Shown here piece after piece: positions 1 through 64,000 of a stretch of DNA of 64,000 nucleotides. Both the position numbers and the translations under genes were made by a program. The DNA comes from Aurantiochytrium sp. KH105 (taxonomy: Eukaryota; Sar; Bigyra; Thraustochytrida; Thraustochytriidae), in the NCBI GenBank assembly GCA_003116975.1, contig BGKB01000015.1, forward strand, positions 682,001 through 746,000. The letters are read 5' to 3'. Each line of letters begins with the position of its first letter. The first letter of the stretch is position 1. The notes beneath the pieces are model-generated. The model saw only the letters and a program-made list of their open reading frames with translations, searched no databases and was not told where the DNA came from.

Positions 1-3000
1 TTGCGGCAGGGTTCCATCACACGTGCATTCTCGTGGGCCAGCGGCAAAAGTCTTCAGGTGTTGCCACTGCGGCCTCGGAGAGCGCGCAAGCGGACTTTGG
101 GCCCACAACGACGCGTGTTGGTCTCGGCGTCGCAAGTGGCATGGACGCTCTTTGGCACGGCCGCGCGTCTCGTGCTGCCGCGTTGACCCTCCGGCATATG
201 CTGCGTATGGAAGGTCTCATTCCCGACGCTGGAATTCAGTGTGCACTAGATTGGCTTTTGCGCCTTGTCCGCGCGACGGCTGGCGAGCTGTCCGTGCTTC
301 GGCGTCACAGGCGCAAAGCAACGCCAACTTCAGCTGCGTCCATGCACACGGGGTCGACGCCTGTGGAAGAAAGACGCGACGAGGCCATAACGAGCTGGAT
401 CAAGCACCTGCGGGCCTCGCGCGTTCCGTCGCAGACGCTCTACATGAACTTTGTTCTTCAGCTCCTGCTCGATGTGATCAAGCAGTCTGCCGTGGCGCGC
501 GACTTTGTTACAAGACACCGACGATGGGCAGTCGACACACTATTTGGTATCGCATTCACCGTGGGAGCACCGGTCCGCTCTGGACTTGCGTTTGACATTC
601 TTTCGTATTTACTCCCCTGCGTCCCCATCCAGCGCGTGTCCCCGGCCTTTTCCGTACGGCAGCTTTTGCTCTTTATTGGCCAAGGGCAAGACATGGCCAT
701 TTCGGCTCAGCTCGTTGCCCTTTTGCGCTCCCTCATGCAGTTCAAGCAGAATGGATGGAATATGTGCATCAATCGCGCACTGCTACACAGCTTGGCAATG
801 CAGATTCCGCGACTTCCCGAAGACGTCGAGGATCTGAGTGTTTTCGAGGATAACAGAGAACGCGTGTGGACCATGATGGGCGCACTTCAAGTGTTGGGGG
901 CGTCAGAGGAGGTTCTCCACAACGGAGCCTCCGTGAGCGTTGCCGCCAGCGAGGTGTACGGACAGTTCGGTTTCTTGGACTGGTACCGCCCGATGGGCGG
1001 ATCGCCCGAGATCGCGCGTGTCTCGCTCTTTCAGTCCGGCACAAAGTCTACCTTGGTGGTGCAAAAGCACAGCGAGCTCATCCCGCGGCCCAAGATTGAG
1101 GTTCCCGTCGATAGTCTCTTGCGTCCTGAGCGCCTACTCGCGCTCCTTGTGGCCCTCGTGCAGCAAAACGTCAATCTCGCTGGAGGATCTCCAACCCTCG
1201 AAAACCTTCGCGCGGCCTGTCTGCACGAGATTGCAAAGGCACGCGCGAGCCAAGTCGTGGACCTTCTGTTGCGGGACAATCCCAAGATGGTCCAGCTCTT
1301 CGTGTCGAACGGCCACCTTCAAGCCGTGACATCGCTGCTCGCGGCACCGCGCGGTCGCTTCGATGACGTTCCTCTACGGACGCTGCACGCGCGTTTTCTG
1401 CAGCTCGAGCTCCATCGTCGTAAACTCGACGACGGTGACGTGCCGCCGGTCCCGGGAATTCCTCACGACGCAGATGCGAGTGTGCGTGTTAAGCTCGTTG
1501 CTGGCTCTGCATCCGCTGCCACGACGATGGCCAGCGGAGATCAAACGCAAAGTATGCTCACTAAAAGCGCCGCGTCCAGTGAGCACTCAGACTCGGACTC
1601 GGCGCACACGAACACAATTGCTGGCGGCGCAGCGCAGACTTGGACGTGTAAAATCTGTCAGTATCGCAATCCGGTCGCCTCGCGCATGTGTGATATGTGC
1701 TTTGCACGTATGTCGCATAACTCCACAATGGCGCAAAAGGGGCTCGGCTTGGATGTTCGCACGTCGCATGGCCCAAAACCCTCGGCTGCATCAAGTGGTG
1801 CGCTTGCAGAAAAAGAAGTCCCAGAAGACACAGACCCTGCAATGGACGCGAACACCGACATTCCTTCCACCCCGCTCATGCTGAGCAGAAACCTCAGTTC
1901 GGCATCGATGCGGGGTGCCCCGGATGCGGTGGTAAGCGCAGAGGCCGACAAATTGGCGTGCAATTGGAACTTTGAAGGTGGACTACTGCCCGAGAATAAG
2001 CGCGCAAGAGTGCGTCTGATTCGTGAGCGCGAAAAAAAATCGACGGAGACTCCGAATGAAGATGATACCAGCTCGGGAGAGGGTGAGGGCGCCACAGGTG
2101 CTTCGTCTCAAACCGCGAGCGGTGCCAAGGTTCGTGATGCTCCGGACGTGGTCGGCGAGACGCAGGGAGACGGGGACTTTTTCCACGTGCCCCGCGATTG
2201 CTATTTGCTCTTTGAACATTCATTTGGTGGCAATGGCTCAGAAGGAGTCGTATACCTGAATCAGTATTCGCTCATCCTTGACGTCCGCGTGCCGGAAAAG
2301 AGCATGGCAACGAGCGATTTTATGGCCTTGCTTCAGACGAACCTAAACAACGACAGCCTCGCAGACTGGTATATCAAGAGCAATGGTTCCATTGGTTGCA
2401 TTGAGTACTCCAAGGCCGGCATGATCAAACCTGGCGTCTGGACCCGTGTTGTGATGACGGCAAACCTGACGCAGGGCGAAATTTGCTTTTACGTTAATGG
2501 CTCGCGCGAGGTGGTCTTGCAGCATCAGGGGCCGAGTCAGCAGATTCTCATTCTCGAAGATGACCGCTGGGCAATTGACTCCTCATTTTGCATTTTCCGA
2601 GACATGGACCAAACGAAGGACGCTCCTGCGATGGATATTGCTCGCTTGCAACTTCGTTCGTATGTCATGTCACCAAGCGAGGTTGCCAACGTGGGCGCGT
2701 ACAGCGCGCAAGACGGAATACCGATGCCCGACCCTCTCAAGCTCGCAGAGCGGCTAAGCAGCGATCTGAAGCTCCCCACAGCATGGTGCGTGCGCGCTCT
2801 CGAGGCGACAGAGTACCAGCTGCCTCGCGCGCGCAACTGGCTTCGCGCCAATGAGCAGGCTCTGATTGCGCGCACCGTTGCCGAAGCTCGTATGCTGACG
2901 GCGCTGGGCTACTCACGAAAAATGTGCGCTCACGCCATTTGCACAACGAGCTCGCTATCGGACGCTATTCACTGGCTTCTCGAAAACGAGGACGTCTCTG

Positions 3001-6000
3001 AGCACGATTTGAGTTCGACGCGTATTATCAATGAATGCTGCAAGGACGATGCGGACGGCATGACGAATGCGGATATCCTGGCCATCAATCTCGCCGAGGA
3101 CGATCAAGATGCGCACAATCGCACATACGAGATTTATACGAGCACCCTGGCCCAGGTGGCGGTGTCGACAGGAGTTGGAACTCCTGGAGTTGGAGACAAT
3201 TCACAGAGCCTTGATCAGCGTGGCGCGGATGCTGGGGGTGGCCTTGCGCAGGACCCGCGCAAGAATCGCAACTCGAACCGCTTGAGCTTACCGCCCCTTG
3301 GCTGCGGCGTCAGACAAGTCAACGCGGAGATCTGGGAGACGGCCAGACAACTCTTCGTCTCGCATGCACGGCAGGCGACCGTGTCCATTCTTGAGAACTC
3401 TCTCATGGTTCAGAGTGAAGCCACGGGCAGCATGAACGCAGTCGATTCACTCAGGGGTTCAAGCGCTGCGCGAGCGAACCTTGTCGAGGACATGCAGGAG
3501 AAGCTCTTGGCCATGGATGGCTCGGGACGAAACTTTTTGCGAAATTACATTCGCGCGTTTCCTGATTCGATCCGGAAGGATATTCGCTCAGGCACAATTT
3601 CTCAAGAAGTCGATCGCGGCGACCCGATCCAGGTTCTTCGACGCAAACTGCTCCTTGTCTTTGGTGAGGAAGTTGCACGTGCCAGCGGGCCGTCTTTTGG
3701 CAGCGGCAAAGCCATTCTCGCCGATGATGAGGTCGAGTGGTCGACAGCGCTAGCCGCCTGGATGAATGTGGGTCAAAGTCTGGGTCGGGGCGGTCCCAAG
3801 CTCGTAAACAGCCTTCACGACCTGAAGCCTGGAATGCGCGTATGGTGGATCGGAGATCAGGATTCCTCGGCAGAGGAGCATGGTCGCCTGATTCACGATG
3901 GCATTGTGCAGCAGGTTGGCCTGCGCGGCCAAGGCACGAGCTCGGCTTTAACGGTCGAGAGTGCCGCGCAAAACGCGCCAAGCGCTGCACATCCTTCGCA
4001 GGTAACGGCAGCTGACGGCGACGCCAAGGTGGGCGAGACAGAGGAGAAGCAGACGTCTGCTTCGAGCCGGGATCAAGGACGACTTTCGTCTCATCCGGAT
4101 GAATTCCAGCAATTAGCCCGTGTGCTTTTTGATTTCGAACCGCAGCGTCCTGGGGATCTGTCGATCAAGAAGGACGACACTGTGGTCGTTCTCGGCGCGA
4201 CCAAAAGCGGCTGGGGTCGCGCCAAGGACTTGAAGACTGGCGCCGTGGGCCTCATTCCACTCAATTACGTCGATGCGATCGGCGGCCAAGACGCTGAGGC
4301 CATCGCTCGCCAGCAACAGCAGTCCCAATCACAGTCGCACTTGCAATCGCAAGCGAAGACGCAGACGCAAACAGCGTCGCACAGCGTACCTAACGGCGGA
4401 AGCAGCGCGCGGCTGGGGAACGATGGCAAAGAGGGCGAGGAAGCCTCTATTGTCGAATACGAAGCTGTTGTAGCGGAAGAAGGAACTTCGGGTGAACAAC
4501 TGCGGCGCTTTACCCGAGCGGGGGATCTCCTTTTGGAAGCGCCGCCGTCGAGTTCAAGTGACGAGCGAATTGTCAAAGCGCTTCGAATCCGCGCTGAAGA
4601 AGAAATGTGGCGCGGCTCCGTGCTTCGGTCACTGGCCGAGGATGTTCTGCACGAGCTCGTTCTGCTTGCGCGCGGACCCTGGCAATTCCTGCCAGGAGGC
4701 CTCCAGGCAGGACCGTCGTACACGCTGACGACGATTTGGGACGATAAAAAGACTCGTGTCGAGGAGCAAACCGAACCTCTGACGAAACGCAAAAAGAATG
4801 TGACGGTGGAGCGTGGGCCGACCGTGCGGATCTGGCGGCCGTTTGCCGACGCGGGATTCAGCATTCTCGGCGATGTGGCGACGGCAGCAAACGGATCGTC
4901 AGACACCGATGTACCTCCACCAGTGACGGTGGTGAGCGACGATGACGGAATGGGCGGGAAAACGATGACGGCAAATGGGCTTCCACTTCTGGTGGCGCCC
5001 GCGCGCTTCCGGCTCATTTGGCAGAACGTCGACACGGAAGATGACGCACCTGTCTCGCTCTGGCAACCGGTGGCGCCTGAAGGCTACGTTGCTCTTGGAT
5101 GCGTTGCAGTCCGGGGGCACTCACAGAGAGAGCCGGACCCGAAAATGGAGGATTTGCAACAACTGCGATGCGTTCACCGCAGCTGTGTACAACTGTCAAC
5201 GCTGCAGCACGGATTGTGGTCGTATCGTCCAGAAAAGATAAATAAGCAAGGTGGGCCTGACTCGGTTCGATCGGGCGGCGATCCCCATCGCGCAGGAGAT
5301 ACCAGCGGTATCGGCGAGAGCAATCGTGGCGCGAGCAGCGCAAGAGACGGCGAAAACGATGAATCGAGCTCGCGTCGACGAACCCTTCGCGGTTCTATCG
5401 CCAGCGGGACGGGGAGCGCGAGCGGTAGCTCAATTCCTGGTAGTATTCTGCCTGGAAAGCGCTCCAACACCTCGTCGAGCGACGCAAGTCCGAGTCGAGG
5501 AAGCGGGCGCGCTGGCATCGCCCAGCGACCCGTCGGTGTGTCCATTTGGGAGATTGACAATAGCTCGCGTACATTTGTTCCGGTTTTGGCAAAGGAAGAT
5601 CAAGGTCTTTTTCTTCGCCATGCGGGTGGAAACTCAACTGGGGGCGCGCGCACGCTGCGCAGCAATGGCTCGAGTGATTCTGTACTCTCGGAAGGCTCGG
5701 CAGCGTCGGCGGCGAAGGGTCGGAGTCGCGAAAAGAGCAAACTCATGTCCCTTAGCCGTGTCGATGCAGCCACAATTGAGGCGCGCTTGTGTATGGAGTC
5801 CAAGAAGAAGTCGAGCGAGGAGGAGACGACCAACCACATGCTTCACGGCTTGGAGCTGACGACCAAGTTCTCGGTGGCGAACATGACGTCGAGTGCAGCC
5901 GGCACGGGCCCGGGACTAGCGCCGCGCAGGAGTCAGCCGGCCATCGTCAAGATGGAAGAGGAGCTGCGACCCTACCATCTTGGTCTCGCCTCGACGACGA

Positions 6001-9000
6001 ATTCGAACCATGGATCGTCGGAGCTCTTGCTGTGGATCCTGCAGCTCTTCTCCGAGTTTGACTCGAACGAAAAGAATGGCATGGGTGCCTGGTCACGGCG
6101 CGTATTTAGCCCACAACTGGTGCACGCTCTCTTGCGCTTTAGCCGAACGGCGACGCCAACCGTGCGTATAAAGGCCATTCGAATGCTGGCCATGGTGATT
6201 CGACGCACCCCTGCTGACTCGCTTCGTGGGAAGCTTGGCAAAGAGCTTTTGGAACTGCGTGTTCAAATGGAATCATTGTACAAGCGGCAGGCGCAGAAAC
6301 CCAAGGACGGCCTCATGGACGAGATGCCATTGTTTTCTAGTCTGCTTTGTGCCCTTGCTGAGGTCTTTGTTTCAGTGAGCCTCACGCAACGCAAGCTTGA
6401 GCAGGGTCCCATGCCTTCGGGCTTCTTGCCTAGCTCGAGAGGTCAGGCAAAGGGCATGCTGGATGCTCCCGGCAAGGGGAAAGTGGAAGGTCCAGCAGGC
6501 GAGATCGCGGAGGGCGGCGAACAAAGCGTGCCCAAGGCCAAGCCCAAGTACTTTACCGTCGAATTCGACGCGTCGCTGGGCATCGAGATCCTCTCAAACA
6601 AGGACATTCTACTGGTTCACCATGTCAAGGAAAATGGCGCTGCGCAGAGCTTTGGTGTCGAGCCTGGAGATATTTTTTGGGAACTCAAGGGGCGGCGGAT
6701 CTCCGAGTTTGACAGACACGAAATGTGGTCGACGATCAAGCAGACACGTCCCCTACGTGTTACGTTCTTGCGCGACAGCAGTGTTAAGTCGGCGGCGACG
6801 CGGGATGCAAGTCTGGAACGTACGCTGTCGTCCTCCTCGGACAGCAGCAAAGCGAATGGTCTCGATGCCTCAACTTCGTCGCATCGTAGGGACCTGGCCG
6901 ACGATCCGCTGGCGAGCAAGGAGAACTGGTTTCAGCAGCTATCTGAGCTGGCGGCCATTATGGACGCCTTGGTGCACCGCGACCGCGTGCGCATGCCGAG
7001 CGAGTTCCTGATGGCCGAAGATACCTTTTTGAAGCTCGTCATGTCGAGCAATACGGCGATTGTCGAGAGCACGCATCCGTTCTCCTCCAAGCGCATCAAG
7101 GGTGAGGTGACACTCCCCGGCGCCGAAGCACTTGTGGTGCGCTTTGATCGTCGCTGTTCGACAGCCTTTGGAAAAACCTTGGTGCTCACGTGCGACGCGC
7201 AGATGCCCAACAAGCAAATTCGGCACAACCTCCATGTGGAGGCAATGCAAGGCTGCTTTGGCGGGTCCCTGGTGCATGTCCCATCAAGCACAATGCATTA
7301 CGAATTCCCGGTCCCGCAGACTATGGACTGGTCATTTTACAGAACACCAGATTTCAAGGCGCCAGAAATCCGCGTGACGAATCAAGGGCGCACTGCGACA
7401 CTTCGCAAAGACAAAATGTGGCAGACTGTCTTTACGACGACAGGCTTCAGCTCGGGCGTGAACAGTTGGGAGGTCAGGGTCGACAGGACGGGCCCTTCCG
7501 CGAATATCTTTTTCGGCGTTGCCATGAAGTCCGCCAAGGTGGCGAATTACCTGGGCAGTGACGACAAGGGCTGGGGCTGGATTGGATGCATGGCATGCTG
7601 GCACGGTGGACGCAAGGTGCGTCACCGCTTTGGCAAACGTCTCAAGGTCGGCGACATTGTGCGGGTGACACTTGATATTCCGCGAAGGTGCATGTCGCTG
7701 GCGGTGAATGGAGATGACTGGGGCGTGGCCTTTAATCGGCTCCCGCTGCCATCGACCATTTTGCAGCAGGGCAACGAGCTCGTTCCAACCTTTTCATTCT
7801 ACAACAAGGATGACCAGATTACGCTGTTATCCGGGAGCAACCCGATGGACGTTGAGACGGCGAGTATTCTGCATCAGCTGCGAAGCAGTTTCGAGCAACA
7901 GCATGCTACCGCGCGCATTGTCTCGCGGCAGAATGCGAACGGTTCCGGTGCATCGGACAGTTCCTCGACGTCAAGTTCACGACGGTCGTCGCGCCGTGGT
8001 TCGAGTCGCAGCCGGACGACGACGACCTCTTCTTCGCAAGTCAGTTCGTCGCGACGTTCTTCGTCTTCCCGTCCTCGGGTCTCGCGCCGGCGTCGCTGGG
8101 GCGACGCCGAGACAGAACAGGGCGCGGGCGGGGTTCATCTCAGTACGAGCGAGTCCGAGACCTCTCGTTTGCGGGGACGCGGTTCGTCTTCCGAGCAACA
8201 GCAAGATGACGGCCAAGAGGGAGAGAGTCACCAGTGGCAGCAAGGAGGTGACGGGGCGACCGGCGCGACGAGCACGGCAACGACGACGGCGGCGACGGCA
8301 GCCACGACAGACACGGCGACCTCTTCGTCTTCTTCGTCAGAAGACCAAGCTGTGGTTCTCTCCGCTCTGGGTTATCCTGTGGAATGGTGCGTGCAGGCTC
8401 TGAATGCTACCCATCAGGACATGAACCGCGCGGCGGAATATCTTCTCACGCACTCGGATCGCATGGCCGAAGAGAGCAAGCAGGAAGCCGAGCGGCGTGC
8501 TGCAGAGGCTGTTGAGCAAGTGCTGGCCGAGGAAGAAGGGTGGCTGCATCACGTGAACAATATTTTAGACCTCGATCAGGTGGGAGATCAGAGCGCAGCA
8601 GGCGTTGGAAGCGAAGATGACGAAGATGGCGCTTCCGCGACGGCGGCCGCTGCTGTGGCCGCGCTGCAATCAGCTGCGTCAAATCGGATTGTACAGCGTG
8701 AATACACTATTTCTTCGGCGGGCGTGAATGAAGAGGAGGGCCAGTCCCCGGGCTTGCTTGGGTCTGGGTCCTCCGCACAAGAAAGTGGTGGAGGCGGGCT
8801 CTCATCCTCGCTACCCTCAACATCGTCCGTATCATCCTCGCTATCGTCGTCGCGCAGAACCTTTGGAGAGAGCAAGAAGCGCGGCTCGACGTCAACGGCC
8901 AAGGAGTGGGGTTATCGTATGACGATCTCGCCACTTTATTCGCGGGAGACGACGAAGCGCATTGCAACAGAACCGCGCAACGCAGCACGTCTGGAGCTCT

Positions 9001-10682
9001 TTCACCGAATGTTTGCTTCACTGACGCTGGAGCATGACTGTGAACTCGTCCGTCTGGTAAACGCGGTGTGCTCGAAACGGGGTGAGGATCCGCTGACGCT
9101 GTCGCCGAACGACCTCGAACCAACGCAGGAGGAGCTGATGCACTACAAAATCCTCGAGGACGTTCCGCTCCTAACGTTGCAACTTCGGTTTCTGCTGCTG
9201 CGCAACTTTAATCGAAGGCTTGCCCACGTGCTACCGTTGGTTGACTTGAGTTGTGCGGCGCACGAGTCGGCGCTAGCAGCGTCGTTACGAAACGTGCGAG
9301 GTGTGGTCATGAGCTCTGTAAAGAAGGCGCTTTTTGAGCGTGTTCTGACAGACTCGCACTCTGGCGACGACCATTGGATGCAGCAGAACAAGGTGCCTAC
9401 TGTGACGCTGGACCGAAACAAGGCAGCGCAATTTCTCAAGTCGGGTCGGGTGGACCTCAAGGGCACGCGGACTGTGTTTGGGCAGCTCTTTTCTCAGTTG
9501 CACGGAAACGGTTCAGAGGAGAAGTCGGAGCGGAACCCTTTGCTGGCGCCGACGCCAGCCGTTCAAGACGCGAGCTTGCTGCGTAACTCGCACCGCGCGT
9601 GGTACACCATTCTTGCAGGAGAGCGCGCCGATGACTACGGTGGGCCGTACCGCGACGTCTTTAACCAGGCATGCCAGGAGCTGCTAACGCCGGCGCTGCC
9701 GTTGTTTGTGCCGTGCCCGAATCAAATTGCAAACGAGGGCGAGTGCCGAGGCAAATGGCTTCCGGCTGCATCAGCCACGAGCCATGTGGCGCTGCGCATG
9801 TTCGAGTTTGTGGGCAAGCTCATGGGGATTGCAATGCGAACCAAGAACCCCTTTGTGCTCGATATGCCAGGATTTGTTTGGAAACAGCTTTGCAGCGACA
9901 GTGTAACGCTCGAGGATGTGCGTGCGTTCGATCTCGGATTTTACAAACTTGTCAAGGCAGTGCGCGAAGTCGAGGACGAGGAAGAGATGAGCCGTCTGGA
10001 TCTCAAGTTTACCATGAAGGGCTCTGATGGACGGGTGGTGGAGCTCGTTCCGGGTGGAAACGCAACACCTGTAACGTTGAAACGTCGGGGCGACTTTGAG
10101 CGTGCACTCTTGCGTGCAAGGCTGCACGAGCTGGACCGTCCGTGCGCCGCGATCGCCCGCGGGCTGGCAACACAAGTTCCTCGCAATTTACTGAGCATTT
10201 TTGCAGCGCAGGAACTCGAGCTGATGGTGTGCGGACCTCCGGAGGTCGATATTGACATTCTGAAAGCCAACAGCATTTACGGAGATGGCGTAACGGAGGC
10301 GACGCCATCAATTCAGCTGTTTTGGCAGGTTTTGCATGAATTTTCGCAGGAGGATCGTCAGCGGTATTTGCGCTTTGTGTGGGGACGCTCGCGGCTGCCC
10401 TCATCTTCGCAAGATTGGGATCGCAAGCACAAAATTTCCAAGTTGTCGGTGCGCGGATCGATACCTGCAGACCAGATGCTCCCTACTGCGCACACGTGTT
10501 TCTTCTCGCTTGATCTTCCCATGTACACTAGCAAGGAGAAGTGTGCCGAGAAGCTCTTGTACGCTGTGACGCATTGCATTGCCATCGATATGGACGAGAC
10601 CACCGTTGCTCGGAATGCGGCTGACATTCAGTCTTCAGGACACAATCGGCTCGACGACGATGACGACGATGACGACCTCTAA
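1..10682 (+). CDS. Giant multidomain HECT-type E3 ubiquitin ligase (5' partial)
   Basis: The frame is open to the left window edge, so the N-terminus is missing; residues are counted here from the codon at 33, which is GTG and not a real start. The protein should transfer ubiquitin from an E2 to substrates through a thioester on its HECT cysteine. Visible in order: a RanBP2-type zinc finger (about 535-562, CKIC..CDMC), a LamG/concanavalin-like sandwich (723-886), two UBA-like helical repeats (905-985), SH3 (1359-1415, LFDFEP...NYV), a VPS62-like SLWQPVAPEGYVALG motif (about 1680), a PDZ-like fold (2173-2247), an ESTHPF...PGAEALVVRFD galactose-binding/CUB-like segment (2343-2389), SPRY (2440-2608), a third UBA (2770-2806), and HECT (about 3150 to end). 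The catalytic cysteine is in LPTAHTCFF, codon 10497-10499 (C3489). The linkers are Ser-rich. The C-terminus ends in an odd run of eight aspartates. The product is certain as a HECT ligase; orthology to HECTD or HERC types is unresolved. Confidence 0.93.
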   Translation, partial: AAGFHHTCILVGQRQKSSGVATAASESAQADFGPTTTRVGLGVASGMDALWHGRASRAAALTLRHMLRMEGLIPDAGIQCALDWLLRLVRATAGELSVLRRHRRKATPTSAASMHTGSTPVEERRDEAITSWIKHLRASRVPSQTLYMNFVLQLLLDVIKQSAVARDFVTRHRRWAVDTLFGIAFTVGAPVRSGLAFDILSYLLPCVPIQRVSPAFSVRQLLLFIGQGQDMAISAQLVALLRSLMQFKQNGWNMCINRALLHSLAMQIPRLPEDVEDLSVFEDNRERVWTMMGALQVLGASEEVLHNGASVSVAASEVYGQFGFLDWYRPMGGSPEIARVSLFQSGTKSTLVVQKHSELIPRPKIEVPVDSLLRPERLLALLVALVQQNVNLAGGSPTLENLRAACLHEIAKARASQVVDLLLRDNPKMVQLFVSNGHLQAVTSLLAAPRGRFDDVPLRTLHARFLQLELHRRKLDDGDVPPVPGIPHDADASVRVKLVAGSASAATTMASGDQTQSMLTKSAASSEHSDSDSAHTNTIAGGAAQTWTCKICQYRNPVASRMCDMCFARMSHNSTMAQKGLGLDVRTSHGPKPSAASSGALAEKEVPEDTDPAMDANTDIPSTPLMLSRNLSSASMRGAPDAVVSAEADKLACNWNFEGGLLPENKRARVRLIREREKKSTETPNEDDTSSGEGEGATGASSQTASGAKVRDAPDVVGETQGDGDFFHVPRDCYLLFEHSFGGNGSEGVVYLNQYSLILDVRVPEKSMATSDFMALLQTNLNNDSLADWYIKSNGSIGCIEYSKAGMIKPGVWTRVVMTANLTQGEICFYVNGSREVVLQHQGPSQQILILEDDRWAIDSSFCIFRDMDQTKDAPAMDIARLQLRSYVMSPSEVANVGAYSAQDGIPMPDPLKLAERLSSDLKLPTAWCVRALEATEYQLPRARNWLRANEQALIARTVAEARMLTALGYSRKMCAHAICTTSSLSDAIHWLLENEDVSEHDLSSTRIINECCKDDADGMTNADILAINLAEDDQDAHNRTYEIYTSTLAQVAVSTGVGTPGVGDNSQSLDQRGADAGGGLAQDPRKNRNSNRLSLPPLGCGVRQVNAEIWETARQLFVSHARQATVSILENSLMVQSEATGSMNAVDSLRGSSAARANLVEDMQEKLLAMDGSGRNFLRNYIRAFPDSIRKDIRSGTISQEVDRGDPIQVLRRKLLLVFGEEVARASGPSFGSGKAILADDEVEWSTALAAWMNVGQSLGRGGPKLVNSLHDLKPGMRVWWIGDQDSSAEEHGRLIHDGIVQQVGLRGQGTSSALTVESAAQNAPSAAHPSQVTAADGDAKVGETEEKQTSASSRDQGRLSSHPDEFQQLARVLFDFEPQRPGDLSIKKDDTVVVLGATKSGWGRAKDLKTGAVGLIPLNYVDAIGGQDAEAIARQQQQSQSQSHLQSQAKTQTQTASHSVPNGGSSARLGNDGKEGEEASIVEYEAVVAEEGTSGEQLRRFTRAGDLLLEAPPSSSSDERIVKALRIRAEEEMWRGSVLRSLAEDVLHELVLLARGPWQFLPGGLQAGPSYTLTTIWDDKKTRVEEQTEPLTKRKKNVTVERGPTVRIWRPFADAGFSILGDVATAANGSSDTDVPPPVTVVSDDDGMGGKTMTANGLPLLVAPARFRLIWQNVDTEDDAPVSLWQPVAPEGYVALGCVAVRGHSQREPDPKMEDLQQLRCVHRSCVQLSTLQHGLWSYRPEKINKQGGPDSVRSGGDPHRAGDTSGIGESNRGASSARDGENDESSSRRRTLRGSIASGTGSASGSSIPGSILPGKRSNTSSSDASPSRGSGRAGIAQRPVGVSIWEIDNSSRTFVPVLAKEDQGLFLRHAGGNSTGGARTLRSNGSSDSVLSEGSAASAAKGRSREKSKLMSLSRVDAATIEARLCMESKKKSSEEETTNHMLHGLELTTKFSVANMTSSAAGTGPGLAPRRSQPAIVKMEEELRPYHLGLASTTNSNHGSSELLLWILQLFSEFDSNEKNGMGAWSRRVFSPQLVHALLRFSRTATPTVRIKAIRMLAMVIRRTPADSLRGKLGKELLELRVQMESLYKRQAQKPKDGLMDEMPLFSSLLCALAEVFVSVSLTQRKLEQGPMPSGFLPSSRGQAKGMLDAPGKGKVEGPAGEIAEGGEQSVPKAKPKYFTVEFDASLGIEILSNKDILLVHHVKENGAAQSFGVEPGDIFWELKGRRISEFDRHEMWSTIKQTRPLRVTFLRDSSVKSAATRDASLERTLSSSSDSSKANGLDASTSSHRRDLADDPLASKENWFQQLSELAAIMDALVHRDRVRMPSEFLMAEDTFLKLVMSSNTAIVESTHPFSSKRIKGEVTLPGAEALVVRFDRRCSTAFGKTLVLTCDAQMPNKQIRHNLHVEAMQGCFGGSLVHVPSSTMHYEFPVPQTMDWSFYRTPDFKAPEIRVTNQGRTATLRKDKMWQTVFTTTGFSSGVNSWEVRVDRTGPSANIFFGVAMKSAKVANYLGSDDKGWGWIGCMACWHGGRKVRHRFGKRLKVGDIVRVTLDIPRRCMSLAVNGDDWGVAFNRLPLPSTILQQGNELVPTFSFYNKDDQITLLSGSNPMDVETASILHQLRSSFEQQHATARIVSRQNANGSGASDSSSTSSSRRSSRRGSSRSRTTTTSSSQVSSSRRSSSSRPRVSRRRRWGDAETEQGAGGVHLSTSESETSRLRGRGSSSEQQQDDGQEGESHQWQQGGDGATGATSTATTTAATAATTDTATSSSSSSEDQAVVLSALGYPVEWCVQALNATHQDMNRAAEYLLTHSDRMAEESKQEAERRAAEAVEQVLAEEEGWLHHVNNILDLDQVGDQSAAGVGSEDDEDGASATAAAAVAALQSAASNRIVQREYTISSAGVNEEEGQSPGLLGSGSSAQESGGGGLSSSLPSTSSVSSSLSSSRRTFGESKKRGSTSTAKEWGYRMTISPLYSRETTKRIATEPRNAARLELFHRMFASLTLEHDCELVRLVNAVCSKRGEDPLTLSPNDLEPTQEELMHYKILEDVPLLTLQLRFLLLRNFNRRLAHVLPLVDLSCAAHESALAASLRNVRGVVMSSVKKALFERVLTDSHSGDDHWMQQNKVPTVTLDRNKAAQFLKSGRVDLKGTRTVFGQLFSQLHGNGSEEKSERNPLLAPTPAVQDASLLRNSHRAWYTILAGERADDYGGPYRDVFNQACQELLTPALPLFVPCPNQIANEGECRGKWLPAASATSHVALRMFEFVGKLMGIAMRTKNPFVLDMPGFVWKQLCSDSVTLEDVRAFDLGFYKLVKAVREVEDEEEMSRLDLKFTMKGSDGRVVELVPGGNATPVTLKRRGDFERALLRARLHELDRPCAAIARGLATQVPRNLLSIFAAQELELMVCGPPEVDIDILKANSIYGDGVTEATPSIQLFWQVLHEFSQEDRQRYLRFVWGRSRLPSSSQDWDRKHKISKLSVRGSIPADQMLPTAHTCFFSLDLPMYTSKEKCAEKLLYAVTHCIAIDMDETTVARNAADIQSSGHNRLDDDDDDDDL

Positions 10683-11970
10683 GCAAGCAATGTATTCGTA
10701 AAGTTTAACCCGTAAAAGGTTATTTTCTTATCAAGACGAGACGGCGGATCCAAAGACCTTCACGCGGCGGATGGGCTCGGGACTCTGATTTTGCTTTCTG
10801 GCGATGATCATCATGGTGGAATAGTCAATGATGTCTAAAAATGGTGCACGACAAGAATATCGGGAACGGCTTGACAATTTCAATAATGCATTGGGGGTTC
10901 TCCATGGCATGAACAATGTGGTTGAAGGCGGCGTGCGCAACAATCACTGTAGGGGAAATGTGCGGCCTGATAACGTAGAGAAAACCCGAGCCGCATCAAG
11001 GACATCGACAGCGAGAGTGACAGCAACGGCGACAGCGACGGCGACGAGTGTGACGAGAGCGCCCTGCGACATCTTAAGAACGAGGCTTTCCATGAACACC
11101 GGCAGCTCTACAAGGCCTTGTGATCTCTGAGGTCATTCACGTTGGGACATGTTCTATGACCTCAGGTCGAGCGAGTGTGATCGAAATACGCAAGGTCGGC
11201 CACGCATTGTCTACGCCGGAGGGTACGCGCATCGTGCAAAATTCGGCTCGAGACACAGTCCGGCAAAGCGTGCACGGGCTGCTCGACGAACTTCATCGCG
11301 TTGGTGTTACGCATGGAGACATGGGCATTCGCGATGTCAGCATTGCGGGTCTGCCCCATTGATTGAGAGTCCGCCTCATTTGGATTCGCGCTGCGCAAGC
11401 TCGGACTTCAATGTTTTTGATAGGGACTACAATCAACGCTTCCCGGCACCAAGCAGTGACTTTACCGCCTCTTCCATTGACAGGGATGCTGCAAGCATGG
11501 AATGTACCCCCCAAGGCCGCAAAAGGTCCTGGACGCGGCGCCGGGCACCTCGCACTCTGTTACAAGGCATCAGCAAGAACTGCACAAGCACTGCGGACAG
11601 TGAAACCGCACGCAAACGATGACTAGGCGAGCTTGAAGTAGGCTGAAACAAGATGAGACGATTTCTAAAATATATATATCTATACGTGGTCTGTCTAGCT
11701 GCAAGCAGGACGTGCTGATCTCTGATGTTCTTCTTGCAGTGCGTAGGCTTTCTCTCTGCGCGCAATAGTTGTATTCGACTTCCTCCCTTGTGAGCGGATG
11801 CAACGCATGGCGGTAGGAAGGGAAAATGGCACTGGCAACAAGCTCACGACTGTTTTCGTCATACATTTTTTCATCGGAGAGTCTATCGAAACACCATTGT
11901 GTCTGTCCCATATCTTCTCGACGCGCATGATTTGCTGACGTCGCAAACTTGTTGCTGCCTGCATACAAAT
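10683..11970. other. Intergenic spacer with a decayed relic
   Basis: This gap separates the HECT ligase from the convergent OYE gene. It contains no intact gene that I recognise. The middle third holds protein-like fragments in shifting frames (listed separately as a kinase-like relic). The last 350 bases, AT-richer with a TATATATAT run near 11672, probably serve as the shared 3' region and hold nothing else visible. Confidence 0.6.
10990..11430 (+). pseudogene. Possible relic of a protein-kinase-like C-lobe
   Basis: Three short protein-like stretches follow one another in different frames. The first, about 10996-11123, reads as an acidic segment (RIKDIDSESDSNGD) ending QLYKAL and a stop. 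The second, 11120-11362, reads LLDELHRVGVTHGDMGIRDV; this resembles the catalytic loop (L..LH..GV.HGD...N) of kinase-like phosphotransferases such as fungal/oomycete FunK1-type kinases, but the usual Asn is Asp. Just after its stop, another frame (about 11366-11400) reads VRLIWIRAAQA, like a mutated VRLIDFGRA magnesium-binding segment. Order and spacing fit a kinase C-lobe, while stops, frame changes and lost key residues point to a dead copy. This is a weak, inference-based call. Confidence 0.35.
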
Positions 11971-13179
11971 TTACTCTTCATTTTTGTGTGCGACTTCGCC
12001 CTCGTGGTTGGGGTAGTCGGAGTAGCCCTCCTTGACGTTGTTGCCCCACCATTCTTTCTGTCCCGGGGTAGGTGCGAGTTCCCACCCGTTGCGGAAGCGA
12101 TCGACGAGGTCGGGGTTTGCGATAAAGGGGCGACCAAAGGCCACGGCCTGTTCGACAAGCGGGGACTCGCCATTTGCAACCTTGATGAGCAAATCGGCAG
12201 ATTCATGGGTGTAGCCGGCGTTGCACACCAGAATGGTGGCAATGCCCTCGTCCTTTTGCGTCTCGCGAATGATTTCTCGGCCCAAGGTGGCCGTGAAGGG
12301 ATCGCACTTTTCGTGAAAGCCCCAGTCGAGGCCGTCCATGAGGTGAATCATGCCGATGCGCTTGCCAGCAAGATACTTGAAGGCCTCCTTGAAGGTCTCC
12401 AGGTTGTCTTCACTGCCCATCTCAGCAAAGGCACCGTTCGGGGAGAGGCGCACACTGATGCGTTCCTTGGGGAAGACCGTGAGGACCTCGTCGAGGACCT
12501 CGCGCAGGAAGCGCAGGCGGTTCTCAATGGAGCCACCATAGTCGTCGGTACGCTCGTTCGTGCACGACTGGATGAACTGGTCAATGAGGTAGCCATTTGC
12601 GGCGTGGATCTCGACGCCGTCAAAACCGGCCTCCTTGGCGTTGCGAGCAGCCTTGCCGTAGTCCTTGACGACATCGGCGATCTCCTCCTTGGTGAGCGCG
12701 TGTGGCGTCTCGGCTTCCTTGCGTTCGTGGTTCTTGGCGGGGATGGGCGCGGACATGGGCTTTTCGCTGGCGCTGACGGGCGTCTCCTTCATGACATCCG
12801 AATGGCCCTGGCGGCCCATGTGCCAGAGCTGGAGGTAGAAGCTGGTTCCGCTCAGCTTGGTGCGCTTGACGATGGGCTTCCAGGCCTCAACCTGCTCATC
12901 GGACCAGATGCCCGGAGCGCACCACCACCCGAGGCCCTGCTGCGAGATGCCGGTCGCCTCGGCAAAGATGAGTCCAGCGGTGGAGCGCTGCGAGTAGTAG
13001 TCGGCCATGAAGTCCTGGGGAACGTGGTTCTCGGTTGAGCGTCCGCGGGTCATGGGGGCCATAAAGACGCGGTTCGTCGTGGTGACCTCGTTCTCAGTGC
13101 CCTCGGCGATCTTCACGGGCATGAGCAGCGGCGAGGTGTTCTTGCCGCTGTTCGTCATGTTCTGCGGTTCCGCGGACAT
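11971..13179 (-). CDS. Old Yellow Enzyme family NADH:flavin oxidoreductase, copy 1
   Basis: A 402-residue FMN-dependent ene-reductase of the OYE/12-oxophytodienoate reductase/NemA group, which reduces activated C=C bonds of enals, enones, maleimides or nitro compounds with NAD(P)H. It is a full-length TIM barrel: FMN-side NRVFMAPMTRGR near residue 36, substrate-anion pair H192/N195 in EIHAANGYLIDQF with proton donor Y197, then TDDYGGSIENRLRF, and the phosphate-binding end VAFGRPFIANPDLV. The ATG at 13177-13179 is chosen because it is the first in-frame ATG; the frame stays open 86 codons further upstream, but that part is a 10-bp tandem repeat plus a TTG codon. No signal peptide or membrane segment is visible, so it is probably cytosolic. 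It is a paralogue of the OYE gene 1.4 kb upstream on the same strand. The physiological substrate is unknown. Confidence 0.93.
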   Translation of the reverse strand: MSAEPQNMTNSGKNTSPLLMPVKIAEGTENEVTTTNRVFMAPMTRGRSTENHVPQDFMADYYSQRSTAGLIFAEATGISQQGLGWWCAPGIWSDEQVEAWKPIVKRTKLSGTSFYLQLWHMGRQGHSDVMKETPVSASEKPMSAPIPAKNHERKEAETPHALTKEEIADVVKDYGKAARNAKEAGFDGVEIHAANGYLIDQFIQSCTNERTDDYGGSIENRLRFLREVLDEVLTVFPKERISVRLSPNGAFAEMGSEDNLETFKEAFKYLAGKRIGMIHLMDGLDWGFHEKCDPFTATLGREIIRETQKDEGIATILVCNAGYTHESADLLIKVANGESPLVEQAVAFGRPFIANPDLVDRFRNGWELAPTPGQKEWWGNNVKEGYSDYPNHEGEVAHKNEE

Positions 13180-14573
13180 CTTTCTTGTCTTCTCTTGTCT
13201 TGTTTTGTCTTGTTTTGTCTTGTTTTGTCTTGTTTTGTCTTGTTTTGTCTTGTTTTGTCTTGTTTTGACTACTCCCCTGTCTGTCTCGTTCGATGCTCGT
13301 CTAATTACGGTTCTGGGGTGATCCAGATCCAATTCAGGTTTGTTGCCGACGCAGCATCTGCTGCTGCTGGCGGCGGCAGCGCAGGCGAGCAAGCTCCGCA
13401 GGAGTTGCGGGTGAACCTTTAGGCGTGCCCGGACCAAGCGTTCAACCTATACACTGTCATCCTCGGATTGCGAGTGGCGACGAAGGCAGCCTGAACAGTC
13501 ACGCTGAGTGGGTGCAGTCCGTGCAGCTTGGGCACGCACGCTGACTGACTTCCGGGTCACGACCGCCGGGATCGAACGAATCTGGTGTGACGCACGCAAC
13601 CGTGCAGTGCAGCGTCATGCAGTGCCGTGCAGACAGACGCTCACAGTCACTCGCCCCGCTGACGTTCGGGAGCACCTGCAGCAGCAGCAGCAGCAGCAGC
13701 GGCGGCAGCGGCAATCGTGCTGGCTGCTTCCCGTCGCGTCGCGTCGTCCTCGGTGCGGAGTGCGGTCACCGTTGTGACCCCGCGATGAAGCCATGCCCCG
13801 CGATGAAGCCATGCCCAGCCGCCAGGCCCGCCTCGCTCGCCAGCCGGCCAGGCCGAGCCCCGCCGCGCCGCGCTCAGCCTCGAGCGTTGGCAGCCGAGGC
13901 GGGCGAGCGAACGCGCGAGGAGCAGCGGTGCGGCTCGAGCCGTGGCAGCGGTGCTGCTGCTGCAGTGCTGCGCGGCTCTGCTGACGTCAGGGCAGGACAG
14001 ACGGCCCCGGTCCCGCCGGCTCTGCGACGCGCGGCCGGCTGCGGATGCTGACGCGAGGAGGACCCGCGCGACTCGGAGCGGGCCGCGACGGCCCTGGAAA
14101 AGGGGGGAAGGGAAGGGAGGGGCCCAGAGAGAAAGGTTGGTTGCAGCAGCAGCGGTAACTGCAGCTTACGGTCGGACGGTCTGTGGAAAACGAATTCAAT
14201 AAGGTTTGTTTTTCGAGGGTGACCGCTGCTGGCTGCTGCTGCTGATGATGATGAAGTTCATGGTGAGGAGCGGGAGCGCTGGACGATGACGACGATGACG
14301 ATGCGTTTGTCGTCAAGCATCGTGGTGGTACTACACTAAAAGCTGTTGATCAGGTGGATGACACCTTGCTTGTCAGCGTAGCTGTTGATGGTGCCGCTGC
14401 AGACGAACGATACGATTTGGTCAATGCAATGATCGCCACGCTCGGCAGTAAGGGTCGCCTTGGTGATGATGAACAAGAGAAGGTGAGAATTTCTTAGGCC
14501 TAAACGCTGACGCCTACGTATCACATCACGGAGAATACGAGTAGGGTAACGTGCACATTGACTTTTTGGGGTT
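13180..14573. other. Spacer between the two OYE genes
   Basis: This contains the upstream region of OYE copy 1 and the 3' region of copy 2. It holds the 10-bp repeat next to the copy 1 start, a GCGTC run near 13733-13748, an 18-bp direct duplication (CCGCGATGAAGCCATGCC) near 13781-13816, and CAG/CTG-rich stretches near 13677-13700 and 14225-14245. Open frames here are low-complexity and not convincing as genes. Confidence 0.55.
13188..13267. repeat. 10-bp tandem repeat (TGTTTTGTCT)n upstream of OYE copy 1
   Basis: About seven copies of a 10-bp unit made of alternating TTGTC and TTGTT pentamers lie immediately upstream of the OYE start codon. They would be in its 5' leader or promoter. On the coding strand the unit is purine-rich (AGACAAAACA). 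It is stop-free in the gene's frame and would encode a QNKTKQDKTR period if translated. Confidence 0.9.
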
Positions 14574-15728
14574 CTACAGCTTCGGATAGGTATTGTAGCC
14601 CTCCTCGCCGAGCTCGCCTTGCCACCAATGTTCGTAGGGGGCTTCAGGGGCAAGGTCGAGGTTGTCCTGAAAGCGGGCAACAAGGTCCGGGTTGCTGATA
14701 TAGGGCCTGCCAAAGGCAACAGCCTGGTCAACGTACGGACCCTCGTCCTCGAGACCCTCGCGAATGAGGGCTTGGGCAGACTCTTTGGTGTAGCCGACAT
14801 TGCAAACGAGCATGGAGGCAATGCCCTCATCTTGCTGGACGCGCCGAATGATGGCGCGAGCCATGCGCGGCGTGAAGGGCTCAGCCTTGTCGTGAAAGCC
14901 GAAGGTGAGACCATCCATAATGTGAATGATGCCGACGCGCTGGCGGGCGAGCATTTCGATGGCTGCTGAAAAAAGCTCGGGGTTCTCGGCGCTGCCCATC
15001 TCGCCTGCAATACCATTGGGGGCAAGACGGACGCTAACGCGCTCCTTGGGGTAGACTTGGCACACGGCTTCGACGACCTCGCGAAGGAAGCGCAGCCTGT
15101 TTTCAATAGATCCGCCATACTCGTCGGTTCGCTTGTTGCTCACGGTCTGCATAAACTGGTCCAAAAGGTACCCGTTGGCCGCATGGATCTCGATGCCGTC
15201 GAACCCCGCAGTCTGCGCGTTACGCGCGGCCTGGACGTAGTCTTGGACAGTTTGCTTGATTTCTTGTGCGCTGAGCGCGTGTGGGACCTCGGCAGGTTTC
15301 TTTTCGTGATTGCGGGCCGTCACTGGCGCGACGAGAGGCTCCTCGCTCGCGCTCACGGGTCTCGTTCCCGTCACATCCGAGTGAGCTTGGCGGCCCATGT
15401 GCCAAAGCTGGCTGTAAAGTACTGCCTCGCTGTCTTGGGCCTTGACGCCTTGCACAATGGTCTTCCACGCTTGGATCATCTCGTCCCTGTAGATGCCCGG
15501 TGCACAGAACCAGCCGAGGCCCGTGGGGTTAATTCCCGTGGCCTCGCAGAAGATGAGGCCTGCGCTTGCGCGGTCTCGATAGTACTTGATGAAGCTGTCC
15601 TTTTTCGGGAGGTGATCTTCGGTGGCGCGTCCGCGTGTCAAGGGAGCCATGAAGACCCGATTCCGCACCTTGAGCGCGTGCTCGCTGCCCTCCAGGCCAA
15701 TCACTGCGGCCTCGAGAAGCTTGCTCAT
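14574..15728 (-). CDS. Old Yellow Enzyme family NADH:flavin oxidoreductase, copy 2
   Basis: A 384-residue paralogue of the downstream OYE gene, same strand and same domain plan. It carries NRVFMAPLTRGRATEDHLP near residue 23, the anion-binding pair H182/N185 with Y187 in EIHAANGYLLDQF, TDEYGGSIENRLRF, and the FMN phosphate region VAFGRPYISNPDLV. The start is an ATG at 15726-15728, with the frame not extended by any plausible upstream peptide. Compared with copy 1 it has a shorter N-terminus, an extra 2-3 residues before QLWHMGRQ and no His-rich C-terminal tail. The head-to-tail arrangement indicates tandem duplication; the many substitutions say it is not recent. The pair probably differ in substrate range or regulation, which the sequence cannot show. 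Confidence 0.94.
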   Translation of the reverse strand: MSKLLEAAVIGLEGSEHALKVRNRVFMAPLTRGRATEDHLPKKDSFIKYYRDRASAGLIFCEATGINPTGLGWFCAPGIYRDEMIQAWKTIVQGVKAQDSEAVLYSQLWHMGRQAHSDVTGTRPVSASEEPLVAPVTARNHEKKPAEVPHALSAQEIKQTVQDYVQAARNAQTAGFDGIEIHAANGYLLDQFMQTVSNKRTDEYGGSIENRLRFLREVVEAVCQVYPKERVSVRLAPNGIAGEMGSAENPELFSAAIEMLARQRVGIIHIMDGLTFGFHDKAEPFTPRMARAIIRRVQQDEGIASMLVCNVGYTKESAQALIREGLEDEGPYVDQAVAFGRPYISNPDLVARFQDNLDLAPEAPYEHWWQGELGEEGYNTYPKL

Positions 15729-16163
15729 GATGCCTTTTTCTCCTTCGTCTTCTTCGTCGGGCTCTTGCTGTGGTAGTTCTTCAATGTACGTACTACCGCG
15801 TATACCGTGACGTACTAGGGACTTATCGTTCTTGCAAGGGCGCGGCTTACGTTGTGGCCGGGCTCGTCCGCTGGGTGATCGCGGTCTGCTACTGCTACTA
15901 CTGCTGCTGCTGCTACTGCTGCTGCGTGCGCCATCCTTGCGCCGAGCCCCCCGCGCCTAAAACGGGCGGACGGGGGCGCGCGCGTTGACGGACTGAGAGA
16001 AACGCCAGCATTTGGGCCAGCCGGGCGGCGACTGACGGCGTGTGTAGGTTCAAGGTATGTATGAAGAGACAAGGCAAGGCAAGAAGAGAGGTGGCTACGA
16101 GAGAGAGAGAAGGCAAAACAAAACAACGAAAAAAAATAAGGTTCCGAACTAAAATACGGGCGC
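15729..16163. other. Spacer between OYE copy 2 and RPL22
   Basis: This short gap contains the upstream region of OYE copy 2 and the 3' flank of RPL22. A CTG/CTA-rich microsatellite lies at about 15890-15922, and the RPL22 3' side is rich in GAGA and A runs near 16095-16140. I see no gene. Confidence 0.6.
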
Positions 16164-16424
16164 TTACTCCTCCTCGTCGGCGTCGACCGGGTAGTAGCTG
16201 AGCTTAAAGCTCTGCTTGTCCGAGGCGACAATGCGGATGTAGTCGCGGAGCGACTGCTTCTTAAGGTACTTCTTGGTCAGGTACTTGAGGTAGCGCTTGC
16301 TGAAGGGGACAGTGGAGATGACAGCCACCTTGGTGCCAGCGGCCTCGGTCTCGACCTTGACGAGGTCACCAAGGACACCGGCCTTGCCGCCGTTGACCTT
16401 GATGCGGTCCTGGAGGAACTTGAC
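16164..16424 (-). CDS. RPL22: 60S ribosomal protein L22 (eL22), 3' exon
   Basis: This exon encodes the last 86 residues of eL22, a component of the large ribosomal subunit. It reads [20 protein letters not shown], then the family hallmark [17 protein letters not shown], and ends in an acidic tail (DADEEE), as in other eukaryotes. The acceptor is the AG just before position 16424 (GCACAG then GTCAAGTTC on the coding strand), and joining to the upstream exon keeps the frame (..DLASF/VKFLQ..). The intron (16425-16838, 414 nt) starts with a consensus GTAAGT. It is the only clear spliceosomal intron in the window. Confidence 0.95.
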
Positions 16425-16838
16425 CTGTGCGGGTTGAAATGTGCAAAATTCCCAGGTAGACACCATCCGTCGATCATTCGTCGAGCGCGCGGAAAAAGGA
16501 GCACGGACGACGAAAGCGGATCACGGGTCACACACACAAAAGGGGTGGGAAGCGGTCAGGACCTCTGGGTGGCCAGGCGGGATGCTTGTGCACGATAATA
16601 AGAAAAGCACAGCGAGGGACGCGATATTACAGCCAACCTCGAGCTCAAGCGGCGCCGGCGCCATCCGTCCACTCCGACTACAACCACAAGTAGAAGCAGC
16701 GGTGTCGAGACGGAATCAGCGTGCTGCTCATTCATTCACGAGTTTCCCAGGCGGGTGGGCGTGTTTGCTGGTGCGCTCCATCGCGTCCTCTCGCTGCCTT
16801 GCCTATTCTCGCGCTCCAAAGCCAGAGTTTCAACTTAC

Positions 16839-16946
16839 GAATGATGCCAGGTCGAGGACCTTGTCGTTCACCGGGATGGTGCAGTCGACCAAAAACTTGG
16901 TGGCCTTGGCGGGCTGTTCATCGTCGTCATCAACATCATCATGATG
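16839..16946 (-). CDS. RPL22: 60S ribosomal protein L22 (eL22), upstream exon (5' end unresolved)
   Basis: At least 36 codons precede the donor site: an acidic stretch (HHDDVDDDDEQPAK), then ATKFLVDCTIPVNDKVLDLA, which matches the conserved N-terminal beta strand of eL22. The donor GTAAGT is at 16833-16838. The reading frame has no ATG before an in-frame TAG about 70 nt further upstream, so the initiating exon must be separate and probably holds only a few codons; I could not place it. ATG codons at 16930-16944 are in the wrong frame. With both exons the product is at least 122 residues, near the family's usual length. Confidence 0.85.
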
Positions 16947-17321
16947 CTCACGTACGTCAGTCTCTCTTTCTCTCTCTCTCTCTCTCTTCTCGTCCTTTTC
17001 CGGCACGCGCTATGCGGCCCTCGCCGAGCCCGTCGCCGGGTCCTGTCGAGGCCCCGTCTACATCATCCTTTCATCTCCCCCCGGCTCGCCCGCCGAAGCC
17101 GGCGGGCTCGAGCTCGAGCTCGGACCTCTCGGTCGGTGCCCGTCTCGGTGCCCGTCTCCATCTCCGTCTCGGTCGGTCTCCGACTCCGCCACGCACCATC
17201 TTGCTGGACCTGAGAGAGCTCGCGTGCTGCTGCTGCTGCCCGTGCTCGACCTCTGATTGCTTTCTGCTCTCCGGTCCTCTCCTTTCGCCGCCCCTCGCGC
17301 GGCCGCTGGGAGCCACTCGCG

Positions 17322-17378
17322 ATAGCGCACTTGCGCCGCCGCCATTCTCCACTTGCGCCGCCGCCGCAAGTGGGTTAT
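17322..17378. promoter_or_regulatory. CGCAAGTG motif cluster upstream of RPL22
   Basis: Three copies of the octamer CGCAAGTG lie within 57 bp, two on the minus strand (ATAGCGCACTTGCG at 17322-17335; CACTTGCG near 17350) and one on the plus strand inside GCCGCAAGTGGGTTAT (ending 17378). The same extended motif is repeated four times upstream of the eIF3e gene. A shared activator site for translation genes is inferred, not shown. Confidence 0.5.
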
Positions 17379-18783
17379 ACCGACCCGCGCTTTGCGCTTT
17401 CTGCCTCCAAAGCCCTGCTTGCGTGGCTGGCTGCGGCCACTGGTGATGCCGGCACGCGGCGATTGACGACGGAGATGCGTGCCGAGGGAGCGCGCCAAGT
17501 CCAAGTGCGGCGATGCCGGCAACGCCAGACGAGGCCAAACAAAGCTGCGCAGCAAGCTTGCGCACGGTGTCTCTCGCCAAGCGAGCGAGCGAGCGAGCCG
17601 AGGTGCCGATGGCGTACCCTAACCCTGGCACGTTCGCGGGGACCCCTTTTGAATGAAGGTGTGTGCTTTTGAGGTGGGCGCGAACAGAGGGTGTGTACTT
17701 GTCCGTCCATTCTCTTTTCGACGATAGACTTTTGAAAGGGAATACCTTGTGCCTGGCGGAGGGAGCTATGCCATGGACCGACCAGCACAGCGATGGCGAC
17801 TACGACGTCCATGAACCAACGTCCAGGGGCGGCCATGCTACATGGTTGGCTAACTGAGGCGCAGAGACCAGGCTACACTCTTTCTACAGCTACTTCTCCG
17901 GCCGCCACAGCGACCTTGCAACTCGTACTCGCCCTCGCGGGAGGGCAATTTGCCCGCAGCCGCCCGCTATGGCGGTCTGGTCTGGCAGTTATTTATCAGG
18001 GGAGGCGAAAGTTTTGCTGCGGAGATCAACATCAGGCACAGGCACAGGAGCAGGTACCTATATAATATACTTGGGCACAGGCACAAGTTCGACATGGGCA
18101 CAGGCACGAGCCAGTTGCCATGGTTGAACGGACATGGCCACAGCCACGTCCCCACTCTGTGTCTCCAGCCCCTCCACCACTGATGAAAAGGCTTCCCCGC
18201 GCTGCTAGGCTATTCTCCTTCTTCTTCGTTTTCTATTTCTTTTTCCGCGGGTGATTCACCGACCGAGCGCGACAGCCTCTACGCCACCCTCGCGCAAGCG
18301 GTAGCGGCTACAAACGTGGAGTCCGCGCTCCATTCGTCCGAAACCGCCACTGGCCGCCGCCCTGCCGCGTTCGCCATCGTCCCAACTCAATTCTCCGTCA
18401 TCACCACGTCCATAAACCCCCTTGCGCTCCTCCAACGCACACCTCCCTCATTTCCCGGCGTCCCCGAGCCGTGGCATTTTACCCTTCCATCATCCCGCTC
18501 TTCCCGGCGCAGCTGAGCGCGGCATTTTCGTTCATCCTGGCCGGCCTTGCGTCGACCGCCGCGGCCTCGAAGACCTTCTTGCAGACACATGCATCACGCT
18601 CTGGTGCACCATCATCATCATCAACATCCATGGCAACTATCTGGCTGGCTGGCCGTCCGGAGAATCCGTCCCAAGGGAAGCTTTTTCCCGGCCGCCGCGA
18701 CCGTCGGTCGAGGTCATTCTCGCGCGGCGTCCCGGCCATGCGGTGCCGCGGCGTGCCGTGCAGAGGCATGCCGCGCGGCGCCA

Positions 18784-18819
18784 GCCAGGTCTCCGGCCCC
18801 TCGTGGCCGGAGACCTGGC
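18784..18819. other. Perfect 15-bp GC-rich inverted repeat, 6-nt loop
   Basis: GCCAGGTCTCCGGCC (18784-18798) is followed by CCTCGT and then by its exact reverse complement (18805-18819). The stem is GC-rich and would be very stable. It lies about 310 bp before the ETHE1 start codon, in the promoter or 5' leader. Confidence 0.85.
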
Positions 18820-19022
18820 GCGGCGGAGGAGCGGCGCGGGGTTTTCCGGCGCGCGGAGGAGGAGAAGACTCGGGAAGCGCGCGGGCGAGAGAAAGTCCCG
18901 AAGTCCTGGTCCAGGGCAAGTGAATTGTCCGCGCCAAGGACCCGGCGCGAGCGGCGGCGCGGCGCAGGCAGCAGCAGACCCTGAACGCAGCTGAGCCGCA
19001 GAGCAAGAGCAGCGGGACCAAG

Positions 19023-19023
<1 letters not shown>

Positions 19024-19059
<36 letters not shown>

Positions 19060-19081
19060 GCAGCAGAAGCAGAAGCAGCAG
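19024..19081. repeat. AGC trinucleotide microsatellite
   Basis: An interrupted (AGC)n tract, with AGA interruptions, lies about 45 bp before the ETHE1 start, in the presumed 5' leader. Confidence 0.85.
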
Positions 19082-19125
19082 AGAAGAGCGAGGAGAGCGG
19101 AGAGAAGAACCAAGCAACAGACACG

Positions 19126-19848
19126 ATGATCTTTCGGCAGCTGTTCGACCGCGAGTCGTGCACGTACACGTACGTGCTCGGGTGCGAGAAGACGCGCGAG
19201 GCGGCGCTGATCGACCCGGTGCTGGAGCTCGTGGAGCGCGACGTGCAGATGCTCGACGAGCTCAACCTCGATCTCAAGTACGCAGTGAACACGCACGTGC
19301 ACGCGGACCATATCTTTGGCAACAAGGCCATCAAGAAGATGCTGCCCGAGGTCAAGAGCGTCCTCGGCGAAGAGGGCAACGAGGAGGCCATGGCGGACAT
19401 TCGTCTCGCCGAGGGAGATGTGCTCGAGGTCGGCGAGACCATCAAGATTGAGTTCCTCTCCACCCCGGGCCACACCAACGGATGCCACTCGCTCGTTGTC
19501 CGCGACGGACCCACCACCATGGTTTTTACGGGCGACACGCTCCTCGTGCGCGGCTGCGGCCGCACGGACTTTCAGCAGGGTAACTCCAAGTCGCTCTACA
19601 AGAACGTCCACGAGAAGATCTTCACCTTGCCCGATGATACCATTGTCTACCCGGCACACGATTACAAGGGCCGCACGATGAGCACTGTTGCCGAGGAGAA
19701 GAAGTACAACCCGCGTCTTACCAAGTCGCTCGACGAGTTTGTCGATCTTATGGACAACCTCGGCCTCCCGTACCCGGCCAAGATTGACGTTTCGCTCCCC
19801 GCGAACCTCGTCTGCGGCCTCCACGACGTGCCACCTGGTGCGAAGTGA
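19126..19848 (+). CDS. ETHE1: Persulfide dioxygenase ETHE1 (sulfur dioxygenase)
   Basis: A 240-residue metallo-beta-lactamase-fold enzyme that oxidises glutathione persulfide to sulfite and glutathione with O2, in hydrogen sulfide detoxification. Iron ligands are expected at H57/H59 of the THVHADH motif (with D61/H62), H116 (TPGHTNG) and D137 (FTGDTLL). H178 lies in the YPAHDYKG motif. RGCGRTDFQQGN and the late NPRLT and LPxPxxID segments are ETHE1 signatures that separate it from glyoxalase II. The start ATG gives an N-terminus (MIFRQLFDRESCTYTY) matching non-targeted bacterial and plant forms. No mitochondrial presequence is visible from this ATG, so the enzyme is cytosolic or uses an alternative upstream exon. 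The GC and codon pattern match the neighbours. Confidence 0.96.
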   Translation: MIFRQLFDRESCTYTYVLGCEKTREAALIDPVLELVERDVQMLDELNLDLKYAVNTHVHADHIFGNKAIKKMLPEVKSVLGEEGNEEAMADIRLAEGDVLEVGETIKIEFLSTPGHTNGCHSLVVRDGPTTMVFTGDTLLVRGCGRTDFQQGNSKSLYKNVHEKIFTLPDDTIVYPAHDYKGRTMSTVAEEKKYNPRLTKSLDEFVDLMDNLGLPYPAKIDVSLPANLVCGLHDVPPGAK

Positions 19849-20535
19849 ACCGCGGGCCCTGGCGCCGCACTGTGAATCCTGCCAATCCACATTGTTCCTT
19901 ACCTAACCTCCCTTTTCCTTTTCCTTTCCTTTCTCCTCTCGCAAGTGTGAGATGATCGAGCCCCGAGTCAAGTTCAATTTATCTTCTTTTGTATTTCACT
20001 TGGTTGCCATTGTTTTTCATACTTTTCTTGGCATCTTCGGCGACTCCTCCTACTCCTCCTACTACTACTACCGTGACGAGTCCGACGACGACGGCGACGA
20101 CGTCCGTGTCAGATCGGACTCCCGCCATAGAGTAGTACTTGTAATAGGGCGGGACACTCGTGCGGCAGCGTGTTCCGCATCTGGCTGCACCTCCAGCGCG
20201 CCGGAGCGCTCTCAGGATCCGCGGTCGTGCAGTTGGTTGCTGTCGCACCTTCACTCCTACTGTAAGCGCTAAAGGAGGGCCCTAACGCGGCCAGCGGGTT
20301 CCGCAACGCGCCGAGCGGCCAGGCGGGTTGCGGCCACGCCGGCTGTCGCCGCCACGAGCGTGACCGCGGCGGAGAGCGCAGCGGCGCAGCGGCGCAGCGG
20401 ACGGGCAAACCTGGGCGGGGGAGCGAGCAGACCCCGAACACCTCGAGCGAACTTCAAAGCCCAAAACCAAAAGCCCAAAGCCAAGTATACAGCCACCTGA
20501 GCAAGAAAGAAAAGTAGACCCAACCTTTTACAAGC
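19849..20535. other. Spacer between ETHE1 and basic-protein copy 1
   Basis: It begins with a CT-rich 3' flank of ETHE1 (CCTTTTCCTTTTCC-type, 19910-19938) and a short TCC/TAC triplet run near 20045-20070. It ends with the promoter of the basic-protein gene, including GCAGCG pentamers (20375-20400) and the 23-bp block at 20426-20448. No gene is seen. Confidence 0.55.
20426..20448 (+). promoter_or_regulatory. 23-bp conserved block, copy 1
   Basis: The block reads AGCAGACCCC, then GAACA, then CCTCGAGC. It lies 87 bp before the start codon of the first basic-protein gene. The same block sits 71-89 bp before the other two paralogues. Confidence 0.6.
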
Positions 20536-20841
20536 ATGCCGAGCCGCTGCAAGACGTTTCGCAACCTCGACACAACCTCTGTGGGGTCGTCGTCGTCGTC
20601 GTCTTCTTCTTCTGGATCTCTGCCGCACTCTCCTTCTCGACGGAGCCCGCGGTTGCACAAGATGAGCGATTCATGGACGTCAGTCAAGACATCGACGCGC
20701 AAGATTTCGACGCGCAAAACATCGCGTCCTTTCTCCCGAACCCCGCTCGAGGCACGCCGACCACGCCGCGCCTGCGCACAGTCCCAGTATCGCGGAAACC
20801 AGCGACCAATTCGCGCCGCGCGCTTCGCACATGGTTTGTAA
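20536..20841 (+). CDS. Unrecognised small basic Ser/Arg-rich protein, tandem copy 1
   Basis: A 101-residue, strongly basic protein that I cannot assign to a known family. The N-terminal part is MPSRCKTFRNLDTTSV followed by a serine run and SPSRRSPRLHK. The C-terminal half is VKTSTRKISTRKTSRPFSRT, then PLEARRPRRACAQSQYRG, then QRPIRAARFAHGL. Two further copies follow in the same orientation. Between copies, C-terminal codons differ mostly at third positions (for example CGA/CGG/AGG for the same Arg), which supports real coding and purifying selection. Repeated S/T-P and basic clusters suggest nuclear, DNA- or RNA-binding, phosphorylation-regulated behaviour; that is inference only. No signal peptide, membrane segment or fold is evident. 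Confidence 0.7.
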   Translation: MPSRCKTFRNLDTTSVGSSSSSSSSSGSLPHSPSRRSPRLHKMSDSWTSVKTSTRKISTRKTSRPFSRTPLEARRPRRACAQSQYRGNQRPIRAARFAHGL

Positions 20842-21300
20842 AAAAATAAACATAACTAAAAATATCTCTTCATGACCAACCGTTGAAGACTGAGCGGCGT
20901 GACTTGTGATCCCCCAGCGCAACTCCTTGGCATGGGTGATGTGTCAAGCAAGCAAGCGAAGGTGGCACAATTTTACTGCGCATGTGATGCTCTTGAAAAT
21001 AAAAATTCAAATAAAAATAACGTTGCAATGGTTGACGATAATTGGGCAAGGCAAGCTTGCGTAGAGGCAATCATTTGCGCAAATGCAAATCTTCCTTGCT
21101 CTCTTCCTTACATTTTCGCTTAAGCTTGAGCTTGAAAATAATAAACAATTGACACGATATCGTGATTTTGCTTGACTTCGGTCCAAAGCCTGGTGGGGGT
21201 TCCCGACTTTTCTTTCGGCTTTCCACTGGTGGTTGTCATCTTCCGAGCCATTTCGCCAGTGCCACACTCCACTCCTAGTCCCATGTGATGGTCCTCGCGG

Positions 21301-21335
21301 CCGTCGCGTCGCATCGCGTCGCGTCGCGTCGCGTC
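21301..21335. repeat. GCGTC pentanucleotide repeat
   Basis: Seven GCGTC/GCATC units run in tandem, with one variant unit. The tract lies in the spacer upstream of basic-protein copy 2. Confidence 0.85.
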
Positions 21336-21773
21336 TGCCCCACAAGGCTTCCTTCCCTTCCTCCCCTCATCAGCAGCATAGCTTTCGTCCCGCGAGCTTT
21401 GCACAGACTCGCGTCGGGCGTTCGCCTCCACGTCCATCGAACGCGGCGGAGGGTGCTCGCGCGCCCCAGGGGACATCCGCCTGCGCCACACGGCGCCCCA
21501 GCCCGGCTGTCGCCCTCCCCGTCGCGGCCTTGCGGGACCCGCGCCCTGTCTTCTTGCACTGTCCCGGCCCGTCTGCGAGAACTCCGCGCTCGCGCGTTGC
21601 GCACTGAAAGAGAGCGCGAGAGGCAGTGTGGGAGAGAGAGAGAGGGAGAGAGAGAGAGAGCCGCTGCAGAGCAAAGCCAGCCGCCCGCTGCCGCTGCAGC
21701 TGCGTTCCGCAGGGGCTTGCTTGGAAGAGATTGGATTGCTGCGCTGCGCTGCGACGCGCGACGCCGCCAGCAA

Positions 21774-21796
21774 AGCAGACCCCAAACACCTCGAGC
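21774..21796 (+). promoter_or_regulatory. 23-bp conserved block, copy 2
   Basis: The block reads AGCAGACCCC, AAACA, CCTCGAGC and lies 89 bp before the start codon of the second basic-protein gene. It differs from copy 1 at one base. Confidence 0.6.
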
Positions 21797-21885
21797 CCCA
21801 AAAGCAAAGAAGCGAAGCAAGGCAAACCACCTCGAGCCCCGAAAACAAAGCAAGCCGAAGCACGCCAAAGGACGAGTAGGGAACT

Positions 21886-22170
21886 ATGCCTTGCCGCCAG
21901 ATCCCTCGTAACCTTGACACGGCGTCTGTCAAGTCGGCCTCTTCGTCATCATCATCCGTGGCATCGTCGCCGTCGCGTCGCAGCCCGCGCCTTCATCGCC
22001 ACAATGGAGTGCACCACCGCATCAGCGTCAAGACATCGACGCGCAAGACTGCGCGTCCCTTTTTTAGAATTCCTCTCGAGGATCGCCGACCTCGTCGCGC
22101 ATGCGCACAGCTGCAGTATCGCGGCATCCAGCGGCCCATTCGCGCTGCACGCTTTGTTCATGGCTTGTAA
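21886..22170 (+). CDS. Unrecognised small basic Ser/Arg-rich protein, tandem copy 2
   Basis: A 94-residue paralogue of the gene at 20536. It keeps the N-terminal R-N-x-D-T-x-S-V motif, the serine run and SPSRRSPRLHR, then ISVKTSTRKTARP, PLEDRRPRRACAQLQYRG and QRPIRAARFVHGL. It lacks one of the two STRK units seen in copies 1 and 3, so the length difference comes from a short in-frame deletion. Orientation and upstream block are the same as for the other copies. The start ATG aligns with the other two. Function is unknown. Confidence 0.7.
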   Translation: MPCRQIPRNLDTASVKSASSSSSSVASSPSRRSPRLHRHNGVHHRISVKTSTRKTARPFFRIPLEDRRPRRACAQLQYRGIQRPIRAARFVHGL

Positions 22171-22976
22171 ATTATAAATACCATAATTCATTCATCCTAA
22201 TCTCTTTGACTTGCCATTGACGAGCGGTAGACTTGCTTTCGTGTCCGCACGTCGCTGAAGACGTCTTATGTGCACTTTTCTTGTCTTTGTGCGATTCACA
22301 ATCGAAAAACAACGGCGCAACTCGTCGCGCTACGCAGTCATGCGGCTTTCGATGTCTCGCTGAAGGAAAAGGCGAGCTTTTGTTTCGAAAACTCGTCTTC
22401 TTTCGGCGGACACCCCTCGTCCCCAGGTTCCCCAAGCGTCACGCCCCCTTACCGTGACTCCGAGCCTCTCCTCTACTCTTCGAAGCGAGCTCGCGCGGGC
22501 GGGCCCCAAGCTTGCCCAAACAAGGCTCGCTGCTTCCCAGCCTTTCACGCTGCCAACCAGCCGGCATCCGTCCAGCCCTCCAAGGTCTCCGGCCAGTGTT
22601 GCTTCTCCCAAGGCGTGCACCTCGTTGCGCAGAGCCCGCCCGCGAACCGTTGACGGCCGCACCGCTCGCCGCCGCTGCCGCCCGACTCGGAGTAGCAGCA
22701 GCGGCCGGAACCCGCGCGTTCTGCAGCCTCCCAGGGACCAGCGACGAAGAAAGAGTGAAAGAGTCCCACGCACGGGTTCTGCAAAGAGCGCAGCCGCCAC
22801 GATCGCGGAGCTGGCAGAGCCAGCGTGCGACAAGCGCCGCTCGAGAACTGGTATATACAGCAGTCTGCGACGCGGAGGGCAAAGCAGACCCCGAATACCT
22901 CGAGCCAAAGAAGCTAAAGCAAACCAAAGCAGAGAAGAGCAACCAAAAAGAGCAAGAAGACCTGAAAGCGTCGAAA
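22171..22976. other. Spacer between basic-protein copies 2 and 3
   Basis: It holds the 3' flank of copy 2 (TAAATTATAAATA just after the stop) and the promoter of copy 3, including the third 23-bp block at 22883-22905. GC-rich open frames (for example around 22454-22910) have no recognisable protein features. Confidence 0.55.
22883..22905 (+). promoter_or_regulatory. 23-bp conserved block, copy 3
   Basis: The block reads AGCAGACCCC, GAATA, CCTCGAGC and lies 71 bp before the start codon of the third basic-protein gene. Sequence around it is clearly more diverged than the block itself. Confidence 0.6.
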
Positions 22977-23276
22977 ATGCCCTGCCGCCAGACCCCTCGC
23001 AACGTCGACACGGCCTCCGTCAAGTCGACCTCGTCATCATCAGGATCTGTGGCCTCATCGCCGTCACGTCGCAGCCGGCGTCTGCACAGCCATAGTAAAA
23101 CGTGCGATTGGGTGACCGTCAAGACTTCAACGCACAAGGTTTCCACTCGCAAGACCTCCTCGCGCCCGCTGCGAACTCCTCTCGAGGCCCGCCGACCTCG
23201 CCGCGCTTGTGCAGAGTCGCAGTATCGCGGCATTCAGAGGCCCATTCGCGCTGCACGCTTTGCGCATGGACTGTAA
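22977..23276 (+). CDS. Unrecognised small basic Ser/Arg-rich protein, tandem copy 3
   Basis: A 99-residue third paralogue. The frame is open far upstream, but the ATG at 22977 is chosen because it aligns with the MPxR start of the other two copies and follows the conserved 23-bp block at the usual distance. It carries RNVDTASVKSTSSSSGS, SPSRRSRRLHSHSK, VTVKTSTHKVSTRKTS, TPLEARRPRRACAESQYRG and QRPIRAARFAHGL. A WVTVKT replaces the SVKT entry of the other copies. The stop is followed by TAAATTATAAA, as in copy 2. Function is unknown. Confidence 0.68.
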   Translation: MPCRQTPRNVDTASVKSTSSSSGSVASSPSRRSRRLHSHSKTCDWVTVKTSTHKVSTRKTSSRPLRTPLEARRPRRACAESQYRGIQRPIRAARFAHGL

Positions 23277-24221
23277 ATTATAAAGAAAGCTTTGTCAATT
23301 CGATTCGTCCGTTTCCTCCACTTCAAGTAAGATTCTACGACGCTCTGCAAGCAGCACTGGCAGAGAGAGAACATCACAGCCAGTTTGGCGTCAGGTCTGG
23401 CGTTGCCTATCTCGGGGAGCATTTTCATCAAAGGTTGCGTGACAGCATGAGCGTCTGCCCTACTCGAAATGCAAGGAGGAGACCCGTGCCAAACGAACTC
23501 GATCGGATAAAATAGCCCAGGGAACCCTAGCAAATCAAAGTAGAGATCGCCATCTCAACACGAACGTCAACTGCTGCACTAAAGGCAAGTTCATCGCTGC
23601 ACTGATGGCAAGTTTGGTCGACGTTCTTTCTCGATTCATGAGACCTCGGGTTCCAACCAGGCCTTCAACCAGCAGTTGCCATTGAGTTGAGCAAAATCTA
23701 CGATGGCAACCAGCTGGCTGGCTGGCGGGGCGACGGGCTGGCTCGCAAGAGACAACGATTCGTCTGAATCCGTTAGTCAGTCCGGATTGTCGCGCTGCTG
23801 TGCTGCGCACACCGGTGTGAAAGCGTGAATGTGATGCCTCTTGGCAGGATGGCAGCTAAAAATTTGCCACCACTCTCTGTCCATTTTTGCAGCCACAGCT
23901 TGCTCGCGAAGCTAGCTTATTTAGCTATAGCTAGCTAGATAGCTAGCTAGCTAGCTCCGCGGCTCCGTTCCGCGTTCATGGCGTCACGGGTGCAGGCGTG
24001 CGCGCTGGCGCGGCGCAGACATGCGGCAACCGCGACACCATCGCGGCACCCAAGTCCATGCTGCTCTCCACGTCTGCACGAGCCCTCGCGTGTGCATAAA
24101 TGGACTACGTGATTTGCGCTGTGCACTCTCGCACGCTCTGCCTGGCGATTGGAGACTGGAAGTGCACCGCGGCGGCGGTGCAATCTCTGTCTGCCTGCAC
24201 CCGTAATAAAGACCGCGGCTT
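23277..24221. other. Non-coding spacer after the basic-protein array
   Basis: No gene is recognised in this stretch. It contains a GCTA-based repeat (23908-23957) and ends at the left inverted arm of the 24.2-25.8 kb element. Confidence 0.5.
23908..23957. repeat. GCTA tetranucleotide repeat
   Basis: A run of GCTA/TAGC units with a few interruptions. It is self-complementary along its length. Confidence 0.8.
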
Positions 24222-24827
24222 GCTGGTATAGGCCTATCTATCCCTATCTCAGAGAAACAAGGATATTAGTATCCTTATTACTGCTTATTCCCAATTAAAT
24301 TTTAAAAGAAAAGTCTCCACCTTATTGATAGGGTTTTCAAAAAAGGTTATTTTTATTCGTATTTGCTATAAATGAGGTCGTGGAACGGTGTAGAACCACT
24401 TTTTTTCAAGCTCAAAAAGTTTTTTTTTGATGCTTGAGAAGGAGAGGGATGACCAGAAAACATCCTGGTGTGGACAATGAACGATGCCGGGTCTTCAGAA
24501 GTCGGCGAGCATATATCTGCTTATTTATGGTGAGAAATGCAGAACTAGTGGATATGCCATTTATCATGTCAAGAGTGAGGTCCATTAGGAGCTGACACGT
24601 GGATGTGCAGTGGAACCTTGCACGTTGTGCACATTTTGCTTGCTCGCTTGTCGTTGTCACCGCACCTTGCGCACATTTGCTGTATGACTTGAAAGGAAGA
24701 TCTTTTACCCAGCGAGATTGATCTGTGATTCAATGACTTGTCGAGTCTGACCTGCTGGCCATTTCATTTGTTGAAGAACTCCCGGGTCTTTCCTACGTGC
24801 TTCCATTGACAACTACTCACAATCTTA

Positions 24828-25118
24828 TCAGCCTGCGCTTAGGTGGAATGGCCGTCTTTTGAATGTGATGAAATTGGGGAAATCTGGTCTGATTGACTGC
24901 ATGATTTCGACAAAGTTAGGGTCCGGACCGGTCACGTCCTTGACCACCTCTGATACCACTACGTTTGGTGCCGCGGCTATCGTCAAGGCGCCTAAGATTG
25001 TCAACACGAGGCTCGGCTGCTGTAGATTCGTTTGACTGACTTCTGTCTTGCTGTCTTTCAAGGCTTCCTGTATGATAGACGTTAAAATATGGCCCAGGAC
25101 GTTGCAGCTTTGGCTCGT
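24828..25118 (-). other. Open frame with protein-like composition, unknown
   Basis: A 97-codon stretch without an in-frame ATG near its beginning encodes SCNVLGHILTSIIQEALKDS, then a hydrophobic LVLTILGALTIAAAPNVVV segment and FVEIMQSIRPDFPNFITF. The composition looks more like a folded protein than chance translation in this genome, and it lies inside the inverted-repeat-bounded segment. It could be an exon or a decayed fragment. No family is recognised. Confidence 0.25.
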
Positions 25119-25140
25119 TCAACCTTCGAATAACCTGAGA

Positions 25141-25401
25141 CTATGGCGATGGCGTGCGCTCTTGTGTGGCCTGCGAGACAAGGTGCCCCAGAGTAGAGGC
25201 CGATGACACACAATCTCGAGTTGCCTGTGAATCAAAAGCCCCTTGCAATTCTGCTCGAGGCGCAGCATGTAGAACGCGCTGATCTTCTTGAGAAGAGACG
25301 GATTGCACGTCCTCTCGAGTTGCCTGCGAATCGAAAAGAATGTGCGTCACTGCAGGAGACCGCGTCTCTGCACGAGACAGTGTCTCAGGAGCCGCAGACA
25401 A
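25141..25401 (-). other. Open frame with three degenerate SQAT repeats, unknown
   Basis: The 86-codon frame carries three related segments: LFDSQATREDVQS, AFDSQATRDCVSS and LVSQATQERTPS. At DNA level the first two are copies of a TCGAGTTGCCTG-type unit about 100 bp apart (near 25213 and 25316). The repeat could be DNA-level only. No homologue is recognised, and the assignment as a gene is doubtful. Confidence 0.2.
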
Positions 25402-25827
25402 GGTATCAACACGTAAGGCGAGACGTCGTCGTTGTGGCGCTTGAGCGTGGTGGTTAAAGTTCGCTCGACGATGTTGAGTCGCGCGACAAGCTGCGCTTGC
25501 CGTCTCGTCGAGACTTAACCATCGTCAGCCGCTCTCAGGGGCGGGCCGAGCGCCAAAGACCCTTGCGCAGCCGCTACTGCGTCTCCTTGCCTGACACTTG
25601 GGGCGCAGCAAGTTCACCGCGCGCAGAAGGTCTGCTCGCGCTCGCGAACCGAGAAACCAAAGACCAGCGCTGTCAGCAACTAACTAATTTTACCAAAAAA
25701 GGATAAAATTATCCCTATTTACTATGTAGAGCTAACTCCGGCGTAAAAATTTCTTTTAGTCAAAATTAAAAGGATAAAAATATGCTATTTTTGTATGGGG
25801 CTCTGAGATAGGGCTATCTATACCAGC

Positions 25828-28244
25828 CTGTGCCATCACAATTTTTCTGTGGCCGAGCACCAAGGGCAGATTACTAAGTTGTCCAGATAGGGTGGGTAAT
25901 CGGGATCTCGCGCCTGCCTGTGGTGGTAGACCGCTGCGACGGCGTGTGCAGCGGCGCGCTTGTCGCCGCGGCAGAGGCAAGTGTGCGCATCTTCGCGCGC
26001 GACGACCGTGTGCATTTTTTTTTCATTCATTCATTTACACGCACACCCAAACCGACCATGGCTATCCACGCACGGCCTCGATTGACAGTGAATTCGCCGT
26101 TGGTTTTTCGCCGTCCGTTGTACAACCATCGATCAGCCTGAGAACCCAAGCAGAACCAGGCCTAGGCGAACGACGTCGGGCATGGCTGCGCTGGAAATCT
26201 TCGCGATGCGGCGGCTAGGCACAATACCTTCTAATTGTAAGGTCTTGAAAGGTAGACGTTACCAGCCAGTGCAGCCACCTCAACTGCGACTCGCGGGCCC
26301 TTTTTTCCTTTCTTTTTTTTTCCAGCGTGTACTCCATAGTCAACGTCGTCCTCGGCGGCCACTTCTATCCCGGCGAGGTCGGTCGATGGATGCGACGCGA
26401 AGCGAAGGCAACGAAGCGTGCTGCTGCGACCCCTCGGCTCAGGCTTTGTTTCGTGGTCGGCCACCCAGTCGGCCACCCGCCAGCAATCAGCGTCTGCTCG
26501 TGCGTGGCTCGTGACGGAAGGAGGAAAGGAGGGAAGGAAAAGAAAGCGATGATTGCGACTGACGAAAACCTATCTCTGGCCTTCTTCCCCTCCAGGTCAA
26601 GTTGGTTGGTGTTGACGTCTGGCCATGGCAGCCAGCCACCAATGTCGAGAAAAATTGCAGCTGGCCGCCCGGGTCACTCACTGGCGCGGCCAACCAACCG
26701 CCCTGCTGCTGACCGCTCGGGTTGGCGGGCACGATTCTCCGCGCAGCCCTCGCGACGTCTCCCGTCCGCGTCGCCCGCCGGGAGCCCTCGTTCGGTAAGA
26801 GGTAAGTCGTTCTGGCGCATCGTCAAGCTGGCTGGCGCCCGTCGATCGACGCGCGCAGCTCGTGCGCCACAGAGGCCGCCTTTCCTGAGAGCCCTTGTCT
26901 TCCCACAGCCCCTCTGGACGCCGTGCAACCAAGTGTTTTACGCACACCCAGCTTTGTAGTAAGTAGCAAGTAGCCATTTTTACTTTATGTAATACCGCCG
27001 CTCCTCCGCCGCCTCCGGCTCTTCGCCCTCGGGGCGACGCATTCGCGCGTGCTCGCTCGATTGCTCGCCTCGAAAAAAAAAAAAACGCACCACTAGTGAG
27101 CGACCGGCCGATTGCCCGTCGCGACAGCCCGATTCCTGCTCGGCTGCGAGTGATCCGCCAGCTGCTGCAGCTGCTGCTGCTGCGAATGGTCGCCGCGCCG
27201 AACGCGATCTAACTAACCACTGTCCGGCGGTGGCGGCAGCGGCGGGTGCTTCCTCCCTCCTTTTCTGTGCGTCTTCACAGCCAGTACTGCGGGACCGCCT
27301 GCTTTGCGCAGGACGACGCATCGCCCCGCATGAGGAGCGGAGGGACTCGTGACGAGGCTACCACAGCAAGGCTGCGGGACGTCTTTACGCCCACAGCTGG
27401 GTTAACGACGGACGCTGCGCGGCACCCGCCTTTGCGGGAGGCTGGAAAATGGACGCCGCGGGCGAGACGAGACGAGACGCCAAGCAAGACCCTCGCGCCC
27501 CGCGCGATCGCGACGGCGGGCGTGCAGCCAGCTGCAGACGGGAGAGACGGCGGCGGACGATCGCGGCCCGGGAACCGCAGCGAGCGGTTCTTCGCGCGGC
27601 AGGCCCGGACGCGCCGTCGGGAGGTCTGCGGGAGCCGCGCAGCGCGTCCGCGGGGGGCATCGCCGCGATCGGGAGCACGTGCAGGACAGACCACCAGCGA
27701 GACAAAGCCCGGCAAGCCAGGGTAGAGCAGCAGGGACACACGGAACTTGACGTGCGCGTCCAAAGCGCGCGTGTAGGAAAGCAAACGGAAACCAGGACGG
27801 GACGGGACAGGACAGAAGAAAGCAAAGCATAACAAATCAAGGCAGGACTGGCAGGGCGCGAAGCCCGGCAGACGAGGAAGGTCGCGTACGCACGCGACCG
27901 GCGACTGACGCGCGTCTCGTTCGAGACCTCGAGACCTCGAGACCTTGAGACGCCCGGGCGGACGCAGCGAACTGGACTCGGCCAACCAGCGAGCTGAAGC
28001 AGCTGGGCTTGTCAAAGCTTGACGCAGAGGAACGCAACACGTCGCAACGCAACGCGTCGCAAAACCTCGCGACGCATCGCGACCTGCAGTTCGCTTTGCT
28101 TTTCCTGAGCTCTGTCAATAATTTGGCTTGGACTTGAGCGTAGGCTCGGGCTCGTGCAGGCGAGAAGTAACAAGCGCGCAGCCCAGACGCGCAACCCATA
28201 CATTCCGTCGCTCGTGCTCCCAGGACGTCGACGATTCGTATAAT
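25828..28244. other. Long non-coding region before the TPR gene
   Basis: About 2.4 kb with no recognisable gene. It includes a T-rich tract near 26012-26040, a poly-A run (27067-27084), GCTGCT repeats (27160-27183), GAGACCTC repeats at 27923-27950 and ACGTCGCAACGCAACGCG-type pentamer-like sequence (28035-28080). The last 300 bases are the likely promoter of the TPR gene. Long frames on either strand are compositional. Confidence 0.5.
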
Positions 28245-31200
28245 ATGAAGAAAGTACGCGAGAGCATACGCAGCGTACGCGGCTCCGTCTCCTTTGTCAA
28301 ACCAAAGCGACCCACCCGTGGCGGAGGAACAGCCGGAGGTAGCGGCGGCCATGGACGCGGACAAAGTCGCTTCGTAGGTCTCGAGGGAGATGACCTGCTC
28401 TCCGACGAGGAGAAACTCTTTCGCGGCGTTTCCATGGAGGCCCTTGAGGCCTACGTGGACCGCCTCATCGAGGGAGAGGAGGCCACTGATGTTGAGCTCT
28501 ATGAGTTCCGCGAGAACTTTCGCGTACGTGGCGAGCTCGCGATCTTCATAACGCAGGGAACCACAGTCATGTACCGCGGCACCATCGGCATCTCCACACG
28601 CGTCAATATCTACCTGCCCGGCGTCGGCGACCTCGCCGTCGACACGGAGCTGCTTGCGCCCAAGGCCCGCCACGACTGGACCACCTCCGACCTCCTCGAA
28701 TTCGTCATGAAAGGACACCCCGATGATGGTACTTGCACCGGTGCTGACAGAACCCGCCGTCAAGGTCCTTGTCTCTTCAACTCCGAAGACCTTGGCGACC
28801 CCTACGAGGGCTCCGTCGTCAGCCATATGTACAGCACCAACCTCGTCGACCTCGTGCGTGCCCTGGCCGCCCAGTTTCGTGCACGAGGCCATGACCTCAA
28901 GTACACCCGCGTCTGGCTCAGTCTTTTTGCTGATGTTGGCGTCGAGGGCCGCATGCTCGAACAAGGCGCCATCTTGCCCCGAAGTGGACCCAAACGGAAA
29001 CGAACATTGCGCGAGCGCCTGGCAGAGGCCAACGCCCGTGGCGCCGCTATCGCGGCTGCCGCCAGCAAGATTGTTGGCCCCGCCACAACGGAAGTCGGCG
29101 ACGAGGAAGCTGTCGACTCGGACGATGAGGAATTCGTCGTGAAACCACCCGCCCGCAGAGTCAGCTTCCTGGGCCCGGGACCCAACAGGGGACGCCTTTC
29201 GAAACAGCGACTCTCCAATCGACGCACAAACACAATGCGACTCAGCGTTAACGAGGCCCTCGCGGCTTCCCAACGACGGCTCGACGAGACCACCGAGGCT
29301 GGATCCGACAGTGGCACAGAACAGCGTCGCCGCGCCCAGCTTTTCGATGCCGATCTGCTCGAGGCCTTTCAGCGCTTTCGAGATTGCCTGCTTTACATGG
29401 CGTCCTGGGAGGAGCAGATCGAGGCTCTGCACGACATTGAATTCGTCTGCGAGCTCTACACCATTTCGAATCTCAAGGGTCGTCGCAGCAACCTTGACAT
29501 TGTCATGCCCCGACAAGAGTACGATCGCTACATCATGTTCCTCGCCGACGACTTTGATGGCCTGATGCAGCAACTTTTTGGCGCGGACCAGGCCCGTGCA
29601 CGTGCCGCACTTTCCGTTGCTCGAGCCGAACAGCTTCATATTGAAATCGAAAAACTCGACGGCGGCTTTGAGACCCTCGAGGCCGCCATTCTCATTTGGA
29701 TGCAAGACTGGCTGCTCCGCGATCTCTTGCGCAATATCGATGCCGCGCGGCCAAAGGTAGCCTCCCTCGAGGAGCGTCAAATGTTTGCAGATCTCCTCAG
29801 CGTTGGCGCGCGCATGCTCAACGAGTTCGGGACGATCGACCGCGCCCACGATTTCCTCGAAGAGGCCCTCGAGACCATCAATCACCCGGAAGCCGTCGAG
29901 GAGGCCTCCTCCAAAGCGCCCGCGTCTCTCTCGCAAAAAGCCAAAGCACAGCGCGGTTCAACGCGTCGAGCGCACCCTGATTTCGATGAAAGCTTTTTCC
30001 TCGCGGGTCGCACCATCGGGAATCAACGCGCTCGCATTCAGCACGAGATGGCGCTCGTGCGCCTGGACCTCGGCAAGTACCAAGAAGCTCTGGAAAACGC
30101 CCAGAGTGCCGTTCTTGCGCGCCGCGAGCTCTTTGGCAAACGCACCATTCCTGTCGCGCACAGTCTTCTCGTCCTTGGTCTTGCGCTTGGCTCGGTCGAT
30201 CGCTTTGGGGACATGCTCACCGCCACCATGCAGGCACTGGACATTATTCGCGCGTTTGAAGGTCAAGAGCTTGGCGTACAAACTCTCGTTGCCGACGGTC
30301 TGCGCAATCTTGCAATTGTTCATGTTGCCGAGAACCAGCTCGATCTCGCTCTTTCCGAGTTGCAGCAAGTGCAAACAATGCAACTCCAGCAACTCGGCTA
30401 CCTGCACCCTGCGCTCATGACAACCCAGCTCCAAAAGGCAGCCATTCTCCTTGATCTCGACCTACCTGGTCGCGCCCTCCTGCGCTGTCGCGATGCCGCG
30501 CGTATCGCGCGTCAGCGTCAAATGGCGCAGCATCCCTGCATGGCCAGAGTACACTCTCTCATGGGCCGGGTATGCGTCGCGCAGAAAAAGCTCGAGCCCG
30601 CCGTCGACCGCTTTGACAAAGCCTTGAGTATCATGCAGGCTTCGCTCGACGACCAGCATCCGGAGATTCTCTCCACAAAGTTCTGGATTGCCGAGATGAT
30701 GCGCGACGCCCGGCCCGAAGACGCGCTGGCAGCACATCAAATTATTCTCGAGGCCCGCCAATCGCGCCTCGGAGAGGCCTCTCTCGCCACGGGAGAAAGC
30801 CACCATGCCATCGGGTCGCTCTTGCACCGCCTTGGCGACCCCGAGGCGGCGCGCAAGCACATGCTTGCGGCGCTACGTATTCGCCGCAAATGGCAGCGAT
30901 CGAACCTTCCTCCTCTGAACGCCAGTACTCGTAAGTCGATCATGCCCTGTGTCGCAGAGTCAGTGCTCGAGCTCGCCTACATTGAGGAGACGCTTGAACA
31001 CAACGATGAGGCAGCCTCACTTTATGCAGAACACCTCGAGTTCGCAAGAGACGCCGAGCAGCTCCAGGCTGAGGCCACCACAGCAATTGCCCTGGCGGCA
31101 ATTTGGACCCGGAATGAAGCCTCGCTCGAAGATGCCTTCAAGCTCTTGAATTCTGCGCATGATGTGGCACGCAAAGCGCTGAAGGCCACCATGCACCAGA

Positions 31201-33608
31201 TCGCCGATGCCTCCAAGCGCAAGACATCCCCCGACGGCGCCAGTCTCTCCGTTTTGCAAATTCGCAAAATTGAACAGGGTGACCTTTGCGCCGACGCCCT
31301 CAGCTACACATCGGACGTGCACTTGGCCAAGGGCGAGTTTAAAGAGGCGCTTTCCACCGCCGAGGAGGCCGTCGTCATTCGATCAAAGCTCCACGGCACG
31401 AAAAGCCTCCCCGTCTCGCGTCTTTTGCGCAAGACAACGGATGCACTTCGAGGTCTCAACAGGCTCAAGGACGCGGCCGCTCGCCTCGACAAGATCTATT
31501 CGTTGCAAAAGGCCTGCGAGGATCACGAGTTCCTCGTTGGTGTCCTCATGGACCTTGCTGAACTCTATTTTGACCTCGGCGATTCCACCAAGGCCCTCGC
31601 CCGTCTCCAGGACGCCTTGGCGATCGCGGAGGCCAACTCCCTCTCCCGAGCGAGCATTCTCACTTCTCTTGGTCTCCAGACCGAGGACCCCGAACAGGCT
31701 TTTGAATACTGTGAGGCCACTCTGCGCGCCGTTCGTGACGAGGATGCTGCGGCTGAACGACTATCGACTCGCCGCAAGGATCGTGGCCCGGACGACCGAT
31801 CTCTGGCGCGAATCCAGCTTCGCATCGCCTCGTACTATGTAGATCGCGCTCTCTTTGCAGAGGTCGTCCCGCATGCCGCTTCCGCGCTGGCGAGCTTCAA
31901 AGAGCTGTGGGACAAGAGCCCTCTTGAGGACCTCGTCGACCTGTTTGAGGCAAGCGTCGATCTCGGCTACGCGCACTTTCGCCTCGGCCACCTCGAAGAT
32001 ACCATTCAAGTTCTTCAGCCGGCAATTGACACAATCAAGGGCGCGCATGAGACAAGAGTCGATCTCGTGCTCTGGAGACGGGCCGTTGACACCCTGGCAC
32101 AGGCTTACTTTTCCATGGAGAGCTATGCGGACGCCCTCCCTCTTTTACAAATGGCCGTGGCGCTCCGACTCGAGCAGCGTCAGCGCAAGGACGCAGAGCC
32201 ATTTCTTCAGGACACCGCTACCGCGGCGCAAGCCTTGGGCCAGATCGACGACTTTGCGCAAGCTTTGCGTGAGCTGGTGACTGGCTACAAGGAGGAAGGC
32301 CGCCATCTCGTCTTGGCGCAAACCCTTGTCCGTCTGGGTCATTGCCTTTTCGACGATGTAGGCGATGTCGATGCGGGCTTTGACTCGGCGATGAACGCAG
32401 TCGCCGAGTTTGAAGCCTACAAGACCTCTGCGGGCGGTGACCTCGACGAGAGCTTTTATCAAGATTACGTGCAGGCATTGCTACTGGTCATTAGCGTTCT
32501 CGAGGACCGCTGTAAATACCCTGAGGCATCTTCTGCTTCACAAGAGGAGTTGCGTCAGTACCAGCACAAATTTCTCGCTATCGTGACGAAGAACCCGGCG
32601 ATGATGCAGGGCGTCGCATCCGCTTCGACCCAGCTTTCCTACGTTGAGTATGTACTTGAAAGCCGCAACGCCAACGCCTGGACACGCCCTCTCGTCGAAG
32701 AGGCGCTCACCTTTTGCGAATCCGCAATTGCCACTTTTGAGGCCACAGGAGCGCACGAGCCCGCCGCTCGCGCTCATTCGCATGCTGCTCATGTTGCTCT
32801 CTTGGGCAGTGAATTCATGCAGGACGCACCAGCTTTGAAGGAGCGCGCGGGCAAGCATTTGTCTCGCTCTCTCAAACTCATTGATGCCCTCCACGAGGAA
32901 GTTGACGACGAGAGTGAAGAGGAAGTCCCAGACGAGCAGCTTTCATCGATGATCAAACTCGAGCGCTTTGTCCTTGGTCGCTTGGCATATCTTGCACGCG
33001 AGAAGCACCATTGGAAGGAGGTCCTCGAGCTGCTTGAGCGCGCGGCAACTCTCGCTGAGCTGGAAATTGACGAGCTGGAGATTCAAGCCGAGGCGCTCGT
33101 AGAGCTTGGCCAATATGAGGACGCTCTTGTTGTTCTCGACCCCCTGCTGCAACAAACGCGCAAAGCAGGCGGGCGAACATCTCTCATTGCACGCATGCTT
33201 CGACTCGTTGCCACCTCGTTGGAACAACTCGAACGCCTCGAGTCAGACTTTGACCATTACCTTGGTTTGCCAACTACCAAAAAGAGACCGGGAACTTCAC
33301 CTTCACCTGAGCATGATGAAGAAGAGGCGAGCGAGTCTGAACAAGGAGAAGCGGAAGTTGACAATGAGGTCGGCGAGAACCAGACCAAACAAGATGGCTC
33401 GAAGGGTGATCAGGTGCAGGGAAGTGTCCTTGCATCGACTTCCTCCGTTCCCCAAGCTTCTTCACACAAGAGTGAGGATCTCGGCATTGACAGTTCGGTT
33501 TGCGAGGAAGACGCCGCATCCACTTCACAGACTTCGCACCTCTCGCAAAAGCGCCGAGTATCGAGTGGCAGACTTCGTCCGATGCGCAACTCCATCGCAT
33601 CTTCGTAA
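28245..33608 (+). CDS. Large TPR (kinesin-light-chain-like) repeat protein
   Basis: A 1787-residue intronless protein counted from the ATG at 28245; upstream codons are in frame but begin from TTG. The first 80 residues are basic and Gly-rich. Residues about 190-230 (VVSHMYSTNLVDLVRALAAQ, then YTRVWLSLFADVG) resemble a degenerate copy of the SH.W...DLV..L....W.D.F module often found in front of TPRs in stramenopile proteins. From about residue 590 to 1690 there are repeated 42-residue TPR pairs of the kinesin-light-chain/NPHP3 type (for example LGKYQEALENAQSAVLARRE). The C-terminus is acidic, Ser-rich and then basic (QKRRVSSGRLRP). It is probably a cytoplasmic scaffold binding peptide cargos; partners are unknown. 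A kinesin motor gene follows 728 bp downstream in the same orientation, which is suggestive only. Confidence 0.85.
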   Translation: MKKVRESIRSVRGSVSFVKPKRPTRGGGTAGGSGGHGRGQSRFVGLEGDDLLSDEEKLFRGVSMEALEAYVDRLIEGEEATDVELYEFRENFRVRGELAIFITQGTTVMYRGTIGISTRVNIYLPGVGDLAVDTELLAPKARHDWTTSDLLEFVMKGHPDDGTCTGADRTRRQGPCLFNSEDLGDPYEGSVVSHMYSTNLVDLVRALAAQFRARGHDLKYTRVWLSLFADVGVEGRMLEQGAILPRSGPKRKRTLRERLAEANARGAAIAAAASKIVGPATTEVGDEEAVDSDDEEFVVKPPARRVSFLGPGPNRGRLSKQRLSNRRTNTMRLSVNEALAASQRRLDETTEAGSDSGTEQRRRAQLFDADLLEAFQRFRDCLLYMASWEEQIEALHDIEFVCELYTISNLKGRRSNLDIVMPRQEYDRYIMFLADDFDGLMQQLFGADQARARAALSVARAEQLHIEIEKLDGGFETLEAAILIWMQDWLLRDLLRNIDAARPKVASLEERQMFADLLSVGARMLNEFGTIDRAHDFLEEALETINHPEAVEEASSKAPASLSQKAKAQRGSTRRAHPDFDESFFLAGRTIGNQRARIQHEMALVRLDLGKYQEALENAQSAVLARRELFGKRTIPVAHSLLVLGLALGSVDRFGDMLTATMQALDIIRAFEGQELGVQTLVADGLRNLAIVHVAENQLDLALSELQQVQTMQLQQLGYLHPALMTTQLQKAAILLDLDLPGRALLRCRDAARIARQRQMAQHPCMARVHSLMGRVCVAQKKLEPAVDRFDKALSIMQASLDDQHPEILSTKFWIAEMMRDARPEDALAAHQIILEARQSRLGEASLATGESHHAIGSLLHRLGDPEAARKHMLAALRIRRKWQRSNLPPLNASTRKSIMPCVAESVLELAYIEETLEHNDEAASLYAEHLEFARDAEQLQAEATTAIALAAIWTRNEASLEDAFKLLNSAHDVARKALKATMHQIADASKRKTSPDGASLSVLQIRKIEQGDLCADALSYTSDVHLAKGEFKEALSTAEEAVVIRSKLHGTKSLPVSRLLRKTTDALRGLNRLKDAAARLDKIYSLQKACEDHEFLVGVLMDLAELYFDLGDSTKALARLQDALAIAEANSLSRASILTSLGLQTEDPEQAFEYCEATLRAVRDEDAAAERLSTRRKDRGPDDRSLARIQLRIASYYVDRALFAEVVPHAASALASFKELWDKSPLEDLVDLFEASVDLGYAHFRLGHLEDTIQVLQPAIDTIKGAHETRVDLVLWRRAVDTLAQAYFSMESYADALPLLQMAVALRLEQRQRKDAEPFLQDTATAAQALGQIDDFAQALRELVTGYKEEGRHLVLAQTLVRLGHCLFDDVGDVDAGFDSAMNAVAEFEAYKTSAGGDLDESFYQDYVQALLLVISVLEDRCKYPEASSASQEELRQYQHKFLAIVTKNPAMMQGVASASTQLSYVEYVLESRNANAWTRPLVEEALTFCESAIATFEATGAHEPAARAHSHAAHVALLGSEFMQDAPALKERAGKHLSRSLKLIDALHEEVDDESEEEVPDEQLSSMIKLERFVLGRLAYLAREKHHWKEVLELLERAATLAELEIDELEIQAEALVELGQYEDALVVLDPLLQQTRKAGGRTSLIARMLRLVATSLEQLERLESDFDHYLGLPTTKKRPGTSPSPEHDEEEASESEQGEAEVDNEVGENQTKQDGSKGDQVQGSVLASTSSVPQASSHKSEDLGIDSSVCEEDAASTSQTSHLSQKRRVSSGRLRPMRNSIASS

Positions 33609-34336
33609 TTTACACGGGGCTTGATTGATCCTATTGCGGGCAAAAGATTGTTTCACAGGGTTCCATCTTTTTCTTTCCATTCACATTTATACTATGACCC
33701 AATAAGTTACTCGTTTGTTTTGTTGGCTCGTCTTTTGCAGCTGTTTCGCTTCGGCAGCAGAATCGCCTTTTGATACCGCCGCAATCGTATCACATTCGTC
33801 AATGTCTGATGTCTCGCTCCAGCGACAATGAATGGTCTTTCTATACCTGCCAAGGATGACGGAACTCAAGGTCGCTCTTGCTCAAAGAAACCGACCGTTT
33901 GACGGTATACAACAGCTTTCGTCTGAAGGAGAAGAAAACCAAATGAATAACTGTATAAATAAATAAAAAAACACACACAAAAGAAAAACGATGGTGGGAC
34001 TCGCTAGCCATTATAGGACCAGCTGAGTGTTGTTGTCCCGTCGAACGGACACATGAATGACGATGATGCAGCGGGCAGCGGCGGCCTGAGGTTGGCCCAC
34101 GGACAACTCGACGGTGAGCAAAATTTGTAAAGGTGGAGACTGAGGGCCAGGGACGGGGCCGGCGCGGCGCGGCGCAGCGCAGCGAAGCGAAGGGTGAAGC
34201 CAAAGCTGAAGTTAGAGTAGTAGAGGGTGCGTGACGCGACCGCTTCGCTTTAGTTTCCGCTTTAGTTTCCGTCTCCCCAACCCGCCAGAGCGCGCCAACG
34301 CACAAGGGGGTCTAGGCTCGTGGCGAGACAGAGACA
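33609..34336. other. Spacer between the TPR gene and the kinesin gene
   Basis: It holds the TPR gene 3' flank (A-rich near 33945-33990) and the kinesin promoter. The latter has pentamer-like GGCGC/GCAGC/GAAGC runs (34160-34195) and two copies of CGCTTTAGTTTCCG (34244-34272). No gene is seen. Confidence 0.55.
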
Positions 34337-36454
34337 ATGGCGACGCCAGCGTCGGAAGACAATGTCAACGTGCGCGTTGCCGTTCGCGCGAGGCCGCTCA
34401 ACTCGCGCGAGCGCACGCTGGGCTGTAGCGAGTGCGTTTCAATGGAAGGCAAAATCACCAAGATCTGGGACGAGAACGGCAAGGAGAAACTCTTTCCTTT
34501 CGACCATTCGTACTGGTACGACACATCGCAAAAGCAAGTCTATGAAGAACTAGCGCGGCCGATCGTGACAGCTGCCATTGATGGCTTCAACGGCGTAATC
34601 TTTGCCTATGGACAAACGGGATCAGGAAAAACGCACACGATGCAGGGCAGCGGGGATGATATCGGTATTGTGCCCATGCTAAACCGCGAAATCTTCGACC
34701 TCTTGGCCGCCAAGACCGAGGCCGATGGAGGCGAGTCGCTCGTGACGGCCTCGTATCTCGAAATTTATAACGAGGTAATTCGCGATCTCCTGAACCCTAG
34801 CGACAAGCAACTCAAGATTCGCGAGCATCCCAAATTAGGAATTTATGTGGAACACCTTGCCGAGCTGGTCGTGGAAAACGCCGAGGGCATTGCAAAGCTG
34901 CTAGACCAGGGAAACGCCGTCAAGCAAGTGGCTGCTACGCAAATGAACGAGCGTTCCTCTCGGTCGCATTGCTGCTTTATCGTGACCATCAAGCAGCGCA
35001 AAGTAGAGGAAATTGAAAACGGTGACGAAAAGATAACGCGTGAGACGACGTTGAACGCGAGCATCAATCTCGTTGATCTGGCGGGATCTGAGCGTGCTGC
35101 AAAAACAGGTGCCGCGGGGTCTCGGTTAAAAGAGGGTGCCGCAATCAACCTGAGTCTGTCGACGCTGGGCCAAGTCATTAACATGCTCGCCGAGGGTGGT
35201 AAAGGTCACATTCCGTACCGAAATTCCAAGTTGACTCGCGTGCTCCAGCAGGCCTTGGGTGGAAACGCGCGAACGGTCATGGTGGCGGCGATCAGCCCTG
35301 CAGATAACAACTATGGCGAAACCTTGTCAACCCTGCAGTACGCATCGCGAGCGAGCAAGATTCAGAACAAGACGGTTCGTAACGAGGACGTCAGCCAGCG
35401 CATGATTCGCGAGCTTCGTGAGGAGGTGGAGCGTCTCCGAGCACAAATGGCTGAGCTGGAACGAAATCGCGTCGCCGATCCCTCGAGCCTGCTGGCCGCT
35501 GGAGATTTAAGCCCGCGTGCAGCGGACGCCGAGGACGAGCAAATGCGAGAGATGCGAGAAAAGATCGCCATGCTCGAGGAGACCAAAAAGAGACAATGGG
35601 ACGAGGTGCAAAAACTCTCGGCAGCCTTTGAAGAGGAACGCGACAAGACACTCAAGAACGAAAATGTGGTTCGTGACATTATGCAAAACGTAAAGGACGA
35701 AAAGGTGGCGCTCATGAAGCGTCTGCGCGAGCTTGATACGGAGAAAGCAGGTCTTTCCAAAGCACTCAAACAGACCAAGGCCGAGTACAACGAGACCAAA
35801 TCAGCGCTTGAAAAGGACATGGCCGAGTATCAGGCGACGATGGCGACGCCCGAGGCGGAGCGGGACGAGGCGCGCATCCAAGAGCTCTTCGCTGCGATTG
35901 AGGAGAATCGCGATCGACTTATCGCGCAGCGCACGGACATCAAAGACATGAAAGAGCGCCTCCGGTGCAATCAGGAAGAGCAGCTCGAGCAAAAGGCCGA
36001 GCTCGAGGCACAGACTCGCATTCTTGAGGAGGATGCCGAACTGCGCAAGGCCATTCAAGACGAGGAAAAGGCTAAGCTGCGCGAGGAATTCTCTGAGAGC
36101 GCGCACGTTATGTCCGAGATTGCAAATATTGAGGCTTCGTATCAGCGCAAGCTGAACGCGGCACGAACGCGAGACGCAGAGATGCGAGAACGCATTTGGG
36201 AGTTCGAGGCGCAAGTCGTCGATCTTGAGAGCGACAACTCTGTATTGCGAGCCGAGCTTTCGCGCCTTCGTGCCGAGTTGGACTCGGTACAGAGCGCACG
36301 CAAGCGAGACGCTGAGCGTGCCAAAGCGCGCGAGGACGCGCTTGTCAAGCAGCTCGTACAGGCTTTTGAACTCGATCGTGGTCGCCTCGTTCTCGCGTTG
36401 GAGCAGGTCACCAAGGATTGCGTACATTTGGCCTCTTTGCACGGACGTACCTGA
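34337..36454 (+). CDS. Kinesin motor protein (kinesin-3-like head, coiled-coil tail)
   Basis: A 705-residue microtubule motor with an N-terminal head (about 8-345). It has the P-loop GQTGSGKT (92-99), switch I NERSSRSH (204-211), switch II DLAGSE (247-252) and the microtubule-binding HIPYRNSKLTRVLQQALGGN. The neck that follows (VRNEDVSQRMIRELREEVERL) resembles kinesin-3 necks. The rest (about 350-690) is nearly continuous coiled coil rich in Glu, Lys and Arg. The FHA, PH or other tail domains of long kinesin-3 proteins are absent, so cargo binding is unknown. Every ATPase motif is intact. The start ATG (GACAATGG) is the first in frame. It lies downstream of a TPR gene resembling kinesin light chains, but kinesin-3 motors normally do not use light chains. 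Confidence 0.94.
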   Translation: MATPASEDNVNVRVAVRARPLNSRERTLGCSECVSMEGKITKIWDENGKEKLFPFDHSYWYDTSQKQVYEELARPIVTAAIDGFNGVIFAYGQTGSGKTHTMQGSGDDIGIVPMLNREIFDLLAAKTEADGGESLVTASYLEIYNEVIRDLLNPSDKQLKIREHPKLGIYVEHLAELVVENAEGIAKLLDQGNAVKQVAATQMNERSSRSHCCFIVTIKQRKVEEIENGDEKITRETTLNASINLVDLAGSERAAKTGAAGSRLKEGAAINLSLSTLGQVINMLAEGGKGHIPYRNSKLTRVLQQALGGNARTVMVAAISPADNNYGETLSTLQYASRASKIQNKTVRNEDVSQRMIRELREEVERLRAQMAELERNRVADPSSLLAAGDLSPRAADAEDEQMREMREKIAMLEETKKRQWDEVQKLSAAFEEERDKTLKNENVVRDIMQNVKDEKVALMKRLRELDTEKAGLSKALKQTKAEYNETKSALEKDMAEYQATMATPEAERDEARIQELFAAIEENRDRLIAQRTDIKDMKERLRCNQEEQLEQKAELEAQTRILEEDAELRKAIQDEEKAKLREEFSESAHVMSEIANIEASYQRKLNAARTRDAEMRERIWEFEAQVVDLESDNSVLRAELSRLRAELDSVQSARKRDAERAKAREDALVKQLVQAFELDRGRLVLALEQVTKDCVHLASLHGRT

Positions 36455-37274
36455 CTCACAGCACCTTTATACTAATGTATTCTTTCGCTTGGACGTTTTT
36501 TTGCGCGATTTGCACGCTGTAAGCAAGCGCACTTTACGTTTCAACTTGCACAAATGGACACGAGCAAACAACCATGCCGGTCTGAGCAAGACGAGCGCTC
36601 TACGCTCACAGATACACTCTCACTCGATTGTGTTTGCCCTTTATTTCTTGGCCTCTTCGGATCGGTGAGCGTGCGTCTGTCGAATCATATTTTCTGTTAT
36701 GTCGTGTCGAATAGAGAAGGATTGAAAGAGGGTTCATCTTTTTTCTTTTTTTCTTTTTTGGATAAGAGTGTTACTTTTCGGAGAATATCGAAACGCAGAA
36801 CAAATGATCTTCATACTGAAAACATCATCAGCTCTGCGGGATGGGGAAGGGATGTTTTGCAGAGGCAGGAAAAGAATACGCGGCATGGCATCCCCGACGG
36901 AAAAGAGTAAAAGAGGTATGTTTTGGCGGTGGTAATGATGTTGCTGTTGTTGTTGTTGTTGATGATGATGATGATGGGTGTGGGAGGTGATTGTCACAGA
37001 CGTGGACGATTTACGATGAGGCGATAAGAAAGAGTTGAGGTGAAGAAAGAAACAGCGGAGCTGTAGAATTCGATTCGATCTTGCCGCTTCAAAGCGCGAA
37101 CAGAAAAAGCCCGCCAATCAGCCAGTCAGTCGGTCATTTGATTCAAGTGAAAAGGTCGACGAGCTAGCGAGCGAAGCGAAGCTACGTGCTTGCGATCGTC
37201 CAACTTCCTCCACGCGGCGGCGGGCGGGCCAACCAGATCGCCGCCGGCCCTTCAGGCACGCGCCGGTGGCGCTA
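36455..37274. other. Convergent 3' spacer between kinesin and eIF3e genes
   Basis: AT-richer DNA between two convergent genes. It contains a T-rich tract (36741-36760) and TTG and ATG triplet repeats (36945-36976). I see no gene. Confidence 0.6.
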
Positions 37275-38735
37275 CTACTGCTGCTGCTCCTTCTGGTTTG
37301 CCAGCTGCTGCACCTCATTGGTGAGCTGGAAGGTGCGGTAGGCCAGGTCCTTGGTCTTGTCAATAACCATCTGGTGGATCTCCGGAACATGAGAGCTCAT
37401 GACGATGCAATGCTGCTCGGAGTCGAGCTTGGCGTCGAGCTTGATGTCGCGAATAAGGTCGACAATCCACTGCTCAGAATCCATGGAGGCATCGAGGTCG
37501 ATGCTGGAAGCGAGCGTGTTGGTGTCGAGCTTGGTGTGAATGCGGCAGACAGACTCGATGATGGCGAGACGGGCGGCGTCGACGAACTGCTGCGCAAAGG
37601 GGTGGAGGAAGAAGTCGCTCTGGAGGACGGGAATAGATTCCTTGAGGCAGGCGTTGGCCTTTTCAAAGTCGTATTCGATGTAGAGCGCCGTGATAAAGCG
37701 GGTGATGGGATCGCTAAACTCGTAGGCCTCCTGCTGCACGACGTTGATGAGCCAGCCCTTGTACTTGCGGCTCTTCTTGGCAGTGCAGACCATGGCGACG
37801 CAGACATAGCGCAGCAGCCAGGGGCAGTTGGTCTGCATGGCGTTGAGGTGCTTCTGGCCCATGAAAAAGTCGAGCATCTGCAGAAGCAGGTATTCCGGCA
37901 ATTCCTCGGCCGGCGGGTACTCGGAGCCGACGTCCGGGGTGTCCTCCTCGTCGGCCTCGACCGGGTTCTTGAAGAAAATAAAGAGACTCCAGGTGAGAAG
38001 CCATGATCGGAAGGCCAACAACTCGAGGTGCTGGGTGGCCGTGAGGTCCTGGGCGCCGGCGGCGCCCTGGGTGTCGGCCGAAGAGTCGATGTGGGTCTGC
38101 AGGGCGAGGAGGTCCTTGAGCGCGGTCACGACGCTCTCGCGCGTGCTCAGCGTGAGCATCTCACCGCACAGCTTGCCCCAGAGGGCCTTGATGGCCAGCT
38201 CGTGCTCGCCGGCGAGCTCGCGAAAGTACGAGAGCACGTAGACGGATCCCTGGTAGTTGCCGACCTCGTAGAGGACCTTGCCGTAGCTGTAAAAGGCGTC
38301 GACCATCTCCTCCGTGACGCCCATCTCGTCGCGCAGGTACTGGAGGTTGAAGTTGCCGGCCGAAACGAGCTCCTGGAGCGCCTCCTCATCGCGGAGGATG
38401 CGGAGGAGCTCTCCGCAGCCCTCCTCGAGCTCGTCTATCAACTGAACGGTCTCGTCGTGCTTGACCTTCATGTCCTCGGCTGCTTCTGCGCTGGCCTCGG
38501 GGTTCTCCTCGGCCACCTCCAGATAGTAGTCAGACATGCGCGTCGCGCTCAGATACTGCAGGGTCGCCTCCACGAGCTCGACCTTGTCGTAAAAGTCCTG
38601 CTCCTGCAGCCACACGATGATGGGGAACAGCATGTGCAGGTCCATGTTGCCCGCCAGCTTGGCCGTCAGGTCATACCGCACGCGCGGGTCTTCGTTGGCC
38701 GCCACGGCGGCATCCTCTCCCGACTGGCTCGCCAT
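37275..38735 (-). CDS. EIF3E: Eukaryotic translation initiation factor 3 subunit E (INT6)
   Basis: A 486-residue subunit of the eIF3 complex, which bridges the 40S ribosome, mRNA and eIF4G. The N-terminal domain starts with YDLTAKLAGNMDLHMLFPII, a strong eIF3e signature. A helical-repeat region follows and then the PCI domain (about 290-460), with RKYKGWLINVVQQEAYEFSD and YIEYDFEKANACLKES. A winged-helix part (IDLDASMDSEQWIVDLIRD) precedes a Gln-rich C-terminal coil. The ATG at 38733-38735 is chosen because it begins MASQSGED; upstream codons are open but only encode Arg/Ala-rich low complexity. The length matches animal and plant orthologues. The promoter region carries four CGCAAGTG motifs shared with the RPL22 upstream region. 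Confidence 0.96.
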   Translation of the reverse strand: MASQSGEDAAVAANEDPRVRYDLTAKLAGNMDLHMLFPIIVWLQEQDFYDKVELVEATLQYLSATRMSDYYLEVAEENPEASAEAAEDMKVKHDETVQLIDELEEGCGELLRILRDEEALQELVSAGNFNLQYLRDEMGVTEEMVDAFYSYGKVLYEVGNYQGSVYVLSYFRELAGEHELAIKALWGKLCGEMLTLSTRESVVTALKDLLALQTHIDSSADTQGAAGAQDLTATQHLELLAFRSWLLTWSLFIFFKNPVEADEEDTPDVGSEYPPAEELPEYLLLQMLDFFMGQKHLNAMQTNCPWLLRYVCVAMVCTAKKSRKYKGWLINVVQQEAYEFSDPITRFITALYIEYDFEKANACLKESIPVLQSDFFLHPFAQQFVDAARLAIIESVCRIHTKLDTNTLASSIDLDASMDSEQWIVDLIRDIKLDAKLDSEQHCIVMSSHVPEIHQMVIDKTKDLAYRTFQLTNEVQQLANQKEQQQ

Positions 38736-38931
38736 GATGCTCGCCGCTCGCTCGCCCGCGCTCCGCTCTCGCCCGCGCTCCGCTGCCTGGCGCGCACGCT
38801 CCGCCGCTCGCCGCCCGCCGCTCGCTGCCGCTCTGCCGCGCCCGCTCGCCTCGCCGCCCGTGCTCGCGCGCGTCGTGCGTGCGCTGCTGCCCTCTTTGCC
38901 GCCGCGCGATCCACCACCACCCACCCGCCGC

Positions 38932-39012
38932 CGCAAGTGCGCTATGCGCGCCGCCGCAAGTGCGCTATGCGCGCCGCCGCAAGTGCCCGCGCCGCCGCCG
39001 CAAGTGGGCTAT
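38932..39012. promoter_or_regulatory. Four-copy CGCAAGTGSGCTAT array upstream of eIF3e
   Basis: Copies lie at 38932-38945, 38955-38968, 38978-38990 (variant tail) and 38999-39012, each preceded by GCCGC. The last reads CGCAAGTGGGCTAT, almost the RPL22-upstream form CGCAAGTGGGTTAT. They lie about 200-280 bp before the eIF3e start codon. Regulatory function is inferred from the shared use by two translation genes. Confidence 0.5.
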
Positions 39013-39206
39013 GCGCCCGCCGGCACTGCGCCGCGCGCCCGGTGGTTAGGGGGGACGCCAGTGACTCGATGGTGGACGGACGTTGTAGTGGGCGGGAGGA
39101 GCTCGAGCAGCGCGGGCGGGATGCGGCGGGCGTCTTTCTTCGGCGGCTGGATGCTCGTCGCGGTGATCGCAGAGAGAGGTCGGGCTGGCTGGGCGAAGCT
39201 AGACAA

Positions 39207-39252
39207 CCAGCCAGCCAGCCAGCCAGCCAGCGAGCGGGCGAGCGAGCGAGCG
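39207..39252. repeat. CCAG/GCGA tetranucleotide repeats
   Basis: A (CCAG)n run is followed by a (GCGA)n run. Both are short and imperfect. Confidence 0.8.
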
Positions 39253-39948
39253 AAGGAAAGGAGGGAAGGAAAGAGGAGAGAGTTGCGCAAGAGAAATGAG
39301 CGAAGCCGAAGATGCGGACTCGGGACGGACGAGCGGGAGGGTTTGGCTTGCGGAGGGAGGCTAGGACTCGAGGAAGGAAGCAAAATAAATTCCGAAGATT
39401 TTGGGCTTGCACCAATATCCTATACCCAAGCAGCTATTCATTCTGTTCTCTGGGTGATTCTGAAAATGAAAACTTCTCGCAATTTTTATTCACTCGATCA
39501 CTCGCGTATACTCTTTCTCCAACTCTCCAAGTTGTCCAGTCTTCATCATCATAATCACCCCCACGCGTCTTTTCCCTTTTCCCCCCGCCAGCGCTCGCTC
39601 TCCGTGACAGATAAAACAACCATCCAACCAGCAGAACAGCAACCAAGCAACTCAACGGACACTTCCTTGCTTGCATGCATACTACTACATACATTATGTA
39701 TACATACTCTGCATGCATGCGGCCGTCAGGGTTCTCCCTCTTCCGGCGCGGCCCGGCGCCGGACTCCCGCCCCGCAAACCTAACCTCGCCGGCAGGCGAA
39801 GACACGTCAAACCTGACCGGGGACAGCGGCCGCGCGTCCCGGCCGAGTCCGAGGCTCCGGGTCCGAGTCCCCAGAGCGGCCGAGCACAAGCGCGAGCGAC
39901 GGCGACGACGACAGCGACGGCGACTGCAAGATCGAGGGACCCGGGGAG

Positions 39949-39987
39949 CTCGCTCGCTGGCTGGCTGGCTGGCTGGCTAGCTAGCTG
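39949..39987. repeat. GGCT/AGCT tetranucleotide repeat
   Basis: A CTGG-type tetramer run grades into GCTA units. A similar AGCTAGCT stretch recurs at about 40036-40050. Confidence 0.8.
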
Positions 39988-40226
39988 CGGCTGCTGCTGG
40001 TGAGAGTCTGATTCAAGACGGACGGGATAGCGTAGGCAAGCTAGCTAGCTGCGGCTGGTCGCCAGGCACCTACCGCAACGGGAGGTGAGCCTCGTTGAGA
40101 CTCGGGCGCGCGGCGCGAGGGGGTAAACCTCGAAGCCGAGCGAGGGGAGGAGACGAGGGTCGACGAGAGAAGGTTGGAGACACAGCAGAGGCATAATAAA
40201 GTAAGCGCGCTTTGGCGAGATCCGCC

Positions 40227-41627
40227 ATGGGGAAAATGGGCCTGAAAAAGTACAAGACCCCTGAGTTCGGACTCATGTTCAAGTCCGTCGTTGGATCCGG
40301 CGCATTCGCGCTGCCGTACGCCATGCGGGAGGCGGGCGTCCTCGGAGGCTCGATCGTCGTCCTCGTAGTGGCCGCCTTTAGCGTCGAGACCACCAAGCAG
40401 CTCATCAAGAGCGCCGGCAGTGCATCTGAAGAGTACAGGCGCCGCACAGAACTCGACAACCTCAAGCGGTCCGAGATTGGTTTCACGCAGGTCGCAGATG
40501 TCGCGCTCGGAAAATGGGCGTGGATTGTGTCCGTGAGCATCTTTGCAGCGCAATTCTGTGCGGTGGCCACGTACTTTGTCTTTTTCGACACGACGCTCTC
40601 GCCCATGCTTGGCTACCTCATTTACGGGGAGGATCGCGACGGCCCGCACCACGTGCTCGTGCGCAACGTCCTCTTGCTTGTCCTTGTCGCCATCCAAGTT
40701 GGGCTCGCCATGGCCCCGGATCCGTCTTTTCTGCAAAACACCTCCAAGTTTGGCAACATCATCTTCATGGTCTCGCTTGGCTTCATTGTCGTTTTCAGCG
40801 CCTGGTACGCGCCGCCCACGCTTGCCAACGTCCATGCCTTTGAGACCGGCAACGGCATCGTCATGGCCTTTGGCGTCACGTGCTTTACACTCGCGGCCCC
40901 CGCCGAGTCGCTCGGTATCTATAGCACGGCTTCCACCAAGGGACGCAAAAAGTTTGAGGAGATCGTCAATGCCGCCTACGCAGCAGCCATCCTCCTCTAC
41001 CTCTTTGTCGCCGTCTATTCCTATGCGTGCTTTGGCAAGGACACCGAGCAGATTATCTTTACGAATCTCACTGCTTCGCACAGCGTGCTCGGTTATTTGA
41101 TCCAGACACTCATGTCAGCCATGCTTTGCTGTAATTTCCCTCTGAGTTTTTTTCCCGTCCATCAAATGGTCGAGCAAACGTTCAAACTCGAATCTGAGAC
41201 ATACAAGCCAGGTCTTGGCTTCAAGGTCGCGCGCATCGGTCACTCCACCCGCATGGACCCCACGGAGCGCTCCAAGTTGATTGAGTCCATTAGCTCACAA
41301 GAGTCGCAAAGCTCAGCGGAGAGCGATGACGACGACGGGACCTCGGCGCTCACGACTTCGCAAATCATTTCGCGCACCGTGCTTGTTCTTGCCACTGGCG
41401 TGCTCGCTTGGTTGGCTGGTGACAAGTTTGCCATGATTTCCACGGTAGGTGGTGCATTCACTGCCGTCATTGCCTTCATCTTGCCGCCCATCATGAACAT
41501 GCGCTTGCATGGTGGTTGGAGCGCACAGTCGTGGCCGCGCATCGCGCTGAATATCTGTATCATTGCGGTGGGCTGCTGGGGCGGCGCGCAGTCTCTTTAC
41601 GACGGCGTCAAAGGACTTATGAAGTGA
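40227..41627 (+). CDS. Amino acid transporter, AAAP/SLC38-like family
   Basis: A 466-residue multi-pass membrane protein of the amino acid/auxin permease family, with about eleven hydrophobic segments. Helix 1 carries the family motif VVGSGAFALPYAMREAG with the unwound G-S-G substrate site. Later segments include AAQFCAVATYFVFF, ILLYLFVAVYSYACFG and the final AFILPPIMNMRL. A hydrophilic, Ser-rich and acidic loop (SISSQESQSSAESDDDDG, about residues 350-370) lies between late helices, as in yeast AVT-type vacuolar transporters. The ATG at 40227 (GCCATGG context) is preferred over the preceding in-frame TTG. Substrates and membrane (plasma or vacuolar) are not determinable from sequence. Confidence 0.9.
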   Translation: MGKMGLKKYKTPEFGLMFKSVVGSGAFALPYAMREAGVLGGSIVVLVVAAFSVETTKQLIKSAGSASEEYRRRTELDNLKRSEIGFTQVADVALGKWAWIVSVSIFAAQFCAVATYFVFFDTTLSPMLGYLIYGEDRDGPHHVLVRNVLLLVLVAIQVGLAMAPDPSFLQNTSKFGNIIFMVSLGFIVVFSAWYAPPTLANVHAFETGNGIVMAFGVTCFTLAAPAESLGIYSTASTKGRKKFEEIVNAAYAAAILLYLFVAVYSYACFGKDTEQIIFTNLTASHSVLGYLIQTLMSAMLCCNFPLSFFPVHQMVEQTFKLESETYKPGLGFKVARIGHSTRMDPTERSKLIESISSQESQSSAESDDDDGTSALTTSQIISRTVLVLATGVLAWLAGDKFAMISTVGGAFTAVIAFILPPIMNMRLHGGWSAQSWPRIALNICIIAVGCWGGAQSLYDGVKGLMK

Positions 41628-42087
41628 CGCGCGCTGCGCTCGGGCGTCGTCAAGCGGTGAGAGAAGAGGGCAATTCTTTCGTCCCTTTGTGGAAAGGCAT
41701 GCTAGTTTTCAAGAACACCGTAAACACCTTATTTATCTGTTTTGGTGCGGTTTTCTTGCAGCGTCGAAGATGAGCCAGTAGGCGCGAAAGTCATGCTTGT
41801 TCGCTTGCTACTTGGTCTGTTCCAAATGCGTACATTGCGTTGGGCTTTGCTCTGCACAGACCAAGTCAATAATGTACCAGTTCTCAAAAACACCGTGAAG
41901 CAGCTTATTTATCTGTTTTGGTGGGGGTTTTCTTGCAGCGTTGAAAGTGAATCAGTAGGCACAAAAGTCATGCTTGTTCGCTCGCTACTTGATCTGATCC
42001 AAATACGCACATTGCGATGGAAAGCCTATTGCTTTTAACATTGTCAGTAATGTACCAAAAAAAATTCTGGATAAGTTACAAACAATC
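41628..42087. other. Convergent spacer occupied by a tandem duplication
   Basis: The gap between the transporter and the UVSSA-like gene is almost filled by two copies of a 175-bp unit (listed separately). No gene is seen. Confidence 0.6.
41704..42055 (+). repeat. Two-copy tandem duplication of about 175 bp
   Basis: Copy 1 (41704-41878) and copy 2 (41879-42055) run end to end with roughly 80-85% identity. Each contains TTATTTATCTGTTTTGGTG followed by GGTTTTCTTGCAGCG, which looks like a 3' splice site (pyrimidine tract plus CAG). Each also contains the shared stretch AAAGTCATGCTTGTTCGC. The unit lies just past the transporter stop codon. Confidence 0.85.
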
Positions 42088-43722
42088 CTATGGCTTCGGC
42101 TTCGCCCGCTTGCGAGGGCGGGCAAATGGATTGATTATTGCGCGTCGACTCGAAGACGGGACTTCTTCTGACTTGGCCGACAAGCCAGATAACTTTTCAT
42201 CTTTTGCACGGTGAGCCGAAGAAGACGTGCCTGCAGCCGCAGCGTCTCTCCGGCGCTTCTTGGCAAGCGCCTTCGCCTCCTTGGTTCGAGCATCGACAAA
42301 GTCCCCTACAGTTCCGCCTTCGAGAAGGCCCAGAAAGTCTGTGTCCTCAACGACACTGGTTTCGATGTCGACATGGATTCCGAAAGCCTCGCCGCGCTCC
42401 TTGGCGTCCTTGAAGCCACGCTTCATGTCCAAGGCAACGCGCAAGAGGTCGCCTCGCCGCATGCGCGAAGTGGATTCTCCGAGCTCTGCGCGCGTAAGAA
42501 CTTGGATCCAGCGCTCAAGTTGGTGACTGTGCGTGCGGACGGCCTCATGCAGAGCCTCGCGGAAGCTTGCCACGACAGGCCCCAAATCACGCTCGGCAAC
42601 AACGTCCGCCTTTGTCGGGGCCGGACGCATATTGACTTCGAGGCGGAAGTTTGGATCAAGATGTTCGACGAGCTTGTTTTCTCGTGCGCGATGTGCCTCG
42701 CGCTCTCGAGCATCGTGATGAAAGGATGCCCACTCTTCCAGATCATCGTCGACTTCGGGAGACGTTGACCCATGCGCGTTTGCGCCCGTTGTTGCGGGCG
42801 CAGGCGCAGGCGCGAGCGCGGAAGGCTCTACACCAGACCAGTCGACATCAAAGAAGTCATCTTCCTCGTCCTCGTCCTCTTCATCATCGTCGTTGGCATT
42901 GACGGCAGGGGTTGATGTCGATGCAGCGACAATATTTGAATTCTCTGTCTGGGTCTCATCGCGATTGGAGTGTTCTGAAAGGGCATTTGTTGATGCACTT
43001 GTGGCGCCGCGCCCGGTCTCTGCGCGGTACTGCTCCGTGAGCGCAGCAAAGCGCGCGTCGAGCAGATCGAGCGCCGACGTGAGTGCATGAAGTGTTCCTT
43101 CCATGCTTGTGAAGAGCTCGCTGCCGCTCTGCGCGCTCATTTCGTCACAGACGGTCTCGAACTGAGCACGCCGCAGTCTGCGAGAGCGCTCGCGGCGACG
43201 ACGCGCTTCCTGCTCATGACGTCCGCCAAGCACGCGTCCAATGCGGCCTAATTTGGCGTCAATAAACTGCATCACCAACGTGAGCGACGGCTGTTCGCGC
43301 GCAAAGTGCTTGCGCCAATTGGGCAGAATCCTAAAGAGCGCCGTGCGGTGCAGCAAGACCTGCGCCTTTTCCGGGGGCGGGAGCTCGGAGAGGCCCGGAA
43401 TCCGCATGACGCTGCGCACGAAGCCGCGTATGTCTGTGCAGAGCCGCGAGCGAAATGCCTTGGATCGGAGGAACAGCTCATCTGCGAGCAGCAGGCCGCG
43501 ATAGCGGAGCTTGGCGTTCTCGCTTTCCAGTACACGCCGCACGAGGTCGCTCGCCGTGCGCGCCGCCGAGGCCCCGCCGCTGCGGACGAGGACGAGCGTG
43601 TCGCGCAGGACTTCTTCTTCCAGCGCCAGACCGTCGATGACGTCGATGCCCACGGCGCCGGCCTTGGTGGCCTTGCGCACCAGTTTCTTGAGCCGCGTGA
43701 ACCCGGCCTCTGACAGCGGCAT
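42088..43722 (-). CDS. UVSSA: UVSSA-like transcription-coupled repair scaffold protein
   Basis: A 544-residue intronless protein. Residues 1-165 form a VHS/ENTH-like helical domain with LRYRGLLLADELFLRSKAFR and PNWRKHFAREQPSLTLVMQF, patterned like UVSSA. A basic helix follows (170-186), then an acidic linker (278-289) leading into FFDVDWSGVEP (290-300). That linker resembles the acidic-aromatic motif by which human UVSSA binds the TFIIH p62 PH domain. The C-terminal half (about 325-490) resembles the DUF2043 region, and the end is a basic nuclear-localisation-like tail (RPRKRAKPKP). In known systems UVSSA joins CSA/CSB at stalled RNA polymerase II and recruits TFIIH. Assignment rests on motif pattern and domain order. 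A more distant VHS-domain protein is the alternative. Confidence 0.72.
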   Translation of the reverse strand: MPLSEAGFTRLKKLVRKATKAGAVGIDVIDGLALEEEVLRDTLVLVRSGGASAARTASDLVRRVLESENAKLRYRGLLLADELFLRSKAFRSRLCTDIRGFVRSVMRIPGLSELPPPEKAQVLLHRTALFRILPNWRKHFAREQPSLTLVMQFIDAKLGRIGRVLGGRHEQEARRRRERSRRLRRAQFETVCDEMSAQSGSELFTSMEGTLHALTSALDLLDARFAALTEQYRAETGRGATSASTNALSEHSNRDETQTENSNIVAASTSTPAVNANDDDEEDEDEEDDFFDVDWSGVEPSALAPAPAPATTGANAHGSTSPEVDDDLEEWASFHHDAREREAHRARENKLVEHLDPNFRLEVNMRPAPTKADVVAERDLGPVVASFREALHEAVRTHSHQLERWIQVLTRAELGESTSRMRRGDLLRVALDMKRGFKDAKERGEAFGIHVDIETSVVEDTDFLGLLEGGTVGDFVDARTKEAKALAKKRRRDAAAAGTSSSAHRAKDEKLSGLSAKSEEVPSSSRRAIINPFARPRKRAKPKP

Positions 43723-44871
43723 GGCACCGCGCTCACGCTCGCTGCGCAGCCGTCTCCATGACCACTCTGGTTTGAGCTTTGCTCGTTTCTCTCGCGTGCT
43801 TTCATGCTCCGAGCTTTCTCACCTTGTTCCGAATCGTCATGTGAACCGGCCAGTGTTATGAACAGCCAGCCTGCGCGCTTCCGGGCTCGAGTCCTCTGCG
43901 CCGTGGCGACACTATCGAGGAGCTTGGCAACACGTTCGCTACATACAGGTCGATTGAAGTCACAGTTGTATGTTGAGTTGCCAGGCGCCACACATGCAAT
44001 CGCCACACCTGCAATGATGGTGTACCACATCATCAAAAAATTTAACACGAAAGCAGAGCTTGTTCAAAGACGAAGAACGTGCATCCTCACAGAACTCTTT
44101 CAACCCGTTGCTCAAACACATTCCCACATGCGCATTCCTTTGTTTGATTCTTGACAGAACAGAATACAATAGGGGAGAGTGCGTGGCAGAATCTACGAGA
44201 GTTCTTTATATGCCTTGACTCCTTCAAGACTTGATTTACTACATACACATGCAAAGTCAACTTCAGGGTGTTCGTCTTACAGTTAATTTTGCTCTAGGAC
44301 TACCTCGCGCGTCATGACATGCCATGAAGATCTTCATACTCTTTATCGAACTTTACCAAACAATACTGAGCTGACCTCCACACCACCATAGCCATCAGCA
44401 GCAGCCTTGCTTTCCTGCCGCACCGCCGCCACCATTTCGCATCGCATCTCGTCGCCACAGATGAGCGCATCCTAGCCTATAAAAGTCTTCTCTTTCCCCC
44501 GTCCCCCTCCCGAGTCCCGTCCCGAATCATCATCAGCCAGAGAGGAGGCACACCGTTCCGCATTCGTTCCCCTTCGGTTCCAGCTCGCTCTCTCGCCCGG
44601 TCGTTCCGTCCGGTTCCACAACACCGTCCAAGCAGGCGTCTGACCGGCCGCCTCCGAACGAACGCGGGCGCGCGACTCCTGCCCGAGCAGCAGACCCGAT
44701 CGCGCCGCGCCGCAGCCGCAGCCGAAGCCGAAGCCGCACGCCGAAGCCGCACGCCCCCCTCCCCGCCGCCCTCCCCGCCCGCGCGCCCGCGCGCCCGCTC
44801 GCTTTTGCGCTTTTGCGCGCGGAGCTACGAAGACGCGACGAACGAGGCGCGACGAGGAGACCGCCGCGACC
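43723..44871. other. Divergent spacer between the UVSSA-like and six-cysteine membrane protein genes
   Basis: The left part (43740-44330) is mixed composition with a short frame (43804-44154) I cannot support. The right part (44500-44870) is the GC-rich promoter and leader of the membrane protein, with CGAAGCCG-type repeats near 44715-44750. No further gene is recognised. Confidence 0.5.
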
Positions 44872-45837
44872 ATGGAGCAGAACCCCGTGACGTACGAGCC
44901 GCTCAAGAATGCGCCGGAGGACGGCGGCGAGGAGTTCCGCGGGAGCGAGATCCGCGGCGCGTCCTCGTGCGGCCGCCGCGTGCTGCGCGTGCTCATCATC
45001 GCGTGCGTCGTCTTCGTCGTCTCGGCCGCCCTCGAGACCGCCTTCGACGGCGCGGTCTCTGGGTGCATGAAGCAGCTGCGTGGCGGAAACGACGGCATGA
45101 AGACGGTCAAGCCCACCTTTGTGTACGACAACGGCCCCGCGCGTGACAAACGCGAGGACTGCAAGGTCTACTATGATGGCTGCAACACGTGCGCGCGCGC
45201 CTCGCGCGATGCGCCCTTTGCGTGCACGGAGCGGCTGTGCGAGCGCCCCGGAAAGGCCTACTGCAAGATCGGTTTTGCTGGCTCCAACGCTGCCTCCGTC
45301 ACACACATGGCCAAGCCCGGCTTCATCTCTTCCAAGCCGGGCGTCATCAAGATCGGTTCTGCCGCCAAGGAGGACATGGACGCGCCGCGGAACTGCAAGA
45401 CGTGGTTTACTGGCTGCAACACGTGCCGCCGGGCTCTTCCCGGTGCGCAGCTTGCTTGCACTCGCATGATGTGCCATGGAAGCCCCTCGCCGAGCTCGTG
45501 CCGCGAAACCTTCGACGAGACGGAGATGGCCAAGCTCGATGCGTCGGACGAGGACATGGTGGCCGTCGATATCGACGACTCCGCCCGCGATGACGAATTC
45601 GACACGCCCGAGGTTGTCAAGCCTGCTCCGGGCATGATGATTCGTCCCAAGCCGCTCGTCTCCCAGCCTATGCGGACCGTAAAGAAGACCTCTGTCTCCG
45701 CTCCGGATGATTGCCGCCAGTGGTTTGATGGCTGCAACACGTGCACCCGCAACGAAGTTGGCGCGGAGCTCGTGTGCACTCGCATGGCTTGCTTCCAGCC
45801 TTCGGAGCCTTCCTGCAAGGCCTACTTTTCCGACTAA
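44872..45837 (+). CDS. Type II membrane protein with three six-cysteine CNTC modules, unknown family
   Basis: A 321-residue protein with a short hydrophilic N-terminus, one hydrophobic segment (about 37-56, VLRVLIIACVVFVVSAALE) and a long C-terminal part. Basic residues just before the segment suggest a cytosolic N-terminus and a luminal or extracellular C-terminus. Three modules (97-131, 175-210, 281-315) share the spacing C-x6-C-N-T-C-x10-C-T-x3-C-x7/8-C, with W or Y and F or Y inside the first gap. The even cysteine count and strict spacing fit three disulfides per module. The linkers are Met/Pro/Lys-rich, and one is acidic (222-247). I do not recognise the family. A cell-surface binding or adhesion role is only a guess. 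The start is the first ATG with a good context (ACCATGG). Confidence 0.85.
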   Translation: MEQNPVTYEPLKNAPEDGGEEFRGSEIRGASSCGRRVLRVLIIACVVFVVSAALETAFDGAVSGCMKQLRGGNDGMKTVKPTFVYDNGPARDKREDCKVYYDGCNTCARASRDAPFACTERLCERPGKAYCKIGFAGSNAASVTHMAKPGFISSKPGVIKIGSAAKEDMDAPRNCKTWFTGCNTCRRALPGAQLACTRMMCHGSPSPSSCRETFDETEMAKLDASDEDMVAVDIDDSARDDEFDTPEVVKPAPGMMIRPKPLVSQPMRTVKKTSVSAPDDCRQWFDGCNTCTRNEVGAELVCTRMACFQPSEPSCKAYFSD

Positions 45838-46368
45838 ACATGCCGAAGGTGACCACCGCACTTTCGCCTTTTTCTCTTTACTTTTTGTACGTATCCATCC
45901 ATTCATCCATCCAATCAACCAACCAACCAACAAATCAGTTTTTTCACTTTGATCATTTTCTACCAAGTTTGGCGAGCTGGCCGTTCGAGAGATCTCTGGC
46001 AGCTGCGATGCAATGATGTGCTTTGTCAGACAGGCAATGCGAAAAGACTTGTCTCTTTCACAAATACGATTCGCAAGTTGCGATGATGTGCTCAGTCAGT
46101 CGAACAAGTCTTTTCATCGCTCTCCCACACTCATGATTCGCAAGTTGCAACGATGTGCTCACATCAGTCAGCCAGACAATCTATTCCCGCAATACGGAAA
46201 TTTTTGATCCACACAGAGAGAAATTTTACGTTCCAAGCATACGCACGGAAACCAAGTCCACGCGCCTCTTAGTCTACCTCTAGCTCACTCATCGTGACAA
46301 AATGACATATAGATATAATTTTAAAAAGACCTGACCACACGAGCACATCCCAATTTCTCAACAAATCT
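45838..46368. other. Convergent spacer with short direct and inverted repeats
   Basis: It contains ATCCATCCA/CAACCAAC tetramer runs (45894-45927) after the membrane protein gene, then a small repeat cluster at 46010-46180. No gene is seen. Confidence 0.6.
46010..46180. repeat. Cluster of three related direct repeats with an embedded 12-bp inverted repeat
   Basis: GATTCGCAAGTTGC followed by GATGTGCTCA occurs at about 46068 and 46136, and a more diverged copy (GATGCAATGATGTGCTTTG) at about 46008. GAAAAGACTTGT (46041-46052) has an exact reverse complement at 46104-46115, able to form a 12-bp stem with a 51-nt loop. The function is unknown. Confidence 0.75.
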
Positions 46369-47556
46369 TTACTGTGCTCCGCTCGCCTTCTTGGCCTCCA
46401 TCGCTTGCTGTGCCTCCGTGTTGGTGCGCACACTGCCAGTGCCAAAAACCTCCGAAATGACCGAAGAAACGTTCTGTTCGCGCAGAGCGCCCTCAATGTC
46501 GGCCATAAAGCTGTTAGGTCCGCAGACATAGTAGTCCGCATCAGGCCCAGTCGCTTCGACGAGCTCTCTCGCCAAGGCGCTCACGTCTGGGGCTCCCTCC
46601 GATGAGTACACGGTCTTGTAAAAAGGAAGCTTGGCATCTTGAAAGATGGCATCAAAGGCGTGGCGAGCCTTGCTACGGTCGACATGCAAAGCGCCAGCAA
46701 TGCGTGAGCGGGGCAGGGACTGCAGGAAGGCCAGCATCGGGGTCTCGCCAATACCCGCAGACACGAGAACAGCAGGCTTTCCGGAGGGCTTTGGGACATA
46801 GACGCCCATGGGCGCGCCGAGAAGCACCTTGTCTCCAACCTTGGTCTCCTTGTGCATAAAGTTGGACATGTCGCCGCCAGAGACAAGACGAGTCGTGATC
46901 TCTAGATACTCTGCGCCAGGTTTGCTCGTCAGCGTGTAGTGCCGGGGTGCCGAGACCTCCGGCACGCGCACCGTGAGGTACTGTCCAGGCGTGAACTCGA
47001 AGCCGTCCTTGGAGCCGCCATCGCAAGGCTTGAACTGAAAGCGAACCGTGTCCTCGGCAACCTTTTCCTTGGCGCTGACCTCAAATTCGCGCTCATACCT
47101 CCAACCGCCCTTGCGCGTTTCGGCTTGCTTGTACAGCGCCTCCTCTGCGTCGATGCAAATGCCGGCGAGAGCGAGCACAGCGTCGCTCCATGCCTGGCCA
47201 ATCTCAGGCGTGACGGCATCGCCAAGGACCTGGCCAATGGCGGCCATCAGGTTCTTGTGCACGATCGCGTAGTGTTCCGGCTTGACGCTGAGAGCGACAT
47301 GCCTCGCTGCGATCTTGTCCACGGCCGGCTTGATCGCGCCGAGGTCTTCGATGTGCGACGCGAACGCGACAACTGCGTCTGCCAGAGCGCGCGGTTGGCG
47401 GCCTTCCTTTTGGTGGCCCTTGTTGAAGAACGTCAGCACTTCTGGGTTGTTCTTGAACATGAGCGGGTAAAATGTCGACGTGATTTTCACGGCGTGTTCG
47501 GCCACCACGGGCGCGGTAGCCTTCACCACATCGATGGTTTGGCGCGACAGTGCCAT
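46369..47556 (-). CDS. Flavohemoglobin (nitric oxide dioxygenase)
   Basis: A 395-residue fusion of a globin with a ferredoxin-NADP reductase-like module, which converts nitric oxide to nitrate using O2, NAD(P)H, FAD and heme. In the globin the proximal heme ligand is H86 (AARHVALSVKPEHYAIV), and distal residues Y30 and Q54 match the catalytic Tyr/Gln of the family. The reductase has the FAD motif RHYTLTS, the NAD(P)-binding SAGIGETPMLAFLQS, YYVCGPNSFM and the late EVFGTG. The start is the ATG at 47554-47556; an extra 11 codons upstream lack an ATG. A C-terminal extension of about 20 residues (EAQQAMEAKKASGAQ) goes beyond the usual end. No targeting signal is seen. The gene is typical of bacteria and fungi, so ancient transfer is possible, but codon use matches the neighbours. 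Confidence 0.95.
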   Translation of the reverse strand: MALSRQTIDVVKATAPVVAEHAVKITSTFYPLMFKNNPEVLTFFNKGHQKEGRQPRALADAVVAFASHIEDLGAIKPAVDKIAARHVALSVKPEHYAIVHKNLMAAIGQVLGDAVTPEIGQAWSDAVLALAGICIDAEEALYKQAETRKGGWRYEREFEVSAKEKVAEDTVRFQFKPCDGGSKDGFEFTPGQYLTVRVPEVSAPRHYTLTSKPGAEYLEITTRLVSGGDMSNFMHKETKVGDKVLLGAPMGVYVPKPSGKPAVLVSAGIGETPMLAFLQSLPRSRIAGALHVDRSKARHAFDAIFQDAKLPFYKTVYSSEGAPDVSALARELVEATGPDADYYVCGPNSFMADIEGALREQNVSSVISEVFGTGSVRTNTEAQQAMEAKKASGAQ

Positions 47557-47586
47557 CCTCTCTCGATTACGCGCACTCGCTCGATC

Positions 47587-47612
47587 CAATCAATCAATCA
47601 ATCAATCAATCA
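47587..47612. repeat. CAAT tetranucleotide repeat
   Basis: Six tandem ATCA units lie about 30 bp upstream of the flavohemoglobin start codon, in its leader. Confidence 0.9.
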
Positions 47613-48179
47613 ACCGTCTGCCAACCAAGTCTTTCGCTCGCCGGATAGCTGGCCTCCTTCTTTCGGGATTTGCTTTTGCTTTTGCTGCTGCGTGGCTGCG
47701 TGGCCGCCATCCACCGACTGTCTCCACACCAAGCCTTCCCGCCTCGTGGCGAAACCTGCTGCTGCTTCCTCGCACCAAGCTCGCGCCACACCTGACTGCA
47801 GCGTCCGGGACGCGCGGAACTGGACAGCACGGGGAATGCATAAATTTTTGTATTTACTAAACCACCCCGGTGGTTTCACGAATACCGGACCCCATGTCAA
47901 CGTCATGATGTGGTAATTGCGGGGCAGCGGTAAATATAGCTAATATGGAGACATGTGGTAGTGTGTGGTGTCGCGTGTGGTTGTGGGTTAGTATGGGCAC
48001 GACAGATGTGGGCACGATGTGTGGTGGGGTGGCCTGAAATTCGCCAAGTATTTTTGCCCTCTGTAGCACCCCTTGGAATGGCCTCCAAGGACCCCTCACG
48101 ATGCTACCGAGGGCTCCGGAGGTCGAGGGACGGCGAGATAGAGCTTTCGCAAGGTGAATGATGCCCATTCGTCAGGTTC

Positions 48180-48484
48180 ATTGCGATAAATCCGACGTGA
48201 AGTGGTCATAGTCGCGGATCACAGGCTCACCGACCTTGACGAGTGTCACCACCAAGGGATGGCCGGCGTGGCTAAATTTTGCAATATTTGCAGTGGTAGA
48301 GCTTCGTCTCATCGAGTGCAACTTCCTTTGTAAGACCTTTCTTCAAGTCCTCCACGGGCTCCTTCGAAGTGAGATGCGCTCGGTAGCGTCGTCCGGATAA
48401 AAGCCGGGCCAGCTCACGCTCCTCAACTTCTGCACGAACCCCGCCCGCACAGCCGTGCTGCCTGTCATGTACATCGCAAATGGC
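48180..48484 (-). pseudogene. Possible broken gene fragment with a zinc-ribbon-like motif
   Basis: On the minus strand 48484-48272 is open and reads EVEERELARLLSGRRYRAHL, then TSKEPVEDLKKGLTKEV and LYHCKYCKI before a stop. One base out of frame the reading continues KFSHAGHPLVVTLVKVGEPV and IRDYDHFTSDLSQ before another stop near 48180. A single-base frameshift at about 48280 would join CxxC to FSHAGH, giving a Cys2-His2-like pattern. There is no ATG in the first part, so this is either an internal exon or a decayed gene. Family unknown. Confidence 0.3.
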
Positions 48485-50211
48485 TTATTACGATGGTGTT
48501 AGCCTCGTTGCTCCTGAGCGAACTGGATAAGGCGCTGTGTCCTCGTCTCCTCCCGTGGTAAAGGCTTCAAGGACAAGATCGCCTCCCTTTACACCTCTTG
48601 CGCACTTCGAACTTCCGCGACAGCATTCTCAACGCTGGGAAAGGCCTCGTCTTCTCTGTTCAAGACAGCTGCACTCGCTGAGCTCTCGCAGTGCCGACGC
48701 TTTCTTGGCTGCTTCTCTCGACGGCCTCGTTGGACCCGTGGGAGCTGCTTGAGCTCGCTCTCAGGACGTTCNAAGGGAAAGAGCCTGCGTTGCCTCGCGC
48801 GTACAGGCAGTTCGCAGCGCGACCGCTACCAGGCGTCGCGCGGGCAGGCGTCGCGCAACGCGAAGGGATGGACGCGGGCTTGCACAGCGTTGCCTCTCTG
48901 CTTGCAGACCACGCTTTTTTTCCCTCCATGGCACCATCCCACCCGGTCGCGTTTCTGAGAGCCACTTCCCACAGTGCGTTGAAAATCTCGTATATACGAT
49001 CCCCCCGCGGCCAGAAAAAATGTGCATTGCCCGTGCTGTTCCGTACCTTTTCAGCGTCCGGGACGCCTGGCCGCCGCGTACAACAGTCACATCACCTGCA
49101 GCCAGCCTGCAGCTGCAGCTGCGTGCACAACTAAAACTGCCTCCATCACTGGGGGACGAATCACTGTTGTTGTGCACGCCACATCATTCGTTGGATAGTA
49201 CTACGCCTATTGTGCCGTTTCCCTTCCGCTTTGCAGCCGCTGGAGGTGCAGGCACTGCGGAGGCCACATGCGACGGCCGGCGCGAGAACAGGCTCGCTCG
49301 CGTCCGGGACGCCAGGGCTCTGCGTGCAGAACCGCAGAGGCGTTTCGCGAATGATGATCATGATGGCATCGGCCAGACGATGCGTGCAGGTGCACCCGCG
49401 ACGCGGAGGGACGGAGGCAGTGGCATCATGATGCGCATGCATCAGCATGCAGAGGTCAACGCGCCAATATGGACAAGCGTCCTTCCTTTTGGGGCCTGGA
49501 CGCCTCGTGTCGCGTCGCATCGCATCGCGTCGCCGGTTGGGGACGGCCTGCCAGGGACGATGAATGCAGCAGCCAATGGTAGATGTGGCGGCGGCGGCCT
49601 TGGGGGTTGGCAGCGAGCCTGGCGGAGAAGATCCATACGGGACGGGAGGTATTCGTGTGGAATGACTTGTTTGGTCGGGGATCAAGTTGGGGATACAAAG
49701 TTGAAAGAAACAGCCTGACGCTCGTCCGCAAAAAGAGGCCCAGGGATAATCAAGATCATGGAAGAGATGAGGCACCAAAAGTATCATGGATGAGTTGAGG
49801 TGAAGCCCCGAAAGAATGACGTGAACAGAAAGCATTACATTTGACAAGTACAAAAGCAATCTCAAAAATCAAATTTTTGTACGACTGGATCCAGTTTCGA
49901 TGTCCTGCTTGACCGATGTAATCAACGGATTGATCCGCGCGTCGTTTACTGTTAGTCGGAAAAAACTTGCGCGCCTCGCCAAGTTGGTAGCCAAGGATAC
50001 CTTTCTCTTCTTTTTGCCCCTGCCCCGTTGCTAGTTAGCATTTCAGCTTGGCGCCTTTGCGACAACCAGCAACTGGAATTTGAGGATTTCGCGGGTCTGG
50101 AAGAAGAAGCAAAGCGGAGGAGACGGGATCCGAAGAAACATATTTTATAATTATTCCTGGCAAATGGTTTCAACACGATTCGTCAGACCGGCCAGGGGGG
50201 GGCAAACGCGC

Positions 50212-52044
50212 CTACGTCAAGTTGACAGCGGTGATGCGCCCGTCTACCACCGGTTCCACATAAAGCGCACCCGTTTTCTTCTTCTTGGCAAAGGTTTCAA
50301 GCTTGTGCACAGCTTTCATAAAAGTGTGACCATATCGACGCGACAAACAATTGAAGCCATTGAGCACGTCAAGTGCGGCAAAATGGTTGCGAACGAGCGT
50401 TGGCAGAACCGGACAGCACTCATCGTCGACAAGAACTTTGCAGTCTTGAAAGGCGCTGTAGCCATCCTTGCCATTGGCCAAGTACAGCTTGGTGCAAACA
50501 CGGTAGAGACGGTCTTTCTCGAGCGGCTCGCCACCCACTGAAACGTTAGAGAGACGGTGCATCGGCTCAAGAGCATAGTCTGCAGTGAAACGAACACCCG
50601 CAACGCAGGGAAAACGACCTTCGGTGGCTGGAACTTTGCTCACGCCATTCTCGAGAGCCTCCAGGAGACGCGATCCTGGGACTTCAAGAACAACGAGGCC
50701 GTCGACCATGGGCAAGATGCCGCGTAAATCCCCCAGCGTGATCGTGCCAGCCTCCACTATGGCATCAAGACGAAGTGTGCCGGCGTTCAAGATCGCGACC
50801 TCAGATCGCGTACCAACGCGCATAATGTCCGCCACAAAATTCGACAAATTCGTTTCGCGCGTGCGAATATGCGCAAAGATCCCATCGAGCGGGACCGCGC
50901 TCTCGCCTATGACCTGGTTCATGTCCTGAGCCACCTTTTCGTTGAACATTTCCACAAGCTCTTGCGTGCGCTCATGGGGAACAATCGTGTTGTTAATCTC
51001 GTGGCGGGTTCGCATCACGACCTCGACGCGAAAACGTTCTGGATTTGCTGCGTCTGACTCGAGTGCGAATCGCCCAGTCACGCGAACACGCATCTCCGTA
51101 AGCTCACGAAAGTCGGTACCGGATTTGATGACCCACACTTTGTGTGGCTCGACGCAGCGCACCTCGTAATCGTGGTCGTGCCCGCCAAGGACCAAGTCGA
51201 CCACGTCACCTGCCTCGTGCGCAAGTCGCTCATCATTGGGCATTCGCATGTGCGTGAGAGCAATGACGAGATGAACCCGATGCTGGCTTCGCAGGCGCGG
51301 ACCAAGCCGCCTGGCGCACTCGACGAAGTCCTCGTACTCAATGTCCTCTTCCTCGATCGTAGAGAGTGTGGCCATCCACGCGTACTCGACAAGGCCAATG
51401 ATTCCGATGCGCAGGCCATCAGCTCGCTCGATCACAAGAAATTCCTCGGCGCCGGCCAGCAAGTTGCCGCCATCGGGGCGGTATCGCACATTGCTTGTGA
51501 TCCAGGGAAACTCGCAGTTGGCCATGAGCCGCGTGAGCTGATCAATGCCAAAGTCAAAGTCGTGATTTCCGAAGCAGGCCGCCGAGACGCACGCGTTGTT
51601 CAAGATCGGCACCATGTGCGCGCCGCGCGTCGTGGTGCTCAGCATCGAAGGATTGAGGCAGTCCCCGCTAAAGAGCACGAGCGGTGCCTCGCCGTCATCT
51701 TCCTTCTCGCGTAGCTCGAGCACGCGTGCTACGAAGCGCGCCGCGCCCCCGACGGGCTCCTGCTCTCGCGCTGCGATGTTGTACACATCATTAAAGTGCA
51801 AGATGTGTACTTCTTTGGTCTCTTCTGCCTCGTGGCCCTTTGCGCGCAGAAGCGACGCCCTCTCGCGCTCGCGCTCGCCCTCGCGCTCCCGGAGACCCTG
51901 CAAGTGCTTGAGTCCTTCGCGCAGCGCGAGTTCGAGGTCCGCCGCGTTCTCGGCCGCCGCGACGCCGGCCACCACGCGCAGCTGCAGGTCCCGCAGCTGC
52001 GCCGCGGCTTCGGCGCCGACGTCCTCGCCCCCGCGCGAGCCCAT
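50212..52044 (-). CDS. 5'-nucleotidase/UshA-type metallophosphatase
   Basis: A 610-residue protein of the calcineurin-like phosphoesterase superfamily with the UshA/CD73 two-domain plan. The N-terminal 75 residues are Ala/Glu/Arg-rich and helical. The metallophosphatase domain follows, with metal-binding HFNDVYN (D86), FSGD (127-128), GNHDFDFG (159-166), ALTHMR and GGHDHDYE. The C-terminal substrate domain has TNLSNFVADIMR and ILNAGTLRLD, with a conserved tail YRVCTKLYLANGKDGY. Family members hydrolyse nucleotides or related phosphomonoesters. No signal peptide, anchor or Cys-rich secreted features are seen, so it is probably cytosolic, unlike CD73. The start at 52042-52044 is the first ATG after the leader; longer upstream frames have no suitable start. 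It is divergent from the methyltransferase gene, with 507 bp between starts. Confidence 0.88.
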   Translation of the reverse strand: MGSRGGEDVGAEAAAQLRDLQLRVVAGVAAAENAADLELALREGLKHLQGLREREGERERERASLLRAKGHEAEETKEVHILHFNDVYNIAAREQEPVGGAARFVARVLELREKEDDGEAPLVLFSGDCLNPSMLSTTTRGAHMVPILNNACVSAACFGNHDFDFGIDQLTRLMANCEFPWITSNVRYRPDGGNLLAGAEEFLVIERADGLRIGIIGLVEYAWMATLSTIEEEDIEYEDFVECARRLGPRLRSQHRVHLVIALTHMRMPNDERLAHEAGDVVDLVLGGHDHDYEVRCVEPHKVWVIKSGTDFRELTEMRVRVTGRFALESDAANPERFRVEVVMRTRHEINNTIVPHERTQELVEMFNEKVAQDMNQVIGESAVPLDGIFAHIRTRETNLSNFVADIMRVGTRSEVAILNAGTLRLDAIVEAGTITLGDLRGILPMVDGLVVLEVPGSRLLEALENGVSKVPATEGRFPCVAGVRFTADYALEPMHRLSNVSVGGEPLEKDRLYRVCTKLYLANGKDGYSAFQDCKVLVDDECCPVLPTLVRNHFAALDVLNGFNCLSRRYGHTFMKAVHKLETFAKKKKTGALYVEPVVDGRITAVNLT

Positions 52045-52551
52045 GGCCGTCCGCGCGCGCCAGGCCAGGCCTAGCCAAGCCAAGCCAAGCCAAGCCAAGC
52101 CACGTCCCGCCCGAGATTGCCAAGACGATCTGCCGCGCGAGGTGTATCCAGACTCTGCTATGCACGGGCTCCGCGCGCTGCGGGGCGAGTCAGGTTCTTG
52201 CCCCGGCGAGGCCAGAAAGGCCGAGTCGATGGTGACCCGGGTGACGCGGCGGCAGACGCAGCAAACAAACGCCGCTCGCAGCAGACGCCTGCCAGGCAGA
52301 CCGCAGCCGGCACGGGCCGTGGCGCGGGGGCCGCTCGTCGAGCTGAGAGCGGCTTGCGCTTCGACGCCGCCTGCGCTGGGCCAGGAGGGCTGGACGAGAG
52401 CGGCTCGGACCGACCTACGCCAACCAACCGAATTTATAACAAAGTTGAACAGACGCTCGAAGAAAACCACCGACCTTGGTTGCTGGGCGCGGCGGCGGCT
52501 TGCTGGGCGCAGCGCGGACGCGCCGACCAGCCGGCATTCCCTCTCAGCGCG
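52045..52551. promoter_or_regulatory. Bidirectional promoter region, nucleotidase/methyltransferase pair
   Basis: The 507 bp between the two divergent start codons must hold both promoters and leaders. It is GC-rich and contains a CCAAG pentamer run at 52070-52101 on the nucleotidase side. An AT-richer AATTTATAACAAAGTTG stretch lies at 52431-52447, about 105 bp before the methyltransferase start. No other gene is seen. Confidence 0.55.
52070..52101. repeat. CCAAG pentanucleotide repeat
   Basis: Five to six CCAAG units run in tandem about 30 bp upstream of the nucleotidase start codon. Confidence 0.88.
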
Positions 52552-53715
52552 ATGGCCGTGCCGAGGCTCGAGGCGTACAGGTCGCAGGATGGAAACCTCG
52601 CTGCGCCGCAAGCGTCTGCAGGGGTGCACCAACTCCTGGACCTAAGGCTTGAGGGAGGCCTCGAGGACCTCGTCGTCGAGGTCAAGACGCTCGCGGCCGC
52701 AGCAGAAAAACACAGGGATGAGCCGGAAGAACAGCAAAAACACATTGAGGCGCTACTCGAAGCGCTGACCAAGATTGTGGACGCATCCGCGGACGAGGAC
52801 TGCGCCGAAGAAATCGGCTTTCTTGGTGGACACGCCTTGGCTACACGCCTGCTGGAGCGATGCGCCATGTGGGATGACTGTCGTGCCGTTGATCTCGTTG
52901 CCGACTGGACGTCGGTGACGCTGACGACGCTGGGAAAGCTGATGCGAGAAGCCCCTGTCGGAGCTCTGGACGACCGTCCGCGGCCATTCGTAGTGCACCT
53001 TGCCAACGACACCGAAGTCATTCTCCGCGAGGTTCGCGATGATCACAGTGAGGCGGCACACGGCGACAAGGCCAATGTTCGCGTGGGCTACAAGCTCTGG
53101 GGCGGCGCCGTGGTGCTGGCTACAGCATTACTGGAAATGGGCGCCAAGGGATCTCTCGAGGGAAAGCGCGTATTGGAGCTAGGCGCCGGACTGGGACTCT
53201 GTGGTCTCGCCGCGGGACGTTCCGATTTTGGAGCTGCCGCAGTGGTATTGACAGACTTCCACCCTCGCATTGTCAGCAATCTCGCATACAACATTGCCGT
53301 CAATGATCTTGAGACGCCGCGATGCTCGGCGCAGGTGCTCGACTGGGAAGACTTGGACGCTGCTTTTGGGGACGAAGATGACGAAAAGTTTGACCTTATC
53401 ATTGGCTCCGACATTGTGTGCCAGGCATTGGACTGCGAGCTTGTGGGGCGTGTGCTCACGCGTCTTTTGCGTCCGAACGGAGCTGGGGTTGCGCTCGTGA
53501 CGCTTGGCTCGGCAGATTCTCGCTTTGGGGTTGAGGCGTTTGCGCCTGCCATGAAAGCCGCAGGTCTTGAGTGTCGCGAGACCATTTTGCCGGTCCCCGA
53601 TGTTTGTCTACCGGCTTCCGAGGGATCTCAAGCTCGAGGAGAGGTTTTTCTCGGCACTGCGCGAGCCTATGTTTCGTTCGAAATCACCACAGCGACCCGT
53701 TCGGAGGCCAGTTAG
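52552..53715 (+). CDS. METTL21/FAM86-type (family 16) protein methyltransferase
   Basis: A 387-residue class I SAM-dependent methyltransferase. The catalytic domain (about 165-375) has motif I VLELGAGLGLCGLAAG, motif II-like VVLTDFHP, then DWEDLDAAF and the post-II FDLIIGSDIVCQA. GYKLWGGAVVLATALLE before motif I is the family-16 substrate-side signature (usually G...W.GA..L...L). These enzymes mostly methylate lysines on translation factors and chaperones. The N-terminal 150 residues are helical and acidic, with KHRDEPEEQQKHIEALLEAL, similar in style to FAM86/EEF2KMT, but the substrate cannot be called. The ATG at 52552 (GCGATGG) is chosen because the 145 codons upstream are Arg/Ala-rich leader. 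The D/E-x-x-Y/F post-II motif found in some members is replaced by SDIVCQA. Confidence 0.87.
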   Translation: MAVPRLEAYRSQDGNLAAPQASAGVHQLLDLRLEGGLEDLVVEVKTLAAAAEKHRDEPEEQQKHIEALLEALTKIVDASADEDCAEEIGFLGGHALATRLLERCAMWDDCRAVDLVADWTSVTLTTLGKLMREAPVGALDDRPRPFVVHLANDTEVILREVRDDHSEAAHGDKANVRVGYKLWGGAVVLATALLEMGAKGSLEGKRVLELGAGLGLCGLAAGRSDFGAAAVVLTDFHPRIVSNLAYNIAVNDLETPRCSAQVLDWEDLDAAFGDEDDEKFDLIIGSDIVCQALDCELVGRVLTRLLRPNGAGVALVTLGSADSRFGVEAFAPAMKAAGLECRETILPVPDVCLPASEGSQARGEVFLGTARAYVSFEITTATRSEAS

Positions 53716-54127
53716 CAAGTTGGAAGGGTTGTTTTTCGTGCGTATATGTATGTGTGTGTGTGTTATTGTCGATACTCTCACCCTTTATCTTAGAAATCAA
53801 AAGAAGAGGAAGAAGAAAGGACTTTGGTCCGCCAGATCAATCGGAAGAGGAAGAAGAAAGGACTTTGGTCCGTCAGATCAATCGTAAAAATAGAAAGAAT
53901 ATAACACAATAAAAAGGATCTGCTGCCAAATGTTAAACAATCCTTGATCGCTTGCATTGCGCGCCGCGTCGGAGAGTCTTTGTCTGACTTGGGACAGGTT
54001 TGACCCCGGTCAAAGCATGACGTCAATGCCCGAAAATGATAGAGTCTCTTTCACGTGAGCGATCGACCACCCGCTTTCGAGGGTCACATCTCACGATGAG
54101 ATAACGTGAACCTGTCTTAGCCCAGTC
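53716..54127. other. Convergent spacer between methyltransferase and BARD1-like genes
   Basis: It contains a TG/TATG run just after the stop (53744-53764), a two-copy 41-bp tandem repeat (53803-53884), and the 3' flank of the BARD1-like gene. No gene is seen. Confidence 0.6.
53803..53884. repeat. Two-copy 41-bp tandem repeat
   Basis: Each 41-bp unit begins GAAGAGGAAGAAGAAAGGAC and ends CAGATCAATCG, with one mismatch between copies. It lies in the 3' flank of the methyltransferase gene. Confidence 0.9.
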
Positions 54128-56089
54128 CTACTTTGGAGCTTCGCTCTTTAAAGAGGAGGTCAGCTCGGGCTCTGGCCATTTAAAACCCTTGCCCTGCCGG
54201 AGCTTTGCCTGACGCTGCGCATGTTGCGACTGCGGCGGTTTGTTTGGCCGCAGTGGCCGATTTCGAATGATGCAGTTGAGAATCTGTCTGGGCTCAAGTA
54301 GAACAGAACGCTCGAAATGAGACCGGAGACGGTGCACATTGAGACAGTATGAGCAGGCTTTGCGGTCGTGCGTGGCATCGTTTTGCCTCGGACAGCGCTC
54401 CACAATAACCACCGTCATTCGCGATTTGTCAGGGAAATCGTCGAGCAGGTCGCGCGTCTGCGCTTGCGGGACGAGATCGTGCAGTGTCTCTGCTTGCTGC
54501 GTGAGTTTTGAGTGCAGATAACACATGTCACGCTGCGTGACGGACGAGTATTTAGAGAGCCACCTTGCGAGAAGAGGTCGATGCACGTCGTCGGCCGTGA
54601 AGATGTAGTCAAATTGGCCGAGCATGGTCTTATCTGGAATCTCGCCAGCGCTCAGCTTTCCTGTGAGCACCGAGGAAGTTGGCTTGATGCGATACGGTTC
54701 CTCATCAACCCATTTTCCCGAGGCGTTGCAGGCCTCAATCCACGCGGGCGTCACGAGCTCGCTGCCGACGACTTGGCCAAAAATGAACTTTGGAGAGTTT
54801 TTCACTTCGGTCTCGCCTGCTTTGTTTTGGCCACGCGGCTTCGCAATTACATGGGTAACATGCGACTTGTACTCGAATTTGCGCAAGTACTCGCCACCGA
54901 GCCGCTCCACCCAAACGATGCAACGGTCCAGGTCCTCGCCTTCGAGTCCAGTGACCAAAATATGCGGCTTGGTTGTCATCTTGGAGGGTTCGGGCGCGGG
55001 GTCTTGTGTCGCTTGCGCTTGCGACGAAGGATTCTCCCCATCCTGTGCCCCTGACGAGACAGCTTTTTCATTCCCTGTGGGGGACTTTGGTGCAGCAGCT
55101 TTGATTTTCGCCTCTGCCGACGAAACAGTGCCCAGTGGGTTTTCCTCTGGCAACGTCGGCAAGACTACGCCTTCTCTTTCAGCTAACGACGCTGGTAACT
55201 CAGCCGAATCTTTATCCTCTTGCAGCGCTGGCGACTCAGCCGGCTCCTTTTCCGCTTGGGACGGTGCCACAAGCTTGGTCTTGTCATTTTCAGTCGAGTC
55301 TTCCTTCTCTCTAGCCAGACCGAGAAAGCGATCTTGGCGAGCCTGAAACTTGCGACGCGACGCTTCCAAGGCGGCCGAAGGATTATCTTCGTTCATCGAA
55401 GCATGTGTGTCGTCGTCAGGCGCTGGATCATCTGATTTGGATTTGGTCGCTGCGTTTGCTGCTTCTTTCGATGGTGTTTCTGTCGTTGTTGTGGTTACTG
55501 TAGCTGCTGCTGCGATTGAAGTTGAAAAAGGGGCAGCAGTTCCTCCCAAACGAGCTTGGCGTTCCTTGAAGCGCTGTTGCGCGGCTGCAAGAGCCTCCTC
55601 GGCGGCGGTAGGTTTCAAAGTCTCCCTCGTGGGGGCCGGCCTAGAGTCTTGGTCGATTTGCATAGGATCATTTTCATCGTTGGGCTCGTTGTCAATCTCT
55701 GTGGCGGGGTTATCGACCTCATTGCGCGAGCGTTTCACGGGACTCTGGGTCGCGTCAGGATCATGAGATGCTAATGCGGACTTGCGGGCTCGCTCCTCGC
55801 GTCGCGTCTCGAGCCGCGTTAGTGCAGCGCGCAGTTTGCTGACGCTGCCTACGATGTTGCAAAAGGTCGGGTTGCGCGCAAGGTCTCGCGGGCGCACGGG
55901 CAATCCGCACGTGGGACACTTGCTTTGGTCAAAGAGTGCGTCATCGATGCATGTCTTGCAAAAGTGATGCTCGCAGTCTGTCGAGTACGGGTTGTCGAGG
56001 AGCTTATTGCACAGTCCGCACTCGAGCAGCTTCTCCATGGCGCGCAAGTTCTCCAGCTGCATAGCCGCCATCCGAAAGTTGGCCGTCAT
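54128..56089 (-). CDS. BARD1/BRCA1-like RING-BRCT protein
   Basis: A 653-residue protein with a RING finger and paired BRCT domains, the plan of BRCA1/BARD1 ubiquitin ligases in homologous recombination. RING zinc ligands: C24, C27, C39, H41, C44, C47, C58, C61 (MEKLLECGLC, CEHHFCKTC, CPTCGLP). The flanking helices and the later NPTFCNIVGSVSKLRAAL look closer to BARD1 than BRCA1. The linker (about 90-370) is acidic, Pro/Ser-rich and has two related 20-residue segments (ALAAAQQRFKERQARLGG and ALEASRRKFQARQDRFLG). BRCT 1 is about 376-465 (ILVTGLEGEDLDRCI, GSELVTPAWIEACNASGKWV), and BRCT 2 about 490-580. A short Cys pair (KACSYC) and a basic tail follow. No ankyrin repeats, unlike animal BARD1. 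It should act in the nucleus; the partner is unknown. Confidence 0.85.
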   Translation of the reverse strand: MTANFRMAAMQLENLRAMEKLLECGLCNKLLDNPYSTDCEHHFCKTCIDDALFDQSKCPTCGLPVRPRDLARNPTFCNIVGSVSKLRAALTRLETRREERARKSALASHDPDATQSPVKRSRNEVDNPATEIDNEPNDENDPMQIDQDSRPAPTRETLKPTAAEEALAAAQQRFKERQARLGGTAAPFSTSIAAAATVTTTTTETPSKEAANAATKSKSDDPAPDDDTHASMNEDNPSAALEASRRKFQARQDRFLGLAREKEDSTENDKTKLVAPSQAEKEPAESPALQEDKDSAELPASLAEREGVVLPTLPEENPLGTVSSAEAKIKAAAPKSPTGNEKAVSSGAQDGENPSSQAQATQDPAPEPSKMTTKPHILVTGLEGEDLDRCIVWVERLGGEYLRKFEYKSHVTHVIAKPRGQNKAGETEVKNSPKFIFGQVVGSELVTPAWIEACNASGKWVDEEPYRIKPTSSVLTGKLSAGEIPDKTMLGQFDYIFTADDVHRPLLARWLSKYSSVTQRDMCYLHSKLTQQAETLHDLVPQAQTRDLLDDFPDKSRMTVVIVERCPRQNDATHDRKACSYCLNVHRLRSHFERSVLLEPRQILNCIIRNRPLRPNKPPQSQHAQRQAKLRQGKGFKWPEPELTSSLKSEAPK

Positions 56090-57670
56090 CGCGGCTCGCG
56101 GTTAGGCTGGTTTCGTCGTGCGGCTCTTCTTCTTCTTCTTATCCAGACCGGCAAGAAGCTTTACTTTGCTTTGCTTTGCTGCGCTGCGCTGCACTGCCCT
56201 GCACTGCACTGCGCTACACCGCGCTACGAGGCGTTCCGTCTCTGCCCTGCGCGTCCCCGCGACGTCGCGCAGGCAGGCGATCGGGCCCTTTCCTTCCTCG
56301 GCGCGTTGCGCTTCTACTTTCCGGAGTCACCAAAACAAACAAACGAAAAAAAACACTAAAAAAAACGCAACCCATTCTGTGCGCAACCCATTCTGCGCGC
56401 AACCCATTCTGTGCGCAATCCATTCTGTGTTCATCTTCCTACCTTTTTTTGTTTGTTCCGGGAAGCCGGGCTGAGCTCAGCTGGGCCGACAGTGACCCGG
56501 AGTCCCTGTGCCGCGGACTTGTCGGAGTTGATCGAGGTTGTCGCGTTCGGGTCCATGCCGCATCCGCAGACGAAAGCACACGCGACGCGCGGGTCGTCGA
56601 CTCGTCGCCTTCGGTCGCTGCCCGCGGCCTCGTCGGCCTGGCCGCCTTGGCCCTTGCCTCGGAGCTCTGATCTTCTGCTGCTGCTGCTGCAGCTGCTGCA
56701 GCTGCTGCCGCTGGGCGCCGCGAGCTGCACTTCAACCTGCGAACGCGCCCCGCCGAGCCGGGTCCCCGCGAGGCGAACTGCGAGCTCTTGTTCGCTCTGC
56801 ACTGCCGGGCTGCAGCAGTAGGTCGCGGGCGATCCTCATCTTCATCTTGGTTGAGAGCGCGCCCGACACGCAAGACAAGATAAGATAGAAAAGATACCAT
56901 CTGCACTGGTGCCGCTGCTGCGCCCCGGCCTCTGTGCCGCCCGAGCTCGCTCCCGACCGCACGAACGAGGTGCGCCTCGCCTCCGTCGACCTCCCCGCCG
57001 CGGTTCAGAGCCGCGCGCGCCGCCGTCTGCGTGCCGCCGCGCGCGCGGTCCACTTCCTCGCCCTCCCTCGCGGCGTTGTTCATCCCATCCTCTCGGCCCG
57101 CGTCGCCATCTCCCGCGCCTGCCGCTCTGTCGTCCGCGCTCCGTCGTCTTTGCGCCCCGCCGCCGCGCCGCGCGCGCTCCGCGGCGCGCCGTCGCGCCTG
57201 CCGGGCCCGCCTCCTGCCCTGCCCCGCCGCCGCGCCCCGCCACGCCGCGGCGCGCCTGCGAGGCCTGCGAGGCCACGCCGCGGCGCCCTGCGAGGCCGCG
57301 CCGACGCACGCCGCGCGGCCGCGGAGAAGACGCCGCAGCCGGCGCCGGCGGCGGGGCGGGCGGCGTGAGGCGGGCGGCGTGAGGCGGCCGAGGGAAGACC
57401 GCGGCCGTCGGGAGGACTCGAAGGTACCCGCGAGCGGCACGGCGCAGCGGCCCGTGGACGTGGACGTGTGCCGCGCGTGCGGTATCTTGTCTATCTACAG
57501 CTAGCTGCGGATTCGCGTGGGCAGCAGAACCAAATCTGCGAGCGCGGGAGATCGATCGAGCCTGATTCTGCGAGGCGGACGCACCCTCCGAGGCAGAGCG
57601 ACGCGACGCGACGCGAGCGAGCGCGCAGGGCGGCGGAGACGGCGGCGGGAAGAGCGCGGGAGAGGAGAGG
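56090..57670. other. Divergent promoter region between BARD1-like and aldo-keto reductase genes
   Basis: It begins with a pentamer tract (CTTTG/CTGCG/CTGCA, 56160-56215) close to the BARD1-like start, then a four-copy 16-bp repeat (56365-56428), CTGCTGCAG repeats (56676-56712), and a very GC-rich zone (56930-57470) before the reductase gene. Long frames there are Arg/Ala-rich and compositional. Confidence 0.55.
56365..56428. repeat. Four-copy 16-bp tandem repeat
   Basis: Four units of CGCAACCCATTCTGTG run in tandem; unit 3 is exact, and unit 2 and unit 4 each carry one change. They lie 276-339 bp upstream of the BARD1-like start codon. Confidence 0.92.
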
Positions 57671-58762
57671 ATGGCGGGCGAGGCGCCGAAGATGTACTAC
57701 AGGATGCTGGGCAACACGGGCCTGGCGGTGTCCGTGCTGAGCTACGGGTTTTGGGCCACCTTTGGCGTCAAGGATACGCTGCGCGAGCAGGACGGCATCA
57801 ACATGGCCAAGGACTGCCTGCGGCTCGCGCGCAAGGCCGGCGTGAACTGCTTCGACAACGCCGAGGTGTACGGAAACCCCTCGGGCGAGGCGGAGCGCAT
57901 CATGGGCGAGGCGCTCGCGCAGCTCCGCCAGGAGGACGCGCAGCTCTGGCGCCGGTCCGCGCTCGTCATCACCACCAAGCTCTTTTGGTGCGCGCAGGGC
58001 GACGAAGGCACCGTCAACGAAAAGGGCCTCTCGCGCAAGCACATCAACGAGGGCATCGACGCCTCACTCAAGCGTCTGCAGCTCGACTACGTTGACCTCG
58101 TCTTTTGCCATCGCCCCGACGCCCACACGCCCACGGAGACGGTCGTGCAGGCCATGACGGACCTCGTGCGCTCCGGCAAGGCCACCGCCTGGGGTACCAG
58201 TGAGTGGAGCGCCCAGCAGATCACCGAGGCCTACTTTATCGCGCAGCGCGGCGGCATGATCGCCCCGGCCTTTGAGCAGCCCCAGTACAACATGATGCAC
58301 CGCGAGCGCTTCGAGAAGGAGTACTTTCCACTCTACCGCCAGCCTTACAACATTGGCACCACCATTTGGAGCCCGCTTGCCTCGGGCCTCCTCACCGGCA
58401 AGTACAAGGACGGGATCCCTGAAGATTCGCGCCTCGCCCAAAAGGGCTACGAGTGGCTGGTCAAGAAGCTCGACGCCTGGAAGGAGGACGGCAGCCTCGA
58501 CAAGGTGCAAAAGCTCGCCGACTTTGCAGAAAAGGAGTTTCAGTGCTCTACCTCGCAACTCGCGCTGGCGTGGTGCCTCAAGAACAAGAACGTCACCACG
58601 GTCCTTCTCGGTGCGACCAAAACGGAGCAGCTCGAGGAGAACCTTGGTGCGCTCCCGGTTCTGCTCAAGATGACGGACGACCACATGGATAAGATTGACG
58701 AAATTCTAGGCAACAAGCCCGAGCCCTGGTTGAACCAGCAGCGTCCCATCGACCTCATCTGA
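57671..58762 (+). CDS. Aldo-keto reductase (Kv-beta/YghZ-like, AKR6/AKR14 type)
   Basis: A 363-residue NADPH-dependent carbonyl reductase on a TIM barrel. The catalytic tetrad is D62, Y67 (FDNAEVYGNPSGEAE), K103 (ITTKLFW) and H147 (VFCHRPD). Further family landmarks are the stretch VRSGKATAWGTSEWSAQQI, QPQYNMMHRERFE and the cofactor region WSPLASGLLTGKY. Near the end is LLGATKTEQLEENLGAL. The sequence most resembles potassium-channel beta subunits and bacterial YghZ; whether it binds a channel is unknown. The ATG at 57671 (AGGATGG) follows an extreme GC-rich leader. No targeting signal is seen; the enzyme is probably cytosolic. Confidence 0.95.
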   Translation: MAGEAPKMYYRMLGNTGLAVSVLSYGFWATFGVKDTLREQDGINMAKDCLRLARKAGVNCFDNAEVYGNPSGEAERIMGEALAQLRQEDAQLWRRSALVITTKLFWCAQGDEGTVNEKGLSRKHINEGIDASLKRLQLDYVDLVFCHRPDAHTPTETVVQAMTDLVRSGKATAWGTSEWSAQQITEAYFIAQRGGMIAPAFEQPQYNMMHRERFEKEYFPLYRQPYNIGTTIWSPLASGLLTGKYKDGIPEDSRLAQKGYEWLVKKLDAWKEDGSLDKVQKLADFAEKEFQCSTSQLALAWCLKNKNVTTVLLGATKTEQLEENLGALPVLLKMTDDHMDKIDEILGNKPEPWLNQQRPIDLI

Positions 58763-59030
58763 AAAGGATGTTCTCCCTGTGAAGGACAAAGAAATAAGTA
58801 CTAAAATAATTCGGCGTTTTACCTCAATTTCTATTTTTTTACTAATCTTACTTAGAAATGCGAGATAGGGGGAGACTTCCTCTTGCCGTCTAGGCTCTAC
58901 GAACGTTATCATATTGAAGAGAAACCGAAGATAGCTAGCACGAGGACCTCTCTCCTTTTAAAAACCAATCTATTGTTGGCGCGAAACGTTGAATGCAAAA
59001 GACAAGCCAAACAAAAATATTTCCCACAAG

Positions 59031-61095
59031 TTAGCTGGCATCAATGCGATGAAAAAGCTCCTTGTAGAATCCTTCAGCCAAGTACAAACGACGCTGAAAA
59101 GGCATCGACCCGCTGTGGTCGTAAAGGTGCTTGGCCGAATCGGGAACCGTGTAAATACAAGTGGAGAAGTTTGCAAGCCCCACGCGACTCGAGTCGCTCT
59201 CATGCACGAGCAAAATAGGCTTCTTGGCTTGCAGGGTCGTGTTCAGCTCCATGAAAGCTGCTTCGGAACTAACGACAGACTTTGCCAGAGAAAGAAGGTA
59301 ACATTTTGACGCACGGAATTCAGCGCGCATCTCTTTCGTTGAGAGGTTACCTTCCGTTCGCTGGTCATCTCAAACCTTGGGTCCGCAATTCATGAACTTT
59401 TCAGCCACGAAATTGCATGCATCGCCGGCCTCAGCCTGCTGATGGCTCAGAAAAAGGTGATTCATCAAACCTGGCGCCAGAGGCACAGCGATCCTCTCCT
59501 CCGCCACGATATCTCCCTCGTCTTCTCTCAGGGAGGGAGCCATCTTCGAAAACGGTACAAAGTCGGCGACCTTTGCGAACCTTGTGCCTACAGACATGAC
59601 GGCGTCTACCCCCGATGTGCGCGCCTGAAGCACATCATCGTACGCATCCAGAACAGACGCCTGAAGAAGGAGCTCCCATGGCAAGCCTTGAAAGACCGCG
59701 TCGCGAGCGCCCTGGAATGTGCTCACCAGTGTCTTGAGCGCGTTGGCTAGCTTTTCGGAGTCACGCTCCAAGCGGAGCCAGATCTTATTCTGTGTCTGCT
59801 CAAGCGCAAACACGGAAAGACCAAAGTGAATGACAGCTTGATTCCATGCTAGATGGGACGCGCGCGCCAATGCTCCCATCTCTCCGCTGTACTGGGCGCA
59901 GAGCGAGAGCAGACGCGCAAAGACACCGTCTGAGAGAAAGAACTCGGAAAAATTTAATATGCACGTCAGACTAATGTCCATGCCCGCAATCTCGGCTTTT
60001 AAGCTCTCACTGATTGCGTTCTTGAGCAAATTGCTCACTAGCTAAGAGCAGCTCGCCTTGATTACCCTTCGAGAGGGATATCTCGGGGAAATTCCAGCTT
60101 GATACCAGCGTCGTATCGCGCAAAAAGTCCAGCAGATAGTCGACCTCTTCATTGGCCCACAGAAACGTCAGCAGTCGGAGTGTAGCAATACCGCGTCTTT
60201 GCAGCACCGTAAAGCCCTTGCTCAGAGCACCATCCTGAAGATGACGGTCGTATCGCATCTGCTTGACATGGATCTCGTCCGCAAGCACGCGTCAAAGCTT
60301 GTCCAGGAGCCAACGCGGGTTCAGAACGACACTTTCGTGCAAGGTGTCTGTTGCGCGGAGATGAACGAGCATGTCGAGCTCATGAAAAAAGCTCAAGAGC
60401 TCGTCGGTCTGATCACCGGCGTGATACTTGGTTGCGAGCTCTTCCACTGTCTTAAAAGGTACGTGATCGCAGTCAAGCTTGAGCAAGTCGTCCGACACCT
60501 TGAGCCAGCGCAGCGAGATCTTTCGTGAGACAGACTCGAGCGACGACGCACTTGCTTCAACCGCAGCTCTCAACTTTGAGGCATGGCCCGGTTCGCGGCT
60601 CATGTTATCGATAGGTAAGAAGCTCAGGCTTGCTGCCGAGTATGGGATGTGTTTTCATTTTCGTCAACGTACAACATCCCACGAATGATATTTTCGACAT
60701 TACCAAGGTTGATCAGAGCGCCTCCTCTGCCGCTGCAGCAGTCGCGGTGGCGCCGAGCACTTCCTCCTCGACGGGCCGCGCAGCCTCTGTGCTGTCCAGC
60801 ATGCGCCCGTCTCCGCGTCACAAACACGCACACTCTCAAAGTGCGAGCCACGAATGGAGACCGCCTGCACCTAGATCGAGTGGCCTTGCAAGACGTGCAG
60901 CGGGCGTCTCCGCGCGCCCCAGACCTTGATCGTCTTGTCGCCTGCCTGGTGGCTCATGATGCGGTCTCCCTCGATCGGGACAGAGAGCACCTTGTTAGTG
61001 TGGCCCTTTTTACACGCGGCCCAGCTCGAAGAAGGACACGTTACGGGCGAAGGGTCGCGAGGTTTTCGTGCTCACTGGGAGTGACGAGAAGTAAG
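59031..61095 (-). pseudogene. Degraded tandem copy of the WD40-Roc-COR-TIR gene, GTPase domain deleted
   Basis: Reading on the minus strand from about 61095, WD40-like pieces come first (GHTNKVLSVPIEGDRIM, IKVWGARR, LHVLQGHSI then a stop, VRVCDAETG). The sequence matches the intact neighbour up to AAAAEEAL (about 60716). It then jumps, after about 80 unmatched bases, to SFLPIDNMS (about 60632), so the whole Roc GTPase domain (roughly 257 residues in the neighbour) is gone. COR-like parts follow (RKISLRWLKVSDDLLKLDC; WLLDKL then TGA), a frameshift lies near 60040, and the TIR segment (NHLFLSHQQAEAGDACNFV) has TGA in place of the conserved Trp at about 59370. The frame closes at 59031 with the same RIDAS end. 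The 3' flank also resembles the intact gene. It lies about 100 bp downstream of that gene's stop codon. Confidence 0.87.
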
Positions 61096-61197
61096 CCCGC
61101 TAACAACAGACGATAAAGACTTGGCTGTATTGTAAAACGTGCATCTACTGACCAGGTGATACGAAGAAAACAAACTGCAAAAACATTTTTCAAGAAT

Positions 61198-64000
61198 TTA
61201 GCTGGCATCAATGCGACTGATGAGCTCATTGTAAAAACTTTCGGTCAGATACAAGCGACGCTGAAAAGGCATAGACTCGCTGAGACCGAAAATGTGACTA
61301 GCCGACGCGGGGACTGTGTCAATGTACGTCTGAAACGCAGCGAACCCCACGCGATTGGGATCGCTCTCATGCACAAGCAAAATGGGCTTTTCGGCTCGTA
61401 AGGCCGTGTCAAGCTCCATGCAGACCATCTCGGATTGGAAGACAGTCTTGCTCAAAAAGAGCAGGTAGCATTTTGACGCCTGGATTCCAGCTCGCATCTT
61501 CTCCGGAGAGAGGTTGCCCTCTGTTCGCTGGTCGACCCAAACCTTGAGTCCGCGATTGACGAGCTTCTCGGCCATGAGATTGCATGCGTCACCGGCCTCG
61601 AGCTGCTTGTGGCTCAAGAAGACGTGATACTCCAAGCCGGGAGCCAACGGCAGATCTGCCTCTTCGACCTCGCCCGTGTCTCTTTCATCCTCCGTCAACG
61701 AGCCATCTTTGAAAAACGGCTCGAAGTCTGCTACCTTTACGATTTTCGTGCCCACTGACTTGACAGATTGTGTTCCAGGGGACGAGAACGCCCGCGCAGC
61801 TTCGTCGTATGCGACCAGGATGGACGCATTTCTCGGCGACTGAAGAAGAAGCTCCCATGGCAAATCTTGAAAGACTGCGTCACGCGCGCTTCGAAACATG
61901 CTCACCAGCGTCTTGAGCGTGTTTGCTGGCTTTTCGGAGTCACGTTCTACGCGAATCCAAATCTTGTCCTGAGTCTGCTCAAGCGCAAACACGGAGAGAC
62001 CGAAGTGAACAATGGCCTGGCTTCCTGCCAGCTGAGGTGCACGCGAGATGGCCCCAAAGCTCCCACTGTACTGAGCGCAAAGCGAAAGCAGGCGCGCAAA
62101 GACGCCATCCGGAAGGAAAAACTTGGTAAAGTCCAGAACACATGTCAGACCGGGGTCCATGTCCGCAATCTCTGCGACAAGATCAGCGTCGGTCGAGTTC
62201 TTGAGCAGACTGCTCACCAGATAGAGAGGCTCGCCTTGGCGGCCTGATGTGAAAGCATCTTCCGGGAAATCCCAGTTTGACAGTAGCATGGCGCCGCGCA
62301 TGAACTCCACGAGGTACTCGACTTCTTCATCGTCCCAGAGGAACCCGAGCAAGGCGCGTGAACCAATGCCCTTGTGACGCAGGAGCGCAAAGTCGTCCTC
62401 AAGTTCGAGGTCGGAAAGCCGCTCGTCGTAGTAAATGTCTTGGACGTGGATCTCGTCCGCAATGACTCGGGCCAGCTTGTCCAAAAGCCACTGTGGGTTT
62501 AGCACGACCTTGTCGTGCAGGGTATCGGTGGCACGCAGATGCACAAGCATACCAAGCTCGTGGAAAAACTTGAGCAGGTCGTCTGTCTGGTCGCCAGCAT
62601 GGTACTTGGTCGCATATTCCTGCACTTTGGCAAAGGGAACGTGGTCGCAGTTCAATTTCATGAGATCATCCACGACCTTGAGCCAGCGCAGCGAGATCTT
62701 TTGCGACACAGCCTCGAGCTTGGATGCCGCTTTTTCAACAGCAGCGCGCAGATCGGCAGCGCGGTTTGCTGCGGGACTCATGTTGTCAATAGGGAAAAAA
62801 CTCAGGCGAGTCCCACTGTTTTTTACCAGTTTGATTCCGCGCAGCTTACGAAACAGGGACTGAAGAATTCGCTCGACGGCTTGCAGGCTGCTGGAAGCTT
62901 GATCGTAATGCGTTGCGACCAAAAGAACAGGGGCTTTGGGCGCGTGCAGCTTGATCGAGTTGAGCCAAAAGCGCAGATACCCCAAAGCTTTGTTTTGCTC
63001 GGTGAGGAGTTCCTGCATGTCAAAGACGAGCATGAAGACGCCGCCCTCGCGCGTGAGGAAAATGTGGTGCAGCGCGTAGAAGACGTCCTGACCTGCATAG
63101 TCCCAGATCGTAAACTTGACCTTCTGGCCCGACTGCGTCTGGCCGGCCATGTCCTCGATCTCCGCATATTCGAACCGCTGCGCCATCTCGGCCTCGGGCA
63201 CCAGCTCCACCTGCACCTCTGCGACGAAGGGCCGCGCCGCGGCAGAAGAACGGCGACGCACGGCATTTGCAAGACCGCGAGACACGCGCCTGGGCAGCGA
63301 TTGTCGCTTCTTGCTCGCCGCTTGCTCCTGCGCGGCCATGCGCAGCGCCGCCACGCGATACGCCTGGCGTTCAAACCCGCTGTCGAATTCCTCTTCCCGC
63401 CACGACTCTGCATCGGTGCGCTTGAGCTCGACGCACACCGTCGAGAGGTGCTCCGCCACGGGCTTCATGCCCAGCAGCGAGCGCACCGTGGACGTCTTGC
63501 CGGCGGCGCCCTGGCCGACGACCATGAGCTTGCAGCGGCCCAGCTCCGCGGGGTCCCCGTTCGCCAGCGCCGCCTTGAGCGCCTCCTCCGCCGCCGCAGT
63601 CGTCGCGGGGCCGCCGAGCACGTCCTCGATGGGCCGCACGGCCTCCGTGCCGTCCAGCACGCGCGTCGAGGCGCCCGTCTCCGCGTCCCAGATGCGCACG
63701 CTCTCGTCCGAAGATCCGCTCACGATCTCCGACCCCAAGAGAGAGACCGACCACACCGGGAACGAGTGTCCTTGCAAGACGTCCAGCGCGTCTCCGCTGC
63801 GCGCGTCCCAGAGTCTGACCGTGTTGTCCCAGGACCCGCTCACGATGCGGTCTCCCTCGAGCGCGACAGAGTTCACCCAGAGAATGTGTCCTTCGAGGAC
63901 GCGGACGAGCTGGAAGGAAGGCACGGCGTAGACCCTCACCTTGTTGTCGCGGGACCCGCTCACCATGCGCTGCGCGTCGATCGCGACCGCGTTGACCTCG
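61198..64000 (-). CDS. WD40-Roc-COR-TIR protein, STAND/ROCO-like (5' partial)
   Basis: The frame runs off the right edge inside a WD40 repeat, so the N-terminus is missing; residues are counted from the Met at 63966. Three WD40 repeats are visible (about 1-105: SGSRDNKVRVY, SGSWDNTVRLWDARSG, SGSSDESVRIWDAETG). A Roc-type G domain follows: P-loop GQGAAGKT (151-158), G3 WDYAGQ (288-293), G4 THYD (352-355). The COR region (about 405-720) includes WLKVVDDLMKL and a C-terminal helical part. A TIR domain closes the protein (about 779-895): YHVFLSHKQ, VWVDQRTEGNLSPEKM and VCMELDTALRAEKPILLV, with E851 at the position of the TIR NADase catalytic Glu. Roc-COR proteins work as GTP-regulated dimers; TIR can mediate signalling or cleave NAD. 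A cell-death or immune-type sensor role is inferred. No kinase domain is present. Confidence 0.9.
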   Translation of the reverse strand, partial: EVNAVAIDAQRMVSGSRDNKVRVYAVPSFQLVRVLEGHILWVNSVALEGDRIVSGSWDNTVRLWDARSGDALDVLQGHSFPVWSVSLLGSEIVSGSSDESVRIWDAETGASTRVLDGTEAVRPIEDVLGGPATTAAAEEALKAALANGDPAELGRCKLMVVGQGAAGKTSTVRSLLGMKPVAEHLSTVCVELKRTDAESWREEEFDSGFERQAYRVAALRMAAQEQAASKKRQSLPRRVSRGLANAVRRRSSAAARPFVAEVQVELVPEAEMAQRFEYAEIEDMAGQTQSGQKVKFTIWDYAGQDVFYALHHIFLTREGGVFMLVFDMQELLTEQNKALGYLRFWLNSIKLHAPKAPVLLVATHYDQASSSLQAVERILQSLFRKLRGIKLVKNSGTRLSFFPIDNMSPAANRAADLRAAVEKAASKLEAVSQKISLRWLKVVDDLMKLNCDHVPFAKVQEYATKYHAGDQTDDLLKFFHELGMLVHLRATDTLHDKVVLNPQWLLDKLARVIADEIHVQDIYYDERLSDLELEDDFALLRHKGIGSRALLGFLWDDEEVEYLVEFMRGAMLLSNWDFPEDAFTSGRQGEPLYLVSSLLKNSTDADLVAEIADMDPGLTCVLDFTKFFLPDGVFARLLSLCAQYSGSFGAISRAPQLAGSQAIVHFGLSVFALEQTQDKIWIRVERDSEKPANTLKTLVSMFRSARDAVFQDLPWELLLQSPRNASILVAYDEAARAFSSPGTQSVKSVGTKIVKVADFEPFFKDGSLTEDERDTGEVEEADLPLAPGLEYHVFLSHKQLEAGDACNLMAEKLVNRGLKVWVDQRTEGNLSPEKMRAGIQASKCYLLFLSKTVFQSEMVCMELDTALRAEKPILLVHESDPNRVGFAAFQTYIDTVPASASHIFGLSESMPFQRRLYLTESFYNELISRIDAS

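What the first reader, a model, noticed from the sequence alone, without database searches (positions are those of the whole stretch)
61198..64000. WD40-Roc-COR-TIR protein: a ROCO GTPase joined to a TIR domain
Sensor-like WD40 repeats, a complete Roc G domain (GQGAAGKT, WDYAGQ, THYD), COR, and a C-terminal TIR with the conserved Glu (E851) are in one chain. Known ROCO proteins usually end in kinases or lack an effector; TIR is an NADase/signalling effector in plant, animal and bacterial immunity. The combination suggests a GTP-gated NAD-cleaving or signalling receptor in a protist. The rare combination and the duplicated, partly decayed locus fit a fast-evolving defence gene.
Basis: partly seen in the sequence, partly recalled or inferred. 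Interest (0 to 1): 0.85.

Follow-up and report, generated by a model that had tools for sequence, protein, structure and literature searches.

The report
Hypervariable WD40-ROCO-TIR receptor gene family
The gene belongs to a large family in an unnamed eukaryote that looks like an immune or self/non-self receptor: a GTPase switch and a TIR effector joined to a seven-bladed sensor whose predicted binding face differs at about 38 positions between gene copies, and often between two alleles, while the rest of the sensor stays nearly identical.

Summary
In detail: one uninterrupted 1103-codon frame (933 codons in the window) encodes WD40-Roc-COR-TIR, each domain above its Pfam cut-off. In this genome 58 COR matches are preceded by the same WD40 cassette, 38 further cassette matches have no COR, and 91 of 124 COR matches have a TIR downstream. 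In 29 intact copies Roc, COR and TIR are under purifying selection and the catalytic-type Glu is 29/29. The seven blades have an almost invariant framework, but about 38 top-face codons are saturated with replacements. The window gene and its own allele differ at 33 of 38 such codons, against 14 of 244 framework codons. Synonymous divergence between copies is at most 0.05 over codons 31-360 and 0.40-0.68 from codon 511 on, so the sensor behaves as an exchangeable ~1 kb cassette. I read this as a germline receptor repertoire: variable WD40 sensor, ROCO switch, TIR effector. It works like fungal HNWD receptors without being one. Recombination plus balancing selection can explain the diversity; targeted codon rewriting is not excluded. 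Some close pairs are stable. Ligand, NAD cleavage and host name are untested.

The parts
61198..63999 (-). WD40-Roc-COR-TIR gene, C-terminal 933 of 1103 codons plus stop; 5' end lies outside the window (ATG at contig C15:746509)
63655..63999 (-). WD40 blades 5 (most of it) to 7 of a seven-bladed propeller (aa 171-285)
   Evidence: Pfam; AlphaFold2 pLDDT 89.2; Foldseek to WD40 propellers including Fbw7 and WDR5
63943..63999 (-). hypervariable top-face codons of blade 5: aa 171, 173, 187, 189
63823..63882 (-). hypervariable top-face codons of blade 6: aa 210, 211, 213, 227, 229
63703..63762 (-). hypervariable top-face codons of blade 7: aa 250, 251, 253, 267, 269
62890..63555 (-). Roc GTPase region (aa 319-540): P-loop 63493-63516, WDYAGQ 63088-63105, THYD 62902-62913
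   Evidence: Pfam PF08477; P-loop Lys, WDYAGQ and THYD 29/29
61645..62712 (-). COR region (aa 600-955); Pfam COR-A match aa 608-689
61201..61644 (-). TIR domain (aa 956-1103); Pfam TIR_2 match aa 963-1064
   Evidence: solved relatives
61414..61416 (-). catalytic-type Glu1032 (Glu862 of the window frame)
   Evidence: invariant 29/29; aligned with a Glu of AbTIR
59031..60654 (-). decayed neighbouring copy: four broken pieces (COR to TIR), 49-72.5% identical to the gene; pieces also present in the other haplotype (L030)

Best explanation
The gene is one member of a large, dispersed, germline-encoded receptor family. Proposed working: (1) the top face of the N-terminal seven-bladed propeller binds a specific partner (pathogen product, modified host protein or non-self variant); (2) binding is passed to the Roc-COR GTPase, which changes its nucleotide or oligomeric state; (3) the C-terminal TIR domains are brought together and act, most likely by cleaving NAD or making a nucleotide signal, ending in defence or cell death. 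Specificity lies in about 38 codons of the sensor. New sensors arise because the ~1 kb sensor cassette recombines between loci and haplotypes while diversifying/balancing selection keeps variants at the binding codons. Shown: architecture, family size, codon-precise variability, framework homogenisation, purifying selection on Roc/COR/TIR, conserved catalytic-type residues. Inferred: ligand binding, gating, NAD cleavage, defence or allorecognition role, the recombination route.
For: Domains. Family: 60 of 98 cassette matches have COR-A within 2.5 kb downstream, belonging to 58 distinct COR matches; 91 of 124 COR matches have a scored TIR downstream. Hypervariability: mean column entropy 2.41 bits at 38 marked positions against 0.34 at the other 247; the 20 most variable columns are all marked (29 copies). 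A rule adapted from PMC3419727 that ignores variability picks 17 positions, mean 2.93 against 0.47 bits, 14 of the top 20 (37 sensors). Structure: all 14 marked positions inside the window lie in the loop before strand a, in its first two residues, or in the b-c loop. Selection: all-pairs pN/pS at marked codons 0.522/0.301, framework 0.061/0.106, TIR 0.142/0.599. Alleles: six pairs share 5/38, 9/38, 7/36, 6/36, 10/36 and 4/35 marked residues against 89-96% of framework residues. Cassette: pS 0.00-0.05 for codons 31-360, 0.40-0.68 from codon 511 (ten copies).
Against: No ligand, expression or activity data. One pair at matching contig places is identical at 35/35 marked codons (L039/L040), and three more close pairs are 32/36, 33/36 and identical (L050/L051), so not every locus diversifies. 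The Trp near the aligned Glu of AbTIR is not conserved here. The single-sequence TIR model failed (pLDDT 40.9). The 38 positions were marked after seeing the alignment; one search is the partial remedy. The copies read were not a random sample.
Confidence: 0.62

Rival explanations
1. Allorecognition: the receptors sort self from non-self individuals of the same species (as fungal HET-D/HET-E do), not pathogens.
For: Six allelic pairs differ wholesale at the sensor codons, as expected under balancing selection; the closest working analogue, HNWD, is an allorecognition system (PMC12222747, introduction read).
Against: Dozens of loci and cassettes without COR look more like a broad repertoire than a few incompatibility loci; nothing is known of cell fusion in this organism; four close pairs do not differ or hardly differ.
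Confidence: 0.25
2. Targeted diversification: the sensor codons are rewritten by a dedicated mutagenic or templated process, coupled to copying the cassette between loci.
For: L009 and L015, two loci on the same contig C15, differ at 1.1% of framework bases but 42.1% of marked-codon bases. No pair of 666 falls between 0.5 and 0.8 identity at the marked positions. Linkage between marked codons is near nil: ratio 1.21 at 3 codons or less where full linkage would give 2.36, about 1.0 beyond 20 codons.
Against: Close pairs show no fast change. Residual linkage at 3 codons or less exceeds all 200 permutations. Framework pS rises next to marked codons (0.054 at distance 1, 0.047 at 2, 0.026 at 3-4, 0.013 at 5-8, 0.021 at 9 or more), as a recombination footprint would, though imprecise rewriting could do the same. 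Many hypervariable columns rarely carry A, and codons end mostly in C/G, unlike adenine-specific retroelement mutagenesis.
Confidence: 0.1
3. The TIR is only a scaffold that recruits other TIR proteins and cleaves nothing.
For: The Trp near the aligned Glu of AbTIR is missing; many other TIR frames exist in the genome (59 of 150 scored TIR matches are not paired with a COR).
Against: The Glu is invariant in 29/29, and one of the three solved TIRs that match the family profile is named NAD(+) hydrolase AbTIR.
Confidence: 0.35
4. A decaying gene family or selfish repeat with no function.
For: 5 of 35 fetched family loci are broken or have lost part of the sensor (L012, L017, L020, L023, L030), and a decayed copy sits next door.
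Against: 29 of 35 are intact (the remaining one, L032, was fetched only in part); dN/dS is 0.13-0.30 in Roc, COR and TIR; changes concentrate on one predicted binding face.
Confidence: 0.03

Closest known systems
Fungal HNWD receptors (HET-D, HET-E, HET-R of Podospora anserina)
   Same: A TIR-related effector, an NTP switch and a WD40 sensor in one chain; high framework conservation with a few codons per WD40 repeat under diversifying selection at the predicted binding surface (PMC12222747, abstract passage, introduction and other passages; PMC4986451, passages).
   Different: The switch here is Roc-COR, not NACHT; order reversed (sensor first, TIR last); seven distinct blades instead of near-identical, number-variable repeats; dozens of loci instead of a ten-member family.
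Brown-algal LRR-ROCO candidate immune receptors
   Same: Expanded ROCO family with a diversifying sensor (PMC11378527, abstract and section 10).
   Different: LRR sensor, 7-55 exons and exon shuffling, no TIR; here WD40, one open frame and codon-precise variation. [quoted passage not shown]
ROCO-TIR proteins of Chondrus crispus (TPR-ROCO-TIR) and Aplysia
   Same: Roc-COR joined to TIR (PMC11378527 section 10; PMC9334734 passages).
   Different: No WD40 sensor and no hypervariability in the passages I read.
Plant TIR-NLR receptors (recalled)
   Same: NTP switch plus TIR effector plus variable sensor.
   Different: NB-ARC and LRR instead of Roc-COR and WD40; not homologous as a whole.

Membership tests
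ROCO GTPases | Roc domain followed by COR | tested here: met
   Roc 66.1 bits aa 448-536 and COR-A 45.6 bits aa 608-689, both above cut-off; P-loop Lys, WDYAGQ, THYD 29/29
TIR proteins | TIR domain by profile | tested here: met
   TIR_2 49.7 bits against cut-off 28
TIR NADases | catalytic Glu | tested here: met
   Glu1032 29/29, aligned with a Glu of AbTIR; that this Glu is the catalytic one in AbTIR is recalled
TIR NADases | NAD cleavage | not testable with these tools
   needs a biochemical assay
TIR NADases | TIR fold by structure model | tested here: inconclusive
   single-sequence model pLDDT 40.9
STAND NLR receptors | NACHT or NB-ARC switch domain | tested here: not met
HNWD receptors | diversifying codons on the WD40 binding face | tested here: met
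   mapping through R1-2/R1/D-1 of PMC3419727 (passages)
HNWD receptors | HET-NACHT-WD40 order with near-identical internal repeats | tested here: not met
   WD40-Roc-COR-TIR order; the seven blades differ from each other, as the sequence shows
Diversity-generating retroelements | adenine-specific variation from a template repeat | tested here: not met
   hypervariable columns with A rare (e.g. aa 187 base 1: A in 1 of 27) and C/G third-base mixtures; no search for a template repeat or reverse transcriptase was made
Brown-algal LRR-ROCO | LRR sensor, multi-exon gene | tested here: not met
   WD40 sensor, one open frame

The most novel reading that the evidence does not exclude
A nuclear eukaryotic system that rewrites chosen sensor codons when a cassette is copied between loci: all ~38 top-face codons are replaced together while the framework DNA is copied almost unchanged. 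This would be a programmed germline diversification of an innate receptor, with the WD40 cassettes that lack a ROCO partner as a possible donor store.
Probability: 0.1. Interest if true: 0.97.

Novelty: new variant of a known kind. Interest (0 to 1): 0.82.

Why it matters
It would be a large hypervariable receptor repertoire built on a ROCO switch with TIR as effector, in what is probably a protist. It links LRRK2-type GTPases to TIR immunity, and it would be an independent arrival at the solution seen in fungal HNWD receptors: a fixed propeller with a variable top face. The signature is sharp enough to test: swap sensors, look for binding partners, assay the TIR, resequence families. How a hyperdiverse receptor keeps its framework uniform while saturating single codons becomes directly testable here.

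Tried and rejected
TIR structure: a single-sequence AlphaFold2 model of the window TIR was useless (pLDDT 40.9), so no fold search was made with it.

Prokaryotic relatives: the first scan of genome contigs with the window protein confirmed none; a second with an alignment gave four loci that match only the WD40 part at 28-33% identity. No bacterial WD40-Roc-COR-TIR was found; the patterns were few (six and two), so this is weak evidence.

Adenine-specific (retroelement-type) mutagenesis: considered because first and second bases of marked codons are A-rich; rejected on the column spectra. I did not search for a reverse transcriptase or template.

Wholesale copying of one paralog's sensor: no near-identical sensor was seen except in four close pairs (666 pairs of 37 sensors); not decisive, since donors may lie in unread copies or other individuals.

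Assembly artefact: judged unlikely, since differences are in frame and confined to the same codons in many contigs; reads were not available.

Organism: neighbouring PP-binding matches fit several lineages; not used as proof.

Literature: labyrinthulomycete + TIR domain, thraustochytrid + TIR domain, innate immune receptor + protist + WD40 + repertoire + hypervariable, and labyrinthulomycete + WD40 + gene family + expansion gave 0 papers each. PMC8195603 and PMC7159879 were looked at in passages only and gave no such protein in what I saw.

Changes on re-reading my calls: the example pair for framework against variable codons is now L009/L015 (same contig, so surely different loci) in place of L031/L048, which could be alleles; broken loci are 5, not 6 (L032 was fetched only in part); the best AbTIR match carries another name.
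Full report
WHAT IS THERE. The minus-strand frame at 61198-63999 is open for 933 codons and leaves the window at its right end. The window is contig C15:682001-746000 of a 76.0 Mb unnamed assembly. Fetching C15:740001-750000 (L009) completes the gene: an ATG at contig 746509 and 1103 codons in one frame. Pfam gives WD40, Roc (aa 448-536), COR-A (608-689) and TIR_2 (963-1064), each above its cut-off (window part alone).

A FAMILY, NOT A SINGLE GENE. COR-A has 124 matches in this genome, all 124 candidates scored, 8 of them below the curated cut-off. Of the 124, 91 have a scored TIR_2 match 0.3-2.2 kb downstream on the same strand (the TIR list is 150 scored of 258 candidates). The sensor alone has 98 protein matches at E <= 1e-30 (136 of 604 candidates scored): 60 have COR-A within 2.5 kb downstream, belonging to 58 distinct COR matches, and 38 do not. 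These counts include both haplotypes where both are assembled, and are lower bounds where candidates were capped.

WHICH COPIES I READ. 35 family loci (L009-L043), chosen from the COR, Roc and TIR tables and not at random. 29 carry an intact frame; five are broken or have lost part of the sensor (L012, L017, L020, L023, L030); one (L032) was fetched only in part. Eight more sensor regions (L044-L051) bring the sensor set to 37.

BOTH HAPLOTYPES. Contig C6 runs antiparallel to C15 through three family loci (window gene/L030, L015/L017, L016/L027), with flanks mostly 90-100% identical. L014/L013, L026/L028 and L022/L012 are similar in at least one flank; L022/L012 lose similarity upstream of the gene, so their allelic status is less certain. 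L019/L023 is also a pair, but L023 has lost most of its sensor. L039/L040 lie at matching places on C36 and C17 (coordinates). L011/L037, L021/L035 and L050/L051 are presumed alleles from gene similarity only. Four other Roc-profile loci, probably small GTPases, used as a yardstick are 88-96% identical between presumed haplotypes over ~3.3 kb, gaps counted, so the organism is highly heterozygous.

THE SENSOR IS HYPERVARIABLE AT SINGLE CODONS. Over aa 1-285 of 29 copies, 38 positions that I marked (loop before strand a, start of strand a, b-c loop of each blade) have mean entropy 2.41 bits, the other 247 have 0.34; the 20 most variable columns are all marked, and 35 of the top 40. With 37 sensors: 2.40 against 0.35, 20 of the top 20, 33 of the top 40. 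Marking followed a look at the alignment, so I repeated it with a rule adapted from PMC3419727 (passages read) applied to the consensus without using variability: 17 positions, mean 2.93 against 0.47 bits, 14 of the top 20. That paper defines R1-2, R1 and D-1 as the residues generally used in top-face binding. In blade 2 the motif is not clear and my marking is a judgement. An AlphaFold2 model of the window's blades 5-7 (pLDDT 89.2), which matches WD40 propellers including Fbw7 and WDR5, puts all 14 marked positions in the window in the loop before strand a, in its first two residues, or in the b-c loop.

SELECTION. Across all pairs of 29 copies pN/pS is 0.522/0.301 at marked codons, 0.061/0.106 in the WD40 framework, 0.105/0.293 in Roc, 0.138/0.521 and 0.214/0.628 in the two parts of COR, and 0.142/0.599 in TIR. 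So the effector half is conserved in protein sequence while the predicted binding face is not.

ALLELES. The window gene against its allele: 33 of 38 marked codons differ, 24 of them by two or three bases; only 14 of 244 framework codons differ (pN 0.017, pS 0.037). Six pairs share 5/38, 9/38, 7/36, 6/36, 10/36 and 4/35 marked residues, about the level of random copies (mean 0.24 over all pairs), against 89-96% of framework residues. Results the other way: L039/L040 share 35/35, L021/L035 32/36, L011/L037 33/36, L050/L051 all. The allele on C6 has an in-frame TAG inside the Roc region, so one haplotype may lack a working copy.

A CASSETTE. In ten copies the synonymous divergence is 0.114 in codons 1-30, 0.00-0.05 for codons 31-360, 0.17-0.36 for codons 361-510 and 0.40-0.68 from codon 511 to the end. 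Two loci on one contig, L009 and L015, differ at 1.1% of framework bases and share only 21% of marked codons; for L015 and L031 the figures are 0.9% and 29%. Among the 40 pairs closest in framework (0.7-1.6% different), 39 share 13-47% of marked codons and one (L011/L037, presumed alleles) 86%. In a core group of 16 copies the marked codons differ at 44.0% of bases and the framework at 1.9%. The sensor is thus homogenised between loci, its binding codons are not.

HOW THE DIVERSITY ARISES. Marked codons are almost unlinked: the ratio of joint to expected sharing is 1.21 at three codons or less (null maximum 1.13 in 200 shuffles; full linkage 2.36; one of each of three close pairs dropped) and about 1.0 beyond 20 codons. 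Framework pS is 0.054 beside a marked codon, 0.013 at 5-8 codons and 0.021 at 9 or more. In a hyperdiverse outcrossing population, ordinary recombination and gene conversion acting on old, selected codons can produce this (inference; rates recalled, no simulation run). Stable pairs argue against a constantly acting mutator. Against this stands the all-or-none distribution: of 666 pairs none lies between 0.5 and 0.8. I keep targeted rewriting as the novel case at 0.1. The pattern is not adenine-specific.

EFFECTOR AND SWITCH. The P-loop Lys, WDYAGQ and THYD are 29/29; one copy has Ser for a P-loop Gly; Glu1032 is 29/29. By family profile three solved sequences match: 7uwg, named 'Molecular chaperone Tir' (E 5.3e-5), 8g83, named NAD(+) hydrolase AbTIR (E 1.2e-4; its aligned stretch is the same), and 7uxr (E 0.0037). 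By single sequence the first two have E 6.3e-4 and 1.1e-3. The Trp near the aligned Glu is absent here. NAD cleavage is inference.

COMPARISON. It works like fungal HNWD receptors (TIR-related effector, NTP switch, WD40 sensor with diversifying codons on the binding face; PMC12222747 introduction and passages; PMC4986451 passages). It is not one: no NACHT match, reversed order, distinct blades. It is a ROCO protein by test. Brown-algal ROCOs (PMC11378527, abstract and section 10) are the nearest published ROCO repertoire I found, with LRR sensors and exon shuffling; the same section mentions TPR-ROCO-TIR in Chondrus and at most four ROCO copies in each of several other SAR species. Aplysia has ROCO-TIR proteins (PMC9334734, passages). 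My ten paper searches showed no report of this family in their listings; the library holds open-licence papers only and most listed papers were not opened.

VERDICT. Real, one open frame and under selection; part of a large hypervariable receptor-like family. New variant of a known kind; interest 0.82.

Noticed in passing
G000: C26:115737, C235:2125, C259:56293 and 58122, C157:54611, C67:116216 and 32 others: 38 WD40 sensor matches lack a COR domain downstream, in open frames of 326-737 codons (one of 1550); they could be separate WD40 proteins, decoys or donors of sensor sequence. Apart from two beside L026 and L028 I could not read them.
   Followed up: partly
G000: C15:584082-587308 with C6:241253-244463; C92:44065-48798 with C101:47944-52650: Groups of three more distant sensor matches (47-58% identical), seemingly on both haplotypes.
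   Followed up: no
G000, one search list; C24:10787-11167 and C24:13190-13567: 59 of 150 scored TIR_2 matches are not paired with a COR, and many lie in open frames over 1000 codons, so other TIR architectures exist. One is a TIR and a WD40 match in apparently the same 1550-codon frame on C24.
   Followed up: no
L030 (C6:79000-88500): The other haplotype's copy of the window gene carries an in-frame TAG near aa 478, so the two haplotypes may differ in having a working copy.
   Followed up: yes
L026 about 959-1936 and L028 about 897-2024 (+ strand): A second, separate sensor match (60-61% identical) lies upstream of the family gene in both members of this pair.
   Followed up: no
L011 and L037: This close pair has pS 0.62 in codons 600-760 between stretches of low divergence, which suggests local exchange inside the COR region too.
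   Followed up: no
window 54131-56101 (-): RING-finger frame with a match to the BARD1-type RING below its cut-off.
   Followed up: no
window 50215-52641 (-), 52075-53712 (+), 57566-58759 (+): 5'-nucleotidase, lysine methyltransferase-like and aldo/keto reductase frames: ordinary neighbours.
   Followed up: no
G000: C290:41877-42380 and C61:104-304: Two neighbouring PP-binding (acyl carrier) matches about 102 codons apart on C290 and one at the very end of C61, possibly a tandem-ACP synthase cut by assembly; a possible clue to the organism.
   Followed up: no
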